From: Pseudomonas sp. KBW05
GTDB taxonomy: Bacteria > Pseudomonadota > Gammaproteobacteria > Pseudomonadales > Pseudomonadaceae
Direction of reading: 5' to 3'
Length of the DNA: 64,000 nt
Assembly: GCF_003852405.1 (NCBI RefSeq)
Contig: NZ_QAJM01000001.1
Span: forward strand, 102,454-166,453
Position 1 is the first letter of the stretch, and every line of letters begins with the position of its first letter. The notes beneath the pieces are model-generated. The model saw nothing but the letters and a program-made list of their open reading frames with translations. It had not been told where the DNA came from and did no database searches. A program made the position numbers and the translations under genes. This document shows positions 1 to 64,000 of this stretch, piece after piece.

Positions 1-752
1 CCAATTGCGACAAGCCAGGTTGAGTACACGCGGCTTGGCTGTGCCACCGCCGCAACATTGAAGTAAGACCCCTGCGAGGCGCTGGCAAAGTTGTTGCTTA
101 AAAACGACACAGCATTGGGGGCTTTCGCGGACCCAAAAAAGGTGGGTGCCGCATAGAATGCCTGAGGATAATTCCAGGAAAATGTGCTGCCGATAAACAA
201 CCCAGTCGCAGCCGAGGAAACCGTATCTGTGTTGTCGACGGTCCTCGTGCAAATCAGCGTCCCATCCAGAAACTTGGTGTAGTCGCCGTTGGCGTTAGTG
301 CCCCGCTCAATGATCGCGCCGGCGGAGTTCAAGCCAACAACGTCAGCTACGGCTGCAGAACCCAGCCCAAGCGCGACCCTGGCCGCCGTAGCCGTTGTGG
401 CGCCCGTGCCGCCCTTGTTCACCGGCACGATGTTCTCGGTTGCGACTGTGCCCAGGCTTGCGAGCGTAGCGCCCCAGTCATTAAGGATCTGTCGCACCTG
501 GTCGGCCAGGCCCTTGGTGTAACCCTGCACCGGGACAATCGCGTACGTACCGGCTGCGGCTGTAGCGCCACGGTAATTCGGGGAGATCGACAGGACGGTG
601 TTGCTGGCGACGTTGGTGACCTCGTACCAACCACCGTCAGGACCGAGGAACGCATCGCCTACTCGGGTGTTGGCGACAAAGGATGTGCCAGCGCCTGTGA
701 CGGTATTGTTATTCAAAGTTACTGCAACGGTGCCGGTTCTATACCAAGGCAT
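1..752 (-). CDS. Tail fibre protein, C-terminal part cut by window edge
   Basis: The frame is open from the ATG at 752 to the window edge, about 250 residues with no stop. The N-terminus (MPWYRTGTVAVTLNNNTVTG) and an internal VNKGGTGATTATAA stretch match the GGTGATT-type repeat common in phage tail fibres, which form side or tip fibres for host contact. An SD (GGAG) lies directly upstream, just after a hairpin with a T-run. It follows the J-like tip gene and two small genes, as expected for the last tail genes. The real C-terminus and any chaperone lie outside the window. Confidence 0.85.
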   Translation of the reverse strand, partial: MPWYRTGTVAVTLNNNTVTGAGTSFVANTRVGDAFLGPDGGWYEVTNVASNTVLSISPNYRGATAAAGTYAIVPVQGYTKGLADQVRQILNDWGATLASLGTVATENIVPVNKGGTGATTATAARVALGLGSAAVADVVGLNSAGAIIERGTNANGDYTKFLDGTLICTRTVDNTDTVSSAATGLFIGSTFSWNYPQAFYAAPTFFGSAKAPNAVSFLSNNFASASQGSYFNVAAVAQPSRVYSTWLVAI

Positions 753-768
753 ATTTTTCTCCAGGCAA

Positions 769-790
769 TAAAAAACCGCACTTGGCGGCT
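769..790 (-). terminator. Intrinsic terminator-like hairpin before the tail fibre gene
   Basis: On the minus strand a CCGC/GCGG stem is followed by six T, then ATTGCCTGGAG, whose GGAG is the SD of the tail fibre gene. The same T-run/SD block occurs before J (5597-5619). Late transcription would have to read through it, which suggests antitermination. Confidence 0.6.
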
Positions 791-817
791 ATAGAGTTCT
801 GCTCGATCTGCAAACAG

Positions 818-1474
818 CTATGAAATTGGTTTTGCGAAAACGACGGGAATATAGAGTGAAGTTTGCAGGTCAACCCCAACAGCTTGAATTACAAGCCTGT
901 CATTTTGATATTCCCAGACCGCATACAAATTCCCTTGCCTAGATGTTCCTCCCGCTATATCCATTGCAATGTTATTCAGCAGCATATAGTCGCCACTACT
1001 CAGCGGCGATGGTGCCGTCCAGCTAAGCCTGCTCTGTCCCTGCGGATCGCTGCTTGACCCTAGGTAGGTCCAAGCATTTATGGCCCTAGTAAACTGCGCA
1101 CAGGGAGTACCGCTATCAAAGAGAAGCTTTGAGCTTCCATCCCATAACCGAAAGCCATAAGTGGCCGTGGGTTCTGACTTGAACGCCGCCGTAAACCATT
1201 TGCCTGAGGTCGCTTGACCTACCCGCCCGTGAAAGGAAAATCCAGTCCAGGCACCAGACGATCCCAGAACAACGCAAAAACACAGTATGTTGGATTGATC
1301 AGGCCTGACAAATATCAGTGGCGGTTCGTCAGTGGTTATGGTTTTTGAAAACGACACACCAACTCCCGCTCCGGTACCATTCCAAGTGCCTTTTTCAAGC
1401 ACTACAAGCCGTGCAAACTCAGAGTCCAGAATCACGACATCACTGTTATTTGTAAAGGTCACTCCATAAGTCAT
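818..1474 (-). CDS. Tail-tip associated protein of unknown function
   Basis: 218 residues, mostly beta-rich and soluble, with no signal peptide. The start ATG overlaps the TAA of the preceding gene (TAATG), so translation is probably coupled. It sits between the J-like hub and the tail fibre. The N-terminal pattern (MTYGVTFTNNSDVVILD) resembles small tail accessory proteins seen near J in other siphophages, but I cannot name the family with confidence. A structural or tip-decoration role is inferred from position only. Confidence 0.7.
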   Translation of the reverse strand: MTYGVTFTNNSDVVILDSEFARLVVLEKGTWNGTGAGVGVSFSKTITTDEPPLIFVRPDQSNILCFCVVLGSSGAWTGFSFHGRVGQATSGKWFTAAFKSEPTATYGFRLWDGSSKLLFDSGTPCAQFTRAINAWTYLGSSSDPQGQSRLSWTAPSPLSSGDYMLLNNIAMDIAGGTSRQGNLYAVWEYQNDRLVIQAVGVDLQTSLYIPVVFAKPIS

Positions 1475-1812
1475 TATCGAAACCTCATAACAAGAAGTCT
1501 TTGCGGGCTCAGTCCGATAGGACCCGTTGAGGTTGCAGGATTCCCAAAGTAAATAGTTACACCACCAGAAGAAACTCGCGGAGTGTATTGGATTGCATAG
1601 TTACTTTGCGCGGTAGTGTCGTACGCCGCGATAGGAATACAAACAGCAGAATGAGTTGATGGATCAATTCCGGGAATAGCGATATATCGAGTTCTCCCTG
1701 GCGCAGGAATGCCGGATCGGACTATCTCCGAATAGACAATCCGCACAGTGAAGGACGTTTCATCCAGCTCAAGGAGGCCAGTCGGCCCCCATGTCCGATT
1801 TCCAGAGATCAT
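1474..1812 (-). CDS. Small tail-tip associated protein
   Basis: 112 residues from the ATG at 1812, which overlaps the TGA of the J-like gene (ATGA). A longer start at 1830 is possible but less likely, because it lies further inside J. The product is beta-rich with many Gly/Ser/Thr and no membrane segment. Coupling to J and to the following gene suggests a tail-tip accessory role. The family was not recognised. Confidence 0.65.
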   Translation of the reverse strand: MISGNRTWGPTGLLELDETSFTVRIVYSEIVRSGIPAPGRTRYIAIPGIDPSTHSAVCIPIAAYDTTAQSNYAIQYTPRVSSGGVTIYFGNPATSTGPIGLSPQRLLVMRFR

Positions 1813-4800
1813 GCGGAAAGATCCCCCCACTGGTAGCGCTTAACGTCATTTTCATCGTAAACCTTGCCGCCACGGTTATTGATGGTCTGGCGACCACCGC
1901 CACCAGTCGCGCTATTCAACTCGAACTCACCGGTGACGAAGTTGATCATCAGCCCCATCCTCCCGGGAACGTAGTTTTCCGACTGGATGCTCTGGGTCAG
2001 CTTTGCCACACCGATTGAAGCGTCCTGAATGAACGCCGAGTTCATGAACACCTGCCCGCCCTGCACCACAAACGGCGTGGTGATCGCCCCGCCAGCAATG
2101 GTGTTCACCACCGCAAACCGATCAGCACTCACCACGAACTGGCTTTGCAGTAAGCCGTCGGCGTTCTGCTCGATGCCCAGGCCGATCCCCGCTGCCACGT
2201 ACTGGCCGTTGGCGTTGACCTGCATCTTCACCGCCCACATTGTGGACAGCTTGCCGTCGATGTCTGCTGTAGCCCTGGCCGTGACCTGGATCGACGCCTT
2301 GTTCTTCCAGTCGTTGATGGCACTGGCCAGGTCGCCCTCATCCGAGCCGTCACGATCACCGCCGGCGATGGCTTCAATCGTGGTGGACTGGGATGCGATC
2401 GACTTGTTGGTATCAGCAAGCGACTGGGTGACGGTCTGGACGGCTGCCGAGTTGGTATCGACGTTGCTCTTAAGCTGGTCGATACGCTCAGTAGTTGCCA
2501 GCTTGTCGGTGGCCACCACCTGCTCCAGCGTGGTCAGTGCAGCCTTGTTGGCCCCCACCGCCGCATCCAGCGACGTAGTGCGCTCAACCATTGCCCGGTT
2601 GTCGGAAGCCTGTACCTTCACCTGCTGCGCAAACTTGGCGGTGGCGTCCCAACTTTTCACCGCGTCGGCAAGGTCACCCTCCCCGTCATTCTCGCGCCAG
2701 CTTGCCTGGAGCGATTGCAGCGCCGAGGCGTTCGCTGTGACCTTGCCGTCCACGGTTTCGATTGAAGTCTTGTTCTGCTGGATCTGGAGTGCCATGGCCT
2801 GGGTTGTTTGGGCAATGGTGCCCATGTTGAACCAGTACTCGACAGCGGGCGGCGGGGTATCCACCGGTACCGCCTTGAGTGCCTGCCACAGGTTCTGCCC
2901 CGTGCGAACAATCTGCCCGGTGGTGTAGGTCTTGGTCGGAACGTAGACCAGGGCGTCCGTTACGTGGTCGATCAGGTCTTCCAGTTCCTGCTTGGCTTGC
3001 TCCAAACGATCATTGACCGAGCCCGGACCGGAGCCGGAGATCAGCTCGATCTCCTCAAGCAGCTCCTTGCCCAATTCGGATTCGCCAATCTGGCCGGCGA
3101 TCATCTCCAGAATCGGCGCAGCATTCGCGCTGGCCTGCCCCGGTACACCATTGACCACCGGATAGAACGGGCCGACGTTGCCGGTGCGGTCCACCAGGCG
3201 CGCCCAGAAGAAGAACTGCGCACCGGCCTTGAGGGCCTGCATGCTGTGGTTCGCCTGGGGGTAGGCCAAGTCGGCAAGCTTGGTGGCCACTGACAGGTCA
3301 TTGGCTGGGCCGTACCACAGCTCGGTCCGCTGGGTGTCCTCGGCACCGGGCGGGAAAGCCCACCGGATGCCGATGCCGAACAATTCGCTGGTGGTGGTCA
3401 GGGACGCAACCGCAGGCGGCAGGCCCACCTTCCCTTCCAGATTGGTCAGGTTGGAGCTCTTCCAGATCGACGAAATTTCAAAGGCGCTCACCGAGCGAAC
3501 CCGGGCCAGATAGGCGCCAGAGTAGATGCCGGTGAGGTCCACGCTCGTCGAACCAGTGCGCTGCAGCTTGATCCAGTTGCCGCTGTCCTTGCGCCACTCC
3601 ACGTCATAGGCGATCGCACCCGAAACAGCAGGCCACGAGATGTTCATGGTGCTGATTGCCAGGCCTTGGTCCACGGAGTAGTTCGAGGTGATGCTAACGC
3701 TCGCCGGCGCCGGAACCACGGTGATGGGTACAACACTGATCGGACGATCCTCCAGGCGCGCGCCGGTATCGATGTGATCGAACTTGCTCGGGTCGTACTG
3801 CACGGCCGAGATCTCGAACACGCCGGCTTCCGGCCGGGCCACGCTCACCACGCGGTAAAGCGGGATGGCCAGGTCGTCTGCATCCAGCGCCCACACCAGT
3901 TCGCGCTCAGGCGGGACGGAGTAGGCCAGGGTTACGGTGACTTGCCGGCCGCTGACCAGTTGCACGGTGCGGCCCTCGCACTTGCCATCGGGCAAGTTGA
4001 GGATTAGCCGGTCGCCAGGCTTGGCCTGGGTGTCGCGGTCCAGGGTGATGACCTTGCCATTCACCGCCGAGATGCGTCCGCCCACAGAACGGCCGGCCAG
4101 CAGTTCGTCAGCAATAGGGATCACGTAGCCGGGCAGCGGGATACGCCCGTCGAGGCCGACCTTGAAAGTGACGGCGCGGTCTTTGGAGTTCGTGAGCAGC
4201 GCCCACTTACCGCGGCGCTGCGCCTCCGACTCACGGGTGCAGCCGATGGCGCTGATCTCCAGCGGGTTGTCGCCGTAGCGCCGCTGGAGCTTCGAATCCG
4301 TGACCGCCGTGACATCGGTGTCGTAGTTGTTGGCCGGGTTGTCGTAGCTGATCAATGCCCGGGTGTATCGCGTGCGCTCCGAGGCGCTGGAGTAGGTGAA
4401 CTTGCCGTCGATCACGTTCGCCCTGGTATAGGCGAAGTCGAAGTCGGTGGCGCGCGGCATGTCCGCCAGCGTGAAGACCTGGCCCTGCGCCCAGTAGGTC
4501 ATGCCACGGTAGATCGCCGAGATATCGCGCAGCAGCGACCAAGCGTCAGCCTTGCTCTGCAGGTTCAAGTTGCAGAGGAAGCGCGGTTCCATGCCGCCTT
4601 TTCCGTCCGGCACCAATTGGTCGCAGTATTGGGAAATACGATACAACTCCCAAATATCAACCATCCACGGCTTGATGCGACGGCCCAAGCCGAAGCGGTC
4701 GGCGGTGGTGATGTCGTAAGTCATCCAGACAGCATTGTCAGTCCATGCCTGCTTGAATGTACCGTCCCATATCCCGGTGTATGAACGCGACGCGGGGTCG

Positions 4801-5579
4801 TAGTTACTCGGTACCTGCATCTTCTTCAGCTTGGTCTCGACCGTGACGGCCGGGATGCTGCGGAACTGCTCGGCTGAAAATTCGATGTAGAGCAGCGCTG
4901 TATTTGGATAGCGAACCTTCGCATCGATCACCTCGGTGAAGCCGGCGATCTGCATGGTGTCGGAGATTTTGTTGTTGTTCTGGTTGATCGTCAGTCGCGT
5001 GATCCTCATCAGCCAGCCAGTGGTCGCCTTTGGAAGATCAATGCGGCGTGTTCGCTCGTACAGGCTGGTGGTCTTGCCGTCGACAGCCTCGCTCAGCACC
5101 TGCTGGTAGGTCCCACCATCGGTGGCCAGCTCAACCTTGTATTCAATGCGGTACCCATTGACGTTGCCGCTAGAGTCCACCGACTGAAGCGCCGGCCACG
5201 CGAAACGCACTCGTACTGCGGAGAGCTGGGTGTTGCTAATGGCTCGGACCCACGGCGTACCGCTGCGCAGCTCGGTATTGATCGTTGTCTCGTTCTCGAT
5301 CGATGGAATGCCCTGGATATAGCTCTGATCCACGGCACCGGTGCGCCACTCCCACTTCACGTTCGGGAAGTTCATGTTGCCTTGAGGGTCTTGCAGGGGC
5401 GTGTTGTCGAGATAGATGTCTTTGGCAGTTGGCGTGCCCTCGAACTCACCCTCGCCCACGGCAATGAGCATTTTTGCGATAGCAACAGAGCGCAGACTGT
5501 CCGGGGCCTCAGTCGGCGTTTTTGGTTTACCTTCGCCGCCTTTGGCGCCGTGTATATCGATGTTTTGTGCTGCGCCCAT
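1809..5579 (-). CDS. J: Tail tip/host specificity protein J-like
   Basis: 1256 residues, close to lambda J in size. It is the central tail hub and host-recognition protein at the tail tip. The N-terminal half has the J pattern (GEFEGTPTAKDIYLDNTPLQ, then a long beta-rich hub). Around residues 620-810 are fibronectin-III-like repeats, and after about 870 there is a long helical/coiled region with ALQSLQ-type repeats, then a compact C-terminal segment. The ATG at 5579 has a GGAG SD directly after a terminator-like hairpin. It follows gene I as in lambda. Confidence 0.93.
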   Translation of the reverse strand: MGAAQNIDIHGAKGGEGKPKTPTEAPDSLRSVAIAKMLIAVGEGEFEGTPTAKDIYLDNTPLQDPQGNMNFPNVKWEWRTGAVDQSYIQGIPSIENETTINTELRSGTPWVRAISNTQLSAVRVRFAWPALQSVDSSGNVNGYRIEYKVELATDGGTYQQVLSEAVDGKTTSLYERTRRIDLPKATTGWLMRITRLTINQNNNKISDTMQIAGFTEVIDAKVRYPNTALLYIEFSAEQFRSIPAVTVETKLKKMQVPSNYDPASRSYTGIWDGTFKQAWTDNAVWMTYDITTADRFGLGRRIKPWMVDIWELYRISQYCDQLVPDGKGGMEPRFLCNLNLQSKADAWSLLRDISAIYRGMTYWAQGQVFTLADMPRATDFDFAYTRANVIDGKFTYSSASERTRYTRALISYDNPANNYDTDVTAVTDSKLQRRYGDNPLEISAIGCTRESEAQRRGKWALLTNSKDRAVTFKVGLDGRIPLPGYVIPIADELLAGRSVGGRISAVNGKVITLDRDTQAKPGDRLILNLPDGKCEGRTVQLVSGRQVTVTLAYSVPPERELVWALDADDLAIPLYRVVSVARPEAGVFEISAVQYDPSKFDHIDTGARLEDRPISVVPITVVPAPASVSITSNYSVDQGLAISTMNISWPAVSGAIAYDVEWRKDSGNWIKLQRTGSTSVDLTGIYSGAYLARVRSVSAFEISSIWKSSNLTNLEGKVGLPPAVASLTTTSELFGIGIRWAFPPGAEDTQRTELWYGPANDLSVATKLADLAYPQANHSMQALKAGAQFFFWARLVDRTGNVGPFYPVVNGVPGQASANAAPILEMIAGQIGESELGKELLEEIELISGSGPGSVNDRLEQAKQELEDLIDHVTDALVYVPTKTYTTGQIVRTGQNLWQALKAVPVDTPPPAVEYWFNMGTIAQTTQAMALQIQQNKTSIETVDGKVTANASALQSLQASWRENDGEGDLADAVKSWDATAKFAQQVKVQASDNRAMVERTTSLDAAVGANKAALTTLEQVVATDKLATTERIDQLKSNVDTNSAAVQTVTQSLADTNKSIASQSTTIEAIAGGDRDGSDEGDLASAINDWKNKASIQVTARATADIDGKLSTMWAVKMQVNANGQYVAAGIGLGIEQNADGLLQSQFVVSADRFAVVNTIAGGAITTPFVVQGGQVFMNSAFIQDASIGVAKLTQSIQSENYVPGRMGLMINFVTGEFELNSATGGGGRQTINNRGGKVYDENDVKRYQWGDLSA

Positions 5580-5596
5580 GCTTTTCTCCAGGCAAT

Positions 5597-5619
5597 AAAA
5601 AACCGCCTCATGGGCGGCT
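5597..5619 (-). terminator. Intrinsic terminator-like hairpin between I and J
   Basis: CCGCC/GGCGG stem, then TTTTTTATTGCCTGGAG, which leads straight into the J SD and ATG. It shares the T-run/SD block with the site at 769-790. Readthrough is needed for J expression from the late promoter. Confidence 0.65.
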
Positions 5620-5638
5620 GCGATGCTTAAAGTGGTGT

Positions 5639-6238
5639 CTACATCTGGTCTTCGGCGTATATCGCGGCGCTAATAATCGCGCCGCCGACCCTGCGCTTGC
5701 CGTAGCAGAGCGGGACCGGGTTGCCGGATGCAGTTGTGTTCTGCGCCGAGCCAAATGCATATCCAGGCTGGTTTTCGGGCGCAGCGCTCATCTTGAGGCC
5801 TGCCGCCTGCGGACTAAGCATTTGGATTACGCCCCCAGCAGCACTACCGATACCGCCCGCTATGAGGGCTGCGCCTGTAGTTGTTGTCGACCCGAACGCA
5901 AAAAAACCTACCACAATCAATATGGCACCCAAAATGGTCTGCATCAGGCCTGCGCGCTTTCGGCCCGTAATTACCGGCGCTATACGGATTTCTCCGGAAC
6001 CGCCAAATCCTAATTCTTTTTCTTCAAGATTTTTTGACCCTCGAAACACGGCAAACTCAATGCCGCGAGACTTGGCGTTCGACAGGAACCGCTCGAAGCC
6101 AGGGATCTGTACGCATAGTGCCTTGATAGCCTCGGCTGGGGACTTAACTGACAACCTGAAAGATCTTCCAAATTGCCTAAGCTGCCCATAAAGCAAGATG
6201 GTAGTCATCGGCTGATAATTAATTGCGAGTGCTGACAT
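5639..6238 (-). CDS. I: Tail assembly protein I-like
   Basis: 199 residues from the ATG at 6238, which has a GGAG SD. An upstream ATG at 6289 would read through the terminator and is rejected. The N-terminal half is a ubiquitin-like fold pattern (TTILLYGQLRQFGRSFRL, then GFERFLSN). A Gly/Ala-rich hydrophobic segment (about residues 105-150) and a C-terminal VPLCYGKRRVGG motif follow, as in lambda gpI. It acts in tail-tip assembly upstream of J. The expected neighbour K is not adjacent: about 6.5 kb of other genes lies between. Confidence 0.9.
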   Translation of the reverse strand: MSALAINYQPMTTILLYGQLRQFGRSFRLSVKSPAEAIKALCVQIPGFERFLSNAKSRGIEFAVFRGSKNLEEKELGFGGSGEIRIAPVITGRKRAGLMQTILGAILIVVGFFAFGSTTTTGAALIAGGIGSAAGGVIQMLSPQAAGLKMSAAPENQPGYAFGSAQNTTASGNPVPLCYGKRRVGGAIISAAIYAEDQM

Positions 6239-6252
6239 GGTTTTCTCCAGGC

Positions 6253-6278
6253 GAAAAAAAACCCGCTGTAGCGGGCTT
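6253..6278 (-). terminator. Intrinsic terminator after the lipoprotein gene
   Basis: AGCCCGCTACAGCGGGTT hairpin with a run of eight T on the minus strand, then CGCCTGGAG, the SD of gene I. It ends the lipoprotein transcript and lies ahead of I. It is the third terminator/SD block of this type. Confidence 0.7.
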
Positions 6279-6285
6279 AATGGGA

Positions 6286-6687
6286 TCAATAAGCGGTAGC
6301 TGAAATATCTGGACCGCCGGGCGACATGGATATTCTTCTTCTCAAAACTTCTCCGCTTTTTATTTCGACATCGCGCTCAACCATCATCCCTCCCCCGCAA
6401 GCTGCGCTTGGCTTCGCGCCAAGCACTACTCGGCCGGCCTTAACACCAAACCTAGCCACCTCTCCCGAGGAGAATTCGGCAGCAAGCTCCCCATTGATAT
6501 AGAAACGGTAATTGCATCCAGATCCAAACATCCCGCCATCTCGGGTAACAATGAGTTGAGCATCGGACTTTGTAGCGAAGGCATAAAGCCGAGAGCTTGG
6601 CACCGGATCGGCCTTGTCGGCAGATATAGGCGAACTAGAGCAGCCGACCAAGCTCAAAATAAAAAAGAATCCTACGAACAGTTTCAT
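6286..6687 (-). CDS. Small outer-membrane lipoprotein (moron candidate)
   Basis: 133 residues with a lipoprotein signal: basic start, hydrophobic stretch, lipobox LVGC at Cys16, then Ser-rich linker. The ATG at 6687 has a strong GAGGGAG SD. The mature part is beta-rich with a possible disulphide pair (Cys58 and Cys97). Lipoproteins placed among tail genes can act in superinfection exclusion by masking receptors (the Cor/Lom type), but no such family was recognised here. It ends just before a strong terminator. Confidence 0.75.
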   Translation of the reverse strand: MKLFVGFFFILSLVGCSSSPISADKADPVPSSRLYAFATKSDAQLIVTRDGGMFGSGCNYRFYINGELAAEFSSGEVARFGVKAGRVVLGAKPSAACGGGMMVERDVEIKSGEVLRRRISMSPGGPDISATAY

Positions 6688-6745
6688 GTCGCTCCCTCGT
6701 TGAGAAATGGCGAGACTTTATCACCAAGCAGAGAGCAACACGAAA

Positions 6746-7064
6746 GCCCGCAATGCGGGCTATATCAATCGAAAACTTCTAACACTGCAATGCCTCCTCC
6801 AAGAAGAGACATTACGCTGTTATCAGCCCATACCAAATCAAACCACACCCCGCCGGACCTAGCCGCGACTTGCCGGACCAGAACCTGCCAGCGGCTTCTG
6901 CCACCGCAATGCCGACTGATTCCAATCGGCATTACGCTGTTGTCAGCCCTCACCTCGACATGCCCGACCTAACCAGGCCTCGCCCAACCTTGTCTCGCCA
7001 CGCCACATGATGCGTTCGCACCGCAATGCCCTCTCATAGAAAGGACATTACTCTGCTATTGACC
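6746..7064 (-). ncRNA. Non-coding array: hairpin repeats separated by pentamer runs
   Basis: The array starts over the stop codon of the upstream gene and reads on the minus strand. Three hairpins (about 7050-7023, 6935-6906 and 6815-6787) share a GTAATG/CATTGC lower stem, and their upper stems differ by compensatory changes (TCCT/AGGG, CCGA/TCGG, TCTC/GAGG). Between them are 12 pentamers (7005-6946) and 13 pentamers (6890-6826) of consensus NGGYN, each preceded by a short linker with its own small hairpin (7020-7006, 6903-6891). The unit length is 116-120 bp. A GCCCGC-ATT-GCGGGC hairpin at 6746-6760 closes it. No long ORF fits the 5-nt period. A structured RNA co-transcribed with the antirepressor operon is inferred. 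Confidence 0.7.
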
Positions 7065-7517
7065 AAGAGCCTTTCGGGTCATGCCCTGGAGCGCGGAAAA
7101 CTTTGCTACAGCGTCAAGGTTTGCACGTCGCTGATCATCGGTAAGCTCCGTTATCCTCAGATTCCTCAGCTTTTCTCCACTCCCGCGAAACGCCTTCCGG
7201 ACATTCCGGCCCAGCTCACTTACCGCAACTTCTGTCTGCTCATGAGGCGGCACCCAGCGGTAACCACGGCCGCGCACAGACTGAAGGCAGACCTGATGAT
7301 GCTTGAGCAAGTCCGATTTAAATGCCTCCACGTTCGCAAGCCATTCGAACTGACGCTCACGAAACTTCTCAACGGTCAGCGACTTCGAGTCAGTCATGGA
7401 AGGCATTCCGAAACGCGCCTCCAACCACTCATGCCCGACCAGATCGCCGTATTTGAATTCCTTGAGGAAGTCATCAACAGCTTGCTTGTAGCTTGGGTGC
7501 TTTGTCAGTTCAGACAT
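7056..7517 (-). CDS. Winged-helix-like phage protein of unknown function
   Basis: 153 residues from the ATG at 7517, which overlaps the end of the upstream gene by 8 nt. The middle is helical and Lys/Arg-rich. The motif SVRGRGYRWVPP resembles the wing of OmpR/winged-helix nucleic-acid-binding domains. The tail is helical and charged (SGEKLRNLRITELTDD). It is the last gene of the antirepressor operon, and its stop codon lies inside the first repeat of the non-coding array. Binding to DNA or to the array RNA is an inference. Confidence 0.75.
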   Translation of the reverse strand: MSELTKHPSYKQAVDDFLKEFKYGDLVGHEWLEARFGMPSMTDSKSLTVEKFRERQFEWLANVEAFKSDLLKHHQVCLQSVRGRGYRWVPPHEQTEVAVSELGRNVRKAFRGSGEKLRNLRITELTDDQRRANLDAVAKFSALQGMTRKALGQ

Positions 7518-8085
7518 ATGCCACCTCGAAACGACCGAAGCGCGGCCGGTATTCACAGACGCCAATCAACAGTCCTGAGTCGGTGATCGCCTTTTTTGCT
7601 TCCTCTATGTTGAGTACGTCAGCGTTGATCGCGACTTCCAGCTCGACGCCCCATTCAAGAAAGATTGGCCGGTAACGCATGATCTTCGCCTGCCCAACCT
7701 TAACCCCGCGACAATCAACGAATCGCTGATCCTCCCAAAGAGAATCGGGAGTTGTCGGCCCAGAGAACTCCAGCTTTGCCTTGTCAGTCATTACGACCGC
7801 TCCGCGCTTCCATTGCGTGCCCAGCTTCTGAAGCTTCGCGCCAGCCAGGAACGTCGCATCGAAGTTAGCGCCGGGTACAAAGAATCCGAGCTTTTCATCG
7901 TGGTAAGCGCCGGCGATAAATTCAGAGCGAGCGATGGCAAGATGATCGTCGTCCGTCTTCTTGCGCTTTCCGGTCAATTCCTTATGAGCCTTTGTTGCGG
8001 GATTCAAAGGGTTGGCCAGCTTGTCGCTGTGCATCATCAGCGGAGACGTGCCGGTAATTTTTAGCGTGACAAGTTCCATGCTCAT
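7510..8085 (-). CDS. Possible Cas7/RAMP-fold phage protein
   Basis: 191 residues. The ATG at 8085 overlaps the antirepressor stop (ATGA) and has a GGAGG SD. Three features resemble RAMP (Cas7-like) proteins: an N-terminal strand with TLKITGTSPLMMH, a GFFVPGANFDATFLAGAKL stretch like the RAMP 'IPGSSLKGALR' segment, and a C-terminal Gly/Arg-rich loop then strand (LIGVCEYRPRFGRFEV). These are visual similarities, not a profile match. RAMP proteins bind RNA with regular nucleotide spacing, which is notable beside a pentamer-periodic RNA array. It could also be an unrelated ferredoxin-like phage protein. Confidence 0.6.
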   Translation of the reverse strand: MSMELVTLKITGTSPLMMHSDKLANPLNPATKAHKELTGKRKKTDDDHLAIARSEFIAGAYHDEKLGFFVPGANFDATFLAGAKLQKLGTQWKRGAVVMTDKAKLEFSGPTTPDSLWEDQRFVDCRGVKVGQAKIMRYRPIFLEWGVELEVAINADVLNIEEAKKAITDSGLLIGVCEYRPRFGRFEVAYV

Positions 8086-8945
8086 GCTGCGTCCCTCCGA
8101 GCAGCCTGGAAAAGAAATCGGCAGCGCAGATTTTCAGTAGCAAGCGCCACAAACTCAAACATTTCCGCTGTGGAGACTGGCATATCCCTGTCCACAAGCA
8201 TCGACTGCATGAACTGCTGCCGGGTCAAAACGAACGCACCCATTGGCACGGGCGTGACCTGCCGATTGCCGTGATGGTCGGCGCTGACGAGATATCGCTC
8301 ACACTCTCCAAGTTTGTCGGGGATATCGAAGGACTTGCCCTGCCCCTTCGGAATGAACTCACCTTCCAGGACGGCGTAGGCCGCGATGAAGTTGCACGCC
8401 GACTCGAACTGGCTTGCAGGTATCAGCTCAAGGCGCGGCACGTTGAAACGCGTGTGCACTGCTGAATAAATACGCGCGGAAGCACTGCGCTGAATGGATG
8501 CTGGAAGATGTGCCACTTTGTGGCGCGCCAAGCCTTTCAGGGCATTCGTCTCGGTCATGTCGACCAGGTCATCCATCAGCGTCTTCATTCTATTGCTGGA
8601 GTCTTGGTAGCTGCCCTGCTTGCGAATCGCCGGAAGGACTTCAGCAGTCACCCACTTCTTGAAGCGCTTGGCTTCAGCCTTGCGGCTGCGCAGGATGGCC
8701 GAGTAAAGGCCGGATTCGTTTATGACCAGCATTTCTTGGTCGCCGCCAGGGGTACGCACAATCTGCGTACCCTTTTCGTCTTCGTCCAAGTTTCGAGTCA
8801 TGTCACCAGCAATACGGTACTCCAGGGCGGACGACACATCTGCCGCCACGAACCACGGCTGATCATCAATCAGCAGGGTCCGCACCTGTTGCTTGCCGAA
8901 CTTGAAGGGGATGACATTGGATGTGGCTGTGCTAATATCGCTCAT
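8082..8945 (-). CDS. ant: Antirepressor (BRO-N N-terminal domain)
   Basis: 287 residues from the ATG at 8945. Residues 1-110 form a BRO-N domain (IDDQPWFVAADVSSALEY, then INESGLYSAILRSRKAEAKR and FKKWVTAEVLPAIRKQGSY). The C-terminal half (ARIYSAVHTRFNVPRLELI, then ASQFESACNFIAAY) resembles the ORF6C antirepressor domain. Such proteins inactivate phage repressors by binding them. It follows an Arc-like gene with a terminator and sar-like RNA between them, as in P22 immI, so it probably antagonises the CI-like repressor or those of other prophages. It is coupled to two downstream genes. Confidence 0.88.
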   Translation of the reverse strand: MSDISTATSNVIPFKFGKQQVRTLLIDDQPWFVAADVSSALEYRIAGDMTRNLDEDEKGTQIVRTPGGDQEMLVINESGLYSAILRSRKAEAKRFKKWVTAEVLPAIRKQGSYQDSSNRMKTLMDDLVDMTETNALKGLARHKVAHLPASIQRSASARIYSAVHTRFNVPRLELIPASQFESACNFIAAYAVLEGEFIPKGQGKSFDIPDKLGECERYLVSADHHGNRQVTPVPMGAFVLTRQQFMQSMLVDRDMPVSTAEMFEFVALATENLRCRFLFQAARRDAA

Positions 8946-9014
8946 GACGTTTTTCCTAGTAGATTGACGTTCTGCTTCACAGGCCTCAAGCGTTGGCGCG
9001 CTTGGGGCTTTTTC
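8930..9014 (+). ncRNA. sar-like antisense RNA over the antirepressor start
   Basis: On the plus strand an extended -10 (TGCTAATAT, 8930-8938) sits in the first codons of ant. About 70 nt downstream is an intrinsic terminator (10-bp stem 8983-8992/8999-9008, then five T) that overlaps the arc stop codon. The transcript would cover the ant ribosome-binding site. In P22 the sar RNA has this position, orientation and similar size, and blocks ant translation. No good -35 was seen, consistent with an extended -10 promoter. Confidence 0.6.
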
Positions 9015-9165
9015 ATGCCTGTTCATTTTTCGCTTTTCCCTTGGCTTGCTGAATAATCTCAACCAGTTGCGCGTTCATCGAGCGGTTCTGCTCGCGCGCC
9101 TGCTGTTTCAACCATTCCATCAGCTCACCAGGGAATCTAACCTGCGTTCTTGCTAGATCGCTCAT
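9013..9165 (-). CDS. arc: Arc-like ribbon-helix-helix repressor
   Basis: 50 residues: MSDLARTQVRFPGELMEWLK, then QQAREQNRSMNAQLVEIIQQ. This is an Arc-family ribbon-helix-helix protein: beta-strand RTQVRFP, helix A, the NRSMNAQL turn, helix B. The SD AAGGAGGG is strong. It is the first gene of the antirepressor operon and should dimerise and repress its own promoter and ant, as P22 Arc does. It is shorter than 60 codons and easily missed. Confidence 0.88.
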   Translation of the reverse strand: MSDLARTQVRFPGELMEWLKQQAREQNRSMNAQLVEIIQQAKGKAKNEQA

Positions 9166-9176
9166 AACCCCTCCTT

Positions 9177-9228
9177 AGTGACACGCAGTCACTATACAGC
9201 CGATATTTCACAGTGACAAGATAGTGAC
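9177..9228. promoter_or_regulatory. Divergent arc/mnt promoter and operator region
   Basis: On the minus strand TTGTCA (9219-9214), a 17-bp spacer and TATAGT (9196-9191) form a near-consensus promoter for arc/ant. AGTGAC half-sites occur at 9177, 9212 and 9223, and the inverted GTCACT at 9188. The 9212/9223 and 9177/9188 pairs are each 11 bp apart, the spacing of Arc-type operators. They cover the -10 and -35. The mnt-like ATG at 9229 directly follows the last half-site with no clear SD, so that mRNA may be leaderless. Confidence 0.75.
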
Positions 9229-9618
9229 ATGGAAGAAATTTATAGATCTCAATTCCGCCTCCCCTACTCTCTTTATGAGCAGTTGAAGGCTTCCGCTGAC
9301 AAGAATCGCCGCTCAGTGAACGCGGAGCTAATCGCGCGCCTGGAGCAAAGTTTTGAGGTTCAGCAACAAGATGCTGAGGATTCCCCTCGATTTAAGATCG
9401 ATGGAGACGCCTTTAATCTTGGGAAATATGAGCCTGGGGCTGACGCAGTGAAATTTGCAGGCGGTCCGGCAGCCGAAAAGGAAAACTCCTTTATGGCGAG
9501 TTTGCTAGAACTGATTAATGAGTATCGCCCCGCAGAGCTCAAAACGTTGCCGCCCGATAACGCAAAACCCAAACCTAATACGGGGCCAGAGCCCCGCAAG
9601 CGCTACCCGAAGAAGTGA
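9229..9618 (+). CDS. mnt: Mnt/Arc-family repressor with C-terminal extension
   Basis: 129 residues. The first 45 form an Arc/Mnt ribbon-helix-helix domain (strand RSQFRLPYSLYEQLK, turn KNRRSVNAELIARLE). The remainder is a low-complexity, acidic then Pro/Lys-rich tail. It is divergent from arc across a shared operator, the P22 immI arrangement in which Mnt holds ant silent in the lysogen. Because it is transcribed away from the late genes it can be expressed in the lysogen. The tail is longer than in P22 Mnt (about 80 residues), so details of oligomerisation may differ. Confidence 0.82.
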   Translation: MEEIYRSQFRLPYSLYEQLKASADKNRRSVNAELIARLEQSFEVQQQDAEDSPRFKIDGDAFNLGKYEPGADAVKFAGGPAAEKENSFMASLLELINEYRPAELKTLPPDNAKPKPNTGPEPRKRYPKK

Positions 9619-9639
9619 TTGGTCCGACAAGGAACGTCA

Positions 9640-10107
9640 ATGTCACCCAAAGAGCCCATACCAGAACCCGACAATTCCAGTGCCTTTTCGTCAGTCACGG
9701 TCTGCTTCGTGCCCAGGGCATTTGCCGCCAACACCCTAGCGAACCTCGGCCTGGTAGGCACCCTCTGCAAATACGGCGACAAAGAGTTTCGACGAATCGA
9801 AAAGCTGAAGTGCGACCTGTACTTCCCAGCCGGGACGTTTGTCGCTCTTGATCAGAATGGAAACATCGACAGCATCCATACCGGGTCTGACATCGGGCAG
9901 CTTGACCTGGCTTTCAACGACTACTTGAATTTCCTCATGGATGTTCGGCGGATCTACGAAGGGCCGGGCACCTACAACAAAAAACTTGAGGCCGTCGAGG
10001 CCATGACAACCGGCATGGGGCGCCAAGGGCATTCCCATGGCTACTTCATAGCCAAGCATGGCGGCGCGGGCCCGCTTCTCGACAAGTGTGTCCAGCGAAA
10101 GCGCTAG
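9640..10107 (+). CDS. Hypothetical protein in lysogenic cargo cluster
   Basis: 155 residues from the ATG at 9640, chosen because AAGGAA lies 5-6 nt upstream. An ATG-like start at 9619 lacks an SD. No motif was recognised. The middle is a mixed alpha/beta region (KCDLYFPAGTFVALDQNGNI), with HSHGYFIAKHGG near the end. It lies directly downstream of the mnt-like gene on the same strand and is probably co-expressed in the lysogen. A cytosolic protein of unknown role. Confidence 0.65.
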   Translation: MSPKEPIPEPDNSSAFSSVTVCFVPRAFAANTLANLGLVGTLCKYGDKEFRRIEKLKCDLYFPAGTFVALDQNGNIDSIHTGSDIGQLDLAFNDYLNFLMDVRRIYEGPGTYNKKLEAVEAMTTGMGRQGHSHGYFIAKHGGAGPLLDKCVQRKR

Positions 10108-10149
10108 TATTCCCTCCCGCCTGAATCCACCATCGATAAGGAAATTTGT

Positions 10150-10362
10150 ATGCGGAAATTAAGGTCTATAGAAACCGTCGGACTTAGCGTTCAAGAGATC
10201 CTCAGCGAGTTCAATGAGCGCGCGGGAGAGTTTGGCGTGACAGAGGAAAACCTCGTCTCCGTGAACGTCACTCCCCCGAGTAACCCCATCAAAATACTTG
10301 ATGGCGATAAAACTAAAGACGCGCGCGTCCAAGTGACTATCATTTACTGGAGCGATCGATAG
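10150..10362 (+). CDS. Small hypothetical protein
   Basis: 70 residues, ATG at 10150 with an AAGGAAA SD. Beta-rich with an amphipathic helix (VQEILSEFNERAGEFG) and a C-terminal VQVTIIYWSD strand. No signal peptide or membrane segment. It belongs to the plus-strand cargo cluster after mnt; function unknown. Confidence 0.6.
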   Translation: MRKLRSIETVGLSVQEILSEFNERAGEFGVTEENLVSVNVTPPSNPIKILDGDKTKDARVQVTIIYWSDR

Positions 10363-10425
10363 TCTCCACTCACTGACCCAAGCCCGGCCCGCCGGGCCTC
10401 GAACGCCACGCCAGGAGGCTCGGCC

Positions 10426-10821
10426 ATGCTTAAACTAAAAAGAATCAGTGCCAAACAAGAGATCAGGAGTGCCGTACTTCAGGAGCGCTACTACAAAGGC
10501 TCAAGCCCAAAAACCCATGATTATATTGCGCTGTCGAACGATGCTGAGGCGGGGCTCCTTATCTACGAGGACTGGGGAACTCCCGTAGGTTTTATCTTCG
10601 AAATTTTCGTAGTCAGTGATTTCAGAAAACGCGGTATCGGGAACTGGATTCTGTCTCAAGCAGAGGTTGTTGCTGCTGAGCTTGGCAACACAAGAATCAG
10701 ACTCGACGCAAGAACACTTGATCCAGAGCAGATGAGTCATAACGACTTAGCCACTTGGTACCAGAGCAAAGGTTATGTCTGGAATAACTCTAAAGTTGGC
10801 ACGCTAGAGAAGGCGCTGTAA
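10426..10821 (+). CDS. GNAT-family acetyltransferase
   Basis: 131 residues with a strong GGAGG SD. The pattern is typical of GNAT N-acetyltransferases: a strand then GFIFEIFVVSDFRKRGIGNW, where V-x-x-x-F/Y-R-x-x-G-I-G is the acetyl-CoA pyrophosphate loop. A helix (SQAEVVAAELG), a strand (TRIRLDART) and a final AxWYQSKGYV segment follow. It transfers acetyl from acetyl-CoA to an unknown amine. As prophage cargo it could modify a host protein or a small toxic molecule, but the substrate cannot be told from sequence. Confidence 0.85.
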   Translation: MLKLKRISAKQEIRSAVLQERYYKGSSPKTHDYIALSNDAEAGLLIYEDWGTPVGFIFEIFVVSDFRKRGIGNWILSQAEVVAAELGNTRIRLDARTLDPEQMSHNDLATWYQSKGYVWNNSKVGTLEKAL

Positions 10822-10884
10822 CGTCAAAGCCCTTTTCATATCCGTCTCTGCTTTCCCTGCCTACCCATCCCATAGGATCGTTGC

Positions 10885-11148
10885 GTGTCAGAACCCAACC
10901 TCACTTTGAAATGCCTAGGCCGCACCAAACGAGGCGATGTTCTGGTTGGGCGCTACCATTTGGAAGTGACCGACATCCGAAGTGGCAAGACTGCGACTAT
11001 CTCGGTCGAACCCAGGCACTCGGCCTCGGCGCGGAGCATGAAAAGGATCCTGCTAGAGCGGTGCATATTCTACAGGGCAACGCGCGCGGAGCACGACCAG
11101 GTGCTACTTGAGATTCTTGATCCGCTGACTGAAGCAATCCAAAAATAA
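10885..11148 (+). CDS. Small hypothetical protein, GTG start
   Basis: 87 residues from a GTG at 10885, with only a weak SD. Beta-strands (VGRYHLEVTDIRSGKTATIS) are followed by a basic helical C-terminal half (RSMKRILLERCIFYR). No recognised domain. It lies in the cargo cluster between the acetyltransferase and the HEPN-motif gene; a role in that cluster cannot be assigned. Confidence 0.5.
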   Translation: MSEPNLTLKCLGRTKRGDVLVGRYHLEVTDIRSGKTATISVEPRHSASARSMKRILLERCIFYRATRAEHDQVLLEILDPLTEAIQK

Positions 11149-11209
11149 TCCTGCCCTAATAAGTTTTCACACTGGCTTACACCTACGCTGCACATACCCA
11201 AGGATGACA

Positions 11210-11743
11210 ATGAAGAGAGAAATGTTCGCGAAGGACGTCGGTAAAAAGATCACGCAATTTCACCAAGCCTTCGACCGCGATGACGCCCTTCTAACGGCTG
11301 TGCTTCGAGGTCACATGATGATTGAAGAACGACTCCATGATGTGATCTCTGCGGGCGTTGCTCGTTATGCTCGCCCACACGACCGAAACGACATATTCAC
11401 TTTTGGCACAGCAACAGAGCTTTGCAAATCAATCGCGGGACTGGCCGCCTCACCCGATCTTTGGGATGCTGTTAAATCACTAAACAACCTGCGGAACGCC
11501 TTGGGACATCGGAATGAACCGGCGCGACTAGGTTCGCTCTTGCTGAAATTCTTCAAGCAGAGCGAGCCGGTTGCTCTCAGCTTTTTTGAGGTGAGCGCAT
11601 CCTATGATCCAGAGGGCGAAAACGAAAGCACGCACGCCATTGCTGTTCGTAACCGAATAACTGCGATGTGGACCGTTCTAGGGATTCTCGCTGACGACTT
11701 GGCCCGCGACCTGGATAGCGCGCTTGAAACTCGGCGGCATTGA
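11210..11743 (+). CDS. HEPN-motif protein, possible defence ribonuclease
   Basis: 177 residues. The ATG at 11210 is preferred over 11204 because AAGG is 6 nt upstream of it. The protein is all-helical. LLTAVLRGHMMIEERL and then LNNLRNALGHRNEP contain the RNxxxH motif (Arg-Asn-Ala-Leu-Gly-His) that marks catalytic HEPN domains, which are metal-independent RNases in many toxin-antitoxin and abortive-infection systems. No obvious antitoxin gene is fused; the short neighbours upstream and downstream are candidates. A non-catalytic HEPN adaptor is the main alternative. Confidence 0.65.
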   Translation: MKREMFAKDVGKKITQFHQAFDRDDALLTAVLRGHMMIEERLHDVISAGVARYARPHDRNDIFTFGTATELCKSIAGLAASPDLWDAVKSLNNLRNALGHRNEPARLGSLLLKFFKQSEPVALSFFEVSASYDPEGENESTHAIAVRNRITAMWTVLGILADDLARDLDSALETRRH

Positions 11744-11815
11744 CAAGGCATACCTACCAACCAGACTCGAAAACCGACCATGCGCCGGACTGAGACCTTA
11801 CTACCGGAGAAGGGA

Positions 11816-12142
11816 ATGACTCCCGCGAAAAAAGCGATACAAATCACTAATGCACGCGTCCTTGTGAAGGCTGACTGCGATGCTGCAGTTGACACTGAAG
11901 CAAGCACAGAGGCTCTACGAAACGCAATTTCTGCCTCCTTGCGAGGATCGATCAGAGGCCTTTGGGCATCGTTATTTGCTTTTCAGCTCTTCCCTGAAGG
12001 AGAGGCTGCTAACCCTGACCATTTGGATCTTGTCGAACAACTGGAAGAACTTATCGCGAACGATGTAATGTCATTGCCCGCGAGTGAGCGCGACAGCTGC
12101 TTCAAGAATCTTGATGAGCTCGTGGCTATGCTTCAAATCTGA
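11816..12142 (+). CDS. Moron protein, paralogue of the gene at 21399
   Basis: 108 residues from the ATG at 11816 with a GAGAAGGG SD. It shares MTP-KKA at the start, a DTEAS...LR..I.ASLRG core and FAF/FAMKLFP with the protein at 21399-21722, about 40% identity by eye. Helical and acidic at the end, cytosolic, no known domain. The duplication of the same small gene at two plus-strand positions within the late region suggests an independent cargo unit. Confidence 0.65.
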   Translation: MTPAKKAIQITNARVLVKADCDAAVDTEASTEALRNAISASLRGSIRGLWASLFAFQLFPEGEAANPDHLDLVEQLEELIANDVMSLPASERDSCFKNLDELVAMLQI

Positions 12143-12376
12143 TCTCTACGTTTCGTATCACGATGACGCCGCATGAGACCCGCTCAGCCAGGCGTAAATG
12201 GGTGAACTGCTAAACGGTTGAGTCTTGGTCATTCCCGCCTGTACGAATCCTCAGTAACCCCCGACCACCGGCCAGTAGTAGTCTCCTGCCACACGCAAGG
12301 ATTTCCCAGCCCTACGCCTGCAAGCCCAAGGACTGGGGTAGCGCCAATATCGGCGCGTTTATTGAAGGAGCAAGAC

Positions 12377-12631
12377 ATGCGCCAAGGGCAAACCATTTTC
12401 CCCTACGTTTTAGTTACTGAAAGCGCGGCAGTTTCGACAAAAGCTCAGGATTTCGCCGTAGACGGAATGCAGAGCGGGTTCGGGCTTTTTACTTTTAGCT
12501 CAGAGAGCCAGCCTGACGAGCTCTTTACTGCTCTGAGCGAGGCGGGAACGGACTTTGCTTTAATTCGGGTATACGACAAAGCGATTCGGGGAGACGGTAA
12601 CTTTATGAGGGTTTTCGGCCATATCAAATAG
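12377..12631 (+). CDS. Small hypothetical protein
   Basis: 84 residues from the ATG at 12377, which has an AAGGAG SD. A longer reading from 12218 would cross non-coding sequence and lacks support. Beta-strands IFPYVLVTESAAV and FALIRVYDKAIRG suggest a compact alpha/beta fold. Its 3' end overlaps the convergent gene at 12624 by 8 bp. Unknown function; last gene of the plus-strand cargo cluster. The preceding 12143-12376 holds no recognisable gene. Confidence 0.6.
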   Translation: MRQGQTIFPYVLVTESAAVSTKAQDFAVDGMQSGFGLFTFSSESQPDELFTALSEAGTDFALIRVYDKAIRGDGNFMRVFGHIK

Positions 12632-12827
12632 GCTGAGTTCTACCGCTACTCCAAATGACCCGGCCCTCTCTAACTTCAATCGTAGCGCCCTCGGTCATTC
12701 GGTAAGGGCCGCTGAGCAAATACTCAGCGCGCCCATCCTGGACATCAACTTCGACAGGATCGCGCTCTGGGTTGGCGAAGTTTCTGCGCCAGGCGATGGT
12801 AGGGGCAAACGGGTCTGGCTGAATCAT
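12624..12827 (-). CDS. Small protein downstream of tail gene K
   Basis: 67 residues with a GGAG SD. A beta-rich pattern (PVEVDVQDGRAEYLLSGPYR, then TIEVREGRVIW). It follows the K-like gene by 25 bp on the same strand and is probably translated from the late transcript. It is the last backbone-strand gene before the plus-strand cargo block. Function unknown. Confidence 0.6.
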   Translation of the reverse strand: MIQPDPFAPTIAWRRNFANPERDPVEVDVQDGRAEYLLSGPYRMTEGATIEVREGRVIWSSGRTQPI

Positions 12828-12852
12828 GCGTATCTCCTGCGGCCATGCCGCG

Positions 12853-13617
12853 TCATGTTGGTTGTTTTGCGTCTTTGTGCCTGAGAATCAGGCGTGTTCG
12901 GTCGTTCCAGGGGCCGCCGTAGACAATGATCTCGGACGGCCTGCCATATAGGTGATGAAGCAGGAACGGGCCAGGCCCGAACGTGCATGACTCTTCACCA
13001 GCTAACGCAGGATCAGTACCCAGGTAAATCCCCGCGTGATTCGGGTGAACCGTTCGGCCGACATGCATGACTATCAGGTCACCGCGCTGCGGCTGGTCCA
13101 CCTGCACAAAGCCGGCGGCCTCGTAATGCTGTTCGTACAGGCTTGCGTTCTCCGCGCTCTCCCACCAGCCATCAGTGCGCTGGAAGGTTTCAAACTCCAG
13201 TCCCCACTCCCGCTGATACCAGTCAGCGCAAACCTGCCAGCAGTCCCAGGCTCCGTGAACGAACGGGCGCTTGAGCAGCGGCGTGCTGCCGGTTGGCGTG
13301 ATCGTGCGCAGATCGCCCTCCGGCCAGCTCAGGATATGCCAGGGCAACGCCGTGGCCTCACACATCGCCAGGTCGTGCGATGACGGCCGGCTGGTGGCGT
13401 CTGGGTGCGAATGAACAATACCGATCACCTCGCCCAGGTCTTCCGCCGCGGCGTAGTCCTCAGGATCTAGCCGAAACTCTTCGTTTGGCTCCGTGGCGAT
13501 GTTCCGGCACGGGAAGTACTTCTGCGACCGCCCGATTGCCAACAGCAGCCCGCAGCACTCTTTCGGGTACTGGGCGGCGGCGTGCGCCTGAATGGCCGCA
13601 ATAATGTGCTTGCGCAT
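12853..13617 (-). CDS. K: Tail assembly protein K-like (JAMM + NlpC/P60)
   Basis: 254 residues with two domains. Residues 1-110 carry a JAB/MPN metalloprotease motif (VHSHPDATSRPSSHD: His-x-His, then Ser and Asp). Residues 120-240 form an NlpC/P60 peptidase (AWDCWQVCADW active-site Cys, later GDLIVMHV and HAGIYLG). Lambda gpK has the same layout and acts in tail-tip assembly, possibly opening cell wall during DNA entry. It follows L by 2 bp. Confidence 0.92.
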   Translation of the reverse strand: MRKHIIAAIQAHAAAQYPKECCGLLLAIGRSQKYFPCRNIATEPNEEFRLDPEDYAAAEDLGEVIGIVHSHPDATSRPSSHDLAMCEATALPWHILSWPEGDLRTITPTGSTPLLKRPFVHGAWDCWQVCADWYQREWGLEFETFQRTDGWWESAENASLYEQHYEAAGFVQVDQPQRGDLIVMHVGRTVHPNHAGIYLGTDPALAGEESCTFGPGPFLLHHLYGRPSEIIVYGGPWNDRTRLILRHKDAKQPT

Positions 13618-13619
13618 GA

Positions 13620-14372
13620 TCAGCTCCGGGCAATGAGTGAAACGGCGGGGAATCCACCGAAGGCCAATTCGTTGTTCTCGCCAAACCGCAGCTTGCAGGA
13701 CGACAGACAGCCCTTACACTGATCCTTCGACGGATCGTCCGTTGGGTTGTCCTCGTCGTCGAACATCACCGCGCCGGTGTAACCGCAGTCCGGCCCCCGG
13801 TAGCCATTGGTCATGGCCCAGTGGCAGAACGTGGTCATCTGCCGGCCCGGCAGCCCGTGGTTATCGATCTCGCCCGGGGAAGACAGCTCCCACACCACCG
13901 CCTCACCGTCCTCGCTGGTCTTCTGGTCGATGAACCAGATTTCCAGCGCTTCCTGGGTCGGATTCGCCGTTGGGTTCCCCTCCGGGAAGTTCGCCGCATC
14001 CAGGTACTGGACCAGGGTCTCTCGAACCGTCAGCTTGAACTTGAGCATGTCCTCGAACGCCAGGCACAACGCCGTGACGCGCCCGTTGATGTTGCCGGCG
14101 GCGAAGGTCGGGCGTGAGGCGGTGCCGTCGCTGCTGGAGGAAATGCCCTCGATCTGCACCGGCCAGGCAGCGTATTCCTCGCCCTGCCACCAAATCGACT
14201 TGGCCGGCAGGTCCTCTTCCGAGTGTTCGTAGGCCATCAGCTCTTCCGGCGTGTGCGGAATCGCGTGCCCGTGGAAGCGCAGGTAATCGGCGCCGTACTC
14301 GGTCCCGTCGATTTCAAACAGGCGAATCTCGCCGCCGGGCTCCAGTTTCTGGATGTCCGTGATCAGTGCCAT
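13620..14372 (-). CDS. L: Minor tail protein L-like
   Basis: 250 residues. The C-terminal part carries the Cys set (TFCHWAMTNGYRGPDCGYTG, then DQCKGCLSSCKLRFG) that in lambda gpL binds an Fe-S cluster. The N-terminal part matches phage minor tail L (IQKLEPGGEIRLFEIDGTEY). It joins the tail tube end to the tip. The position between M and K is as in lambda. Confidence 0.92.
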   Translation of the reverse strand: MALITDIQKLEPGGEIRLFEIDGTEYGADYLRFHGHAIPHTPEELMAYEHSEEDLPAKSIWWQGEEYAAWPVQIEGISSSSDGTASRPTFAAGNINGRVTALCLAFEDMLKFKLTVRETLVQYLDAANFPEGNPTANPTQEALEIWFIDQKTSEDGEAVVWELSSPGEIDNHGLPGRQMTTFCHWAMTNGYRGPDCGYTGAVMFDDEDNPTDDPSKDQCKGCLSSCKLRFGENNELAFGGFPAVSLIARS

Positions 14373-14383
14373 GGGCGGTTATC

Positions 14384-14722
14384 TCAGGGGTGAAAGGTTT
14401 GCTGGAATGTGGCGGTGATGGCGTAGACCTGGCCACCGCGATGCACGGGCTTGTAGCCGTTGCACTTGTAGAGGCCAAGCTCCCCGAGGGGCGGCGTCCA
14501 GAGAAACGCCTTTGCCCCCTTGTGCCGATCAAGGAACGCCTTGATCAACATCACCCGGGGCTTGCCGCCTGTGAAGACGAGCGGCCAGGACTGGGACTGA
14601 TTGTTGAGGCCGTCCTCGACCGACTGCTCGTAACCGTCCCCGAACTGCTTGGTGCGAACGCGCTGGGCAACATCCCCTTCCGCGCCCTTTTCCGTCTCCC
14701 AGATGAATCGTTCGATGGCCAT
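14384..14722 (-). CDS. M: Minor tail protein M-like
   Basis: 112 residues. FIWETEKGAEGDVAQRVRTK, then FGDGYEQSVEDGLNNQSQSW, is the phage minor tail M pattern. The start ATG overlaps the tape measure stop (TGATG). It is a tail-tip component assembled after the tape measure, and L follows after 11 bp. Confidence 0.9.
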   Translation of the reverse strand: MAIERFIWETEKGAEGDVAQRVRTKQFGDGYEQSVEDGLNNQSQSWPLVFTGGKPRVMLIKAFLDRHKGAKAFLWTPPLGELGLYKCNGYKPVHRGGQVYAITATFQQTFHP

Positions 14723-17700
14723 CAGCGCCCCTTGATTGCTTTGTTGATGACGCCGCCCTGGCGCATGTCCTTCGTCCGTAGTTCCTGATACCTCTGCTCG
14801 ACGAAGGTCGCCAACTCTTTGCCGAACAGGTCGTAGCCGGGATCATCGGATGAGGACGACGTGTTGCCGTCTCCGTCGATATGCACCTCGACATTGATCT
14901 GCGTGCCGCCACCGCCACCGCCGCCCATCGCCATAACGCCAAGCTTGCCGCTGGAGGTTCGCGTGAGTGGCATGATCGCCTCTTCGCCCGCCTCACCCAT
15001 GATGCCGGTCTTGCCGTTGCCCATACCGAACGCCTTGGGCTTACTGACGACAGAGTTGGTGAAGGCACCGCCGTCGGCGAACATCTGCACGCCATTGGCC
15101 CAGGCACCACCGTCCGCCTGAAAGTAGGCGCTGGAATAGCCAGCCTGCGATGCGCCGAGGTTTGACGACGTGGCACCGGCAGACCCGGCCGCCATGCCAT
15201 TGCCACCTCCGGCCGCGCTGCCACCGAAGTAACTCGCAGCCGCGCCCACCAGACTGCCCAGCAATGCCGAGCTGGCCTGGCGCGTAGCAATGCGCGCCAT
15301 ATCCGCCAAGATCGATTTGGTGAAGTCAGAAAACTTCGCCTTCCCCGTGAGCACGAAATTGGAAACCGAGTCCTCCATGGTGCCGAAGGCGTTGCCAAAC
15401 AGGCTTTTTGTCTGACCGGCGATGTTCTGCGCCGAGTCCAGGTAGTTTTCCCAGGCCGCCGTAGCGCCCTTCGTCCAGTCTCCTTGGGCGGCCTCCACAT
15501 CCGCGTAGTTCTGCCGAATCTGGTCGGTAGCCTTCTTGTTCGCGTCGGCGAGCGCCTGCGATTTGCGCGTGAACTCTTCATCCGACATGTTGCGCGACGG
15601 ATCGGAGCGCTGATTTTCCAGTTCCAGCGACTGCTGAGCAAACCGGTCTTGCTGGCTGTTCAGTTGCCCGTTGAGCGCGTTCTGGCGATCACCCTGGCCG
15701 ACGCCCAGCACGGCGCGCTGCCCGGCCAACTCCAAGGCTCGCTGTTGCTGCCCCAGTGCCTGTACGTACGAGCTGATCGCCCGCTCCTGCTTGGCAAGTC
15801 GCCCGACCTCGTTGGTCGCCAACACCTCAAGCTGGCTATCGGCATCCTTCTGCGCCTTCACCATCCCTGCGCGCGCGTCGGCGATCTTCTGGTCTAGCTG
15901 GATGCTTTGCGCGGCTGACGTGGTTTTCTTGCCCTTGGCGGCCTCCAGCGCAGAGATCTCGGACTCGTACGCGGCCGTTACCTGGTCATGTTCGTTGCCG
16001 ATCAGCGCCTGGCGACGCACCAGGTAGTCGGCCTCGGAGATGAGGCCGGCCCTCTGCGCCGCGTCCAATTCCTTCTGGTAGTTTTTGTAATCGGCTGCGA
16101 TGGCTGCCAGGTTGTTCTTGGCGTCGTTGAAGCCGGTCAGGTCAACCTGACTGCCTGCCGTTTTCGGGTCTTTGTTCTTGGTCTCAAGCCCCTTCAGTAG
16201 CGTGTCGTAAGCACCACCAGAGAACTTGGCGCCGTCGAAACTGACACCATCAAGCAATGGTGACTTCTGCCCGGTTTTCTCGGCGTTTTCGTAAAGGGCG
16301 CGGAACTGATCGTTGAGTTTCTTCAGCCCAGCCTGACGTTTGGCCAGAGGGTTGACGTTATCGAGCTGAGCATCCAGCGCCCGCTGAGCGTCAATGGCCT
16401 TCTGATTGGCGTCAGTGTTTTCACCGGTGGCGATTGCCAGATTTGAACTGGCCGCCTGCCTGGCTTTCAGACCTGCAAGTTTCTTTTCCAGAGCCTCGGT
16501 CGAGTCGTCATGCTCGCCGGTGCCCAGGCCCAGCGCAGTGTTGAGTGAGCTGAGCCCGTTGGAGATTGCGCCAGCTACACCACCACCCTTCCGGGTATCC
16601 AGCACCCGCTGAGTGATCTCGATCTGCTTGGCCAGGTCGGGGAAGATCTCCGACCGGACTTCGGCGTACGCGCCTTTGATGGCGGTCTTGATGTTGTCCC
16701 AGTCGCGCTCAACGTCGGATAGCGACTCGCGGTAGGTCTTCAAGCGCGTCAGCGCAGCCTGATTCAGATCCTCGCTGAGAACATCCAAAGCGCGCTGGCT
16801 TTCGCCTTGGTCATCCAGCCCCTTGATCACCTGGTACTGCTCAAGAGTGAGCAATCCATACTGGCTGCTGATCTTTCCGGCTGCCTCCGTCGCGGTGTCG
16901 CCGGCGGTGGCAAAGGACTTAGCCAACTCGCCCGCGCCCTGCCCAGTGACCTCGCTGACCGCCGCGGCAGCTTCGGCCAGATTGCGCATCTGCGTTCCGC
17001 TGGTGGCTGCGCCAGACGCCAACGACACAACCGCCTCCCGCGCGCCGGTCAAGTTCCCGGTAACGCGGCCGGCACCGTCAGCCATGTCCTTCAGGCTCGC
17101 AATGGTCTGCCCTGCACCGTTCGTGCCGCCATTGATTGCAGCGTTGAACTCGCGCGCCTGCTTCATCGCGTCGAAGTAGGCGTAGCCAAGCGATCCAATA
17201 ACAGCGACCAGCAGGCCGGCCGGGATCAGCATCCCCGCAAGGCTCTTCGCCGACTCACCGGCGCCGGCACCCAGTTGTGCAATGGCCCGCGCCCCGCTGC
17301 CCAGATCGCCCGCCTGAATGGCGTTGACGAGCTGCATCACGTTTTCTTGAGCCTGGCGCGTACCCAGTTTGAGCTTGTCGAACGCGCCAGCAGTCTCAGT
17401 CAGGCCAGACCGATCCTTTCCTATCTTCGCCAGCGCCTCGTTGTAACGCTCTGCGTCGATCTGACCGGATTTATGCAGGTCGTTGAGCGCCTTCTCCTGG
17501 GCTTCCAACTTCGCCAGCTTGGCGGTGACCGGATCAATCCCGTTGACCGTGCGTTTCAGCGCCTCAATCTGACGATTTTCCGCCTCAATCAGTTTCTGTT
17601 TCTGGGCCAGTTCCTTCGCTTCTGCCTTCTCGATCTTGTCGTAGGCCTTGCCCAGTTGGTCCTGGTACTTCGCTTGCTCCTCGATCGTGACCAGGCCACC

Positions 17701-18069
17701 CTTGCGAGCGCGCTCCAGCAAGCCCTCGGCCTGCACCAGCGATTCAATGCTGTCGATGTTGCCCGTCATTGCCTTGTCGAGTTGGCTGATGACGCTGATT
17801 TCCGCTACTGCGCTGTCGGCCGCCTTGCGGCTTGCCCCGGTCTGTCGATCCCTGGCAGCAGTGGATTTGTCGATGCTTTGAGCAACGTCCGCTTCGGCCT
17901 GGGAAACCTTCTTGCCGGTGTTGGCCAGGCCTTCACCAGTTTTGCCGAGGTCATCGATAGCCTTCTGGGCACCTTCCGACGAATCGACCAGCTTATCCAG
18001 ATCGTCAGCAGCCTTTGCGGCCTGCGAGGACTCAACCGCAATGCCTAGGGTGGCGAAGTTCGTGCTCAT
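14722..18069 (-). CDS. H: Tape measure protein H-like
   Basis: 1115 residues, very long and helical, rich in Ala/Gln/Lys coiled coils. There is a hydrophobic/glycine-rich middle (residues about 235-310, GMLIPAGLLVAVIGSLGYAY) and a C-terminal lambda-type tail domain (MADGGAFTNSVVSKPKAFGM region with GEAGEEAIMPLTR). It sets tail length and is ejected with the DNA. The start overlaps the T extension (ATGA). From its length a tail on the lambda scale is expected. Confidence 0.95.
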   Translation of the reverse strand: MSTNFATLGIAVESSQAAKAADDLDKLVDSSEGAQKAIDDLGKTGEGLANTGKKVSQAEADVAQSIDKSTAARDRQTGASRKAADSAVAEISVISQLDKAMTGNIDSIESLVQAEGLLERARKGGLVTIEEQAKYQDQLGKAYDKIEKAEAKELAQKQKLIEAENRQIEALKRTVNGIDPVTAKLAKLEAQEKALNDLHKSGQIDAERYNEALAKIGKDRSGLTETAGAFDKLKLGTRQAQENVMQLVNAIQAGDLGSGARAIAQLGAGAGESAKSLAGMLIPAGLLVAVIGSLGYAYFDAMKQAREFNAAINGGTNGAGQTIASLKDMADGAGRVTGNLTGAREAVVSLASGAATSGTQMRNLAEAAAAVSEVTGQGAGELAKSFATAGDTATEAAGKISSQYGLLTLEQYQVIKGLDDQGESQRALDVLSEDLNQAALTRLKTYRESLSDVERDWDNIKTAIKGAYAEVRSEIFPDLAKQIEITQRVLDTRKGGGVAGAISNGLSSLNTALGLGTGEHDDSTEALEKKLAGLKARQAASSNLAIATGENTDANQKAIDAQRALDAQLDNVNPLAKRQAGLKKLNDQFRALYENAEKTGQKSPLLDGVSFDGAKFSGGAYDTLLKGLETKNKDPKTAGSQVDLTGFNDAKNNLAAIAADYKNYQKELDAAQRAGLISEADYLVRRQALIGNEHDQVTAAYESEISALEAAKGKKTTSAAQSIQLDQKIADARAGMVKAQKDADSQLEVLATNEVGRLAKQERAISSYVQALGQQQRALELAGQRAVLGVGQGDRQNALNGQLNSQQDRFAQQSLELENQRSDPSRNMSDEEFTRKSQALADANKKATDQIRQNYADVEAAQGDWTKGATAAWENYLDSAQNIAGQTKSLFGNAFGTMEDSVSNFVLTGKAKFSDFTKSILADMARIATRQASSALLGSLVGAAASYFGGSAAGGGNGMAAGSAGATSSNLGASQAGYSSAYFQADGGAWANGVQMFADGGAFTNSVVSKPKAFGMGNGKTGIMGEAGEEAIMPLTRTSSGKLGVMAMGGGGGGGTQINVEVHIDGDGNTSSSSDDPGYDLFGKELATFVEQRYQELRTKDMRQGGVINKAIKGR

Positions 18070-18389
18070 TTGGTTTCTCTCTGTTCCGCCATCACCTGCA
18101 GGGCTTCAGCCTCCATCCGCCGGAAGTCACTGAAAAGGGTTTGTCGCTGGCTGATCGGCACGCCGCACATCCGAATCACACCGGAGAGAACGCTGTAGTC
18201 CATGCCTGTTGCGCCGCACGCGCCTGTGCGCCACTGGGTGCTCATGGCCTCGAAGACCTTGAAGGCGTCCCAGTTGTCGGGCCAGATGCCGACTTCCTTG
18301 TCGGGGATGTCCTGGCGAGACAAACCGAAGGCCATCAGGTCTGCATCTGACGGCCCGGGTTCATACAGCGCGCGGGAGGCGCTTAGGAG
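18066..18389 (-). CDS. T: T extension of the GT frameshift product
   Basis: The frame is open from the slippery site into the DUF1799-like sequence MAFGLSRQDIPDKEVGIWPD and ends at 18066. An internal ATG at 18335 exists but no separate initiation is needed. A -1 shift at 18389-18395 gives 125 residues of G joined to 107 residues of T, 232 in all. In lambda the GT fusion recruits the tape measure during tail assembly and is made in minor amount. The T end overlaps the tape measure start. Confidence 0.85.
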   Translation of the reverse strand, partial: LLSASRALYEPGPSDADLMAFGLSRQDIPDKEVGIWPDNWDAFKVFEAMSTQWRTGACGATGMDYSVLSGVIRMCGVPISQRQTLFSDFRRMEAEALQVMAEQRETK

Positions 18390-18763
18390 TTTCCCAGGCG
18401 GGCTTCGCTGAAGGCTTCGGCGTACGCGTTAAGCACCGCCTTGGGCGCCGAGTTGATCGAGTTGACGAGGATGCGCACGTTTTCAGGCGTGAACTTTTCC
18501 TCGATGTCCCAACCGACGACCACGTCCATCAACTGATCGGCTTGCAAGGCGATCTGAGCGGCAGTGAACGCCTTGAGGTCCATGTCACCGACTTGCTTGC
18601 TCAGCTCGTTGTGGCGCTCATTCCAGCCGGTGTACAGCTCGGCAAGTGCGGTACGGTCCAGGTACTGGAACTCGAACTCGACCTTTTCGGCGTTGTAGCC
18701 GGCCCGCTGGATCAGTACGGTCGCCTTGAACGTGGGTTTCTGGATCAGCTTGAACTTGGCCAT
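18383..18763 (-). CDS. G: Tail assembly chaperone G-like
   Basis: 126 residues. KFKLIQKPTFKATVLIQRAG then a helical half (FTAAQIALQADQLMDVVVGW) fits the tail assembly chaperone family. It lies between tail tube and tape measure, the canonical position. It ends with LGNS and TAA immediately after a GGGAAAC heptamer in the X XXY YYZ frame, so a fraction of ribosomes should continue as GT. Confidence 0.9.
   Translation of the reverse strand: MAKFKLIQKPTFKATVLIQRAGYNAEKVEFEFQYLDRTALAELYTGWNERHNELSKQVGDMDLKAFTAAQIALQADQLMDVVVGWDIEEKFTPENVRILVNSINSAPKAVLNAYAEAFSEARLGNS
18389..18395 (-). other. Programmed -1 frameshift site GGGAAAC
   Basis: The G codons CTG GGA AAC TCC TAA place GGGAAAC in the correct phase. 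After a -1 slip the reading continues CTC CTA AGC without a stop into T. Lambda uses GGGAAAG at the same place. Confidence 0.85.
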
Positions 18764-18766
18764 GGG

Positions 18767-19423
18767 TTACACCGTGGTCGCGTAGCGAGTTGGCAGGCCA
18801 GTCAGGGCAACGCTGATAACACGGGTCATCAGGTTGTTGCGCGACATGGTCGGCGTCGCGGTGATCGACACGTAGCCGTTGTAGATAATGCTGCTACCAC
18901 CCGGGAGGTTCAGGCGGAGCAAGCGAGGCTGCTTGTCGTCGTCCGCTGCCTCGCAGACAGCCACATAGGGCTTGGACGGATCGTCAGCGACGGTGTAAGT
19001 CAGCGTGATCGGGTTCTTGGTGGTCGGCATCTGGCGATCGTTGTCGTCGGCCACGAAACCAAAGGTCAGGAACTGCTGATCGCCACCGGCCGAGTTCATT
19101 TCCGTGACCTGCGAGATCTCGGTGAAGGCAGTCACCTCGCGGACAAAGCCGATACCGGAGCCCGCTGGATACTGCTGAGTGTTGGTCGTGTTCACGCCTG
19201 CCAAGGCGAACGTGCCGCTGGCAATTACCCCCACGCGGACACCGCGGCCGTCGAGGCGAGTCCAACCGGAATTGACGGCGATTACATCGCCCTCGGCCAG
19301 GCCATGGGCTGCAGCAGTTGCGATTGCCGGATTGGCATTGTTCAGCGCAGTAAACGGGATTTCAACGCCGTAAGTCGATGCAATCTCAAGGGTAGCGCCG
19401 TTGGGCATTTGGATGCCGGCCAT
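18767..19423 (-). CDS. V: Major tail tube protein V-like
   Basis: 218 residues. Beta-rich with ATLEIASTYGVEIPF and SRNNLMTRVISVALTGLPTR. It lies directly before the chaperone gene, as tail tube genes do. It polymerises around the tape measure to form the non-contractile tube. The leader carries a hairpin (about 19455-19472) ahead of a GAGG SD. Confidence 0.88.
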   Translation of the reverse strand: MAGIQMPNGATLEIASTYGVEIPFTALNNANPAIATAAAHGLAEGDVIAVNSGWTRLDGRGVRVGVIASGTFALAGVNTTNTQQYPAGSGIGFVREVTAFTEISQVTEMNSAGGDQQFLTFGFVADDNDRQMPTTKNPITLTYTVADDPSKPYVAVCEAADDDKQPRLLRLNLPGGSSIIYNGYVSITATPTMSRNNLMTRVISVALTGLPTRYATTV

Positions 19424-19540
19424 GGGTGTTTCCTCTTTCCAGAAATGACATAACCCGCACAGAGGCGGGTTATTGGGTTTGCCCTTTGGGCGGTGGAAGT
19501 GCTAATCAGTTAGCTCCGTGATGAAGCACCGGGGACAACT

Positions 19541-19930
19541 ATGTTGACAGAGGCCGCTCTACTCAACCTGCTTCAAGAAATGGAAATTAGCTTGCATCAA
19601 ACGAGTGTCCGCAGTAACCCCGAACAACTCGATCGTCTATTGCACAGAGACTTCCATGAAATAGGTCGCTCAGGTGCCTTCTATTCAAAAGCTGATACGG
19701 TTGAAAGCTTGCCGAATATGAAGTCTCGCGTCGAAATCCTGGCGCGAAATTTCAAAATGACCGTGATCTCCAAAGACGCTTGCCTGCTGGTATACGAAGC
19801 CTCCCAATCCAGCCGCGACGGAGCATCAAGGCAATACGCGCGCAGATCTTCAATCTGGAAGCTTGAGGCTGGAAATTGGCAAATGCTCTTCCATCAAGGG
19901 ACGCCTACTCACCCGCTTGATCCTGGCTAA
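19541..19930 (+). CDS. DUF4440/NTF2-like moron in the tail operon
   Basis: 129 residues on the opposite strand to the tail genes. The pattern (NLLQEMEISLHQTSVRSNPE, LDRLLHRDFHEIGRSG, then WKLEAGNWQMLFHQGTP) matches the SnoaL/NTF2-like DUF4440 fold, a cone-shaped barrel used for small-molecule binding or catalysis. Its 3' end overlaps the terminator-gene stop by 4 bp. It probably has its own promoter and is expressed in the lysogen. Ligand unknown. Confidence 0.78.
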   Translation: MLTEAALLNLLQEMEISLHQTSVRSNPEQLDRLLHRDFHEIGRSGAFYSKADTVESLPNMKSRVEILARNFKMTVISKDACLLVYEASQSSRDGASRQYARRSSIWKLEAGNWQMLFHQGTPTHPLDPG

Positions 19931-20343
19931 ACGATGTCGGCTCTGTATTCGAACGACACCGGCACGGTATATGTGGGCGGGTCGGGAATGCCCGGACCAG
20001 GATCAACTGGCGACATCGTAACGACGGTGAGGCCTGCCTTTGTGTCTCTCGCATAAAGCGGGAACAGCTTGGTCAACTCAGCCACTAGTGGGTTCGTCTT
20101 GGTCTTGCCGGTATTGGCCGGAGCCACAATGCTGACCTGGTAGACGCCGATGAAAGCTCGATGGTCGCCGGCTAGCGTGCTGCTGGCCGTCTCACCCGGG
20201 AGCATGAACGCCCGCAGGTAGGTCTCGCCGTCCGCCGGGTCGTACTGAGTGTTTTCGAACACGACCTTGATGGGCTCCGCACGCGCTTTACTCCAAGCGA
20301 GCAGCTTTGCCTCATAGATCGACGCGATGATGGCATGGCTCAT
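19927..20343 (-). CDS. U: Tail terminator-like protein (DUF4128 type)
   Basis: 138 residues. It begins HAIIASIYEAKLLAWSKARA and ends VPVSFEYRADIV, the pattern of phage tail terminator or DUF4128 proteins. Position between the completion protein and the tail tube (apart from the inserted moron) fits lambda gpU, which caps the tube and joins it to the head. The start is coupled to the upstream gene (ATGA). Confidence 0.75.
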   Translation of the reverse strand: MSHAIIASIYEAKLLAWSKARAEPIKVVFENTQYDPADGETYLRAFMLPGETASSTLAGDHRAFIGVYQVSIVAPANTGKTKTNPLVAELTKLFPLYARDTKAGLTVVTMSPVDPGPGIPDPPTYTVPVSFEYRADIV

Positions 20344-20996
20344 ACTTGGTTATTCCTGATGGCGTCATCGACAGTTTTCTGGAACTGAGACAACGTGACC
20401 CGAATCATCCCATGAGGCGCTTGCTTGCTATGCCCGTACTCAAGGGGGATTCCGTAGGGCAGGTTATTCACGATGTAGGCCGTTTGCCCCGCTGTCAGGG
20501 ATTGAACCTGCGCTTTGAGCACAGCGATGCTGACGTTACCGCTGACATCGATTTGATCAAGCACTCCCTCGGCCGGCGTATCAATCGAAAACTGCCAGTT
20601 CCCGCGAAACCGCCCGCCGACGTAGCTCTTGCCTGCCACCAAACCGTTCACGCTGAAGTTCTGGTCGCGCTCGGTCTTGGTCAGGGGCTTGGCGTACTTC
20701 ACGCCCTTTCGCAGCTTGCCGGCTTTGGTGAAGTTCGATTCGTTCAGGTTGATTATCGTATTGCGCACCGCGACCTTGAAGTCATAGTCATCGGCGGCTC
20801 GCTTGTTCGCCTGTCGGTGAACGACATTCGCCGCCCAGACCTCAGGATTCCCAACCGGCGACATACGTATCACGCTGCTACCGATCTCAATGACGATCTC
20901 GCGGATGGTCGCATCTATGCTGCCTTTCGTTCGCTCGGCGAAGTCGCGAATGTTCTCAGCAAAGCTGCCGTTCATACTCGCGTATTTGTTCGTCAT
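20340..20996 (-). CDS. Head-tail/tail completion protein
   Basis: 218 residues. The helical N-terminus (FAENIRDFAERTKGSIDATI), the SPVGNPEVW segment and the C-terminal LPYGIPLEYGHSKQAPHGMI resemble HK97 gp10/lambda Z-type completion proteins; the 'EYGHSKQAP.G' motif is characteristic. It links tail terminator and connector. Coupled by 4-bp overlaps on both sides. Confidence 0.78.
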   Translation of the reverse strand: MTNKYASMNGSFAENIRDFAERTKGSIDATIREIVIEIGSSVIRMSPVGNPEVWAANVVHRQANKRAADDYDFKVAVRNTIINLNESNFTKAGKLRKGVKYAKPLTKTERDQNFSVNGLVAGKSYVGGRFRGNWQFSIDTPAEGVLDQIDVSGNVSIAVLKAQVQSLTAGQTAYIVNNLPYGIPLEYGHSKQAPHGMIRVTLSQFQKTVDDAIRNNQV

Positions 20997-21364
20997 GATC
21001 GCACCTGCAGCTCATACAAGATCGGCGTGCCGGCCGGATTGACCTCTTTCAGCGGGGGCACGATTGTCCAAGTGCGCCCTTGGACGATGACCTGGTTCAA
21101 AAGATCAGGCGCCCATTCCAACCCCTGCGCGGCGATTTTCAGTTTCTTGTCGTCCTGCTTGATAAGGCTGTTGTTCTGGAATTCCTGGCCGGTAAAGTCT
21201 AGCAGGACTCCATGGGCAATTTGCTCTACAGTCGCGCCAGGCGATTCACCACCAGTCTCAGGATTGTATTCGCCCGGCTCCGATTTTCTGATGGCCACTG
21301 GTTGGCCGAACTGTGTTATTAATCGTAAAGCCACTTCTGCAAATCGGTCATAAAAGTGCGCCAT
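20993..21364 (-). CDS. Head-tail joining protein
   Basis: 123 residues. FAEVALRLITQFGQPVAIRK, then a beta-rich end (VIVQGRTWTIVPPLKEVNPA), fits small head-tail stopper proteins. It sits between the DnaT_2-like adaptor and the gp10-like protein. Assigned by position and fold pattern rather than a clear motif. Confidence 0.7.
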   Translation of the reverse strand: MAHFYDRFAEVALRLITQFGQPVAIRKSEPGEYNPETGGESPGATVEQIAHGVLLDFTGQEFQNNSLIKQDDKKLKIAAQGLEWAPDLLNQVIVQGRTWTIVPPLKEVNPAGTPILYELQVRS

Positions 21365-21398
21365 ATCAAACTCTTCACTAATTCATCGAGGACAAGGA

Positions 21399-21722
21399 AT
21401 GACTCCCGAAAAAAAGGCAGCGACGGTACGAGAGGCACGCTTAAAGTTGCAAAAAGACGTCGATTCCGGCGTCGATACTGAAGCAAGCAAAAAAGTGCTA
21501 CGAGATTCCATTGTTGCTTCTCTTAGAGGAACGCACCGAGCGATCTGGGCATCAGAATTTGCAATGAAACTCTTCCCAGCTGATCAGGAAACCCTGCCTT
21601 CTTTGTTTGAGTTCATCGAACAATTCGAGGAGATGATTGCTAAAGACATAATCTCTTTGCCAGCCGAAGAGGAAGACGATTTCACCCGCCTTGATGACGT
21701 AACGGCAATGTATCGAATTTAA
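21399..21722 (+). CDS. Moron protein, paralogue of the gene at 11816
   Basis: 107 residues, ATG with an AAGGA SD. Shares the MTP.KKA start, DTEAS, ASLRGTHRAIWASEFAMKLF and DDVTAM end with the protein at 11816-12142. It is on the plus strand between two head-completion genes that read the other way, overlapping the DnaT_2-like gene by 4 bp. Low GC compared with its neighbours suggests separate acquisition. Function unknown. Confidence 0.68.
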   Translation: MTPEKKAATVREARLKLQKDVDSGVDTEASKKVLRDSIVASLRGTHRAIWASEFAMKLFPADQETLPSLFEFIEQFEEMIAKDIISLPAEEEDDFTRLDDVTAMYRI

Positions 21723-22222
21723 ATTTTTATCGACCAAAGCCCGCGTTTAAGCAAGTAATCAGCAAACTGGCTTCGACTTGGTCGGCTTGGTGCCGCAGGA
21801 AGAAGCCTACTGCTGGTGTTGCTGATTGGTGCATATTCAACACTAACCGCGCCTTCGACACGCTCGCGGACTACTGCTCCTTGTCTTTGGTCGATTGGGT
21901 CGACGTCGTCGGTATGGATCTCAGCAGCAAGCGCCATCTGCCCGTACTGGATCCGAGCCGGTAGGTAGTTGTTCGGCTTGATCTCGTGATCCAACAGCAC
22001 TTCCCGGCGCGGCCAGGACAGAGCTTGCTCGCTGTTGGACTTGCGTCCTTTCCAGACCATGCCATCCATCGCCAAGGCGGCCCGGCGCAGCAACGCTTCC
22101 TGCTCGGGAACGCCTGCTGGGATAACCGTGCCAAATTTCACGGCATACAGGGCCAGGTCCTCGGCGCTTGCATAGCTTTCCGCGTCAGGCTTGCCGGTGC
22201 CGTCCTCGATAATGAGTGTCAT
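21719..22222 (-). CDS. Head completion protein (DnaT_2-like adaptor)
   Basis: 167 residues. DGTGKPDAESYASAEDLALY, then MDGMVWKGRKSNSEQALSWP, matches the phage family named DnaT-like ssDNA-binding (DnaT_2). In head gene clusters this is regarded as a head-tail adaptor rather than a replication protein. Position after capsid supports the adaptor role. Confidence 0.78.
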   Translation of the reverse strand: MTLIIEDGTGKPDAESYASAEDLALYAVKFGTVIPAGVPEQEALLRRAALAMDGMVWKGRKSNSEQALSWPRREVLLDHEIKPNNYLPARIQYGQMALAAEIHTDDVDPIDQRQGAVVRERVEGAVSVEYAPISNTSSRLLPAAPSRPSRSQFADYLLKRGLWSIKI

Positions 22223-22281
22223 GCGTCAACTCGCTGGAATGGTTTGAAGATTGGCCGCCGGATCACCGACAGCCAGCATTA

Positions 22282-22866
22282 TCACTCCTTGGACAGATCA
22301 GCTACGAGCCTTTCCAGGGATTCTTTCGAGGCGTTGGCGCGGTAAGGCACCTGGGCTTCGTCCAGCTTCGCTTTCAACGCCGCGACTTCGCCGGCCTCGT
22401 CAGCCGTCTGCGCGACTGCGGCCTTCTTCAGCGCTTCAATCTCACTACGCAACTCGTCGACGGTAGAGGCCAGGTCGTCACGTTCCTTGGTCAACTCACC
22501 AAGAGAGGTATGGGCGGACTCAAACGCATCAAACAAGCAGATCGCCAACTCGCCCGTTTCTGGACGCACCATTTCGCCAGTTTTCAGGCCGTCAACCAAG
22601 AAGACAATTGCATTGTTTTCAGCGCGCAGGCCGGCAATGAGGCGTTCCAGTTCAGCCTGATTGTCGGTGCCGACAACCTGCACTCGAGCGCCTTCCTTTA
22701 CCGAAACATCGACGCCAACCGACTCATAGGCGTCAACCACCTGCGGCCAATCGCCAATCACCATCACGCTGGTTACACCCGCTTCCGGCTTATCGAAGTG
22801 TTCCGGGTTGCGATAACGCTCATCCGGGTCGAAGCCATCAAGCTGATTGCTGTAAGTCAGTTTCAT
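22282..22866 (-). CDS. Coiled-coil head protein with HeH/LEM-like end
   Basis: 194 residues from the ATG at 22866 (GGAGA SD). A beta-rich first part is followed by a coiled coil (ELTKERDDLASTVDELRSEI) and a C-terminal VPYRANASKESLERLVADLS segment that looks like a HeH/LEM helix-extended-helix. It follows the capsid gene. A GGCGGCC/GGCCGCC hairpin with a 6-nt loop lies just before the SD and may stabilise or delimit mRNA. Role in the head is unknown. Confidence 0.65.
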   Translation of the reverse strand: MKLTYSNQLDGFDPDERYRNPEHFDKPEAGVTSVMVIGDWPQVVDAYESVGVDVSVKEGARVQVVGTDNQAELERLIAGLRAENNAIVFLVDGLKTGEMVRPETGELAICLFDAFESAHTSLGELTKERDDLASTVDELRSEIEALKKAAVAQTADEAGEVAALKAKLDEAQVPYRANASKESLERLVADLSKE

Positions 22867-22912
22867 GAATATCTCCGTGGCGGCCATTTCTGGCCGCCTT
22901 CAGGGGTTGTTA

Positions 22913-23875
22913 TCAGCCGCCGGCTGGAGGCGTGGCAGTCAGTTTGATCATCACGCCGGCGGTGACCTTGTTGCTGCCCGCGTGCTTGACCCAGTTAGCC
23001 GCGGAGCCAACGGCGGCGAGGGTTGGGTTGGAGCCGCCGGTGGTGGCTTTCCAGCTGTAACCCAGCACGTCGATGTTCACGGTGCCTTCTGCGCGGTAAC
23101 CGATGCTCAAGTTCTCTTCGTCGTTGACTTCGTACGAGCGGAAGCCTGGAGCCTGAGACTCGGTGATGGTTACGGCGTTTGGCAGCAGGCCGAAGATCAC
23201 GTCCGCCGGCGCGGTGTCGGTTACAAGCACCGGCTTGCCGAGAGTGCCGGGCAGACCGCCGTAGATCACGACACCGGCTTCTTCGTAGATCTTGTTGGTG
23301 ATCGCCTCGTCAACGATGTCGAAGTACGCAGACGAGTGCATGACCCACAGCGCGATGCGGCCGAACTTGTCGCCGAACTTGCGCATACCGCGCGTCAACG
23401 TCTTCTTGCCGTCGGTTTCGATATTGGCGGAGACCACCATTTCGGCGTTGGAGCCGATAGCGGCGCGCAGGCCGGCAGTCGCGTACTGGATGAAGCCTTC
23501 CAGGGTCGCGTCGGCCACGTCGGCACCGACGATCTGGGAGAACTCCTCAACCGGACGACCGCGGCGCTTGAACGCCTCTTCGGTGGTCTGGTACGGGCCA
23601 TACTTCCAAGGAGCCTTGACGCCGACAGCTTCGCCAGCGGTGATTTTCTTGGCGGTTACCTTGCCTTCGGAGTTGACGTCGCGGTGTTCCAGCGAGCCGT
23701 TCAGCTTGTAGAGCGCGCGCTTGCGGAAGTCGCCTTCGATCAGCTCGTTGTCGAGCACCATCGCGCCGTTGGACGATGCGTTGAACACATCGAGGTTGTC
23801 CTGGACACGCTCCAGGTATGCGGTTTGCGCCTCATCGTTGTAGATGATCAGGTCGCTGTTGACGGTTGTAGCCAT
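22913..23875 (-). CDS. Major capsid protein
   Basis: 320 residues, abundant-gene codon usage. Starts MATTVNSDLIIYNDEAQTAY and contains FGRIALWVMHSSAYFDIVDE and GKPVLVTDTAP, a pattern of HK97-fold major capsid proteins with no N-terminal protease-cleaved delta domain. A separate scaffold gene lies just upstream, consistent with that. It assembles the icosahedral head. Confidence 0.9.
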   Translation of the reverse strand: MATTVNSDLIIYNDEAQTAYLERVQDNLDVFNASSNGAMVLDNELIEGDFRKRALYKLNGSLEHRDVNSEGKVTAKKITAGEAVGVKAPWKYGPYQTTEEAFKRRGRPVEEFSQIVGADVADATLEGFIQYATAGLRAAIGSNAEMVVSANIETDGKKTLTRGMRKFGDKFGRIALWVMHSSAYFDIVDEAITNKIYEEAGVVIYGGLPGTLGKPVLVTDTAPADVIFGLLPNAVTITESQAPGFRSYEVNDEENLSIGYRAEGTVNIDVLGYSWKATTGGSNPTLAAVGSAANWVKHAGSNKVTAGVMIKLTATPPAGG

Positions 23876-23887
23876 GGGTTTGTCCCC

Positions 23888-24616
23888 TTACTTGGGCAAT
23901 GCGAGATATGCGGTTTGGCCGTGCTTGCGCTGGAAGTCGCGCTTCTGCTCGGAGGTCATTTCGGAGCGCTTGAATGCAGCCTGGCCGCCACCCCCGCCCG
24001 GGGCATGTGTCCCTGAAGCCCTAGGCCACAGGTGAGGTGCGCTTTCGCGCAGGGATTCCGCCCATTCGAGCGGGGTCAGAGGGGACTTGCCGTCTTTGCC
24101 ACGGACAATTTCTCCGTGCTCATCGACAGCTACCGCTTCACCCTCCTCGCTCAGAGAGAACACGCCCTTGGCGCGCAGGATGATGTCGTCGGTTGCTTCA
24201 GGGAGTGCACCAGCCTTCAGGGCTGCGCCGCGCACCGAGTCACCCAGGACTTTGCCCTGGAACTTGGCGGCGAAGGCTTCTGCCTTCTCGGCGCGGCCGG
24301 TGACGGCCTTCAGTTGCTTGTCGTAGTCACCGCGCAGGCGCTCGGTGCGGCGGGTGAAGACCTCGTCCACCTTGCCCTCGGTCAGCAGCTTGGTTTCTTC
24401 GTCTTGGCCGGCGCGGCTGAGCAAGCCCTTCACTGCATCGATGTCGATGCCTTCGAACTGGGTTTCAAACTGGGTCAGCTTGCCGGAGGTTTCCTTCAGC
24501 TTGCCCAGCAGCTCCGAGTTCTTGGTTTTGAGACCAGAAACAGATGCCTCAACGGCAGTCGCGATAGCGGCCTTGATTGCCGGATTTTCCAGGTCGATTT
24601 CGTTTTCTTCTGCCAC
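23888..24616 (-). CDS. Scaffolding protein
   Basis: 242 residues from a GTG at 24616, chosen because AGGGG lies about 9 nt upstream. The longer ATG reading from 24703 passes through a terminator. Acidic and helical (VSGLKTKNSELLGKLKETSG), then Lys-rich helices and a C-terminal Gly-rich then basic end (SEMTSEQKRDFQRKHGQTAY). This is typical of phage scaffolds (minor structural GP20-like). It guides capsid assembly and is then lost. Confidence 0.85.
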   Translation of the reverse strand: MAEENEIDLENPAIKAAIATAVEASVSGLKTKNSELLGKLKETSGKLTQFETQFEGIDIDAVKGLLSRAGQDEETKLLTEGKVDEVFTRRTERLRGDYDKQLKAVTGRAEKAEAFAAKFQGKVLGDSVRGAALKAGALPEATDDIILRAKGVFSLSEEGEAVAVDEHGEIVRGKDGKSPLTPLEWAESLRESAPHLWPRASGTHAPGGGGGQAAFKRSEMTSEQKRDFQRKHGQTAYLALPK

Positions 24617-24659
24617 GTTGATGCACCCCTTGGGTTTGGTCGGCCCGCTTTGCAGGCAT

Positions 24660-24688
24660 AAAAAAACCCCGGATAACCGGGGCTTTTG
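24660..24688 (-). terminator. Intrinsic terminator upstream of scaffold
   Basis: CCCCGG/CCGGGG stem and seven T on the minus strand, between the small gene at 24700 and the scaffold. The other strand also carries a short T-run. Structural genes downstream need readthrough. Confidence 0.65.
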
Positions 24689-24699
24689 GAATCGTGTGG

Positions 24700-25035
24700 T
24701 CACATACCTAAGTCGCGCTCCAATCGGTACGCTTTCCTTCGGTTATCATCTGGTAGTGCGTCTACATACAGAGCCGTGCCCAAAGGGCTTTTAGACGAGG
24801 CGATTTCGCCAACCAGCCAGTGCGTAGACAGGGCGCGATTGAGACTGTCCAAATAGGCTTGTGGATCATCCAAACGACCTTGGGCATGAACTTCGTCACA
24901 AATTTTTTTAAGTTCATTTCGTTGCGACGCCGAACAAGTATTATTTATTATCGCGACCGCCGCTGCCCTTAACAAATTTGATACTCGGACGATTTCCTGC
25001 GCGGTTAACTCGTTTCGCATTTGGTCTGAATCCAT
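24700..25035 (-). CDS. Hypothetical protein between head genes
   Basis: 111 residues. Helical; contains LTAQEIVRVSNLLRAAAVAI and a C-terminal YRLERDLGM. The SD is weak, and translation may depend on the upstream head morphogenesis gene, which ends 6 bp before. It is less GC-rich than its neighbours and is followed at once by a terminator, so it may be cargo. No domain recognised. Confidence 0.55.
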   Translation of the reverse strand: MDSDQMRNELTAQEIVRVSNLLRAAAVAIINNTCSASQRNELKKICDEVHAQGRLDDPQAYLDSLNRALSTHWLVGEIASSKSPLGTALYVDALPDDNRRKAYRLERDLGM

Positions 25036-25041
25036 CAGTGT

Positions 25042-26133
25042 CTACGTCTGCAATCCTGCCCTTTCAAACGCGAGCGGCTCAAGCACTTTCATCTGCTTTA
25101 GCGTCAGCGGCGCAAAGTTTCGATCAAGCTGCAGCTCGGCAAAGCGCTCCACAGTCAACCCACCCTCCCGGAAAAGCTTGGCCCGGACTGGGCCGATAGC
25201 AACGTCCTGGAACGAAGCTGGTTGCTGCTGGAGCCATTGGTAGTAATCCAGACTCGCACTTATCTGCTGGCCGCCATTGGCGCCAACCGACGCCCGGGTA
25301 GCGCCCTTGGCAAACATCTCACTGAGTTTAGTCAGCAGAATGAACGTAGTGCGGCAGTTCGGGTGAAACGGTGGCCGCGGCCCGGAATCGACTGGGAACC
25401 GGCGCTTGTCCATCGAGCGGCATTGCTGGCTGGTCTTGCTATCCAGCGTGGCAATCATCTGGATCTCTTGCACGATGTCCGTATTGGCCTTGGCCACCTC
25501 CATCCGCGCCTGGGCCGACACATGCTGAATCGCGGTGTGCACGATGGTGCTGGCGTTACGGTTTGTGGTCGCCAGGATGCCGTCTTTGTATCCGGCCGCC
25601 TTGGTACCGCGAATGTTGCGGATGATCTGGAAATTCGTCTGTCCTTCGAAGAAGCCTTGCCGGATCGTGCCGGTAACCCGCTCACGCTCTTCACCTGTCC
25701 AACCCTTGATAAAGGCCTTCAGCAGCTTCCCGCCGCCTGTGCCGCGCACACTCAACGGGTTTGTCAGGACAGCCGTGCGGATTGCGGCGGCCGTCGGCCC
25801 GACCACATCCAGCGATACACCTACCGGCGCCGACCGGGCAAGGCTGGTCGCCTCAAACTGCGCCTCATAGTTGGCGATATCCACCAAGTCGAGGTTCAGT
25901 TGCGCGCTGTAGCGGTCAAAGATGCCCAGCAGCAGGCTATCCACTTCCTTCAACAGTGCTTCCAGGCGCTTCGTGTTGTACTCGGTCAGGTCCGATTGAG
26001 TCAGTCGGTCACGGATCGAGCGGTCAATCTCCTTGAGGAAGGGAGCGAACTTGCCCACCTCCCCGGCCTTGAGCTTTTCGAGGAAAACCGCGTGCCGGAT
26101 GGTCGCGTCAAGGATTGCTTGGTTTGCCGCCAT
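25042..26133 (-). CDS. Head morphogenesis protein (SPP1 gp7/Mu F type)
   Basis: 363 residues from the ATG at 26133 (GAGGA SD). Helical first part, then the minor head protein signature: GTKAAGYKDGILATTNRNAS, HTAIQHVSAQARMEVAKAN, then LDSKTSQQCRSMDKRRFPVD and RPPFHPNCRTTF (conserved Cys-x...-HPNCR). It associates with the portal in the procapsid and may leave with the DNA. It overlaps the portal end by 26 bp. Confidence 0.9.
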   Translation of the reverse strand: MAANQAILDATIRHAVFLEKLKAGEVGKFAPFLKEIDRSIRDRLTQSDLTEYNTKRLEALLKEVDSLLLGIFDRYSAQLNLDLVDIANYEAQFEATSLARSAPVGVSLDVVGPTAAAIRTAVLTNPLSVRGTGGGKLLKAFIKGWTGEERERVTGTIRQGFFEGQTNFQIIRNIRGTKAAGYKDGILATTNRNASTIVHTAIQHVSAQARMEVAKANTDIVQEIQMIATLDSKTSQQCRSMDKRRFPVDSGPRPPFHPNCRTTFILLTKLSEMFAKGATRASVGANGGQQISASLDYYQWLQQQPASFQDVAIGPVRAKLFREGGLTVERFAELQLDRNFAPLTLKQMKVLEPLAFERAGLQT

Positions 26134-27526
26134 TCGTTTTGTCCTCATCGTCCAGGCCCAGGCCGTCACCCTGCTCTTCTAGCTCGCCGTCGATCTGCTG
26201 GTCAGTGCGCTCTGGCGCGATCAGGCCCAGTTTGCGCAGGTAAGCCCGCAGGTCAGCCTTGGCGAAGCCGCCGTTCTGCCACAAACCAACCAGGGCGGTG
26301 ATCATTTGCGGATCAGCCGTCAGCTCGACGAACTCCTGATTGACCTGGTAGGCAACCTTCTTGTCGGCAATGCCCATATAGGTGCAGCACCACATAATGG
26401 CCCGCGTATAGGCTTCGCTGACATTGGCGACACAGCCGGCAAGGACAGATGTCGATGCCGACTGATCACCGCGGGACTCGGTGGCGGTCTTGGCCGCAAG
26501 TGAAGCCACCACCATCCGGGCGCCCAGCTCGATCATCATCTGGTTCTTGTCGGCCATGGCCTCCTTGACCAGCGTGTTCGGTGCCGGCTGCGCGTAACCG
26601 AAGGCACCACCAGCAGGCAAAAGCATCGGCGCGCGCGAACCGACATAAACCCCCTTCGCCTCTAGTAGCTTCACCCACTGCTCGGTCAGGCCGGAAATCC
26701 ATGGTTGGGCCTGGCCGCACCAGAAGACGCTGTCTTCATAGTCGGCACTGTTCCGATAGTGGCCCAGGTTGATCATTGCTATGTCGTAGAGCGGCGACTC
26801 ATCGATGCTCGGATCGTTGTTCTGCGCGCCGACGAAGGTGAATGGGATTTCCTTGAGACGCCCGGTGACGCCTTCCGGCCTGAACTCTTCGATGATCGCC
26901 AGCGGCCCGCCACCTTTCGGACCGGACCGACGCCAGACGCGGCAAACAAAGCCGTCGTCCTCCAGCGCCAGTTCCCGGTACTGCTCAGCTGTCTTGTAGC
27001 CAAACCCGTCCGGTATCTCCGGCGACTCCCGCAGCACCACTAGAGTCAGCACGCTATGACCATTCACCATTCCGGTGCGCCAGTTGATAATGTCTTCAGC
27101 GCAGTAGGACAGGATCACCGAGTGCCCGCCGATGCCGTCGTCCTGGTGATAGTCGACGTAAAGACCGTGGCGACCAGCTTCAAGCACCTTTTCAAGCGTG
27201 CCCTGGGAGTGTTGATAAATGCTCACGCCGGAGCCGTTAGCGTTGTCTTGCAAGTACTCCAGCTTCTTCGGTACAGAGAGGGTCGGATCTTTGTGAAAGG
27301 CCAGACCCAGCAGCCCGTTACGGGTGTGCCCGGTTGCGTTCTTGAAAACTGCACGCTCTCGGTAAGCCCGGTTTCGGTCTTCGTTCTCCGGCGACTTGTC
27401 GTGTGCGTTGATGTACGGCAGCCGATCGACAACCCGGTGCTGGCCCGCACAAACGTCGCGAACGGTCGCCCAGCGATCCAGCACTGACGTGTATTCCGCT
27501 CGCTTGAAGGAGACGTCGTTGCTCAT
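26108..27526 (-). CDS. Portal protein (DUF4055 type)
   Basis: 472 residues. SVLDRWATVRDVCAGQHRVV, AGRHGLYVDYHQDDGIGGHS and VIGVGxRAPMLLPAGGAF-type sequence (YVGSRAPMLLPAGGAFGY) fit the DUF4055 portal family. Forms the dodecameric vertex through which DNA is packed. Its start overlaps the large terminase stop (ATGA). Confidence 0.88.
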   Translation of the reverse strand: MSNDVSFKRAEYTSVLDRWATVRDVCAGQHRVVDRLPYINAHDKSPENEDRNRAYRERAVFKNATGHTRNGLLGLAFHKDPTLSVPKKLEYLQDNANGSGVSIYQHSQGTLEKVLEAGRHGLYVDYHQDDGIGGHSVILSYCAEDIINWRTGMVNGHSVLTLVVLRESPEIPDGFGYKTAEQYRELALEDDGFVCRVWRRSGPKGGGPLAIIEEFRPEGVTGRLKEIPFTFVGAQNNDPSIDESPLYDIAMINLGHYRNSADYEDSVFWCGQAQPWISGLTEQWVKLLEAKGVYVGSRAPMLLPAGGAFGYAQPAPNTLVKEAMADKNQMMIELGARMVVASLAAKTATESRGDQSASTSVLAGCVANVSEAYTRAIMWCCTYMGIADKKVAYQVNQEFVELTADPQMITALVGLWQNGGFAKADLRAYLRKLGLIAPERTDQQIDGELEEQGDGLGLDDEDKTNGGKPSNP

Positions 27527-29010
27527 CGGGCGTATCCCATTTTGATAGAGGTAGCCGGCTTCCTGGCACTCTTCGCCACCGCGAAGTACCGGAATCCATC
27601 AGACCCGTGTGAGGTCCAGTCATGAAGTGGTTTGTCTTTCCAGCAGCCGCGTTTGTCATCCCACTCTTTTCGGTAGTTTTCGATGCAGTTGATCCCCTGT
27701 TCGCACTTCGCCTCATCGAACACACAGAGCGGAAGAACCTCCCGCGCCGCTTCGATGCCGTCGCTGATGCCAATTTTCGGGACTACGTCGAACGTCATGC
27801 TGTAAATCTGCCCATCGATCTCGTAGCCCTCTTGGGCCAACTCCCGGCGAGTCTTGGCATCACTGCCGAACTCCCGGTTATCAATGTCGTGCGGCCCCCA
27901 GTGCTCAGAGTACGTGTAACCCTTGTCCTTGAGCACCTTCATGTAATGGCGCAGGCCTTCGCCGCTGTTCTCGTAGTAATCGATGACGTGAAACTCTTCA
28001 CCGACCTGACGCACGAACCAGATGGCCGTGGAGTCGCCGACGCCGATGTCCCAGAAGGTCATCACCGGCAGGTGGCTGTTGTTCGGTATCACGCCGATGC
28101 GCTGTTGCGCGTAGAGCTTGGTCAACTGCTGGGCGTAGTAGGCGCCCTCGACCGACTGCTGGAAGGCCTCGACCGGGATCGAAGGGTATTCCCGCTTCAT
28201 GTCGTCGCCGAGCGTCTTCTCCTTGGCCGCGTACCAAGCGCGCTGGCCGTCATTGGTGACGATGCCGTGCTTGGCGTGCAGTTCGTTGAAGTAGTCAGTC
28301 AGGCGCTGCGGGATGACCACGTCGGTCGGTTCAAGCCAATAGGCCTTGTTCTTCCACCAGGAGAAGAAGAAAAACTTCCAATCCAGCAGGCCCAGGGGCA
28401 CACCAGCCAGTTGCTGGCGTTCCGCGCTCTGCGAGTAATCGAAGAAGTAGCCCGCCCTGCCCTCCGCCGTCGACTCAATCGTGACGAAGCAATCGGTGGC
28501 GACAGCCTCGAAGGCGCCGGTGACGATCTCTCGGGCCTTGTGGGGAAACTTGGCACAGATCTTCCCGAACTCGGATACGTGCAGATACCGTAGAGTCCCG
28601 CCCCGGAAGGATGTGGACACGTAGAGCGATCCGCCCTTGCTGAACACAAGCTCACCAGCAGCATCGTTAGAAGCAGGATTGGCGGCGCGTATCTCAGGAG
28701 GCAGGTTGTCATAGGCATATTTGACCTTCTCCCGGAACAGCCGCTTGGCGTCGTTGAGGGTGTGAGCGATCAGGGCGCACTTGGCCGACTCGAACAGCGC
28801 CGCATCCAGCTGGATGATGCAGCACTCGGTGGTGAAGCCGAGCTGCCGGGCCTTCAAGATGATATTGCGGGTGTGCATCCCTTCGAAGTATTCGATCTGC
28901 TCGTCCGTCATCCGGAAGCGGACTTTCTTGCCCTGCTTGTCCGTGATGAAGTAGAGGTTGTTCAGTCGCCAGTACTTGTCCCGGAGCAGCTTCAAGTGCT
29001 CGGGCTTCAT
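27523..29010 (-). CDS. Terminase large subunit
   Basis: 495 residues. The ATPase part has a Walker A-like LKARQLGFTTECCI and Walker B LRYLHVSEFGKIC. The nuclease part starts at MTFWDIGVGDSTAIW with the first acidic residue and continues through HYMKVLKDKGYTYSEHWGPH. It pumps and cuts the concatemer at the portal. Directly follows the small subunit and leads the packaging/head operon. The packaging mode (cos or headful) cannot be told. Confidence 0.93.
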   Translation of the reverse strand: MKPEHLKLLRDKYWRLNNLYFITDKQGKKVRFRMTDEQIEYFEGMHTRNIILKARQLGFTTECCIIQLDAALFESAKCALIAHTLNDAKRLFREKVKYAYDNLPPEIRAANPASNDAAGELVFSKGGSLYVSTSFRGGTLRYLHVSEFGKICAKFPHKAREIVTGAFEAVATDCFVTIESTAEGRAGYFFDYSQSAERQQLAGVPLGLLDWKFFFFSWWKNKAYWLEPTDVVIPQRLTDYFNELHAKHGIVTNDGQRAWYAAKEKTLGDDMKREYPSIPVEAFQQSVEGAYYAQQLTKLYAQQRIGVIPNNSHLPVMTFWDIGVGDSTAIWFVRQVGEEFHVIDYYENSGEGLRHYMKVLKDKGYTYSEHWGPHDIDNREFGSDAKTRRELAQEGYEIDGQIYSMTFDVVPKIGISDGIEAAREVLPLCVFDEAKCEQGINCIENYRKEWDDKRGCWKDKPLHDWTSHGSDGFRYFAVAKSARKPATSIKMGYAR

Positions 29011-29011
29011 G

Positions 29012-29620
29012 TCAGGCTTCCTTCGATAGATCGTCCATCAGTTTCGAGAGCGCGTCGGCGTCGCTGTTGCCGGCTTTGGTGTCGAGGTCGTAGGCCTGGC
29101 GCTCCAGGGCAACCAGCGTCTTCAGGGTTTCGGCCAGTTCCTTCATGGTCTTGGTTCGGCCCGGCAGGCTGATCACCTTGCCATACAGGTCATTGCGCTT
29201 ATCGAAGCCGTTGTCGTCCGGGTCGCGCATCAGCTCGCCCAGCTCCTCGAACAACTCTCGGTTGTCGGTCAGGCCTTCCAGCTCATCCAGCAGCTTGTTG
29301 GTGAGTCGCCGGCTGCGAGAGATGTCTCCTCGGTGAGCCATGCGGATGTTCGCAATGACCTCGGCGTTGACCTCAATGATCTCTCTTTCGGTATCCGCCT
29401 GTTTGGTGGATACCTCAGTGGATACCGTGCGTTTGGATACCAGTGCATCGGCCTTGGCCTGGATCTTTGCCTTGAGGTCGCGCTCCCATCCATCACGCTT
29501 TGCGCGCTTGTTGATTGCGCCGTGGGTGATGCCCTGGGTTGAGGCGATCTCTCGGATGGATAGCAGCCCGGCCCGGTAGGCGCGCTCGATTGCCTCCCAG
29601 TCGGGATGCTTTATAGTCAT
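29012..29620 (-). CDS. Terminase small subunit
   Basis: 202 residues. An N-terminal helix-turn-helix (YRAGLLSIREIASTQGITHG, AINKRAKRDGW) recognises the packaging site. A helical oligomerisation region follows (RRLTNKLLDELEGLTDNREL). It precedes the large subunit by 1 bp. Confidence 0.88.
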   Translation of the reverse strand: MTIKHPDWEAIERAYRAGLLSIREIASTQGITHGAINKRAKRDGWERDLKAKIQAKADALVSKRTVSTEVSTKQADTEREIIEVNAEVIANIRMAHRGDISRSRRLTNKLLDELEGLTDNRELFEELGELMRDPDDNGFDKRNDLYGKVISLPGRTKTMKELAETLKTLVALERQAYDLDTKAGNSDADALSKLMDDLSKEA

Positions 29621-29687
29621 ATCTATTCCAAGTTAATTTCGAGCAAGTCGGCCCTATTTATGTATAACGAACCCTGTGGAGAGCTTT

Positions 29688-30020
29688 ATGGAAAAGGCAA
29701 CTGAAGACGAACTGCTCAACTCGGCGCGAGATTACGTAGCAGCCAATATGTACCTCGGTAGAAAAGGTGAAAAGCGGGAATCAGTAAAAGCCCATGCAAA
29801 AGAGAGGCTGACCCAATCTTCTGAGCTGCTTCAGCAGAATGGCTTTTTGCCGCATCTGCGCAGTAACGTTCCGCCCGGAGCTGATCCGTCAAACTACCTT
29901 GCATCGCTTGGCGGCGTTCAGGACGTATTAATTCCGCATGGCAAAGACAACAAAGCCATAAGGGTGAACGGGAATTCAGCTTGGGAGATTTGCAGAAAGC
30001 TTTACTTGGGGAGTTTGTAG
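29688..30020 (+). CDS. Small moron protein opposite the terminase
   Basis: 110 residues from the ATG at 29688 with GGAG 6 nt upstream; a GTG at 29676 is the alternative. Helical, charged start (MEKATEDELLNSARDYVAAN), then a compact end with ASLGGVQDVLIPHG. Encoded against the late genes between the terminase and the holin-like genes, thus probably expressed separately. No known domain. The 117 bp to the next gene shows nothing definite. Confidence 0.6.
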   Translation: MEKATEDELLNSARDYVAANMYLGRKGEKRESVKAHAKERLTQSSELLQQNGFLPHLRSNVPPGADPSNYLASLGGVQDVLIPHGKDNKAIRVNGNSAWEICRKLYLGSL

Positions 30021-30137
30021 CCTCTCAAGGTTTTGTTGACTTCCAGACTCATCGGAATCGCGCGGCCTAGGCGGGTGACATTGCTCACCTTCAAAAGCTC
30101 GCGCCACGATTTGACAAGCTCGAAAACGTGGCGCGCC

Positions 30138-30482
30138 TCACTCGGCTCGACGCTCTAAACCGCTTAGTTCCTTGTCACAGTGCAGGCAGTGCTCGCAGTT
30201 CAGCGTCCGGCAAAGCCACACCTTCACCCGCTGCCAGTAAGTGACCATGAAGATGTGGCGAGCACCGGCCAGGGCCAAGGCGACATGCAACGTCAGCCCG
30301 GCAGTGGTCGGTCCGAAGAAGATGCTCTGGCTGCGTACCATCACAACGAAACCGGTGATGGCGATCGTCGAGTAGATCAGCTTCCCGAGGATGCCGTCCC
30401 TCACCTTCCCGCTCAGTACGCACCAAGCTGCCCACAGCGCGATAAGGCCGCAGGCGATGGAGTTGATCAGTTCAAGATTCAT
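30138..30482 (-). CDS. Holin-like small membrane protein with CxxC tail
   Basis: 114 residues from the ATG at 30482 (GGAGG SD). Three predicted membrane segments (about 5-23, 34-52, 60-80: GLIALWAAWCVLSG, STIAITGFVVMV, AGLTLHVALALAG). A charged C-terminus with NCEHCLHCDKEL follows. It is coupled to the preceding holin-like gene, so the two could form a holin/antiholin pair. The Cys pairs at the end could bind metal. Confidence 0.65.
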   Translation of the reverse strand: MNLELINSIACGLIALWAAWCVLSGKVRDGILGKLIYSTIAITGFVVMVRSQSIFFGPTTAGLTLHVALALAGARHIFMVTYWQRVKVWLCRTLNCEHCLHCDKELSGLERRAE

Positions 30483-30814
30483 GGGTTGCCTCCCCCGAAC
30501 CGCTGGCGGATGAGCGCCCAAAGGTCAGCGGATTTGATGGCTCGATTGATTGCCGCCAGAAGCGAGCCACCGAAGGCTCCCAGTAGGAAGCCGATGCCAG
30601 CGACGATCTTCGGCTCGGTCACGCCCAGGTAGCTGCTGACCATGCTCGTCAGGTAGATCGAGCAGGCCACACCGGTGATTAGGAAGATCACCCAGGCTCG
30701 CCAGTCGCCCAGGTCGTCCTTGTGCCACCAGCTGGCGATCACCGCCCCAACGAGGCCCGCAATCAGCAATTCGAACCTGTCGATCTTGTCGAGCAGGCGC
30801 TGCAAATACTCCAT
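30479..30814 (-). CDS. Putative holin
   Basis: 111 residues from the ATG at 30814 (GGAG SD). Three membrane segments: LLIAGLVGAVIASWW, AWVIFLITGVACSIYLT and VAGIGFLLGAFGGSLLAA, then a basic tail. Size and layout fit lambda-family holins that form inner-membrane holes. No endolysin gene is next to it; that gene may lie left of the window after the tail fibre genes. Confidence 0.72.
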   Translation of the reverse strand: MEYLQRLLDKIDRFELLIAGLVGAVIASWWHKDDLGDWRAWVIFLITGVACSIYLTSMVSSYLGVTEPKIVAGIGFLLGAFGGSLLAAINRAIKSADLWALIRQRFGGGNP

Positions 30815-30902
30815 GCGCTCGACTCCGTGGGGCATGTTTGAAATAAGTCAGCCCCAGCAGCACTCCCAGCTCGGAGCAATGGGTGTGGTGGGGCCGAAAA
30901 CG

Positions 30903-31040
30903 AAAAGGCCCCGATCAATGTCGAGGCCCTGAATAGGTGTGCGCGTCTTTCCGCGCTGTCTGCCGACGCCACCCTGGAAGTCAGGTTTGAACAGGGCGCA
31001 CGGGCTGCCGGTATTTTTCCGTAGCGCTGCACTACCGGCT
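30903..31040 (-). ncRNA. Structured RNA candidate with terminator (C4/ASH-like)
   Basis: On the minus strand: a GCCGGTA/TACCGGC hairpin (31040-31008), then GTGCGC pairing with GCGCAC around an inner CCCTG/CAGGG hairpin, then an intrinsic terminator GGCCTCGA/TCGGGGCC plus TTTT (30928-30903). The core GTTCAAACCTG...TCC...GGCGTCGGC resembles sequence underlying the phage 'ASH' ORFs, which I associate with C4-type antisense RNAs of prophages. Assignment is from memory of the pattern. It lies between the holin gene and the gene at 31152. Confidence 0.45.
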
Positions 31041-31101
31041 TATCAGCGTTCAGGCATCCCCCGAAGGGCGACCCTGGCTGTGTCGAGCCTGAATCAGAAA
31101 T

Positions 31102-31128
31102 GAAAAAGCCCAGCGCGACGGCTGGGCT
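31102..31128 (-). terminator. Intrinsic terminator after the beta-propeller gene
   Basis: AGCCCAGC/GCTGGGCT stem with five T on the minus strand, 24 bp after the stop of the gene at 31152. Confidence 0.75.
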
Positions 31129-31151
31129 CTGTTACGCAGGGTGGTAGAAGA

Positions 31152-32114
31152 TCATGGAGTCCAGTAAGCAATCTTACCGCCTGCACCAACAGCTACAAAA
31201 TTGCCGTTGCCGTATGCGACGCTCCGGATATCGGTTCCTGCGAAAGTGTTGGTTTGCTGAACCCAGCCAATCCCATCCTCGGAAACGGCTGTCTTGCCGC
31301 CGTCGCCGACAGCTACATACTTGCCATTACCGTAAGCAATGTCGCGGATGATGCTTCCACCGAAACTGGTATCTCCAACGGCAGTCCAGCTAAGCCCATC
31401 GGATGAATATGCCATCTTGCCATCCGCACCAACGATAAACATTTTCCCGTTGCATAGCTTCATGGAAAGGATGGTGCTAGTGCCGAAGGTGCTGGGCCTG
31501 GCCGCGAATGATTGGGGATTACCCGTCGCCATCTTCACAGCGCTAAGCAGCTTCCCATTCGATCCCGCAACCAACACAAAAACGCCAATGACGTTGACGC
31601 AGTACACAGTCTCGTCAGAAGTGAAGGTCGTAGTGCGCTCCACCTGGCCTGACCAATCGCCATAACGGGAAAAGACTTTACCGTTAGACCCAACCAGTAT
31701 CCAGGTCGCGTCGCTGCCGGAAATTGGCTGATAATACACAATGCCTTGCAAATCTCCGGACACGCGAACAGTTGCCGTAATGTTTGTCCAAGCCCTTTCA
31801 GGGCGTGCTGTGCTGCCGTAGACCACATTGCCGGATTGAGAAAGGGCTTGAAGCTGTGTCCCAAGACCGTTCCAGTACAGATCGTTGAGGACCTTTCCGC
31901 TATCAGAGGTGACGACGTCCTTAAGCTTGGTCCACGCTGTACCAGTCGCGCCTCCGCTGACAAGCTGAGTGGTTGTGGGAAGACCGTTGCCACCAGCCGC
32001 ATAAAACTTGCCGTCCCCAAAAACCACGCGCCTAAGCATGCCGGTGTTATCCACCGGTTGCACTTGGGTCCAAAGATCTTGCAAGGTTTGAGACGCCGAA
32101 TTTGCGTTTTCCAT
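31152..32114 (-). CDS. Beta-propeller-like repeat protein
   Basis: 320 residues built of about six repeats of the form AYGNGKYVAVGDGGKTAVSE then DGIGWVQQT, a BNR/Kelch-like propeller pattern (others: CNGKMFIVGADGKMAYSSDG and GNGNFVAVGAGGKIAYW). The SD is CGGAG. It follows the Com-like gene by 11 nt and ends at a terminator, so the two may form one unit. Such repeats occur in phage receptor-binding and cell-surface proteins, yet this copy is far from the tail genes. No signal peptide. Confidence 0.75.
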   Translation of the reverse strand: MENANSASQTLQDLWTQVQPVDNTGMLRRVVFGDGKFYAAGGNGLPTTTQLVSGGATGTAWTKLKDVVTSDSGKVLNDLYWNGLGTQLQALSQSGNVVYGSTARPERAWTNITATVRVSGDLQGIVYYQPISGSDATWILVGSNGKVFSRYGDWSGQVERTTTFTSDETVYCVNVIGVFVLVAGSNGKLLSAVKMATGNPQSFAARPSTFGTSTILSMKLCNGKMFIVGADGKMAYSSDGLSWTAVGDTSFGGSIIRDIAYGNGKYVAVGDGGKTAVSEDGIGWVQQTNTFAGTDIRSVAYGNGNFVAVGAGGKIAYWTP

Positions 32115-32125
32115 TTTAAACTCCG

Positions 32126-32317
32126 TTACTTAGCTGATTTAAGTTCAGGCCTCTGTATTGGGCGTATGGCGCTCATGGGCGATTGCTCGAGGCTCGTGGC
32201 CTTCACATGATTCAACGTCCCACATCGGGAACACTTGATCTGGAGCTCTGTAAACCCACCCGTGCGGGCGAGAAGTCTTTTGCAGTTACCGCATCTGAAT
32301 TCTTTCAAAATCCGCAA
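32126..32317 (-). CDS. Com-like zinc finger regulator
   Basis: About 63 residues from a TTG at 32317 (AAGGA just upstream); a TTG at 32308 is also possible. A longer ATG reading from 32434 would cross a terminator. The motif RCGNCKRLLARTGGF then IKCSRCGTLNHVKA has the two CxxC pairs of the Com family. Mu Com is a zinc-binding protein that opens the mom mRNA for translation. The gene directly downstream here is the propeller protein, not a Mom homologue, so that may be its target. Confidence 0.75.
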   Translation of the reverse strand: MRILKEFRCGNCKRLLARTGGFTELQIKCSRCGTLNHVKATSLEQSPMSAIRPIQRPELKSAK

Positions 32318-32350
32318 ATTCCTTTTGCTAAATCGCCCTTTATTTGGGCA

Positions 32351-32380
32351 ATAAAAAACCCGACTCACTGGCCGGGTTTT
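32351..32380 (-). terminator. Intrinsic terminator upstream of com-like gene
   Basis: AACCCG/CGGGTT stem followed by TTTTTTATTGCCC on the minus strand; the plus strand also has five T, so it may work both ways. Shares the TTTTTTATTGCC block with the sites before J and the tail fibre gene. Confidence 0.65.
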
Positions 32381-32677
32381 TGGTATCAATCTCGATACGC
32401 GCAAGATCGACATGATGGGTAAATAGTCTCTCACTTTCTCACTCGAAGCAACAACTGTTTGCCGTCATATGCCTTTTGGGTTGCCACTGACAGTTGAACC
32501 CACGTTTTTCGAGTAGTGAATGCGGACAGCCTTGGGAAACCATTCGTACCCGCACGAACTCACCCTCACCACCAACCCCACACCGCGTAAAGCTATGAAC
32601 GTCATAGACAAATGCAGTCGTAGCGGTGCGGAGCATCTGATACCTTCTTAAAATAGACGTTCCAAGCGAGGGTTATC

Positions 32678-34459
32678 ATGGACGCCAAAGGCCCAGTGCT
32701 AGATCTGGATTACGAAGCGATACGCTTAGGTCGAGTGGCGGAGCTATGTCCTCACGATGACCAGACGGACGATGTCTTCGAAAAAATAATCGCCATGACT
32801 TCGGAATACTTCAACGTCCCGATCGCTCTGATTTCAATCGTAGGCGAACACGAACAGTGGTTCAGGGCTCGGATAGGAATAGATGAGAAATCAACTCCCC
32901 GCGACGTATCATTCTGCGCCCATTCTTTGCTTGATAAAGAACCGTTAGAGATTCTGGATGCAAGAACGGACGAACGCTTCAAAGACAACCCTATGGTGGC
33001 CGGCCCTCCGTACATAAGATATTACGCTGGCGCACCACTGCTGACAGACGACGGGTTCTCACTTGGCAGCCTTTGCATAATTGACACTCTTCCCAGAGTT
33101 GCGATGAACAGCCGAGACGCAAGAATGCTCGTTCATCTATCTGAACTCGTGATCATGCGTGCCATGGGGTTACGGTCTCGCAACTACATCGATCAACCTA
33201 CAGGCCTATTCAATCGCCTTCGACTGGAGGAAGATATACGACAGGTCAGTAATAGTGGAACAGCGCACAACCTTTATGCTGTAGATGTGATCTCGCCTAA
33301 ATTCCTAAATGATGTAGTTAAAGCACTCGGATACAGCTTTTCACAAAACCTGATGCTGAACGTCAAAGCTCGCTTGCGTTCCCTAATACCAAAACAATGC
33401 ATTCTGTACAAAATTAGCCCCACACGTTTTGGCTTTCTTCTTAATGCAGAAGATCCAATCGAAAGCCTGTGTATGAAAATACTTTCAAGCTTTGACGAAC
33501 CGGTTGATTGCCAGGGAATTCCCATCTTAATGCAGACTGGAATAGGTGTATTACACATTGGCGATCCAAAGGAAAGAGACTGGCTACGTCTTGTGGTCGG
33601 CGCTGCCGATGACGCCAGGGTTAGAAATCTAGGCTGGGCTTTGTATCAACCTGAGCTGGATGCTGCGCAAAAACGAGCGTTTGTGCTCCTAAGCTCATTG
33701 TCAGAGGCTGTCCGCTCGACTAACCAATTCAACTTAGTATTTCATCCAAAAATCAATTTGCCGGATTACTCTTGCGCAAGTGCTGAAGCACTGATTCGTT
33801 GGGACCACCCTACCCTTGGCCCTATCGGTCCGGCAGAGTTTATACCTCTGGCTGAAAAAACTGCACTAATGCGATCTATAACCTTTTGGGTGCTTGATGC
33901 GGTTACAGCGCAGGCAAAGGAATGGAAAAACAAAGGAATAAGATTAAGAATCGCAATGAACGTAACTGTCGGCGACCTTGAAAACTCAAAATTCGTGGAT
34001 CGAATTGTAGAACTCATAGACGAAAGCGAACTTGACCCAAAAGCATTAGAGCTTGAGTTCACTGAAAGTATACTTATGACGGACCCCAAGACCGTACTAG
34101 CTCAGTTAGAGCGCGCGAGAGGACTGGGCATTGAAGTATCTATAGACGACTTTGGTACTGGATACAGCAACTGGTCGTACCTGAGACAGCTTCCAGTTAA
34201 CACAGTTAAGCTCGATCAATCACTCATCAACAACCTCAGTACAAATGAAAAAGACAAACGACTCGTTAAGACGCTGATCGAGCTCGCTAAAGGGCTAGGG
34301 TATAGGGTTGTAGCAGAGGGCGTTGAAACGGAAAAGACCCTTTCCTTGATTAGCCGGTGGGGCTGCACAGAAGCCCAAGGTTACTTGATCACTAAACCTC
34401 TGAGCGCGGCGCTACTGACCGAGTGGTTGGAACAGGGAGGCTTTCGGCCCGCGCTCTGA
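32678..34459 (+). CDS. GAF/degenerate GGDEF/EAL c-di-GMP phosphodiesterase
   Basis: 593 residues. Residues 20-165 form a GAF domain (VPIALISIVGEHEQWFRARI, FCAHSLL, GSLCIID). Residues 170-320 form a GGDEF fold whose catalytic loop is replaced by SPTRFGF, so cyclase activity is unlikely. Residues 335-590 form an EAL domain with the key motifs EALIRW, MNVTVGD, EFTES, DDFGTGYS, KLDQSL, VAEGVET and EAQGYLITKPL, which look intact for c-di-GMP hydrolysis. Low GC and plus-strand placement among late genes mark it as cargo. It may lower c-di-GMP and shift the lysogen toward motility. Confidence 0.88.
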   Translation: MDAKGPVLDLDYEAIRLGRVAELCPHDDQTDDVFEKIIAMTSEYFNVPIALISIVGEHEQWFRARIGIDEKSTPRDVSFCAHSLLDKEPLEILDARTDERFKDNPMVAGPPYIRYYAGAPLLTDDGFSLGSLCIIDTLPRVAMNSRDARMLVHLSELVIMRAMGLRSRNYIDQPTGLFNRLRLEEDIRQVSNSGTAHNLYAVDVISPKFLNDVVKALGYSFSQNLMLNVKARLRSLIPKQCILYKISPTRFGFLLNAEDPIESLCMKILSSFDEPVDCQGIPILMQTGIGVLHIGDPKERDWLRLVVGAADDARVRNLGWALYQPELDAAQKRAFVLLSSLSEAVRSTNQFNLVFHPKINLPDYSCASAEALIRWDHPTLGPIGPAEFIPLAEKTALMRSITFWVLDAVTAQAKEWKNKGIRLRIAMNVTVGDLENSKFVDRIVELIDESELDPKALELEFTESILMTDPKTVLAQLERARGLGIEVSIDDFGTGYSNWSYLRQLPVNTVKLDQSLINNLSTNEKDKRLVKTLIELAKGLGYRVVAEGVETEKTLSLISRWGCTEAQGYLITKPLSAALLTEWLEQGGFRPAL

Positions 34460-34639
34460 CAAGACAAGAGAGCGAGATGTGGCCAAGAGGGGTGGGAGTC
34501 AGCGATCTCCCAACGCACACACAGCGCGCCCATCCAGTGGACAATGTTAGTGCCCTCCGAGCTCAACGTTGAGCACCTTCAGTTTTCGGTCTAGTTTTAC
34601 TAAACCCAATCAGGGACGACTGAAAACAGGGGATAGGAC

Positions 34640-34876
34640 ATGTGTAGATGCAAGAACCTATTGGTTGCGGCGATTCTGGCAGCGGGAATGATGTCCCATG
34701 CAATCACGGCTAATGCCGAGGGGGATGTAGCCAGAGACGTTAGGACTGATATGCGCGATGCAGACAAAGATGCTGATCGGGCCGGCCATGATATAGACAA
34801 AGAATCTAAGCATCTGGAGAAGGAGCGGCACAAGGGGGACCGCCACGTAGACAAAGAGGTGAAGAAAGACATTTAG
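34640..34876 (+). CDS. Small exported charged protein
   Basis: 78 residues. Signal peptide (KNLLVAAILAAGMMSHAITA, cleavage likely after ANA) then a mature part made almost only of Asp, Lys, Arg, His and Glu (DADKDADRAGHDIDKESKHL). Likely periplasmic and unfolded or helical, perhaps metal- or polyanion-binding. It follows the EAL gene on the same strand and is probably lysogenic cargo. No family recognised. Confidence 0.6.
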   Translation: MCRCKNLLVAAILAAGMMSHAITANAEGDVARDVRTDMRDADKDADRAGHDIDKESKHLEKERHKGDRHVDKEVKKDI

Positions 34877-34954
34877 CCATGACTGCCATTTCGGCGGGCA
34901 GCTCCGACTTCAGCTCCCGCCCCACCCAAATAGCGATCTTGAAAACGCCTTATC

Positions 34955-35500
34955 TTACGCGGCAACCGTTTCGATTAACTCTTCAGCATCAAGCAGTTCT
35001 TGGGCTGCAGTCAGCGCCTCGTTTACCAAATCATCTAACCCCTTGCGAATCGACGAACGCCACCGATACCTGGTGGATTCCGGCTTGCCGTCATTGTCCC
35101 AATTCGTAATGTCGTACCAGGCGGCCGGGAGCACTGCCGCAGAACGCTTACCCTCGGCACCGGCAACCTGCGGAATCGCCCAGGTCAGCACCGCACACTC
35201 GCGAAACCGTTTCGGCGCCGGCGACCTAACCGAATTCAGCAACTCCAGTATCGCGCCGTGCTTGCGTTCCTCGTGAGTGGAGTACTTCGCTACCAGGGCG
35301 CGCCAGTGCGCCGGGGTAAGCGCTTTGTGCAGCCGGCCAAAGACCCAGCAGTCCTGGAGCAGCGCCGCTTCCTTGCCAACGATCTCCCCCTTCTGCTTGG
35401 CGCACTGAACCTTGGGCTCGAAGTCGCAGCCGCCGGCGGAAGTGATTGTCTCGGCCGCCAGGGCTCGAACTACTGCTGAAACAACGTTGCGATAGGTCAT
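34955..35500 (-). CDS. Putative late-gene regulator (Q position)
   Basis: 181 residues. Helical; includes LQDCWVFGRLHKALTPAHWR and YRWRSSIRKGLDDLVNEALT. It directly follows ninG with a 4-bp overlap, the place of Q antiterminators in lambda-like phages, and precedes the late genes. No motif proves antitermination, so the call rests on context. The many terminators among the late genes make an antiterminator necessary. Confidence 0.6.
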   Translation of the reverse strand: MTYRNVVSAVVRALAAETITSAGGCDFEPKVQCAKQKGEIVGKEAALLQDCWVFGRLHKALTPAHWRALVAKYSTHEERKHGAILELLNSVRSPAPKRFRECAVLTWAIPQVAGAEGKRSAAVLPAAWYDITNWDNDGKPESTRYRWRSSIRKGLDDLVNEALTAAQELLDAEELIETVAA

Positions 35501-36111
35501 GCGGCTTCCCCTTTCTTCAGTTCTTTGGTCTTTGCCCGGTATTCCGCGGTCATCGTCTTCAACTCATCCACGGTGTACTTCTTGGCCTCATGAGGGCCTT
35601 CCAGCCACTCAACCGCTTCGGCGCCGATACGCTTCACCAACTCAATGCGGTAATTCACGATGTTCCCGGAGAGCCGGGTATTGCACGGTGAACATTGGCG
35701 GTGGCAGTTCAGCGGCTCGAAGCGAAGTGCGGGATTGCTACCCACCGTGCGGTAATGGCCGGCGTCATACTTACCCTGGTGGTGGCGGCTGCAGCTGACG
35801 CACGGAAGCTCCGCGTCACGGGCACGAACCCAAGTATTGAACGCCTGCTGGGTGTCCTTCATGTGATCTGCCCTGCTCTTCAGCTTCTCCTTGCGGACCT
35901 TGATGTCCCGGCGACCAACATCAGCCAGGGCTCTCTTGGCGCTCGCCTGCCCCTTCTCCGACCTGCCGTAAGCAATGGCGCACTCGATCTCGCCGCACAC
36001 CACCTGCGAGCCGCGTGCAGGCGTGAACATCACTCGGCACTCTGGGCAGCGCTTGCGGCGTGGCCCACCGGACGTGAGTGGGGTTTTGCGTTGTAATGGG
36101 GTGCGCTTCAT
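35497..36111 (-). CDS. ninG: NinG-like recombination protein
   Basis: 204 residues. Cys-rich N-terminus (KRCPECRVMFTPARGSQVVC) followed by a conserved CVSCSRHHQGKYDAGHYRTV and CHRQCSPCNTRLSGN segment, the NinG/Rap signature with an HNH-like zinc core. Lambda Rap cuts recombination junctions. Coupled to ninB upstream (ATGA). Confidence 0.92.
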   Translation of the reverse strand: MKRTPLQRKTPLTSGGPRRKRCPECRVMFTPARGSQVVCGEIECAIAYGRSEKGQASAKRALADVGRRDIKVRKEKLKSRADHMKDTQQAFNTWVRARDAELPCVSCSRHHQGKYDAGHYRTVGSNPALRFEPLNCHRQCSPCNTRLSGNIVNYRIELVKRIGAEAVEWLEGPHEAKKYTVDELKTMTAEYRAKTKELKKGEAA

Positions 36112-36623
36112 GCGGCCTCCTTGAATGCTTCGAACTCTGCCATTTCGGTCAGGCGCTCTTCCGTGAGCGTCGGCCAGTCATGCAGCACCAAGTACCCACA
36201 GCACTGGCGCCAGAAGTCTTGGAATGTCTCCTCCCCCATTGAGTCGTAGGAAAGGCTGCGGGGTGTCTTGCGGGTGAGCTGGCCCAGGCCCGGGATGTCG
36301 AACAACTCCTCGTCGCAGTACACGCCGGATTCCAGCTGCAGTGCCTTGATCGCGTCGTGGGACCGCTTGCCTGAAAACCGATCGATGTTTTGGCTCAGCA
36401 CGCGGCCCAGGCCGTGGACCAGACCGTTGAACCGTGGGTTGCGTGGCTGCTTGAGGTCGGCGCGGATCTTGGTGTTGATGCGGAAATCTCGCTCGCGGAG
36501 GATCGACCGGTCAGCATCGGAGGAAGGCACGAATGCAGCCACCTCCTTACCGGTTGCTGGATCGACCAGACGGCGCAGCACGAGGTACACGGGCATTGGG
36601 CGAGGCTTGGCTGGCTTGGTCAT
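36108..36623 (-). CDS. ninB: NinB-like recombination mediator
   Basis: 171 residues. RDFRINTKIRADLKQPRNPR, FNGLVHGLGRVLSQNIDRFS and ETFQDFWRQCCGYLVLHDWP fit NinB (Orf), which loads RecA or phage annealing protein onto SSB-coated ssDNA. Position before ninG is as in lambda. Confidence 0.9.
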   Translation of the reverse strand: MTKPAKPRPMPVYLVLRRLVDPATGKEVAAFVPSSDADRSILRERDFRINTKIRADLKQPRNPRFNGLVHGLGRVLSQNIDRFSGKRSHDAIKALQLESGVYCDEELFDIPGLGQLTRKTPRSLSYDSMGEETFQDFWRQCCGYLVLHDWPTLTEERLTEMAEFEAFKEAA

Positions 36624-37096
36624 GCTGCAACCCCCGCCAAAGGCTCGCCGCTGCGCCGAGCAGAAAGATGGCCGCGCAAGATAAAGGCGTCGACGACGAA
36701 GCCGCCAAGGTCGATCGCCAGCGGAATACCCTCGCCGCGCCCCCGCGCCACGTAATATTTACGCTCGTCGCGCCCTTGCACCGGGTCAAATACGAAGTAA
36801 CCGCTGTCGGTGACTTCAATCAGGATCTGGTGGTTTCCGCCCTCGATGTTGAGCGACGGGGAGGTGCACAGATAAACGCCTTCATCGGCCAGCGGCGGGC
36901 AGTCCAGGCTGGAGAAAGCCGTGTATTCAATGCCAAGGCGCTCCAGCATTTGCCGCAAGGTGAGATCGCCGTCGCGATATGGCTGGTGCATTTCTTGGAT
37001 GACATCCCGCGCCGAGCGCCCAACGATCATTGCGAGGCAGGTCGACACGCAGCTGTACGGGCACGGTTGCATCTGGTGAGTGATCATCGGGCTCAT
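36620..37096 (-). CDS. C39-peptidase-like protein in the nin region
   Basis: 158 residues from the ATG at 37096, which overlaps the upstream stop (ATGA). QPCPYSCVSTCLAMIVGRSA carries a papain-like Gln/Cys active-site pattern. GGNHQILIEVTDSGYFVFDP supplies the His and Asp of C39-like peptidases. No signal peptide, so it acts in the cytosol. Peptidase C39-like proteins are unusual in nin regions; the substrate could be a phage or host protein, or the fold may be non-proteolytic. Confidence 0.65.
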   Translation of the reverse strand: MSPMITHQMQPCPYSCVSTCLAMIVGRSARDVIQEMHQPYRDGDLTLRQMLERLGIEYTAFSSLDCPPLADEGVYLCTSPSLNIEGGNHQILIEVTDSGYFVFDPVQGRDERKYYVARGRGEGIPLAIDLGGFVVDAFILRGHLSARRSGEPLAGVAA

Positions 37097-37707
37097 TGCT
37101 GCTCTCCCTTGCCCATGGCGGCGCACTCTTCTTCCCACGGGAAAGCACTGTACGACTCAAAGTCAGTCTCCCAGTGAGCCGGCTCAGTCATGCCCACGTT
37201 GTCGTGATACGCCTGGTAGTGGGCACACCTGAAAACGTAAAGGCCTGAACCCTTCTCGAAATAGTCCTCCCGATATTCAAGGATCTCAGCCTGGATCAAG
37301 GCCAGCTGTTCGACGGTGATCTGGCCGGTGATAGCGCTGATGAAGGGGTCGTCGCCTTCGCTGTTAAAGACCTCGATCCAGACTGACTCTTCACCATTGC
37401 GCCATGCATTGGCGTCGTACTGGCACTGCTCAATATCGTCGCGCAGCGCCTCGTTCTCGGCCTTGAGCTGGTCGCGCTCGGCCAGCAGGTTTAACGCGGC
37501 TTCGACGGTGCCGCCATGATGCTCCAGCAGGATCAGCTGCTTGTTTTCTGCGTTCAGGCGCTCGTTCTCGGTGATCAGGGAGGAAATCGTTTCAACCGTG
37601 CACACGTCGAAAAGTGCTTCGACGGCCTTGCGGAACTCATGCGGACCATCGCAATTTTCTGAGCGGCAGGCCTCAAGCAATGGTTTCAGGTCGGTGTAGT
37701 CGGTCAT
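37093..37707 (-). CDS. Coiled-coil early protein (Ea22-like)
   Basis: 204 residues from the ATG at 37707 (AGGAGGG SD). Coiled coil at about 55-105 (ENERLNAENKQLILLEHHGG, AERDQLKAENEALRDDI), then an acidic globular end (EILEYREDYFEKGSGLYVFR). Resembles Ea22/EaD-type accessory proteins found near replication genes. Role unknown. Confidence 0.65.
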   Translation of the reverse strand: MTDYTDLKPLLEACRSENCDGPHEFRKAVEALFDVCTVETISSLITENERLNAENKQLILLEHHGGTVEAALNLLAERDQLKAENEALRDDIEQCQYDANAWRNGEESVWIEVFNSEGDDPFISAITGQITVEQLALIQAEILEYREDYFEKGSGLYVFRCAHYQAYHDNVGMTEPAHWETDFESYSAFPWEEECAAMGKGEQQ

Positions 37708-37708
37708 T

Positions 37709-38515
37709 TCAAAAGCCCTCCTTTCCGCGCTGCGATTCCCACTCAAACGGGATGACGATCACCCCACCCTCCCGAAGCCGATCAATGCAGCGATCGCCGA
37801 TAGCGTCCGGCAGCGCCTTTGCATCCAAGTTGGAAACGATCACCGTGGGGCGGATCTGCTCGTACCGACCGTTGATGATTGCGAACAGCGTGGTCAGCTC
37901 GAAGTCGCTGGGCTTTTCCTTGCTGACGCCGATCTCGTCTAGGACAAGCAGCGAGGGGCTGATCAGGCTGGCGAGGATTTGGCTTTCGCTCTGGTCGCTG
38001 GTGCGGTCGTAGGTCGCCCGGATGGCCTGCAGCACGGAACCGATGGTGCGGTACACAGCCGTGGCGCTGGACCTGGCCATTATCTCGTTGGCGATCGCCA
38101 CGGACAGGTGCGTCTTGCCGGTACCGGGCTTGCCCAGTAGCAACAGGCAGCGACCGGTCTCGGCGATCTGCGCGAATTCAGCGGCATACCGGCGACAGGT
38201 GTTCAGTGTCTTGCGTTGTTCGGTAGTGATCGCGACGTAGCCGTCCAGGGTCTTGCTGGCGAAGCGCTTTGGGATCAGCGCGGCGCCGAGCTTGCGCTCC
38301 ATCGCCATGCGCAGTTCCATCGCCTTGTTGGCCTGCTGCGCAGCGTCTGCCTTCTCCTGGATGATCCGGCTGCACTCAGGGCACCCGCTTTTCAACTCTC
38401 GGCCGAGCACAGGAAAAACCTTCTGGTCGTAGTCGCCGTGAGTTTCGCAGTGAGCGGGCTGGATGCGAGCGCCCGGTGGCAGTTCGGGGATTTGCTGGGA
38501 TGGCTCAGATCGCAT
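37709..38515 (-). CDS. DnaC-like helicase loader
   Basis: 268 residues from the ATG at 38515 (GAGGA SD). An N-terminal zinc-binding pattern (HCETHGD, then SGCPEC) is followed by an AAA+ domain: Walker A LLGKPGTGKTHLSVAI, Walker B LLVLDEIG, sensor VIVSNLD, Arg finger near RCIDRLREGG. It loads the host replicative helicase at the phage origin. It overlaps the O-like gene by 11 bp. Confidence 0.93.
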   Translation of the reverse strand: MRSEPSQQIPELPPGARIQPAHCETHGDYDQKVFPVLGRELKSGCPECSRIIQEKADAAQQANKAMELRMAMERKLGAALIPKRFASKTLDGYVAITTEQRKTLNTCRRYAAEFAQIAETGRCLLLLGKPGTGKTHLSVAIANEIMARSSATAVYRTIGSVLQAIRATYDRTSDQSESQILASLISPSLLVLDEIGVSKEKPSDFELTTLFAIINGRYEQIRPTVIVSNLDAKALPDAIGDRCIDRLREGGVIVIPFEWESQRGKEGF

Positions 38516-39350
38516 AGGAACCGTCCTCACGCTGAATCAGCCCATCTGTGTAGTTGCGCTCGGCAAAGCCTGTGTGACGCGATTGGGGCGCTGGCGCCGG
38601 CGCAGATTCCGCTAGGCGCTTGATCACCCAGGACGCCTTGAAACCCTGCCAGCCAGAATTCAGCGCCTCGGTGATTGCCTCTTCGGCGGTGATGCCAGCC
38701 TCGGCGCACTTGGCCAGCTCGGTGTTCACGGTTGACCAGACGGTGGCGGTCACGGCGGCGCGTTTGGCTTTGCGCTGGGTGAGCCAGTCTGCCAAAAGCT
38801 GCTCGGGGACGTTGTGCGGGTTGTCGGCCAGCAGCTGAGACATGCCGAACGGCGCCTTGCGATCAGGCTTCGCCGGTTCGGTTTTTGGTTGGGGCGGATT
38901 AATCTCTTTCGTAGAAAGAGTTAATAGGGGTTCTTTCTTTGCATAAAGAAGGGAGTCGTCGGTTTTGGTCTGTTTCGCGGCTGTGCCGATTCGGACCACT
39001 TGAGCCGAATCAGACGATATGGTCTGTTTCGGCTCTACTACAAAGATCCACTCTTTTGGATCGCAAACTCCGATGTCACCGCGTGCGCCACCCTCTCGGT
39101 AGAGTACGCGACGGCGTAACAGGCCGGAGATGGCCTTCGACACCGTGTCGGGATGAATGTGGGTTGCCTTGGCGATATCAACCGCCGGGATGCGATGGGC
39201 ACCCGTGCTGAAGTTCAAGGTGGCCTTGGCCACGTACAAAACGATCTTCATCTCGCGCGCCGACAAATCGATGGCCATCAGGCCATCCATCATTTGGTTA
39301 TCCATTCGGGTAAACCCCCGAGGGTTGTGTATCGGAACAATGTTTGGCAT
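38505..39350 (-). CDS. O: Replication protein O-like
   Basis: 281 residues. The N-terminal winged helix (GFTRMDNQMMDGLMAIDLSA, REMKIVLYVAKATLNFSTGA, then HPDTVSKAISGLLRRRVLYR) matches phage replication protein O. A low-complexity middle is encoded by the iteron-containing DNA, and the C-terminal part would bind the DnaC-like loader. It initiates replication by binding the iterons within its own gene, as in lambda. Confidence 0.88.
   Translation of the reverse strand: MPNIVPIHNPRGFTRMDNQMMDGLMAIDLSAREMKIVLYVAKATLNFSTGAHRIPAVDIAKATHIHPDTVSKAISGLLRRRVLYREGGARGDIGVCDPKEWIFVVEPKQTISSDSAQVVRIGTAAKQTKTDDSLLYAKKEPLLTLSTKEINPPQPKTEPAKPDRKAPFGMSQLLADNPHNVPEQLLADWLTQRKAKRAAVTATVWSTVNTELAKCAEAGITAEEAITEALNSGWQGFKASWVIKRLAESAPAPAPQSRHTGFAERNYTDGLIQREDGSYAI
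38895..39035. other. Candidate replication origin with four iterons
   Basis: Inside the O-like gene four related sites follow GGTCTGTTTCGGCTC: 38965-38982 (direct), 38983-38999 (inverted), 39002-39015 (inverted) and 39021-39035 (direct). The last two form a 14-bp-arm palindrome with one mismatch. An AT-rich stretch with small hairpins (38895-38950) flanks them. The arrangement parallels lambda ori. Confidence 0.65.
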
Positions 39351-39377
39351 GATTTCTCTCGCTTAAAGCTGTTAAAG

Positions 39378-39404
39378 AAGCCGACCTCGACCGTCGGCTT
39401 TTTT
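39378..39404 (+). terminator. Hairpin terminator between O-like and CII-position genes
   Basis: AAGCCGAC/GTCGGCTT stem with six T on the plus strand. On the minus strand the run after the stem is TTCTTT, so it could also act as a weak tR1-like site for leftward transcription. Confidence 0.6.
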
Positions 39405-39415
39405 GTGCCTGGAAT

Positions 39416-40030
39416 TCAGGCGATGGATTTCAATGGCCTCGCCCCGGCGAGCAACTGCTCCGCACGACGCCCCAGCTCCCCCGCCTTCGCTTCAACCTGG
39501 CGGCACTGCTTGGCGAACGCTGGCAAGTGCGGCAGATCCAGTTCGCACATCACCTGGTCATCGAACACTTCGCTGCCGGTGTCGATCACATCGCCCAGCG
39601 CGCGGATCAGCGCACCGAAGCTTTTGTTCGCACATTGGTCGCTGGTCATCTGGCGGGCTCCGATCAAGCCGTGGCGGCAAGCCAGCTCGTTCAGGCAGTG
39701 ATCACGGTATTCAGGCTCAAGGGCGTTGACCCACGACTCTTCCAGCCAGGACGGCATTTCTTGATCGCCGTTCAGCCACCGCTGTACACGCTTTAGCCAA
39801 CGGCCGGTAGCCTTCACAAACTCACTCACGTCGCCAGTTAGTTCGGGTGAATTGAAATCAGGAACTACCTTTTCCTTGGCTCGATCAGGGATCGACAGGT
39901 GCAGCTCACGGCTCAAGGCCTGGGCGAAATCGTCCTGGCTCAAGCTGGTGCGTGCGATCTGGTTTGCAGCATGGGCGACCAGCACCTGATCACGGGTTTG
40001 TACGGTGTGTCTGGAACTGGACGTTTGCAT
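39416..40030 (-). CDS. CII-position regulatory protein, unknown
   Basis: 204 residues, between cro and O, the place of cII in lambda-like phages. The N-terminal part (SLSQDDFAQALSRELHLSIP) could be a helix-turn-helix. The middle (ATGRWLKRVQRWLNGDQEMP) and end are helical. It is much longer than CII (about 97 residues), and I cannot confirm DNA binding. A lysogeny decision role is inferred only from position. Confidence 0.6.
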   Translation of the reverse strand: MQTSSSRHTVQTRDQVLVAHAANQIARTSLSQDDFAQALSRELHLSIPDRAKEKVVPDFNSPELTGDVSEFVKATGRWLKRVQRWLNGDQEMPSWLEESWVNALEPEYRDHCLNELACRHGLIGARQMTSDQCANKSFGALIRALGDVIDTGSEVFDDQVMCELDLPHLPAFAKQCRQVEAKAGELGRRAEQLLAGARPLKSIA

Positions 40031-40080
40031 GGGGACTGCTCTCTTCTAATCTGGCTTCAATGGAACAGCGGACATGAATA

Positions 40081-40260
40081 TCAAGCGGCCTGGATCTTCT
40101 TTGCCGCCTTGAACTTGCCCTTGGAGAGGACCTGAATCTGGTACTGCCGGGATTCAGGGATCGTTTCTCCCCACATGGTCACGGCGCTCGGACGAATGCC
40201 CAGAGCCAGTGCCAGCTTTGTCTTACTACCGAAGAATTCGGCGACTTCATCAGTCTTCAT
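40081..40260 (-). CDS. cro: Cro-like repressor
   Basis: 59 residues: MKTDEVAEFFGSKTKLALAL, then GIRPSAVTMWGETIPESRQY. A small helix-turn-helix of the YdaS/Cro type. SD GAGGA, 8 nt upstream. It is divergent from the CI-like gene with operators between. A promoter TTGACG (40316-40311), 17 bp, TGAAAT (40293-40288) reads into it. Expected to repress cI for the lytic path. Under the usual ORF length cut-off. Confidence 0.88.
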   Translation of the reverse strand: MKTDEVAEFFGSKTKLALALGIRPSAVTMWGETIPESRQYQIQVLSKGKFKAAKKIQAA

Positions 40261-40289
40261 TGCGCATCCTCGTTCGATTCTGACGCAAT

Positions 40290-40359
40290 TTCAGCATGCT
40301 TAATTTATCGCGTCAACGGCGTTTTATGCCTACTGCATACTTAAATTCAGTTAACTTAA
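40290..40359. promoter_or_regulatory. cI/cro operator cluster
   Basis: Three 14-bp near-palindromes of consensus TTCAGCATGCTTAA: 40290-40303, 40331-40344 and 40346-40359. The first overlaps the spacer and -10 of the cro promoter. The other two lie just upstream of the cI ATG. Matching sites recur at 45102-45160. Confidence 0.8.
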
Positions 40360-40369
40360 TATTGAGTCC

Positions 40370-41026
40370 ATGGAAAGACACGAACGTATTGCCCGCGCTA
40401 TCAAGCTCAGCGGTAAAAAAAAGGGAGAAATTGCGACGCTTTGCGGCGTAGCGAACTCTGCTGTCACTCAATGGATTTCTGGCGAGAGCAAAAGCCTCCG
40501 TCCGGAGAATCTTTACGCGCTCGCTAAGGCGACCGGATTCCGAGCGGAGTGGCTCGGCATTGGCGAAGGCCCGGAACAAGACGCATCGGAGTCCAACGTT
40601 TCAATTGCTGCGCAGCCTTCGCAAAGCTTTCGCTACCCGGTAATCAGTTGGGTGTCTGCTGGCTCCTGGGCGGAAGCAGTTGAGCCCTACCCTGCCGGGA
40701 TCTCGGATCGTTACGAGTTTTCCGAGTACAACTCGAAAGGCCCTGCGTTCTGGCTTGAGGTGAAGGGCGACTCGATGACCTCTCCGGTCGGCACGAGCAT
40801 CGCCCAGGGATCACTGATCCTGGTAGACACCGAAGTCGAAGCAACGCCGGGCAGGCTTGTCGTGGCCAAGCTTCCTGACAGCAACGAGGCAACCTTTAAG
40901 AAGCTGGTCAGTGATGGCGGGAGGCTTTACCTGAAACCCCTGAACCCTGGCTACCCAACTGAAGTTTTTGACGAGAACTGCCGGATCGTCGGTGTTGTTG
41001 TTCAGGCTACGCAGAAGTTTCTCTGA
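40370..41026 (+). CDS. cI: CI-like repressor with S24 autoprotease
   Basis: 218 residues. An N-terminal helix-turn-helix (KKGEIATLCGVANSAVTQWI) binds operators. The C-terminal LexA/CI domain has the Ala-Gly cleavage site (SWVSAGSW), the Ser nucleophile (VKGDSMTSP) and Lys (LVVAKLPDS). It keeps the lysogen and should self-cleave with RecA filament during SOS. Little room for an SD (site c ends 10 bp before the ATG), implying tight autoregulation. Confidence 0.93.
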   Translation: MERHERIARAIKLSGKKKGEIATLCGVANSAVTQWISGESKSLRPENLYALAKATGFRAEWLGIGEGPEQDASESNVSIAAQPSQSFRYPVISWVSAGSWAEAVEPYPAGISDRYEFSEYNSKGPAFWLEVKGDSMTSPVGTSIAQGSLILVDTEVEATPGRLVVAKLPDSNEATFKKLVSDGGRLYLKPLNPGYPTEVFDENCRIVGVVVQATQKFL

Positions 41027-41265
41027 TGCCCTCCGCTCTTGGAAAACCATCGACCTCATGGCGAGAGGAAAGCTTCTGGAGCAAGGTCTGGCTCTGGGCC
41101 TGGCTGGCGCTCATGGTGGTTTTCACAACCGAAGCTGGCATTTGGCCGGACGGCAGCTCATCCAACCGCAAGCGAGTCTTCAGCCCTGGCTTCGTTGTGC
41201 TCTGCGCCATCGTCGCTGTAGTTGAGCTGATAGCGCTGAACCACTTCTATGGTGCGCGCGGATGA
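41026..41265 (+). CDS. Small membrane protein co-translated with cI
   Basis: 79 residues; its ATG overlaps the cI stop (TGATG), so it is made in the lysogen. Two membrane segments (VWLWAWLALMVVFTT and GFVVLCAIVAVVELIAL) with a short loop between. Coupling to cI suggests superinfection exclusion or host membrane change, but no family was recognised. Confidence 0.7.
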   Translation: MPSALGKPSTSWREESFWSKVWLWAWLALMVVFTTEAGIWPDGSSSNRKRVFSPGFVVLCAIVAVVELIALNHFYGARG

Positions 41266-41374
41266 GGTGAAGGCAGGAAAGATTACGAAGTCGAAATAAC
41301 AAACTTTTATGTAGGCCAAAATAACAACCGCAATTGTGTTTTGCTGGTATCGCGAGATTTAGGGAGTTCAATTG

Positions 41375-42268
41375 GTGAAACAGGAAAAACAAAAGCGCTA
41401 CATATTTGATTTCTATTCGATAACATCAGTCCAGCAAGACCTCTTCGCCATGACCACAGAAGCCGCATTTGAGAAGATAATAAACGGGGATCACCCTAAA
41501 AGCTATGCGAGCTATGGGTGTATACGAGAAATTTTCGGCCTGAACTACCGTAGCAGTACCAATTCATACGCGGGCCAAATCCGTAAAATACGGAAAGCAG
41601 ATCTTCCAGAGATTGGAGCATTGGGGAAGGATGGAAAAAAGATTGAGTTGGAAATGGACGAAGGCGTTATTGAAAAGAATTTTTTCGTTTACTACAAAGA
41701 AAATTCCTTACTAGTTATACACAGGAATGATGACGGTAACACTGGCTTGCATCTTGCCCAACTGCTGACGGCTAGTGCTGGCGTGAATTTTTTTTCCAGC
41801 CCAATCATAAGGCCGGACCAAGCAGAGATGCTCCTTAATAAAAAACTGAGCATAAAAAAGTTCTCCGTAAAAATCCCCAAACCAACTAACCCTGATTTGT
41901 ATCCACAAGATAACTTGAGCGCCAGAACTTTAGAACTATTAAACCAATCAGGTGCTGATTTTCTCGACGTAACCTTCACAATTGATAACAAACTCGATAC
42001 AAGCTCAGGAAAGCTGAGTAGTGCCATACAGAGTTCAATTGGCCACCTTTTAACAATGGGTGCTACTAAAGCAAAAATTGAAACTGATGAAAATGGCAAA
42101 ATACTACCTATAGACTTAATCGCCAATAGGATATACTCATCTCAGACCATTAGATCCAACTCATCTTTTCCGCCTCCTGAAAGCATGTATAAACTTGCTG
42201 ACAAGGCAAAGGAAGAACAGAGAGAATCAGTAGATGAATATTTCGGCAAAACTGACAGAATTATTTAA
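41375..42268 (+). CDS. Soluble protein of a two-gene exclusion candidate
   Basis: 297 residues from a GTG at 41375 (AGGGAG 8 nt upstream); a TTG at 41372 is the alternative. AT-rich compared with the backbone. Mixed alpha/beta without membrane segments: KRYIFDFYSITSVQQDLFAM, NSLLVIHRNDDGNTGLHLAQ, then FLDVTFTIDNKLDTSSGKLS. It may belong to a DUF6731-like family, but I am not sure. It overlaps the next membrane-protein gene by 35 bp, so the two are coupled. Confidence 0.65.
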   Translation: MKQEKQKRYIFDFYSITSVQQDLFAMTTEAAFEKIINGDHPKSYASYGCIREIFGLNYRSSTNSYAGQIRKIRKADLPEIGALGKDGKKIELEMDEGVIEKNFFVYYKENSLLVIHRNDDGNTGLHLAQLLTASAGVNFFSSPIIRPDQAEMLLNKKLSIKKFSVKIPKPTNPDLYPQDNLSARTLELLNQSGADFLDVTFTIDNKLDTSSGKLSSAIQSSIGHLLTMGATKAKIETDENGKILPIDLIANRIYSSQTIRSNSSFPPPESMYKLADKAKEEQRESVDEYFGKTDRII

Positions 42269-42671
42269 ACTATCCACTGCGATATTCATGACGTGGATGT
42301 TTCACAAGTATAACTTCCGCTTCCAGCCTGGCGAAATCTCTACGCTTGCCGGCGTCCTTGCTGGCGCTTCTGGAACGATACTCGGGTTCCTGATCACTGC
42401 AATCGCATTGATGGCATCAGTGATGGATCGGGATCTTTTGAAAAACCTCAGGGCGACCGGGGGATATCGGATACTCATCTCCGGAAGCTTTGTATGTGCA
42501 TTCCTTTTTTTGCTGCTCCTTGCGTCATCAATATGTCTATTACTTCCATGGGCAGGAGAAAAGCAGCTTCTCCTGCTCCTGAACATATTCATAGGGTCTC
42601 TGGCGGCAATACAGCTTGCCGGCACTGGGCTGGGTTTCTACCGAATTATTATGTCGATTAGCAGAGGCTGA
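42234..42671 (+). CDS. Membrane protein of a two-gene exclusion candidate
   Basis: 145 residues. Three or four membrane segments: TLAGVLAGASGTILGFLITA then IALMASV, SGSFVCAFLFLLLLASSICL, and LLLLLNIFIGSLAAIQLAG. The start lies inside the upstream gene by 35 bp. Soluble sensor plus small membrane effector is a common plan in phage exclusion and abortive infection, and the pair sits in the immunity region. Function unproven. Confidence 0.68.
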   Translation: MNISAKLTELFKLSTAIFMTWMFHKYNFRFQPGEISTLAGVLAGASGTILGFLITAIALMASVMDRDLLKNLRATGGYRILISGSFVCAFLFLLLLASSICLLLPWAGEKQLLLLLNIFIGSLAAIQLAGTGLGFYRIIMSISRG

Positions 42672-42789
42672 GCGCGAATGCGCTGACTCTTCAGCTTGTC
42701 ATACCCAGCCCAGCGCCGGGCTTCTCGTTCCTAGTGATCCCCTACCCTGCTATGGTGGCGCCCTCTGATCGCAATGGAAGCATCGAAGA

Positions 42790-43116
42790 ATGGACTCATG
42801 GAAGGCTCTGGCCATCGCCCTACTGGCATCGGTCAGCACACAGGCCGTATCAGGTGATGGTGCCAACCCTATCGCTGCCGCGATATTCATCACAATTTCC
42901 TCGCCGACCATTTTAATTGGCGCGACCACATCTCTCACGACCGATCCGCCAAAGATTTTCAAGTCAGCCAAAAATGACGCCTTGGCGTTCATTGGTTCGG
43001 ACGGAGAGATACGGGGTGCTGAGTTTGAACAGGCGTCCAGATACTATCGTTCGGCCTACAAATCACCTCATATGTCTGACATGCGACTGGCCCAGGCGAT
43101 AGCGACCTCGTTTTGA
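42790..43116 (+). CDS. DUF2388-like exported protein, copy 1
   Basis: 108 residues with a signal peptide (MDSWKALAIALLASVSTQAV). The C-terminal DALAFIGSDGEIRGAEFEQA and the final AQAIATSF are characteristic of the Pseudomonas DUF2388 family of periplasmic proteins, whose function is unknown. A second copy follows at 43209, and the upstream about 50 bp are also repeated. Confidence 0.82.
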   Translation: MDSWKALAIALLASVSTQAVSGDGANPIAAAIFITISSPTILIGATTSLTTDPPKIFKSAKNDALAFIGSDGEIRGAEFEQASRYYRSAYKSPHMSDMRLAQAIATSF

Positions 43117-43208
43117 TGCCCGCTTAAGACGGACTTTCGCCTTCTCCCAGCAGGAACGCACTCTGCTATGGTAGCGGCCCTCTCTGATCGGAATGGAAGC
43201 ATCGCAGC

Positions 43209-43532
43209 ATGGACTCATGGAAGATTGTAGCCGCAGCCCTCATGGTATCGATCAACGCTCATGCCTCTGAGGGGTCCGACGACTCCTATAACAACTCGAT
43301 GCTGTCTGTACTGATGGCTCCAAGCTACACCGTTGCAGGAACTACCGGGCTCACCATGCTCGCTACTAATAACTTCAAGCCTGCAAAGGCTGACGCGCTC
43401 GCCTTTATTGGCTCAAACGGTGAAATACGCGGTGCCCAATTTGAACAGGCGGTGCGCTTCTACCGTACGACCTATGCACCACCGTTGATGAATGATCAGC
43501 AGCTCGCCCAGGCAATCGTAAGTACGTTTTGA
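43209..43532 (+). CDS. DUF2388-like exported protein, copy 2
   Basis: 107 residues. Signal peptide MDSWKIVAAALMVSINAHAS, central hydrophobic part, then DALAFIGSNGEIRGAQFEQA and AQAIVSTF. Nearly the same C-terminal half as copy 1, but a diverged middle. Same leader sequence (CTATGGT...GGAATGGAAGCATCG) before the ATG. A tandem duplication with divergence is inferred. Confidence 0.82.
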   Translation: MDSWKIVAAALMVSINAHASEGSDDSYNNSMLSVLMAPSYTVAGTTGLTMLATNNFKPAKADALAFIGSNGEIRGAQFEQAVRFYRTTYAPPLMNDQQLAQAIVSTF

Positions 43533-43648
43533 GATCGACACCGAATGCCTACCCCTAGCGCTAGACAGGATCAGAAGAACAGCCACTACACAAACCAAAT
43601 GGAGCGTGGTATCAATTAGCTATCGCGAAGTTTCACGGGGAGGCTGCG

Positions 43649-43945
43649 ATGAAGGTCTTTGGATTAGCACTGCTCGCACCAACCTGCCTGATCAGCTTCT
43701 TCATCAGCAGCGGCGACAATGGAGTCGCTCTTGCAGCTGATCTTATGTTCTACATCAGCGCCGTAGCCCTTTACCTATTCCCCTCAATTTATACCGCCCT
43801 AGTCGAACCAGTTCCGCCCCGTCGAATTTTTCTAATCAACCTACTGACCGGATGGACACTGATCGGCTGGTGTGTGGCTTACTACTTAGCTTTGTGCGAT
43901 CCACAGAACCAGCAAGTCGAGGATAGTCGACACGAAAAGGTGTAA
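43649..43945 (+). CDS. Superinfection immunity protein (T4 Imm-like)
   Basis: 98 residues. Two or three membrane segments, with RRIFLINLLTGWTLIGWCVA near the end, the typical R-x-IF-x-x-N-x-x-x-GWT-x-IGW motif of the Imm superinfection family. T4 Imm blocks DNA entry of related phages at the inner membrane. It lies after cI with other immunity-region cargo and fits lysogenic exclusion. The family motif also occurs in host genes of unknown function. Confidence 0.78.
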   Translation: MKVFGLALLAPTCLISFFISSGDNGVALAADLMFYISAVALYLFPSIYTALVEPVPPRRIFLINLLTGWTLIGWCVAYYLALCDPQNQQVEDSRHEKV

Positions 43946-44079
43946 GCGCAGAAGGATCATCAGATCACTTCCGAATATTAATAACGGCCAGCCCATGAGC
44001 AAACCTCTTCTACCTGGCCTTTCACGACCTTTTCACAGTCGGGCGCCTATGGTTATCCCAGCTCCTAATGAAACCCTTT

Positions 44080-44114
44080 AAGCCCGCCAATCCCCATCGC
44101 GGGCTTTTCTTTTC
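44080..44114 (+). terminator. Intrinsic terminator
   Basis: AAGCCCGC/GCGGGCTT stem and TTCTTTTC on the plus strand, closing the immunity cargo group. The rest of 43946-44226 shows no gene. Confidence 0.7.
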
Positions 44115-44226
44115 CTGCGATTTGGAGGGCTGACACTCGCCCTCCCCGGCTTACCCTACGACCGCTATACACGCCCACCGTCAAAATGACACGATAACGC
44201 CTCGCCTCCGTGAGTAGGAATACAGG

Positions 44227-44661
44227 ATGTTCAGTCACGTAACCGTTGGGACAAACGATCTTGATAAGGCCGCTACCTTTTATGACGCGGTTCTGATCCC
44301 TCTGGGGCTCTGCCGTCGACCTGTAACGCCCGATGGCGGACCACCTTCGGCATGCTGGGTGAGCCCCGACAGACCTCTGCCCCGCTTCTATGTTTACTGC
44401 CCTTACGATCTCAAAGAGGCGATCGCGGGAAATGGCAGCATGGTGGCTTTCTCCGCGCCACATACAGATTCTGTCGATGCAGCCTATGCCGCAGGTCTTC
44501 GTGCTGGCGGTGTAGATGCTGGTGAACCAGGGCCGCGCCAGCATTATGGGGACGGCTATTATGGCGCGTACCTACGTGACCCGGATGGCAATAAAGTGCA
44601 CATAGTCCATCGTGGCGATTTGCGCTTGCCTGCTGAAACTCGACTGTCAGTGCTCGCTTAA
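44227..44661 (+). CDS. VOC-family (glyoxalase-like) protein
   Basis: 144 residues. FSHVTVGTNDLDKAATFYDA at the start and GAYLRDPDGNKVHIVHRG at the end are the paired beta-alpha-beta-beta-beta units of the VOC superfamily, with His4 and a C-terminal acidic/His position as metal ligands. Members include glyoxalases, dioxygenases and antibiotic-resistance proteins. The substrate is unknown. A single gene between two terminators; looks chromosomal in style and may be cargo. Confidence 0.85.
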   Translation: MFSHVTVGTNDLDKAATFYDAVLIPLGLCRRPVTPDGGPPSACWVSPDRPLPRFYVYCPYDLKEAIAGNGSMVAFSAPHTDSVDAAYAAGLRAGGVDAGEPGPRQHYGDGYYGAYLRDPDGNKVHIVHRGDLRLPAETRLSVLA

Positions 44662-44686
44662 AGCCCGCCACGCGCGGGCTATTTTG
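44662..44686 (+). terminator. Intrinsic terminator after the VOC gene
   Basis: AGCCCGC/GCGGGCT stem and ATTTTG on the plus strand directly after the stop codon. Confidence 0.7.
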
Positions 44687-44774
44687 TGCCCGCGAGAAGG
44701 TAACCTTCTCAGCTTCTATGCATTTGCGCATGAAAAAGCAAATCGGAGCTTGCCAATATATAGCAACACAAATA

Positions 44775-44790
44775 CTGTACATGCATCCAG
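44775..44790 (+). promoter_or_regulatory. LexA (SOS) box candidate
   Basis: CTGTACATGCATCCAG fits CTG-N10-CAG and nearly CTGT-N8-ACAG. It overlaps a possible -10 (TACTGT, 44773-44778) that is 17 bp after TTGCCA (44750-44755). It would place the DUF1654-like gene under SOS control. Confidence 0.6.
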
Positions 44791-44809
44791 CTAAGGTAAG
44801 GAGTACCAC

Positions 44810-45061
44810 ATGCACAGCCCAGCGTTTACCACGTCTAAACCGCCCTCTTCCTACGAAGCTGCAGGTCGACGCCTGCAAGCCCTGATTGCCTCACCAGGTG
44901 TTCAGAAGGTCCAGGCGGTCACGGTGTGTAGGCTGGAGCATGAAAATCCCGAGGACTGGAAGCGGCTGCTAGATGAAATCAGCGAAACCGCAGGCGTCCG
45001 CGTCGAGACCATGGAAGGAGGAACCGTCAGGATCGGCTGGCGAGAATACTGCGACGCATAA
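44810..45061 (+). CDS. DUF1654-like protein
   Basis: 83 residues. SSYEAAGRRLQALIASPGVQ, VTVCRLEHENPEDWKRLLDE, then GGTVRIGWR fit DUF1654, a small Pseudomonas/prophage family of unknown function. SD AAGGAG. An SOS box overlaps its promoter, and a terminator follows at 45065, so it is a single-gene unit between the immunity cargo and the PL-type operon. Confidence 0.78.
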   Translation: MHSPAFTTSKPPSSYEAAGRRLQALIASPGVQKVQAVTVCRLEHENPEDWKRLLDEISETAGVRVETMEGGTVRIGWREYCDA

Positions 45062-45064
45062 ATG

Positions 45065-45088
45065 AGCCCGCCATTGAGCGGGCTTTTT
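45065..45088 (+). terminator. Intrinsic terminator after the DUF1654-like gene
   Basis: AGCCCGC/GCGGGCT stem and five T on the plus strand, just upstream of the second operator cluster. It insulates the PL-type promoter. Confidence 0.8.
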
Positions 45089-45101
45089 ATCGCTCAATAA
45101 T

Positions 45102-45162
45102 TTCAGCAATCTGAATTTATTAATTCAGCATGCTTGACACGATTATTTCAGCTTGCTTAAAT
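45102..45162 (+). promoter_or_regulatory. PL-type promoter with three repressor operators
   Basis: Operators TTCAGCAATCTGAA (45102-45115), TTCAGCATGCTTGA (45124-45137) and TTCAGCTTGCTTAA (45147-45160) match those at cI/cro. TTGACA (45134-45139), 17 bp and TTAAAT (45157-45162) form a promoter overlapped by two operators. It should drive the recombination operon when CI is lost. Confidence 0.8.
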
Positions 45163-45211
45163 TCGTCTCAAGCCAGCAGCAACAACAGCCGGCCAGCAGC
45201 GAAAGCCGCGC

Positions 45212-45249
45212 CGCTCTTTAGCGACACCTCTTGCCGGATCACCACCGGC
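45212..45249 (+). promoter_or_regulatory. nut-like site (boxA plus hairpin)
   Basis: CGCTCTTTA (45212-45220) equals the boxA consensus. GCCGG/CCGGC with a 7-nt loop (45233-45249) follows as a boxB-like hairpin. It lies about 45 nt after the predicted transcription start and before the first small basic ORF. Confidence 0.6.
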
Positions 45250-45267
45250 CCAGCTTCAAAGGCAGCG

Positions 45268-45414
45268 ATGAACCGGCCTAAACGGTTCAGAGGGTTGGCA
45301 ACTGACCCGGGCGTGCAGCGTAAAACGTCGAAAGCAGTTATCCAGCGGGAGAACAAGCCGAAAGGCCCGCGGCTGGAGAAACATTTGATTAAAGCCGGTG
45401 ATGGCCGCCAGTAG
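45268..45414 (+). CDS. Small Arg/Lys-rich protein, candidate N-type antiterminator
   Basis: 48 residues from the ATG at 45268: MNRPKRFRGLATDPGVQRKT, then a further Lys/Arg-rich end. First gene after the PL-type promoter and nut-like site, small and strongly basic, as lambda N is. The SD is weak (AAAGGC). A longer reading from 45130 would start inside an operator and upstream of the transcription start, so it is rejected. Function inferred from position and composition. Confidence 0.45.
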   Translation: MNRPKRFRGLATDPGVQRKTSKAVIQRENKPKGPRLEKHLIKAGDGRQ

Positions 45415-45485
45415 CGGGTCACAGGTGCACAGATTTCTGATGCCGCTTCTATGAGGCGGCATTGGAAATCAACGGAGATGCAGCG

Positions 45486-45728
45486 ATGAGCAATTCAGTA
45501 TTTGAAGCACGTGATGAGGTGGTCAACGAGGCAGCAGCATTGTGCGCCAGGCTGCTGGAAAAGTGGTTCGGCGGCGTCGATGAGGCGATCGCAGCGCTCG
45601 AAGCTGGCCAGGTTGATTTGGCGGATCTCGCGCTGCGCAGCCACATCAAGCAGCGCAAGGCGATGACGGTCAGTGCGCATATGAACATCCAGGGCTTCAG
45701 CCGTGAAGTTCTCGGCCAGGTCGCATGA
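45486..45728 (+). CDS. Small early protein
   Basis: 80 residues from the ATG at 45486 (GGAGAT SD). Helical and acidic (DEVVNEAAALCARLLEKWFG, VDEAIAALEAGQVDLADLAL). No recognised domain. Second gene in the early operon. Confidence 0.65.
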   Translation: MSNSVFEARDEVVNEAAALCARLLEKWFGGVDEAIAALEAGQVDLADLALRSHIKQRKAMTVSAHMNIQGFSREVLGQVA

Positions 45729-45787
45729 AGATTTCACTGGCAGGCCTTCGCAAGAGGGCCTGACGGGAAATCAAACGGGAGTCACAC

Positions 45788-46549
45788 ATGAAAGTCGATA
45801 ACGAAGTGATGGCGCTGCTCAGCGCTTCGCGCACCGAAGACAACAAGCTGTTCATCACCGGCGGACAGCTCGATAAGAGTCTGTACCAGCGCCTCGATAA
45901 AACTCTGAAGGCCGCGGGCGGCAAGTGGAACACTAAGGCAAAGGCCCATCTGTTCACTGGTGATGCGGCCGACGCAATCGAAAACATCCTGATGACCGGC
46001 GAGGTCACTGTGCCGCAGGATTTTGGCTTCTTCCCTACCCCGCAGCACGTTGCTAAACAGGCTGCCGATCTTGCCATGATTGGTGACGGGATGATGGTAC
46101 TGGAGCCAAGCGCAGGTCGTGGGGCTCTGGCGGTGGCCGCCAATTCCGCAGCGGTAGGCGTCATGGTCGACATGCACGAGTTGCTGCCGGACAACCACAA
46201 AGCGCTAATCGAACTAAAGCTGCCACTGTCCGGGGTTTCGGAACCTGGCGACTTCTTGCAGGTTGAGCCTAAACCCATCTATGACCGCGTACTGATGAAT
46301 CCGCCCTTCGACAAAAAACGCAGCGATATTCACCACGTATTGCACGCACTGAAGTTCCTGAAGCCCGGCGGCCGACTGGTGGCGATCATGCCTTCCGGTG
46401 TGACCTTCCGGGATGACGCTCTGACCCGGGACTTTCGCGGAATCGTAGAGCATCGCAGTGGCAGTATCGAAACCCTGCCAGAAGCCTCATTCAAGCAAGC
46501 CGGAACAATGGTCAGCACCGTATTGGTGGTGATCCCGGCCGCAGCCTGA
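45788..46549 (+). CDS. Adenine-specific DNA methyltransferase-like protein
   Basis: 253 residues. SAM-binding motif I as VLEPSAGRGALAVAA and catalytic motif IV NPPF in YDRVLMNPPFDKKRSD, typical of N6-adenine methyltransferases. A C-terminal KPGGRLVAIMPSGVTF strand follows. The first 75 residues may sense DNA. No partner nuclease is adjacent, so it may protect phage DNA or tune expression. Target sequence unknown. Confidence 0.82.
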   Translation: MKVDNEVMALLSASRTEDNKLFITGGQLDKSLYQRLDKTLKAAGGKWNTKAKAHLFTGDAADAIENILMTGEVTVPQDFGFFPTPQHVAKQAADLAMIGDGMMVLEPSAGRGALAVAANSAAVGVMVDMHELLPDNHKALIELKLPLSGVSEPGDFLQVEPKPIYDRVLMNPPFDKKRSDIHHVLHALKFLKPGGRLVAIMPSGVTFRDDALTRDFRGIVEHRSGSIETLPEASFKQAGTMVSTVLVVIPAAA

Positions 46550-46999
46550 CAACCAGCGCCACGACAGCATGTCGTTAACTGCCCGAGGCCCTGGTACTCC
46601 CCAGCACCAGGCCGCATCGGATATAGCTCGGCCCACTGTCGTGATAGCAGGGTGGCCACCTTGTCCCGAGCCTGAGCGGATTTTGTCGCGGCGAAGACGG
46701 GCAACACTCGGAGGGATTCGAGCTATATCCGATGCGGACGAAATCGCGGCCTATATCCGCCCACCTGCATCACCGCAACAAGCAGATGAATGCCCAGGCT
46801 GATGGGCAAGTGTAAGACCTGAGGGATCGCGGGAATCGTGACCGGTAGAGTGAGTAAGCGCCCGTATGGCCACGGCGAGTCCAAGAATAAGCGGCTGAAA
46901 CCTTCGCCCCGGTGAAACTCCGGTGTCACTAAGGCCGCTAATAGTCGTGCCGGGATCAGCTCCGGTCATCTGCATCACCCACCCCAACCGGAGATCACC
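46550..46999. other. 450-bp stretch without a clear gene, with 19-bp inverted repeat
   Basis: After the methyltransferase gene come a short palindrome ACGACA/TGTCGT (46561-46575) and a perfect 19-bp inverted repeat, CCGCATCGGATATAGCTCG at 46612-46630 and its complement at 46719-46737, separated by 88 bp. A further hairpin-rich run (46880-46980, CCGG repeats) follows. Short ORFs here look random. A folded RNA leader or an old insertion scar are both possible. Confidence 0.5.
46612..46737. repeat. Perfect 19-bp inverted repeat pair
   Basis: Arms 46612-46630 and 46719-46737 are exact reverse complements. The 88-bp interior carries no ORF of note. No flanking direct repeat was found, so it is not an obvious insertion element. 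Confidence 0.75.
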
Positions 47000-47143
47000 A
47001 TGCTCCTACTGTTCCTGATCGGCGCAGCGCTCAGCCATGCGCGGCCAGAACCGCCACCTGATGACGGCCTGCCAACCGGTCCATTGCGCTTCCATCGTGA
47101 GCGCTGGCGTTCTAGATCGGGGCTCTCGGCGTTCTGGCGCTGA
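47000..47143 (+). CDS. Very small membrane-anchored peptide
   Basis: 47 residues, ATG at 47000 with GGAG 6 nt upstream. MLLLFLIGAALSHARPEPPP begins with a short hydrophobic segment and continues Pro/Arg-rich. Plausible from SD and context but unproven. Confidence 0.4.
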   Translation: MLLLFLIGAALSHARPEPPPDDGLPTGPLRFHRERWRSRSGLSAFWR

Positions 47144-47201
47144 AAGTCCCGCCAAAAACTCACCCCGGCGCCACGTAGGGAGGTCTATGTGTCGCACCGA
47201 A

Positions 47202-47228
47202 AGCCCGGGCAATGTTCGGGTTTTTTTA
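47202..47228 (+). terminator. Intrinsic terminator within the early operon
   Basis: CCCG/CGGG stem with a long loop and seven T on the plus strand. Genes downstream (recT and others) would need antitermination, consistent with the nut-like site at 45212. Confidence 0.6.
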
Positions 47229-47332
47229 CGCGCCTCTATTACGTCAGCACTCCTCCCCCGCGCCCATCGGCAACCAGCGGGAGGAATGAGTGTTGACGAA
47301 TACAGGTGAACAACACGCCTCTGGAGGCGACC

Positions 47333-47599
47333 ATGAACCAAAGTCAGCACGCTTACTGCGAAGTAGCGCTCGCAATGAACCAGCGCCGCAACTTGGCCCT
47401 AGCCCTTTGCCTTGGACTGGTCGGCTCCAGCGCTCCAAAAACCTCACCTCTCTACCGGGTCATCCCGGCTGGGAATGAGTTCTTCCACGTCGTCGATTCC
47501 GCCACCGGCAAGGTGAAGGGCTTCCGCCGCAACCACAACGAAGCCTGCGCCCTCGCCCGGCGCCTGGAGTCACACCATGTCCAGCATTTACGCGGATAG
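47333..47599 (+). CDS. Small early protein
   Basis: 88 residues from the ATG at 47333 (GGAGG SD); a reading from 47306 lacks an SD. MNQSQHAYCEVALAMNQRRN, a short hydrophobic region, then FFHVVDSATGKVKGFRRNHN and ALARRLESHH, a small alpha/beta unit common in Pseudomonas phages. Function unknown. Overlaps the next gene by 23 bp. Confidence 0.65.
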   Translation: MNQSQHAYCEVALAMNQRRNLALALCLGLVGSSAPKTSPLYRVIPAGNEFFHVVDSATGKVKGFRRNHNEACALARRLESHHVQHLRG

Positions 47600-47807
47600 C
47601 GCACAGGCCAGGGAATCGGACAGGCGTTGGGACTTGCCGAACTTCGGCAAGAAGCCGCATGTCGATCTGTTCCACGAATACACGGCTGACGACCTGGCAG
47701 AGCGTAAGGCGCGGCGACTCACAGAGCGCGCCAGCCTCAAGGCCCGCATTGGTGTAGCAATGGCGCAGATGGAGTTGATCTGCCCACCAGCCGAGGGCGC
47801 CGAATGA
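47577..47807 (+). CDS. Small early protein
   Basis: 76 residues. Charged and helical (YTADDLAERKARRLTERASL). Overlaps neighbours on both sides (23 and 4 bp), so translation is coupled. No domain recognised. Confidence 0.65.
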   Translation: MSSIYADSAQARESDRRWDLPNFGKKPHVDLFHEYTADDLAERKARRLTERASLKARIGVAMAQMELICPPAEGAE

Positions 47808-48031
47808 ACATCGCACAGCGCGACCACCAGACGGCTGTGACCTGGATCGAGGGCGAGATCGAAAACATGATCCGCGACCTTGGAAAACCAAACGCCAGTT
47901 CGGCGGCGACATCGTGCGTCACCCTGGCCTTCATGCTTCGCGTGATCGATGAAAACGAGCATCGGTACTTCCGGGCGCACATCGATAAGATTTACGACAA
48001 CTACAACGCTTCACTCATTTCCGCCGCCTGA
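47804..48031 (+). CDS. Small early protein
   Basis: 75 residues. Helical (QTAVTWIEGEIENMIRDLGK, FRAHIDKIYDNYNASLI). Start overlaps the preceding stop (ATGA). No domain recognised. Confidence 0.65.
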   Translation: MNIAQRDHQTAVTWIEGEIENMIRDLGKPNASSAATSCVTLAFMLRVIDENEHRYFRAHIDKIYDNYNASLISAA

Positions 48032-48088
48032 CGGCAGCACTCACCCCCACTACTTTCAATGCTGCGCCTGGCGCGGCGAGGGATCGTC

Positions 48089-49240
48089 ATGTCCAAAAAC
48101 ACCAAACAAGCACTAGCACAAGAACCGCTCGAAGAGAGCGCGACCGAAGATTCCAAAAAGTCCGTTGTGCCTGCTGTTGCCGTCACCGACATCGCCGAAT
48201 ATCAGCCGCACGAAGAGCAGATCGTTCGCCTGGAGACCACCTACGCGAAGCTGGTCGTTGACTGCTCAACCAGCGAAGGCCTGGCAAACGCCAAAGAGGT
48301 TCGCGTCGATATCCGCGACGTGCGCTATGCATTGGATAAAACGACCAAGACGGCACTGGTGCCTTATCAGCAGAAAGTCAAAGACGCCCAGGCGCGCGTC
48401 AACCAGGTTAAAGAGTTCGGCGAGACGTTGAGGACTCGCGTCCTTGTGCTTGAAGAACCAATCGACGAAGCCATCAAAGTCGAAGAAAAGCGCGTTGCCG
48501 ATGCCAAAGCCGAAAGGGAGCGGCTAGAGCAAGAACGCATCGAAGCCATCCGGGCGAAAATCAACCGGTTCAGCTCTGTCGCTGCCGCCTATGCAAGCCG
48601 CAGCGCCGCAGATGTCGCAAGTATTCTGCTGGGCGTCAAAGAGTCGGTGATCCTGCCCGAAGAATATGGCGAGTTTGAAGCCGAAGGCACCATCGCTCGC
48701 GACAATGCGATTGAGCAGCTGGAAGCGCTGCACAAATCCGCCGTTGAGCGCGAAGAAGCTGCCGCCAAGTTGCTGGCCCAGCAGAAAGAATTGGACGCGT
48801 TGCGGGAGAAGCAACGCGTTGCCGACGCGGAAGCTGAGGAGCTGCGCAAGCAACGTGCAGAGGAAGACCGCAAGCGCTTAAAGCAGCAACAGGACGAGTT
48901 GGACAAGCAGCGCCGCGACCTGGAAGCGCAGCAGCGCCAACAACGCGATACGCAAGCAGAGCAGCAGCGTCAGCAACAGGTACGTGACGACCAACATCGA
49001 CGCGACCAAGAAGAGCTTGCTCGCCTGCGCGCCCAAGCTGCTGCTCCTGCGCCAGCCGCAGCCACTGTGAACGAAGAGAAAGCGGAAGTCGCACCTGCTG
49101 TCGTACATACCCCCGTGATTGAAGCCATCATTGCGGATCCGGCCACACCGCCCGCTGACGACATTGTCGAAGTTGTCGCCCTGGGCTTCGACGTGGATCT
49201 CGACACCGCTCGCGCCTGGCTTCGCGCCATCAGCTTCTAA
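48089..49240 (+). CDS. Coiled-coil protein upstream of recT
   Basis: 383 residues from the ATG at 48089 (GAGG SD). The N-terminal third (ETTYAKLVVDCSTSEGLANA, KEVRVDIRDVRYALDKTTKT) resembles the DUF1351-type proteins often found next to recT/recE. A long Lys/Glu/Gln coiled coil (about 140-310) follows, then a Pro/Ala linker and a small C-terminal helical unit (LGFDVDLDTARAWLRAI). Probably a partner of the annealing/exonuclease pair. Confidence 0.75.
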   Translation: MSKNTKQALAQEPLEESATEDSKKSVVPAVAVTDIAEYQPHEEQIVRLETTYAKLVVDCSTSEGLANAKEVRVDIRDVRYALDKTTKTALVPYQQKVKDAQARVNQVKEFGETLRTRVLVLEEPIDEAIKVEEKRVADAKAERERLEQERIEAIRAKINRFSSVAAAYASRSAADVASILLGVKESVILPEEYGEFEAEGTIARDNAIEQLEALHKSAVEREEAAAKLLAQQKELDALREKQRVADAEAEELRKQRAEEDRKRLKQQQDELDKQRRDLEAQQRQQRDTQAEQQRQQQVRDDQHRRDQEELARLRAQAAAPAPAAATVNEEKAEVAPAVVHTPVIEAIIADPATPPADDIVEVVALGFDVDLDTARAWLRAISF

Positions 49241-49293
49241 CCACCCTTTCCATCTGACGGCCAGCACATCCCATGCTGGCTACGGAGAGCGTT

Positions 49294-50283
49294 ATGACCG
49301 ATACAAACCCCCAAGCACAAACCGGCCTCGCGACCTATCACGATCCATCGCACAACGCGGCCGCGCTGATCCTCGACCCAGGCACCATGCGGTCGATGAG
49401 CGACCTTGCACTGATGATGTCGCAGGGAGTGACCACCGTCCCGAAGCATCTCAAAGGCAACCAAGCCGACTGCATGGCGGTGGTGCTTCAAGCAATGCAG
49501 TGGCAAATGAACCCCTTTGCCGTAGCGCAGAAGACGTTCATCGTCAACGGCGGCGCACTGAGCTACGAGGCGCAGCTCGTCAACGCGGTGATCACTGCCA
49601 AGGCACCAGTCAAGGGTCGCTTGAACTTCGAGTGGTTTGGAGCCTGGGAAAACGTCATCGGAAAGATGCGTGAGGTCACCAGCAAATCCAAGAAGGACGA
49701 GGACACTGGCGAGTTCAAAAAATACCGCGTTCCAGACTGGAGCTTTGACGACGAAAAAGGACTCGGCATCAAGGTTTGGGCGACGTTCCGGGGCGAAGAC
49801 GAGCCGCGCACCCTGGAACTTCTGCTGACCCAGGTCCGTACCCGCAACTCTACGCTCTGGGCGGAAGACCCCAAACAGCAAATCGCGTACCTGGTTACCA
49901 AAAAATGGGCGCGCCTCTTCTGCCCTGACGTGATCCTTGGCGTTTACACCCCCGACGAATTTGAAGATTCGTACGGTGGCGAGATCGACATCACCCCCGC
50001 CAAGCAGACCGCGAACACCGCTGCAGCTGCAGGCGTGTCGTTCGGCCCGAAATCCCCCTCGCCTGAAATCGACGGAGTATTCGCGGATCTGCTGGCCGTT
50101 GCGAAGCGCCAGGACATCGAGGCCTACGCGGCAGCCTGGGCAGGCCTCAAGCCGAAGCAGCGCGCAGCGATCGGCCTGGAGTGCCACGAAGCACTCAAGA
50201 GCATGGCTGCAACCGTCGATGCGGACTTCACTGACATGACCGGTTCCAACAGCGACCAACCCCGTACAGAGGAGGCCGCGTAG
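49294..50283 (+). CDS. recT: RecT-like single-strand annealing protein
   Basis: 329 residues from the ATG at 49294 (GGAGA SD). LKGNQADCMAVVLQAMQWQM, NPFAVAQKTFIVNGGALSYE and QLVNAVITAK are the RecT/Redbeta-family core. It anneals complementary ssDNA with the exonuclease encoded next. Its stop overlaps the exonuclease GTG. Confidence 0.93.
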   Translation: MTDTNPQAQTGLATYHDPSHNAAALILDPGTMRSMSDLALMMSQGVTTVPKHLKGNQADCMAVVLQAMQWQMNPFAVAQKTFIVNGGALSYEAQLVNAVITAKAPVKGRLNFEWFGAWENVIGKMREVTSKSKKDEDTGEFKKYRVPDWSFDDEKGLGIKVWATFRGEDEPRTLELLLTQVRTRNSTLWAEDPKQQIAYLVTKKWARLFCPDVILGVYTPDEFEDSYGGEIDITPAKQTANTAAAAGVSFGPKSPSPEIDGVFADLLAVAKRQDIEAYAAAWAGLKPKQRAAIGLECHEALKSMAATVDADFTDMTGSNSDQPRTEEAA

Positions 50284-50945
50284 TGAGAACTGAGCTTCAG
50301 GGCACAGAGAAGTGGCATGCGGACCGATCGGGCCGCGTGACAGCCAGCCGTTTCAAAGATGTGGTTGCATGGGGAAAGCCTGACAAAAATGGCAAACGCG
50401 AGCCCATGGGTGCCCGCACCTCATACATGCGCGAGCTGTGCTTTGAACGGCTAGCAAAGAAATCCAAACACAACGTCAGCAGCGCCTCTCTGAAGTGGGG
50501 CCACGCCGAAGAGCAAAAGGCCCAGGACGCCTACGAGATGCTGACAGGCAACATCGTCCTGCCCTCGGAATTCATCGTTCACCCCAAGTACGATTGGTTG
50601 GGCTGCTCGCCCGACGGCCTCATCAACGACGACGGTGGCACCGAGTCCAAGTGCCCGTTCAACGAAGCGATTCACGTCAGGACCTGGCTTGAAGGCATGC
50701 CCGAGGAACACATGCCACAAGTCCAGGGCTGCATGTTCGTGACGGGCCGTAAGTGGTGGGACTTCCTGTCGTTCGACTCTCGCCAGGATGAAGAGTGCCA
50801 GCTCTACATCGAGACGATTTACCGCGACGAAGACTACATCGCCAACCTGCACAAAGAGCTGGTCCAGTTCAACCTGGAACTGAATCGCATGGTTGACGAG
50901 GTAGCAGACAAAGCTAGGGCGCAAGCCCATCGTTTAGGAGCCTAA
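50283..50945 (+). CDS. YqaJ-type recombination exonuclease
   Basis: 220 residues from a GTG at 50283 (overlap TAGTG with recT). Lambda exonuclease fold: RSGRVTASRFKDVVAWGKPD, WGHAEEQKAQDAYEMLTG, then WLGCSPDGLINDDGGTESKC with the D...ExK active site. Resects double-strand ends to supply ssDNA to RecT. Confidence 0.93.
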   Translation: MRTELQGTEKWHADRSGRVTASRFKDVVAWGKPDKNGKREPMGARTSYMRELCFERLAKKSKHNVSSASLKWGHAEEQKAQDAYEMLTGNIVLPSEFIVHPKYDWLGCSPDGLINDDGGTESKCPFNEAIHVRTWLEGMPEEHMPQVQGCMFVTGRKWWDFLSFDSRQDEECQLYIETIYRDEDYIANLHKELVQFNLELNRMVDEVADKARAQAHRLGA

Positions 50946-50947
50946 CC

Positions 50948-51466
50948 ATGATCAGCCCAGAACTCAGCACCATCCGCCAAAAGGATCTGGACCGCGATTG
51001 GATCGCCCGGGCCACGGCAGAGTATGAACAAGGCACCACCCTCGAAACGCTGATCACTCAAGTTCGGGATGTCGATTTCGGCGCCATGTTCAACGGCAAG
51101 TCCCGCGACGGTACCAGGGCAGAGCCTAACCCATCGTTTGAAAGCAAAGTGGCAGCAGCTGCACCGACGCTGACCGTCACCGAGGCCATGAAGACCTTCC
51201 ACCTCTGCGAGCGCGACTTGAAGCGGATGGCATCCCGCATGGGCTTCAAGTTCAAGCGCGGGTACACCACCAACCAGGGTCACAAGGCCACTGACGGCCC
51301 GATGGTTGAGCGGATCATTGCCTTGCGTGATGTGGGGCTCAATCGGTCCCAGGTCATGAAGCAGACGGGCATGTGCTACGAGAAATTCCACCGATTGCTC
51401 AAGGATTACGGCATCGACTTCCCGCCGCTCCCGTTCAACTTGCGGAACGGGAAAACGAAACGTTGA
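50948..51466 (+). CDS. Helix-turn-helix early protein
   Basis: 172 residues, SD GGAG. Two possible helix-turn-helix units: TLTVTEAMKTFHLCERDLKR with MASRMGFKFKRGY, and IIALRDVGLNRSQVMKQTGM. Probably DNA-binding, in the recombination operon. Specific role unknown. Confidence 0.65.
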   Translation: MISPELSTIRQKDLDRDWIARATAEYEQGTTLETLITQVRDVDFGAMFNGKSRDGTRAEPNPSFESKVAAAAPTLTVTEAMKTFHLCERDLKRMASRMGFKFKRGYTTNQGHKATDGPMVERIIALRDVGLNRSQVMKQTGMCYEKFHRLLKDYGIDFPPLPFNLRNGKTKR

Positions 51467-51544
51467 AGCGCATAGCCCGCATCCAGCAACGCAAACGTCA
51501 ACCCTGGCTCGCACTGCCGGCCAGCGGAATAGAAGAGGTAGGCC

Positions 51545-52033
51545 ATGGCTGCCGAACAGAAGGAACGAACAGCCAAGCTTGCCGAGAAGCGGCAGGAGCT
51601 GGGCGAGCAGGAATTGCGGCACACGGTCCCGTACGGCACCCGGCAGATGCTCGACGAGCTGATGCGCTGGCACAAGATCGAGGAAGTCAGTGAGGCGGTG
51701 CAACTCCTGGTGATCAACGCCAAGGCCGAGGATCTGCCAACGGCGCCACCGAAGATCAAAGGGCCGTCCGACATCATCCGCCACTACTTCCGCCAAGGCA
51801 TGCGCGACCGGCTGGAGGCGCTCACCGCCGGCCTGGGCGAAACGAAGGACCGCACCACCATCTGGCGACTTATCGCACATGCCCACTCGTTGGGCGTCGA
51901 GAAGTCCGCACCAATGCTTGAAATTAAGCGCCACACAATCGACATACCACAAAACGTGGCGCGCAAATTACGGCAAGCAGGCTTTGCCGAATCGCTTCAA
52001 ATGAACGCCGACGACGACGGCGAGAACGACTGA
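51545..52033 (+). CDS. Hypothetical early protein
   Basis: 162 residues, SD AGAGG. Charged N-terminal coiled segment (QKERTAKLAEKRQELGEQEL), then a ribbon-helix-helix-like stretch (YGTRQMLDELMRWHKIEEVS) and a second helical unit. DNA binding is possible but not shown. Confidence 0.65.
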   Translation: MAAEQKERTAKLAEKRQELGEQELRHTVPYGTRQMLDELMRWHKIEEVSEAVQLLVINAKAEDLPTAPPKIKGPSDIIRHYFRQGMRDRLEALTAGLGETKDRTTIWRLIAHAHSLGVEKSAPMLEIKRHTIDIPQNVARKLRQAGFAESLQMNADDDGEND

Positions 52034-52082
52034 TAAGCCGCTCAGGCAGACGTATCCATCGGAAACGTTTCGATCACCGGCT

Positions 52083-52436
52083 TCAACTCGATGCCAGCGT
52101 CGGAGTTTTTTCAAATAAATCAGATATTTGTTCTGCTGCTAATCTCGCATCACTTATCAAAAGCCCATCAATATAACCAACTAGTCCGCCACCGTAGAAC
52201 TCGCTTTGGCTTCCTGCATAGAGCAGATAAATATCTTTCAAGGACTCACGAAGCTCTCGCTCACAGGCGTAAAAATCGCGGTCACGCTCCTTCGGGACGC
52301 TGATGTAATCCCATTCAACCCTCGCATACTTGGTTCTAGGGAAAACCTCCACATTGACCGCCTTCGTCGCCACGCAATACCGATACCACTCATTTCGACC
52401 TGCAATGTCGTTCTTCTTCAATTCCTTGTAAGCCAT
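52083..52436 (-). CDS. Inverted cargo gene in the early operon
   Basis: 117 residues on the minus strand. KELKKNDIAGRNEWYRYCVA, VEVFPRTKYARVEWDYISVP and FYACERELRESLKDIYLLYA; soluble, aromatic-rich. Lower GC than its neighbours and against operon direction, so probably separately acquired. No domain recognised; defence or anti-defence are guesses. Confidence 0.6.
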   Translation of the reverse strand: MAYKELKKNDIAGRNEWYRYCVATKAVNVEVFPRTKYARVEWDYISVPKERDRDFYACERELRESLKDIYLLYAGSQSEFYGGGLVGYIDGLLISDARLAAEQISDLFEKTPTLASS

Positions 52437-52545
52437 GGTCTTCGGATCCCGAGCACAAGTGATTTATAGACACCGGTAATACCCCAACCAAAACCAAATT
52501 GCCACCACCGATCACGGAGGGCGGCGCTTACCTGAGGTACAAGCA

Positions 52546-53553
52546 ATGCCCATCCGCCACAGCATCATCCACAAGATCGACAAGAAGCCCGACGGCAGCA
52601 CGGCCGTTCTGTTCCTGGGCACATCCGAGCAGGTCGATAGCCAAGCCCGCGACGACTTGATGAGCCAGCTCAACGACAGCTACAACGCCACCGCCGGCAA
52701 GGGCTGGGGGTTCTTTCACCAAGAATCAGGCGCTCACCCTTTCAGCGGTTGGCTCGGCAAGTACCTGGCCGGCGCCACCGACTTCTTGTCGTTCAGCACC
52801 ACGGCAGTCGAACACCTGACCAAGCTGAGGGAAGAGTCAAACCTCACCACCGGTGGGCACGCCCTCTTCTGCCACTACCAGCAAGGCCTGACCGATTACT
52901 TGGTGATCGCCCTGGTGCAGGAAACCGAAGCGGTGACCATGACCGAAGATCTGGCCCTGATGACCGTGAAGCGCCTGGACCTGGATCACATCCGTCTGGC
53001 CGCACGCATCAACATCAGCGAATGGCAGAACAACCGCCAGTCGAAGCAGTACATCTCATACCTGAAGGGCAAGCAGGGCCGGAAGCTCAACGAGTACTTC
53101 CGTGACTTCATCGGCTGCCAGGAAGGGATCGACGCCCCAGGCGAAACCCGCACGCTGCTGAAGGCGTTCAGCGACTTCGTTGAAAGCGAGGACATGGTCG
53201 AAGATGCGGCCCGTGAGAAGACCCACACCCTGGTCAGCTACTCAATGGCCCAGGCCAAGCTGGGCGAGCCGATCACTCTGGACGAGCTGTCAGGCTTGAT
53301 CGACGAAGATCGCCCGAAGAAATTCCACGACTTCATCAAGGCGAAGGACTACGGAATTTCCGAGTCCCTGCCGCCGGACAAGAAGACGATCAACAAATTC
53401 CGGCGCTTCTCTGGCCGGGCTGAGGGCATGTCGATCAGCTTCGAGGCGCACCTGCTGGGCGACAAGATCAAGTTTGACGAGGAAGGCGGCACTCTGACGT
53501 TGCGCGGCCTTCCCACGCAACTGACCGAGCAGCTAAAGCGCGCTACCGCCTGA
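52546..53553 (+). CDS. Nucleoid-associated protein YejK/NdpA-like
   Basis: 335 residues, full length for the family. Starts [20 protein letters not shown] and contains [20 protein letters not shown] and [20 protein letters not shown], characteristic of NdpA/YejK. YejK binds DNA and interacts with topoisomerases. A phage copy may alter nucleoid structure or protect replication forks. Confidence 0.88.
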
Positions 53554-53608
53554 CACCAACAGCTGCGCCGCACTCTCGTCAGAGGCGGCGCCTGACTGGA
53601 GATAATCC

Positions 53609-54244
53609 ATGAGCAAGCCAAAAGTCGATCCGGCATCGCGCAACGTGCTGGCCTACTCCGTAGAAACCAACGACCCGGAAGAATCAAATATCCAGTTCGC
53701 CACCTCGAACGCCGCGGCTCGGCGCCAGGGTGCAGACAATATCGGTACTGACTTTGGCGCAGTGTCGTGCCGCCGTGCCCACTGGGCCGACCAATATGCC
53801 GGCCAGAGCTTTATCCCGGCAAAAGCCTACATCGATGCCGGCTGGTGGTTCGGCTGCAACCACTGCGGCACGAGGTGCGACAGTGATGCCAGCTATTGGG
53901 ATGAGGAAACAGAAACCGATATCGCACTGGACCTGGTGTTCGATGATCGAGTGGTCTACTGCTCTGCGGACTGTAAGACAGGACATGAAGCTGAAGTGAC
54001 GGCCCGCAACGCCAAATTCGAGGAGTTCAAGGTTCGGGCGGCGGCGGCCAGGCCTGGCGTCACCTTCACCGGGTTCACTGGCGGATACCCGTGGTGCGGC
54101 AACAAAGGGCTGTTCACTTTCCCTGGCGCCCAGTACGGCGGCTCAGTAACCGACATTGACGAAAGCACAGAGCTGAAATGGTATGTAGCCCAAGGCGATA
54201 GAGCCGCTTGGGACTACTTCATCGCAGAACGACCTGCCGCCTGA
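53609..54244 (+). CDS. Putative zinc-binding early protein
   Basis: 211 residues, SD GGAG. AGWWFGCNHCGTRCDSD and VVYCSADCKTGHE provide five Cys and could hold zinc. The C-terminal half (FTGGYPWCGNKGLFTFPGAQ) is beta-rich. Found in early operons of Pseudomonas phages; function unknown. Confidence 0.6.
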   Translation: MSKPKVDPASRNVLAYSVETNDPEESNIQFATSNAAARRQGADNIGTDFGAVSCRRAHWADQYAGQSFIPAKAYIDAGWWFGCNHCGTRCDSDASYWDEETETDIALDLVFDDRVVYCSADCKTGHEAEVTARNAKFEEFKVRAAAARPGVTFTGFTGGYPWCGNKGLFTFPGAQYGGSVTDIDESTELKWYVAQGDRAAWDYFIAERPAA

Positions 54245-54302
54245 CGCTCCGGCGCTGCCCGCCAGCGCCTTCCTTTCTGAAACGATGCACGACCCTGGGC
54301 TA

Positions 54303-54983
54303 CTAACCAGCCGGCGATGCCCCGTCGGGTTCGGGTTGATTTCCTGTAATTTTCAGCAAACAAGGACCGACTAAATCCTTGATTTCTTTTGTGGCTTTGA
54401 ATTCTGACAAAGACAGCTGCATGGAAAGGATAAGGAGCTCTTTCACGTTCGCGACCGCCATTTCTTTCTCTTTAAGCGATGGTTCCGCCGCTTTCTGCCG
54501 ATCAGTAAAATCGCCCCGACCAAGATCCATTATTTTCAAAACCACTGACGACATCGCATCCGCATGTCGCTGCTGGTTATCAACTAAAAATTCAATAAGC
54601 CTGAACTGACTATTCAGATAATTCTGAACCAAGGATCGTTCAGCCTCATCCCTTGACAGCTGCAGCTGATCATCCTGACGCTGCAAGGACGCGATTTGCT
54701 GCTGGCTCAGGGTGAAGAACTCGTCCTTCTGAGTCCTCAACAAGTCACGTTGGAGGTAGACCGTCCTAAGAACCGCCCCAAGGGTCAAAAAGGATACGAG
54801 CGGCCCAAGGACTCCACCTATGTAGCTTCCAAATGCAGACCAGTCGGTAGCTTGGGTCGAGAAGCCACCCACAAAGTGCAAACGATAAACAACAAGCGCC
54901 GCCGCGCCAGCAACCAAAGCTACGAAAGTCAGGAGAAACCAAAAACTGAATATGACTCCGACCAGCCGTTTCAAGAACCCCAT
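54303..54983 (-). CDS. Abi-like membrane protein (putAbiC pattern)
   Basis: 226 residues from the ATG at 54983 (GGAGG SD). Two N-terminal membrane segments (GVIFSFWFLLTFVALVAGAA and YIGGVLGPLVSFLTLGAVLR), then a long coiled coil (DLLRTQKDEFFTLSQQQIAS) and a helical C-terminus. The AFGSYIGGVLGPLVSFLTL pattern is typical of 'putative phage abortive infection protein' families. Encoded against the operon, probably with its own promoter, as lysogenic cargo. Confidence 0.68.
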   Translation of the reverse strand: MGFLKRLVGVIFSFWFLLTFVALVAGAAALVVYRLHFVGGFSTQATDWSAFGSYIGGVLGPLVSFLTLGAVLRTVYLQRDLLRTQKDEFFTLSQQQIASLQRQDDQLQLSRDEAERSLVQNYLNSQFRLIEFLVDNQQRHADAMSSVVLKIMDLGRGDFTDRQKAAEPSLKEKEMAVANVKELLILSMQLSLSEFKATKEIKDLVGPCLLKITGNQPEPDGASPAG

Positions 54984-55028
54984 TACTACCTCCATTTTTT
55001 GCGCGGATCATACCGGCGCGGAGATCCC

Positions 55029-55991
55029 ATGCCCATAACTTACGGAAGCGTCTGCTCCGGCATCGAGGCCGCTACACAAGCGTGGCACCCGCTGGGCATG
55101 CGCGCCGCTTGGTTCGCCGAGATTGAGCCGTTCCCCTCGGCGGTCCTGGCCCACCACTACCCCGACGTGCCGAACCACGGCGACATGACCAAGCTGGCAG
55201 CCCTGGTGCTGGCCGGCAAGATCCCGGCGCCGGACGTGCTTGTCGGCGGCACCCCGTGCCAGGCCTTCAGCGTGGCCGGTATGCGGGAAGGCCTCACCGA
55301 CCCGCGCGGCGCCCTCACCATCAAATACGTGGAGCTTGCAGATGCAGTTGACTATGTTCGCGCCGGCCAGCGAAAGCCCGCCAGCGTTATCGTCTGGGAA
55401 AACGTCCCCGGCGTCCTCAGCGACAAAGGAAACGCCTTCGGATGCTTTCTTGGTGCGCTTGCTGGGGAAGACTGCGAGTTGCAGCCTCCAGGGAAGAAAT
55501 GGCAGGACGCTGGTTGTGTGTATGGACCCAAAAGAACAATCGCGTGGCGGGTCTTGGACGCCCAATATTTCGGCCTGGCCCAACGACGCCGTCGTGTGTT
55601 CGTTGTCGCAAGTGCTAGAGACGGATTCGATCCCACTGAGGTACTTTTTGAGCGCGAAGGCGCTCGCCGGGATAGCCCGCCGAGATGGCCGGCGAAGCTT
55701 GCACTTCACCCTACTCTCACGGCACAAGGGGGAGGCTCTCTCGATGATCGAGAGGCATATGTGCTGGAGCCCGAAGGCGTCCGCCGGACCAGTGTGATCG
55801 AGTGGGAGCGATGCCAAGGTTTTCCCGATAACTACACGCAGATCCCCTGGCGCGGCAAGCCTGCAAGTGAATGTCCTGACGGGTCCCGCTACAAGGCAAT
55901 CGGTAACAGCAAGGCCATCGCGGTGGTTCACTGGATAGGCGGGAGAATCGTCAAGTTTGTTGAGCTAAGCGACGCACGATCACCTCTTTAA
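55029..55991 (+). CDS. C5-cytosine DNA methyltransferase
   Basis: 320 residues from the ATG at 55029 (GGAG SD); the open frame extends upstream to 54696 but antisense to another gene and is rejected. SAM motif YGSVCSGIEAATQAW, catalytic GGTPCQAFSVAG, ENV motif VIVWENVPGVLSD, QRRRRVFVVA, a short target-recognition region near residues 215-260, and the C-terminal ERCQGFPDNYT and RYKAIGNSKAIAV. It methylates cytosine at an unknown site. Convergent with an HNH nuclease gene, 41-bp overlap. Confidence 0.92.
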   Translation: MPITYGSVCSGIEAATQAWHPLGMRAAWFAEIEPFPSAVLAHHYPDVPNHGDMTKLAALVLAGKIPAPDVLVGGTPCQAFSVAGMREGLTDPRGALTIKYVELADAVDYVRAGQRKPASVIVWENVPGVLSDKGNAFGCFLGALAGEDCELQPPGKKWQDAGCVYGPKRTIAWRVLDAQYFGLAQRRRRVFVVASARDGFDPTEVLFEREGARRDSPPRWPAKLALHPTLTAQGGGSLDDREAYVLEPEGVRRTSVIEWERCQGFPDNYTQIPWRGKPASECPDGSRYKAIGNSKAIAVVHWIGGRIVKFVELSDARSPL

Positions 55992-56760
55992 TTACTGAGT
56001 AGTCCTCGATGCCCGATCGCATATGAGCGTGCACGGCAGAATGACAATTCGAACACAGTAATGCTAAATCTTCTAAAACCACATCTACCTTCACAGCCTT
56101 CATAGAGACTGGCACTTTGTGATGAGCCTCGATATATTCAAATCCGTATCTAACTTTAAAATCATCACTGCAAATTTCACAGACGCATGATCCGGACGAT
56201 TTTAGCAGCTTAACTACTTGAGAGTTCCTCTCATACAACAAATGCGTAACATAACTTTTTCCACCCTCCATAAATCCTTGGCCGACCTTGCTCGTAATCA
56301 CATTAGTTTCGGCTTGGCGACCAAGAACAACATATTCGTCAGCGCATTCAACCAAGCCAAACAACCCTTCAAAAAACCAGCCCTGCTTTTGCTCGCTATA
56401 AAGAAGTACTGGGTAACCGAACTCAGGCTGATTCAGCAACGAAAGATTCGCCTTTTCCTTAAGTGATACAACACCTTTTCTGGCTTTAAAGGAATAGCGG
56501 TAAAAATTTCTTTCAGCATCTACCCAACCATCGTGACTATAACTTCCCGGATACACTTTAACTATGACCCCTGCAAGAGCAGGAAGTGAACCAATCCAGT
56601 TAATACCCTGTTGTGGAGTATTATTTATCACGAAATTTTCACCACCCCAATATTCAGATCCTTCTACTTTTGAATACTGAATTAATTCATATAGCTCTTT
56701 TTTTGAAACCATTGATCCAACTGGAGCATTTAGCAGATCATGAACGCTTATATTTGCCAT
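55951..56760 (-). CDS. HNH endonuclease, possible restriction partner
   Basis: 269 residues from the ATG at 56760 (AGGGA SD). The C-terminal HNH module has EICSDDF, YIEAHHKVPVS and LALLCSNCHSAVH. The N-terminal two thirds (SKKELYELIQYSKVEGSEYW, GVIVKVYPGSYSHDGWVDAE, FGYPVLLYSEQKQGWFFEG) could be a DNA-recognition domain. Clearly AT-rich compared with neighbours. Tail-to-tail with the cytosine methyltransferase, which suggests restriction-modification or a modification-dependent nuclease. Confidence 0.78.
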   Translation of the reverse strand: MANISVHDLLNAPVGSMVSKKELYELIQYSKVEGSEYWGGENFVINNTPQQGINWIGSLPALAGVIVKVYPGSYSHDGWVDAERNFYRYSFKARKGVVSLKEKANLSLLNQPEFGYPVLLYSEQKQGWFFEGLFGLVECADEYVVLGRQAETNVITSKVGQGFMEGGKSYVTHLLYERNSQVVKLLKSSGSCVCEICSDDFKVRYGFEYIEAHHKVPVSMKAVKVDVVLEDLALLCSNCHSAVHAHMRSGIEDYSVIKEVIVRRLAQQT

Positions 56761-56887
56761 CGTTGTCCCTAACAAAATTCCCGTGTACTCACCTTTCATT
56801 ATGGCACTGCGCATTTAAAGCGCGAAGTCCTCAATTTCAACGTCCCCCCAACCCTACTTCCCGGGCATCACCCGGCAAGAGCTCCCC

Positions 56888-57199
56888 GTGAAACGGATTT
56901 ACCTCAGCGAACCCATGACCGGCCTGCCCGGCCTCAACTTTGCCGCCTTCCACGCTATGACCACCAACCTGCGCGCCGGCGGCCACACCGTCACCAACCC
57001 CGCCGAGATCAACCCCGACGGCGGCAACTGGAACGACTGCATGCGCCGCGACATCGTCGCCCTGATGGAGTGCAACACCGTGGCCACCCTGCCCGGCTGG
57101 GAGCACTCAAAGGGCGCACGCCTGGAAGTCCTGATTGCCGAACGCCTCGGCATGACGGTTGTGAATGCCCAAGATCTGGTAACGGAGAACGCATCGTGA
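56888..57199 (+). CDS. DUF4406 protein (deoxyribosyltransferase-like fold)
   Basis: 103 residues. MKRIYLSEPMTGLPGLNFAA, NPDGGNWNDCMRRDIVALME and TLPGWEHSKGARLEVLIAER are typical of DUF4406, related to nucleoside 2-deoxyribosyltransferases. May act on nucleotides or nucleotide signals. Early operon member. Confidence 0.85.
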   Translation: MKRIYLSEPMTGLPGLNFAAFHAMTTNLRAGGHTVTNPAEINPDGGNWNDCMRRDIVALMECNTVATLPGWEHSKGARLEVLIAERLGMTVVNAQDLVTENAS

Positions 57200-57435
57200 G
57201 AAATATCAAAACCCGCGAAGGCTATGACCTTTGGGACAAGGTACAGGCTCTGCCACGATTCAATTTCTGGCGCGGCGGCGAGGATGCAACAGGTAGCGTA
57301 ATCCGCGTGCCGGATAAGCATGGTAACTGGGTCAACTTCAACGACCTGACAACCCTGGCCGATCAGTACCAGGATGAAATCAACAGCCTGCGTGAGCGGC
57401 TTTCGCGACTTGAACCCAAATCGGTGAAGTCATGA
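57196..57435 (+). CDS. Small early protein, GTG start
   Basis: 79 residues from a GTG at 57196 that overlaps the DUF4406 stop (GTGA). MRNIKTREGYDLWDKVQALP, then a short coiled end (QYQDEINSLRERLSRLEPK). A longer open frame from 57070 lies inside the upstream gene and is rejected. No domain recognised. Confidence 0.65.
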   Translation: MRNIKTREGYDLWDKVQALPRFNFWRGGEDATGSVIRVPDKHGNWVNFNDLTTLADQYQDEINSLRERLSRLEPKSVKS

Positions 57436-57968
57436 CCACCAACCAAACAATTGACGGTGTGTCGCGTGAGCTGCTGGAGAACTTCGCCAGCTACGCCGAA
57501 GGATCTGCAAGCGGTGAGGTGCAACTGTGGGTCAAGAAGCTGCGCGCCCTGCTGGATTCGCCTGTGGCGCTTGGCGAGATCGACCTGACCGCGAAACGTC
57601 TTGCGCACGCAGAGAGCGTTATCGAGCAGCAGAACAACTTGATCGCCAGCTTGCGAGCCGAGCTTGTCGAGTCGTATCGCGTTGCCGCCTCGCTCCAAAG
57701 CGAGCCGGACCAGGATGATCGAGACGCGCTGTTCGGATACGGTCGCAGTAACGGCCTCGACGAAGCCTCGACGCTTTGCACGCGCCTGGCATACGCCGCT
57801 TACTACCCGCCAGGTACACGCTTCAAGGCCTTCACCCCGAAGGCCCAAAAGGCTCTCGGCGACCTGCTGATCAAAGCTGCCAACGAGATTGCATCACTGC
57901 CCGGCGGCCCGTACGAACGCTTCAAGGCGCGCCAGGCCAAGAAGGCCGAGTCAGCCAACTCCCGGTAG
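57432..57968 (+). CDS. Early protein with central coiled coil
   Basis: 178 residues, coupled to the gene before (ATGA). A helical coiled part (RLAHAESVIEQQNNLIASLR) sits between small globular ends. RFKAFTPKAQKALGDLLIKA near the C-terminus. Resembles accessory proteins of Pseudomonas phages (Ead/Ea22-type layout). Unknown function. Confidence 0.65.
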   Translation: MTTNQTIDGVSRELLENFASYAEGSASGEVQLWVKKLRALLDSPVALGEIDLTAKRLAHAESVIEQQNNLIASLRAELVESYRVAASLQSEPDQDDRDALFGYGRSNGLDEASTLCTRLAYAAYYPPGTRFKAFTPKAQKALGDLLIKAANEIASLPGGPYERFKARQAKKAESANSR

Positions 57969-58048
57969 GAGTACATCCGTACTCCACCCGCAAAACCTGT
58001 AAACCCTCCCCCTTCAAAGTCAGCCGCTATAGCGGCAAGGACGAAGTC

Positions 58049-58360
58049 ATGACCATTGAAAACCGAGAACAAGCATTCGAACTCAACGGCAGCCAGCCCG
58101 CGCCGCCTAAATTGCTCGCCTTCATGGTTGGCGACTGCGATTGGGTTGCGGCTGTCGATGAGGCAGGCGCACGCCGGGTGCTCGAAGAAATGAACGGCGA
58201 AGAGCCAGGCGCCTACGACGACTGGGATGTTGAGCTGGTCAGTGATGAATGGCTCGACAAGCCGTGGTGCGATGAAGATGACCGCACGAAGATCGTCGGC
58301 ACGTTGCGCGAATGGCTGGCCGCCGCCACGGAGCCGGCATACCTCGCCGGGACGGAGTAA
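58049..58360 (+). CDS. Small acidic early protein
   Basis: 103 residues from the ATG at 58049 (AAGGA SD). Very acidic (DWDVELVSDEWLDKPWCDED) with a helical end (TLREWLAAATEPAYLAGTE). DNA mimicry or inhibitor roles are possible for such proteins but not shown. Confidence 0.65.
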   Translation: MTIENREQAFELNGSQPAPPKLLAFMVGDCDWVAAVDEAGARRVLEEMNGEEPGAYDDWDVELVSDEWLDKPWCDEDDRTKIVGTLREWLAAATEPAYLAGTE

Positions 58361-58363
58361 GTC

Positions 58364-58768
58364 ATGAGCCGAAGCGGATATAGCGATGATTGCGGCGGAT
58401 GGGATCTGATCTGCTGGCGTGGCGCCGTGAAGTCGGCGCTGAAGGGAAAGCGCGGCCAGGCGTTCCTTGTCGAGCTGCGTGACGCGATGGATGCAATGCC
58501 GGATAAGCGCTTGATCGCCGACTCGCTTCAGGCCGAGGGGGAATTCTGCACCATCGGCGTAATTGGGGCGAAGCGCGGAATTGACATGGCCGTTCTTGAT
58601 CCAGACGACCGAGAGGCCGTAGGCGAAGCGTTCGGCATCAGCCCTGCCATGGCGTCAGAAATTGTTTTCATGAACGACGAAGGCAGTTGGCAGGCAGAAA
58701 CGCCGGAACAGCGCTGGCAGCGTATGCGTACCTGGGTCAACTCAAATATTCAGAGGGTGACGCCATGA
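58364..58768 (+). CDS. Early protein, unknown
   Basis: 134 residues. DCGGWDLICWRGAVKSALKG, AFLVELRDAMDAMPDKRLIA, then FCTIGVIGAKRGID and EIVFMNDEGSWQAETPEQRW: a family widespread in Pseudomonas phages near the integrase end. Function not known. Confidence 0.7.
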   Translation: MSRSGYSDDCGGWDLICWRGAVKSALKGKRGQAFLVELRDAMDAMPDKRLIADSLQAEGEFCTIGVIGAKRGIDMAVLDPDDREAVGEAFGISPAMASEIVFMNDEGSWQAETPEQRWQRMRTWVNSNIQRVTP

Positions 58769-58822
58769 TCGCCACCCTCCCGTTCGCCTACGTGTACTGC
58801 TAACGCCAGAAACCGATGGTTG

Positions 58823-59098
58823 CTAGTTCGATTCAGGAGTTTCATCCCCTCTAAAGCCCCAACCTTGCTTTTTAGCTGTCTCAACTAACTCAGTAATCAT
58901 CTCCATATTGGGCAGGCGTGCTTGACCCCGTGCAGCTTGTAGAGAGCCGTCTGGGCGTTTCCAGATGAAGCGATAGCCTCGTTGCTGCGAACCGTCACTG
59001 TAATTGTAATGGCACCATTGAAAACAGAGTGTCCAGCCTTTTTCAGTGAATTTTTTTTCTACACTTTCGATCACGTGAACACGTGCTTGGACAGCCAT
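58823..59098 (-). CDS. Small protein behind paired palindromic operators
   Basis: 91 residues from the ATG at 59098 (GAGG SD). Contains GWTLCFQWCHYNYSDGSQQR, GYRFIWKRPDGSLQAARGQA and LVETAKKQGWGF, a beta-then-helix pattern. Two perfect 18-bp palindromes lie directly upstream. It reads opposite to the early operon next to xis/int and might be their regulator or a lysogenic gene under its own repressor. Confidence 0.65.
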   Translation of the reverse strand: MAVQARVHVIESVEKKFTEKGWTLCFQWCHYNYSDGSQQRGYRFIWKRPDGSLQAARGQARLPNMEMITELVETAKKQGWGFRGDETPESN

Positions 59099-59113
59099 AG
59101 ACACCTCAGAAAT

Positions 59114-59151
59114 CAATTAAGATCTTAATTGAGCAGTTAAGATCTTAACTG
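59114..59151. promoter_or_regulatory. Two perfect 18-bp palindromes (operator pair)
   Basis: CAATTAAGATCTTAATTG at 59114-59131 and CAGTTAAGATCTTAACTG at 59134-59151, centres 20 bp apart (two helical turns). They differ from the CI operators. Probably bound side by side by a dimeric regulator controlling the gene at 59098 leftward. The following 187 bp up to xis shows no other gene. Confidence 0.75.
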
Positions 59152-59338
59152 AAAAAAATCTCTAAAAAAAGCAGTAACTGACGCAGGTAGGCGGCGATCT
59201 AGATCTATCCCTACAACAACTCCTGCCAGCCTATGAGCGGCGGTCGAGGTATGCACGCATGTTTGGCGAGCAATCCGCACCGAACTCTTTCGAATCGACT
59301 AACCCAATTTCCGCCGCCCACCGCGGCCAGGACACCCC

Positions 59339-59683
59339 ATGTCAGCAGCCGAACAACAAAACGACGGCATCACCGGCGACAAGGTGCCGGAGGCGCAGAT
59401 GGCCCAAATCCTCGGCACCACCCTCGCCGCCCTGCGCTCCAAGCGCGCCCGCAATCAAATCCCCCTCGGCGTCTGGAACAAACAAGGTAGCCGAGTTCTG
59501 TACAGCATCAGGAGATACTACGAATGGCTCGAAAGCCAATGGGTTTGCCCGCAGGAATGGACCTCCACCACGGATCGATCCGCATCCGCTTTATGTGGAA
59601 CGGCAGCCGGCGCAGTGAAACGCTCCCCTATCCCCCGACACAGAAAGGAATCAAGTCTGCCGCACAGGTTGTTGATCAAGTAA
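59339..59683 (+). CDS. xis: Excisionase-like protein
   Basis: 114 residues. PEAQMAQILGTTLAALRSKR, then NQIPLGVWNKQGSRVLYSIR and YYEWLESQW match the winged-helix excisionases of Pseudomonas phages. It bends DNA and directs Int toward excision. Its last 50 residues overlap the int start by 160 bp in another frame; the domain itself ends near residue 70, so the tail is a by-product of the overlap. Confidence 0.8.
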   Translation: MSAAEQQNDGITGDKVPEAQMAQILGTTLAALRSKRARNQIPLGVWNKQGSRVLYSIRRYYEWLESQWVCPQEWTSTTDRSASALCGTAAGAVKRSPIPRHRKESSLPHRLLIK

Positions 59684-60717
59684 AAGGCCTGATCAAGCTG
59701 GGGTTGCTCGACGACGATAAGTACGCCGAGCTGTTCCCCAGCTCCAGCAACGTCGCCGGCGGCAAGATCAACTTCGGCGAATACGCCCAGCTCTGGCTGG
59801 ACAGTCGGGAGGTGGTCGCTGGTACGAAGGGGAACTACAAGGGCGCGCTGAACCGGTACTGGATGCCCGGCCTGGCACTGGTGAGGATCGATTTGATCAC
59901 CACCACCCTGCTCCGCCGGGTAATGGCCGCCAGTGAGTGGAAGTCGCCCGGGGTGAAGCGCAATGCGATCTCGAAGCTGTCGACCATTCTGAACTCGGCC
60001 GTCAATGAGGAGCTGATCCCGAAGAACCCGGCGGCGATTCTGGAGTTGCCCAAGCGCAGCAAGAAGGAGATCGACCCGTTCACCCTGGACGAGGCGAACC
60101 AGATCATCGCCAAGATGTACGAGCACGATCACTGGCCCAGCACGATATATGCGGCGTTTTTTGAGTTTGTGTTTTTTACGGGGATGCGTCTTTCCGAAGC
60201 CCTGGCAATGCGTTGGGATGCGGTAGACGAAGAGAAAAGGACGGCCCACGTGTGTCGCGGGATCGCCTTGGGGGAAGTGGTGGAGCGCACGAAAACGGGC
60301 AGTGACCGCTTTGTTTTGTTGAATGACCGCGCCCTGCACGCCCTGGCGTTCGCCAAGGAATATGCAGAACGTCGGAAAAAGGGCAAAGGCAAGGTGCTGG
60401 AAACGCCTTTCATCTTCCCCCCGTCGAAGAACGCAGCGTACGTCCGGCAGACGTCCGACCTGCACAAGCAATGGGTTCCTACACTGAAAGCGTTGAATAT
60501 CCGTCGTCGCCCGCCATACAACTGTCGTCACACCTATGCGACAATATGCATTATGTCTGGCATGAACCCCGCCTTCATCTCCCAGCAGCTCGGCCATAGT
60601 GTGCAGATGCTGCTCTCGACTTATGCGCGTTGGATCAACTCAAGCTCGGACTGGAGCGAAATGCAAAAGCTCCAGATTGGTCCCAAATTGGTCCCAGTTC
60701 AAATAAGCGCACCCTAA
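59524..60717 (+). CDS. int: Tyrosine recombinase integrase
   Basis: 397 residues. N-terminal arm-binding unit (MDLHHGSIRIRFMWNGSRRS), core-binding helices, then the catalytic domain with Arg in TGMRLSEALAMRWDAV, HxxR as YNCRHTYAT, QQLGHS and the Tyr nucleophile in LLSTYARWI. It integrates the phage at attB. It is the last phage gene: the host gene begins 20 bp downstream, so attR is close to the end of int. Confidence 0.95.
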   Translation: MARKPMGLPAGMDLHHGSIRIRFMWNGSRRSETLPYPPTQKGIKSAAQVVDQVKGLIKLGLLDDDKYAELFPSSSNVAGGKINFGEYAQLWLDSREVVAGTKGNYKGALNRYWMPGLALVRIDLITTTLLRRVMAASEWKSPGVKRNAISKLSTILNSAVNEELIPKNPAAILELPKRSKKEIDPFTLDEANQIIAKMYEHDHWPSTIYAAFFEFVFFTGMRLSEALAMRWDAVDEEKRTAHVCRGIALGEVVERTKTGSDRFVLLNDRALHALAFAKEYAERRKKGKGKVLETPFIFPPSKNAAYVRQTSDLHKQWVPTLKALNIRRRPPYNCRHTYATICIMSGMNPAFISQQLGHSVQMLLSTYARWINSSSDWSEMQKLQIGPKLVPVQISAP

Positions 60718-60740
60718 GCTATTGATAGGTAAAGTAATTG
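60700..60740. other. Phage-host junction (attR region, approximate)
   Basis: int ends at 60717 and the host ybiT reading frame begins with TTG at 60738. The core repeat must lie about here, but the partner copy at the left end is outside the window, so the exact crossover cannot be fixed. An AGGTAA SD at 60726-60731 lies upstream of the TTG. Confidence 0.5.
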
Positions 60741-62324
60741 ATCTCCACAGCTAACATCACCATGCAGTTCGGCGCCAAGCCGCTCTTCGAGAACGTCTCG
60801 GTCAAGTTCGGCGCTGGCAACCGTTATGGTTTGATCGGTGCCAACGGTTGCGGCAAGTCGACCTTCATGAAAATCCTCGGCGGTGACCTCGATCCGTCGG
60901 GCGGCCAGGTCATGCTGGAGCCGAATGTGCGCCTGGGTAAGCTGCGCCAGGACCAGTTCGCCTATGAAGAATTCACCGTGCTCGACACCGTGATCATGGG
61001 TCACGAGGAGTTGTGGAAGGTCAAGGCCGAGCGCGATCGTATCTATTCGCTGCCGGAAATGAGCGAAGAAGACGGCATGGCCGTGGCCGAGCTGGAAACC
61101 GAATTCGCCGAGATGGACGGCTACACCGCCGAGTCCCGTGCCGGTGAGCTGCTGCTGGGCCTGGGTATTCCGCTGGAACAGCACTTCGGCCCGATGAGCG
61201 AAGTGTCGCCAGGCTGGAAGCTGCGTGTATTGCTGGCCCAGGCGCTGTTCTCTGATCCTGAAGTGCTGTTGCTCGACGAACCGACCAACCACTTGGACAT
61301 CAACACCATCCGCTGGCTGGAAAATATCCTGACCCAGCGTTCCAGCCTGATGATCATCATCTCTCACGACCGTCACTTCCTGAACAGCGTGTGCACCCAC
61401 ATGGCTGACCTGGACTACGGCGAGCTGCGCCTGTTCCCGGGCAACTATGACGAGTACATGACCGTGGCGACCCAGTCCCGCGAGCAACTGCTGTCGGACA
61501 ACGCCAAGAAGAAGGCGCAGATCACCGAGCTGCAATCCTTCGTCAGCCGCTTCTCGGCCAACGCCTCGAAAGCCAAGCAGGCCACTTCCCGTGCCAAGGC
61601 GATCGACAAGATCCAGCTGGCCGAGGTCAAGCCTTCGAGCCGTGTGAGCCCGTTCATCCGTTTCGAGCAGAACAAAAAGCTGCACCGTCAGGCAGTCATG
61701 GTCGAAAAAATGGCCAAAGGCTTCGATGGCAAGCCGCTGTTCAAGGACTTCAGCTTCCAGGTTGAAGCCGGCGAGCGTGTGGCGATCATCGGCCCGAACG
61801 GTATCGGCAAGACCACCCTGCTGCGCACCCTGGTCAGCGAGCTGACGCCGGACGCCGGTAGCATCAAGTGGACCGACGCCGCGGAACTGGGTTACTACGC
61901 TCAGGACCACGCCCACGACTTCGAAGACGACGTGACCCTGTTCGACTGGATGGGCCAGTGGACCCAAGGCGAACAGATGATCCGTGGCACCCTGGGTCGC
62001 ATGCTGTTCTCCAACGACGAGATCCAGAAGTCGGTCAAGGTAATTTCCGGTGGTGAGCAAGGCCGTATGCTGTTCGGCAAGCTGATCCTGCAAAAGCCGA
62101 ACGTGCTGATCATGGACGAACCCACCAACCACTTGGACATGGAATCCATCGAAGCGCTGAACCTGGCGCTGGAGAACTACCCGGGCACGCTGATCTTTGT
62201 CAGCCACGACCGTGAGTTCGTATCGTCCCTGGCCACTCGCATCATCGAGTTGAGCGCCACCGGCGTGATCGACTTCAGCGGCACCTATGATGACTACCTG
62301 CGTAGCCAAGGCGTAGTGTTCTAA
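60738..62324 (+). CDS. ybiT: ABC-F ATPase YbiT-like (host gene)
   Basis: 528 residues, full length. Two ABC domains: Walker [15 protein letters not shown] and [14 protein letters not shown], signature LRVLLAQAL region and [10 protein letters not shown], Walker [14 protein letters not shown] and [13 protein letters not shown], with an ABC-F linker between. ABC-F proteins act on ribosomes. The start is TTG with an AGGTAA SD. The prophage has replaced what lay upstream, so transcription now comes from phage DNA or a short promoter in it. Confidence 0.95.
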
Positions 62325-62343
62325 GCACCGCCCGCGGCACACA

Positions 62344-62374
62344 AAAGCCCCGTCCACTGTGACGGGGCTTTTTG
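62344..62374 (+). terminator. Intrinsic terminator after ybiT
   Basis: AAAGCCCCGTC/GACGGGGCTTTTT hairpin 20 bp after the ybiT stop. Confidence 0.88.
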
Positions 62375-62434
62375 CATTTAATGGCACGTCATCATTAATA
62401 GATAGCCTGCTTTCTTTTCCCCCACGCCCTTGCC

Positions 62435-63646
62435 ATGATGGCCGCACCGCCCGCCCGCGAACGAGTGCCCATGCCTGCCGCCGCCCCCAGCTCCCTGTCG
62501 ATCACCTTGCAGATCGTCTCCATCGTCTTCTATACCTTTATTGCCTTTATCTGCATCGGCCTGCCGATTGCGGTGATCCCGGGCTACGTGCACGAACAGT
62601 TGGGGTTCAGCGCGGTGGTGGCCGGGATCACCATTGGCTCGCAATACCTGGCCACCCTGCTCAGTCGTCCGATGGCCGGGCGCATGTCGGACAACGTCGG
62701 CACCAAGCGTGCGATTGTGCTGGGGCTGGCCGGCATTCTGCTCAGTGGCGTGCTGACGTGGGTGGCGACGTTGATGGAGAGCATGCCCGCCGTCAGCCTC
62801 GGCATTTTGATCGCGGGTCGCTTGTTGCTGGGGGTGGCGCAGGGCCTGATCGGCGTGGGCACCATCAGTTGGTGCATGGGCCAGGTCGGCGCCGAGCACA
62901 CGGCGCGTTCGATCTCCTGGAATGGCATCGCGTCCTACGGTGCCATCGCCATCGGCGCACCGCTGGGCGTGGTGATGGTTGCCGAATACGGCTACACCAG
63001 CCTGGGTATTGCGCTGTCGGTGCTGGCGGCGCTGGGCCTGGTGCTGATCCGCAATAAACCGTCGGTGCCGGTGGTGCGGGGCGAGCGCTTGCCGTTCTGG
63101 GCGGTGTTCGGGCGCATCGCACCGTTTGGCGCCAGTTTGTGCCTGGCCTCGATCGGCTACGGCACCCTGACGACCTTTATCACCCTGTACTACCTCAACC
63201 GTGGCTGGGCCGGTGCGGCGTATTGCCTGACGGTGTTCGGCGTGTGCTTTATCGTGTCGCGCCTGATCTTTATCTCCGCCATCAGCCGCTTTGGCGGCTT
63301 TCGTGCGGCGATTGCCTGCATGACCATCGAGACCCTGGGCCTGACGCTTTTGTGGCTGGCGCCGTCCACCGGCGTGGCGTTGATCGGCGCGGGCTTGACC
63401 GGTTTTGGCCTGTCGCTGGTGTACCCGGCGCTGGGCGTGGAGGCGATCAAACAGGTGCCCAACAGCAGCCGTGGCGCCGGGCTAAGTGCCTATGCGGTGT
63501 TTTTTGACCTGGCCCTGGCGATTGCCGGGCCGTTGATGGGGTTTGTCGCCCTGAACCTGGGCTACGGCTGGATTTTCTTTTGCGCCGCACTGCTGTCGGT
63601 CGGCGCGCTGGGCCTGACCCTGCTGCTCAAGCGCCGCGCTTACTGA
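62435..63646 (+). CDS. MFS transporter (YhhS-like)
   Basis: 403 residues with twelve membrane segments. Motif A-like RPMAGRMSDNVGTKRAI after segment 2, then GRLLLGVAQGLIGVG in segment 4 and GYGTLTTFITLYY at segment 7. Resembles the YhhS/arabinose-efflux type. Exports an unknown small molecule across the inner membrane. The start could be 62435 or an ATG at 62471; the SD is weak. Host gene. Confidence 0.88.
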   Translation: MMAAPPARERVPMPAAAPSSLSITLQIVSIVFYTFIAFICIGLPIAVIPGYVHEQLGFSAVVAGITIGSQYLATLLSRPMAGRMSDNVGTKRAIVLGLAGILLSGVLTWVATLMESMPAVSLGILIAGRLLLGVAQGLIGVGTISWCMGQVGAEHTARSISWNGIASYGAIAIGAPLGVVMVAEYGYTSLGIALSVLAALGLVLIRNKPSVPVVRGERLPFWAVFGRIAPFGASLCLASIGYGTLTTFITLYYLNRGWAGAAYCLTVFGVCFIVSRLIFISAISRFGGFRAAIACMTIETLGLTLLWLAPSTGVALIGAGLTGFGLSLVYPALGVEAIKQVPNSSRGAGLSAYAVFFDLALAIAGPLMGFVALNLGYGWIFFCAALLSVGALGLTLLLKRRAY

Positions 63647-64000
63647 TCGGCGGTCTGCAAGCCGGCGCGGGTCGATTGCCCCAAGGTGTGCGTGAAGAAC
63701 CGCCCCGCCTCGGAGATCAGGTTGCGATGGATGCCTTCGCGATCGACACCGTCCGCATCGGTACAGATGGCCGGCATGGCCAGCAATTGATCGCTGTCGC
63801 ACGGCGCCATGAACACGAAGTGCCCCGCTCCGGCCAGCAGCTTGAAGTCCGGCGGCTCCGGCAGTTTGCGCGCCAGGGCGGCGGCGTTCTTGTCCACGGC
63901 CACTAGCTTGTCGCCATCGCCGCTGTAGAGCAGTACTGGCACGTGCACGTCGGCCAGGGTCTGGCGACCAAACATCAGGCTTAGGGATGCTCCGATCAAC
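63640..64000 (-). CDS. Alpha/beta hydrolase, C-terminal part (host, cut by edge)
   Basis: About 120 residues from the right window edge to the stop at 63640. VPVLLYSGDGDKLVAVDKNA carries the acid position and LLAGAGHFVFMAPC the catalytic His of an alpha/beta hydrolase. The Ser part lies outside the window. Convergent with the MFS gene, overlap 7 bp. Confidence 0.78.
   Translation of the reverse strand, partial: LIGASLSLMFGRQTLADVHVPVLLYSGDGDKLVAVDKNAAALARKLPEPPDFKLLAGAGHFVFMAPCDSDQLLAMPAICTDADGVDREGIHRNLISEAGRFFTHTLGQSTRAGLQTADQ

Follow-up and report, generated by a model that had tools for sequence, protein, structure and literature searches.

A prophage VIPR locus of Pseudomonas with two guide RNAs very probably aimed at tail genes of related phages, and a hint of self-sparing

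Layout of the locus and identity of its genes

In the window, the whole 64,000-nucleotide stretch of DNA that was analysed, the locus lies between the gene of a Bro-type antirepressor and the tail genes I and J, which places it in a phage or prophage. Downstream of two small genes, the minus strand carries two pentamer runs (7064-6745), each ending in a covarying hairpin tail, with a tail-like hairpin ahead of the runs and a terminator at the array end. Read on this strand, the vap stop codon is followed by a hairpin, run 1, its tail, run 2, its tail and the terminator-like hairpin.

7510-8085, minus strand: vipr gene, 191 aa, phrog_4652, putative guide-RNA-binding protein by homology
7056-7517, minus strand: vap gene, 153 aa, phrog_5926, for an accessory protein, overlapping the end of vipr at its start
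7019-7059, minus strand: tail-like leader hairpin at the vap stop codon, without a preceding pentamer run
6950-7004, minus strand: vrRNA1 guide region, 11 pentamers and a leading dinucleotide ahead of them; dinucleotides (GT) GT GA AA TG GA CT TA CG AT GA GA
6890-6949, minus strand: vrRNA1 3' tail with a GCTG/CAGC hairpin, a GTAATG..CATTGC hairpin and a small third hairpin (the third by eye)
6830-6889, minus strand: vrRNA2 guide region, 12 pentamers; dinucleotides AG CT CC AA GC TA CC GG GT TT TT AT
6768-6829, minus strand: vrRNA2 3' tail, lower end approximate
6745-6761, minus strand: terminator-like hairpin that closes the array
7019-7059, 6902-6939 and 6783-6823, minus strand: hairpins with the lower stem GTAATG/CATTGC, spaced by 117 and 119 bp

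A sequence-only reading of this DNA had described the three minus-strand hairpins and a terminator-like hairpin closing the array, and both descriptions were confirmed (the latter at 6761-6745). It had also seen the pentamer runs, for which we count 11-12 and 12 units instead of 12 and 13. The hairpin is the 3' tail of each run, and the first hairpin has no run before it. Comparable hairpins 3' of vap were seen by eye in many relatives.

A periodicity scan of the window, at a threshold chosen once the arrays were already known, returned no runs but these two, and 20 first-order Markov controls of 64 kb gave none. In phiSUSP1, which served as positive control, it returned four arrays, one upstream and three downstream of vipr, in agreement with PMC13142463. 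Rfam gave no match at gathering score in 6700-7100 and only sub-threshold matches in 5000-9500, none of them inside the array. Because only period and core are fixed, the array is also missed by Tandem Repeats Finder, in whose output at score 30 it is absent. A strict hairpin pattern search yielded 0 matches and a plasmid search none. Beside the array, a segment of 50-60 bp ahead of the lipoprotein gene (6690-6750) is conserved in phages and genomes in which the parser saw no array (L003-L006), and it may contain the lipoprotein promoter.

The sole PDB match of the vipr product is Vipr of SUSP1 (36pp_D), with an E value of 6.9e-46 when the sequence is searched alone and of 1.2e-60 with profile A1, and its identity to the phiSUSP1 protein is 42%; searches of Pfam, NCBIfam and PADLOC gave no match. 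By homology to 36pp it is predicted to be a single-domain RAMP. Vipr homologues occur in 135 of 50,697 phage records, most of them labelled hypothetical among the 60 listed, and Vipr is 99-100% identical in four viral contigs. For vap, profile A2 matched the gene beside SUSP1 vipr (E 6e-27) and its LESphi2 counterpart (E 5.4e-44) in a two-sequence search, so that a vap gene stands beside vipr in the window as well; judged by its position, the SUSP1 neighbour is probably vap1. At E 0.001, neither J nor vipr has a second copy in the genome to which the window belongs.

VIPR was described in a preprint of April 2026 as a Vipr RAMP protein with vap genes and vrRNAs, the latter consisting of 9-16 GGY/NN units and a structured 3' tail and reading their targets by a 1-nt skip code, and it was put forward as a CRISPR ancestor (PMC13142463). 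Expression, binding and silencing were demonstrated for the vrRNAs of SUSP1, and expression and co-purification for those of a prophage of Pseudomonas fulva; in the P. fulva clade the guides are reported to aim mainly at lysis-lysogeny regulators and not at tail genes (PMC13142463). The view that no named system has the form of the array can therefore not be kept, since the array is VIPR (PMC13142463), and its run lengths of 11 and 12 lie within the 9-16 YNNGG units of that system. The proposed association with upstream genes was correct as such, but the antirepressor is only a neighbour, and the role of functional partner falls to the two 'hypothetical' genes that separate it from the array. 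The locus is thus a well-preserved member of a known, very recent kind. Placement in type II and the P. fulva clade would be consistent with the homology of Vap to SUSP1 and with the Pseudomonas kin.

Relatives, pentamer unit and structured tail

Relatives were retrieved by a 19-letter tail motif, which gave 42 viral and 10 genome stretches. Five of the genome stretches (L054, L055, L056, L060, L061) were chance matches with neither array nor vipr. A tail-anchored parser found 100 vrRNAs in 49 loci, 75 of them distinct. A vipr match is present in 41 of these 49 array loci, five more have a vap match where the fetched stretch ends, and three loci of one phage (L007, L038, L053) have neither by tblastn. 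The association with the upstream genes is therefore not random, and the 5-nt period, whose loss in relatives had been named as grounds for giving up the earlier reading, persists. Seven genomes of 299 were matched, the own one included, and in L004-L006 the similarity is confined to the segment ahead of the lipoprotein gene. In L025 and L049 vipr is present and the runs, missed by the parser, are visible by eye.

Several relatives depart from the arrangement in the window. In L007 (1480-1690; also L038 and L053) only about 14 codons of vipr are left before the gene passes directly into a vrRNA end; one full orphan vrRNA persists, with an 8-dinucleotide match in a tape-measure-like gene of another phage. 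The Pseudomonas phage LESphi2 (L149 3587-3911) carries three vrRNA-like arrays upstream of its vipr and vap homologues and downstream of the CI repressor gene. The vrRNAs also stand upstream of vipr at L022 10752-11258, L036 1965-2471 and L042 3792-3964, where Vipr identity is 46-48%, and downstream of it in the equally distant L028 and L034. A 29-unit pentamer run with internal near-repeats, beyond the reported 9-16 units, occurs at L018 8366-8510 and L035 7004-7148 and is perhaps a duplicated guide.

In the distinct vrRNAs (967 units), the repeat unit reads G-N-Y-N-N, with G in 97%, G in 80% and a pyrimidine in 98% of the first three positions, followed by two near-even positions; since the run parser demands GGY in most units, these figures are biased toward GGY. 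The earlier formula NGGYN was right about a fixed core with two free positions and is better written G-N(80% G)-Y-N-N. Between homologous vrRNAs (48 overlapping and non-independent pairs selected at 80-99% identity), the five positions in order differ in 1, 14, 19, 12 and 11% of 610 units, where random units are expected to differ in 6, 34, 51, 73 and 74%. The NN bases are thus the most constrained relative to chance, as expected of a guide; in absolute terms position 1 alone is lower.

The structure of the tail was assessed on 35 tails, our choice from 52 distinct ones after exclusion of shorter or odd-length hairpins. In these tails the upper stems vary yet pair, with 99.3% of cells paired, and 10 of 13 pairs of the main helix show changes on both sides (61 cells). 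The covariation score was reached by 0 of 500 shuffles and the number of doubly changed pairs by 2 of 500. The vrRNAs therefore carry the conserved structured 3' tail of VIPR, as judged by covariation over the 35 chosen tails, and the earlier suggestion of selection on RNA structure, drawn from upper stems that differ but stay paired, is supported.

Skip code and targets of the two guides

The runs had been likened to a gapped guide with two free positions per unit. This comparison stands, with the correction that the target is read with one skipped base (NNx) and not with the 3-base gap of the guide itself. Across the 551,714 bases of the fetched loci, a match of 0.85 or better was found for 22 of 71 guides at skip 1, 0 of 71 at skip 0 and 4 of 71 at skip 2, compared with 5, 3 and 2 of 213 shuffled guides at the same skips; skip 3 retrieves the arrays themselves (71/71 guides). 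Unbroken runs separate the skips more sharply. Runs of at least 8 dinucleotides occur for 20 of 71 guides at skip 1, for none at skips 0 and 2, and for 0 of 142 shuffled guides at each skip, while runs of at least 7 occur for 26, 3 and 2 of 71 guides at skips 1, 0 and 2, against 5, 1 and 3 of 142 shuffled ones. A larger set comprised 189 loci and 2,298,428 bases after removal of wholly contained loci, so that some contigs are counted twice (e.g. L040 and L153). Here runs of at least 8 were found for 34 of 129 guides at skip 1 and for 0 of 129 at both skip 0 and skip 2, the shuffle control belonging to the 71-guide set only; the other 95 guides have no such run. The 1-nt skip code of VIPR was thus re-derived, and our data give the same code as a preprint that has been in print for a few months.

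For 21 of the 34 targets, reading in the longest open frame puts the skipped base at the guide strand's wobble position. Matches fall, among others, in J, in a gene for an assembly protein L and in vipr of other phages. The target DNA consists mostly of tail and vipr neighbourhoods, is unable to show other targets and yields no target census. Further matched genes are presumably tape-measure genes, to judge from their sequence; the scan itself covered the one in the window. Each of the guides at L029 6189-6243 and L039 3085-3144 (L166 comes from the contig of L039) finds its match in vipr of a rival phage; for the L039/L166 guide this includes the vipr of the window itself, over nine consecutive dinucleotides. 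VIPR systems therefore appear to target each other.

Both guides of the window, scored against 141 source loci, match related phages at 18/18 bases over nine consecutive dinucleotides, that is, over 9 of about 12 dinucleotides per guide. Guide 1 corresponds to the VDKWELYRI codons of the tail-tip gene J and guide 2 to the antisense strand of NTPGYAFGS in the tail gene I. The best total scores are 21/24 for guide 1 (reached by 1 of 100 shuffles) and 19/24 for guide 2 (4 of 100). Since these scores are modest, the case rests on the unbroken nine-dinucleotide cores, which were chosen from the match itself, on their recurrence and on the run statistic over all guides. Among non-carrier loci with a recognisable site, the core site is perfect (18/18) in 70 of 74 for guide 1 and in 70 of 78 for guide 2. 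Among named phages, PseuP_222 has both sites at 18/18, phiAH14a has 17/18 and 18/18 for guides 1 and 2, and Medea1 has 18/18 for guide 1. Poor sites occur in two Pseudomonas phages, YMC11/02/R656 (15/18 for both) and phiAH14b (12/18 and 16/18).

We conclude that the locus is very probably a prophage VIPR system with two vrRNAs aimed at tail genes of related phages. The two upstream genes would form an operon producing Vipr and Vap, and the downstream array would be transcribed and cut into two vrRNAs, each a pentamer run with its structured 3' tail. Vipr subunits may coat the run, hold the GNY bases and present the NN dinucleotides to double-stranded DNA, which would be paired as NNxNNx with one base skipped. 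Since guide 1 has the sense-strand sequence of J and guide 2 the antisense-strand sequence of I in related phages, the complex most likely blocks transcription of the rival's tail genes. Such a block could act during superinfection or on the tail genes of another prophage. Expression of the locus and silencing of tail genes by it are expected on this view. With conserved motifs of I and J as targets, the exclusion of superinfecting phages would be broad.

Own target sites, alternative explanations and known systems

The prophage carries its own versions of both target sites, and a third site of interest at the 3' end of its I gene.

4636-4661, minus strand: own J site for guide 1, VDIWELYRI, 16/18; gene phrog_31 'central tail fiber J'
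5748-5773, plus strand: own I site for guide 2, NQPGYAFGS on the coding strand, 14/18; gene phrog_32 tail assembly protein
5639-5662, minus strand: own I gene 3' end, 16/16 match to the guide core of the sister phage L030

The own sites thus differ from the targeted motifs by K to I in J and by T to Q in I. All 6 carriers of guide 1 score 15-16/18, and all 74 non-carriers score 17-18 (Fisher p 3e-9, ignoring shared descent). Guide-2 carriers score 14/18 in 3 of 3, and non-carriers 18 in 70 of 78, 17 in 1, 16 in 5 and 14 in 2. For the 74 and 78 loci, sites were found by protein motif only, which leaves out divergent J and I genes, and four duplicates (L062, L063, L064, L072) were dropped, of which L062 is an extra guide-1 carrier at 16/18. 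A wider set without the motif was aligned by the longest open frame, which for guide 2 of the window is not the coding frame, and was scored on DNA in agreement with the motif-based scoring. In this set 77 of 91 non-carriers reach at least 17 for guide 1, the other 14 scoring 14-16; for guide 2, 69 of 91 score 18, 8 score 16-17 and 14 score 14-15. When non-carriers were restricted to those whose flanking protein resembles that of the target to within 8 points of the carrier's own, 76 of 76 reached at least 17 for guide 1 and 47 of 52 were perfect for guide 2. The sister phage L030, whose Vipr is 98% identical to that of the window, carries a guide that scores 12/16 at its own site and is perfect in 56 of 58 similarity-matched non-carriers. 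Beyond these cases, 0 of the 34 guides with a target have a run of at least 8 in their own fetched locus. Carriers of the guide or a kin guide offered an alignable own site for 24 of the 34 guides (for 22, a carrier of that guide itself), and even the best of these sites lacks 2 bases of a perfect match. With kin guides among them, the 34 do not count as independent cases. They add little, since most have few matched non-carriers or mostly imperfect ones.

At both sites the skipped base is the wobble base of the codon, so that sparing needs an amino-acid change or a rare synonymous change at codon position 1 or 2. The locus hints at self-sparing through amino-acid change, and the own-site mismatches may exist for this end; the non-synonymous changes in the own tail genes suggest a route by which the phage avoids silencing itself. 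We somewhat favour the view that a carrier's guides and its own alleles of the target are linked as weapon and immunity. Under such an arrangement a phage could arm itself against a conserved tail motif only through an amino-acid change in its own copy, the wobble base being skipped. Guide and spared tail alleles, within about 2.5 kb of each other, could travel together like a poison-antidote pair. Sister phages may rearm against each other, as the L030 guide core would suggest with 16/16 in the I gene of the window and 12/16 in its own.

The mismatches could also be unselected, the guides having come from foreign phages that already differed or the changes having been inherited by chance in one lineage. 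Most guide-1 carriers share VDIWELYRI and look like a single lineage; the loci are not independent; the non-carriers L026 and L030 have NQPGYAFGS as well, and in the wider set 14 of 91 non-carriers score at most 16 in J and 14 of 91 at most 15 in I. Against this stand guide-1 kin with other changes in J, namely VDKWSLYQI and VDKWSLYEI in L020/L163 (one contig) and L184, whose J genes are more divergent, as well as the L030 guide, which spares L030 itself, and the lack of any own-locus run of at least 8 among the 34 targeted guides. Taken together, we consider an unselected origin possible but somewhat less likely than selection. Regulation of the phage's own tail genes rather than those of rivals would fit the position of the array directly upstream of the own lipoprotein, I and J genes and the scores of 16/18 and 14/18 that the own sites still reach. 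Such a role is improbable, since these sites score below 74 of 74 non-carriers in J and 76 of 78 in I and since guides of other phages match the vipr genes of rivals.

Two further explanations concern the array itself. A 5-nt period with a fixed core would suit a repeat-binding protein, the pentamers then forming a protein-binding scaffold, comparable to the NAG repeats around the TRAP ring, in which the free bases are neutral. Neutral bases are hard to reconcile with NN positions that differ in 11-12% between homologous pairs against 73-74% at random (position 3, 19% against 51%) and with NN strings that match phage genes in long runs only at skip 1, which makes a pure scaffold very improbable. 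A degenerate or mini CRISPR array is even less credible, despite the repeat-spacer layout and the assignment of Vipr to the RAMPs (PMC13142463). The hairpins covary rather than being identical, the guide runs are pentameric, a contiguous run of at least 8 (skip 0) was found for 0 of 129 guides, and the only PDB match is Vipr, with no PADLOC match among the three proteins submitted. Neither near-identical repeats nor contiguous spacers were found; the earlier verdict that this is neither CRISPR nor a coding repeat holds.

The repeats of TRAP attenuator RNA have a trinucleotide core at a 5-nt period. The array shares both features with them and differs in that its free bases are kept between kin runs and match phage DNA. 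With Class 1 CRISPR-Cas it has in common a guide RNA coated by a RAMP and pairing that is interrupted periodically, as on a Cas7-type backbone (PMC13142463), whereas VIPR has neither identical repeats nor a contiguous spacer match and reads 2 of every 3 target bases. Closest are the VIPR systems of the SUSP1 and P. fulva clades (type II, PMC13142463), with which the locus shares the Vipr and Vap homologues, the GGY/NN runs, the structured 3' tail, an array downstream of vipr and vap, the prophage location and matches to other phages by the 1-nt skip code. The main text of PMC13142463 contains none of the words self, autoimmun or escape. In contrast to the SUSP1 and P. fulva systems, the targets found for the locus of the window are the tail genes I and J, and its own sites carry amino-acid changes.
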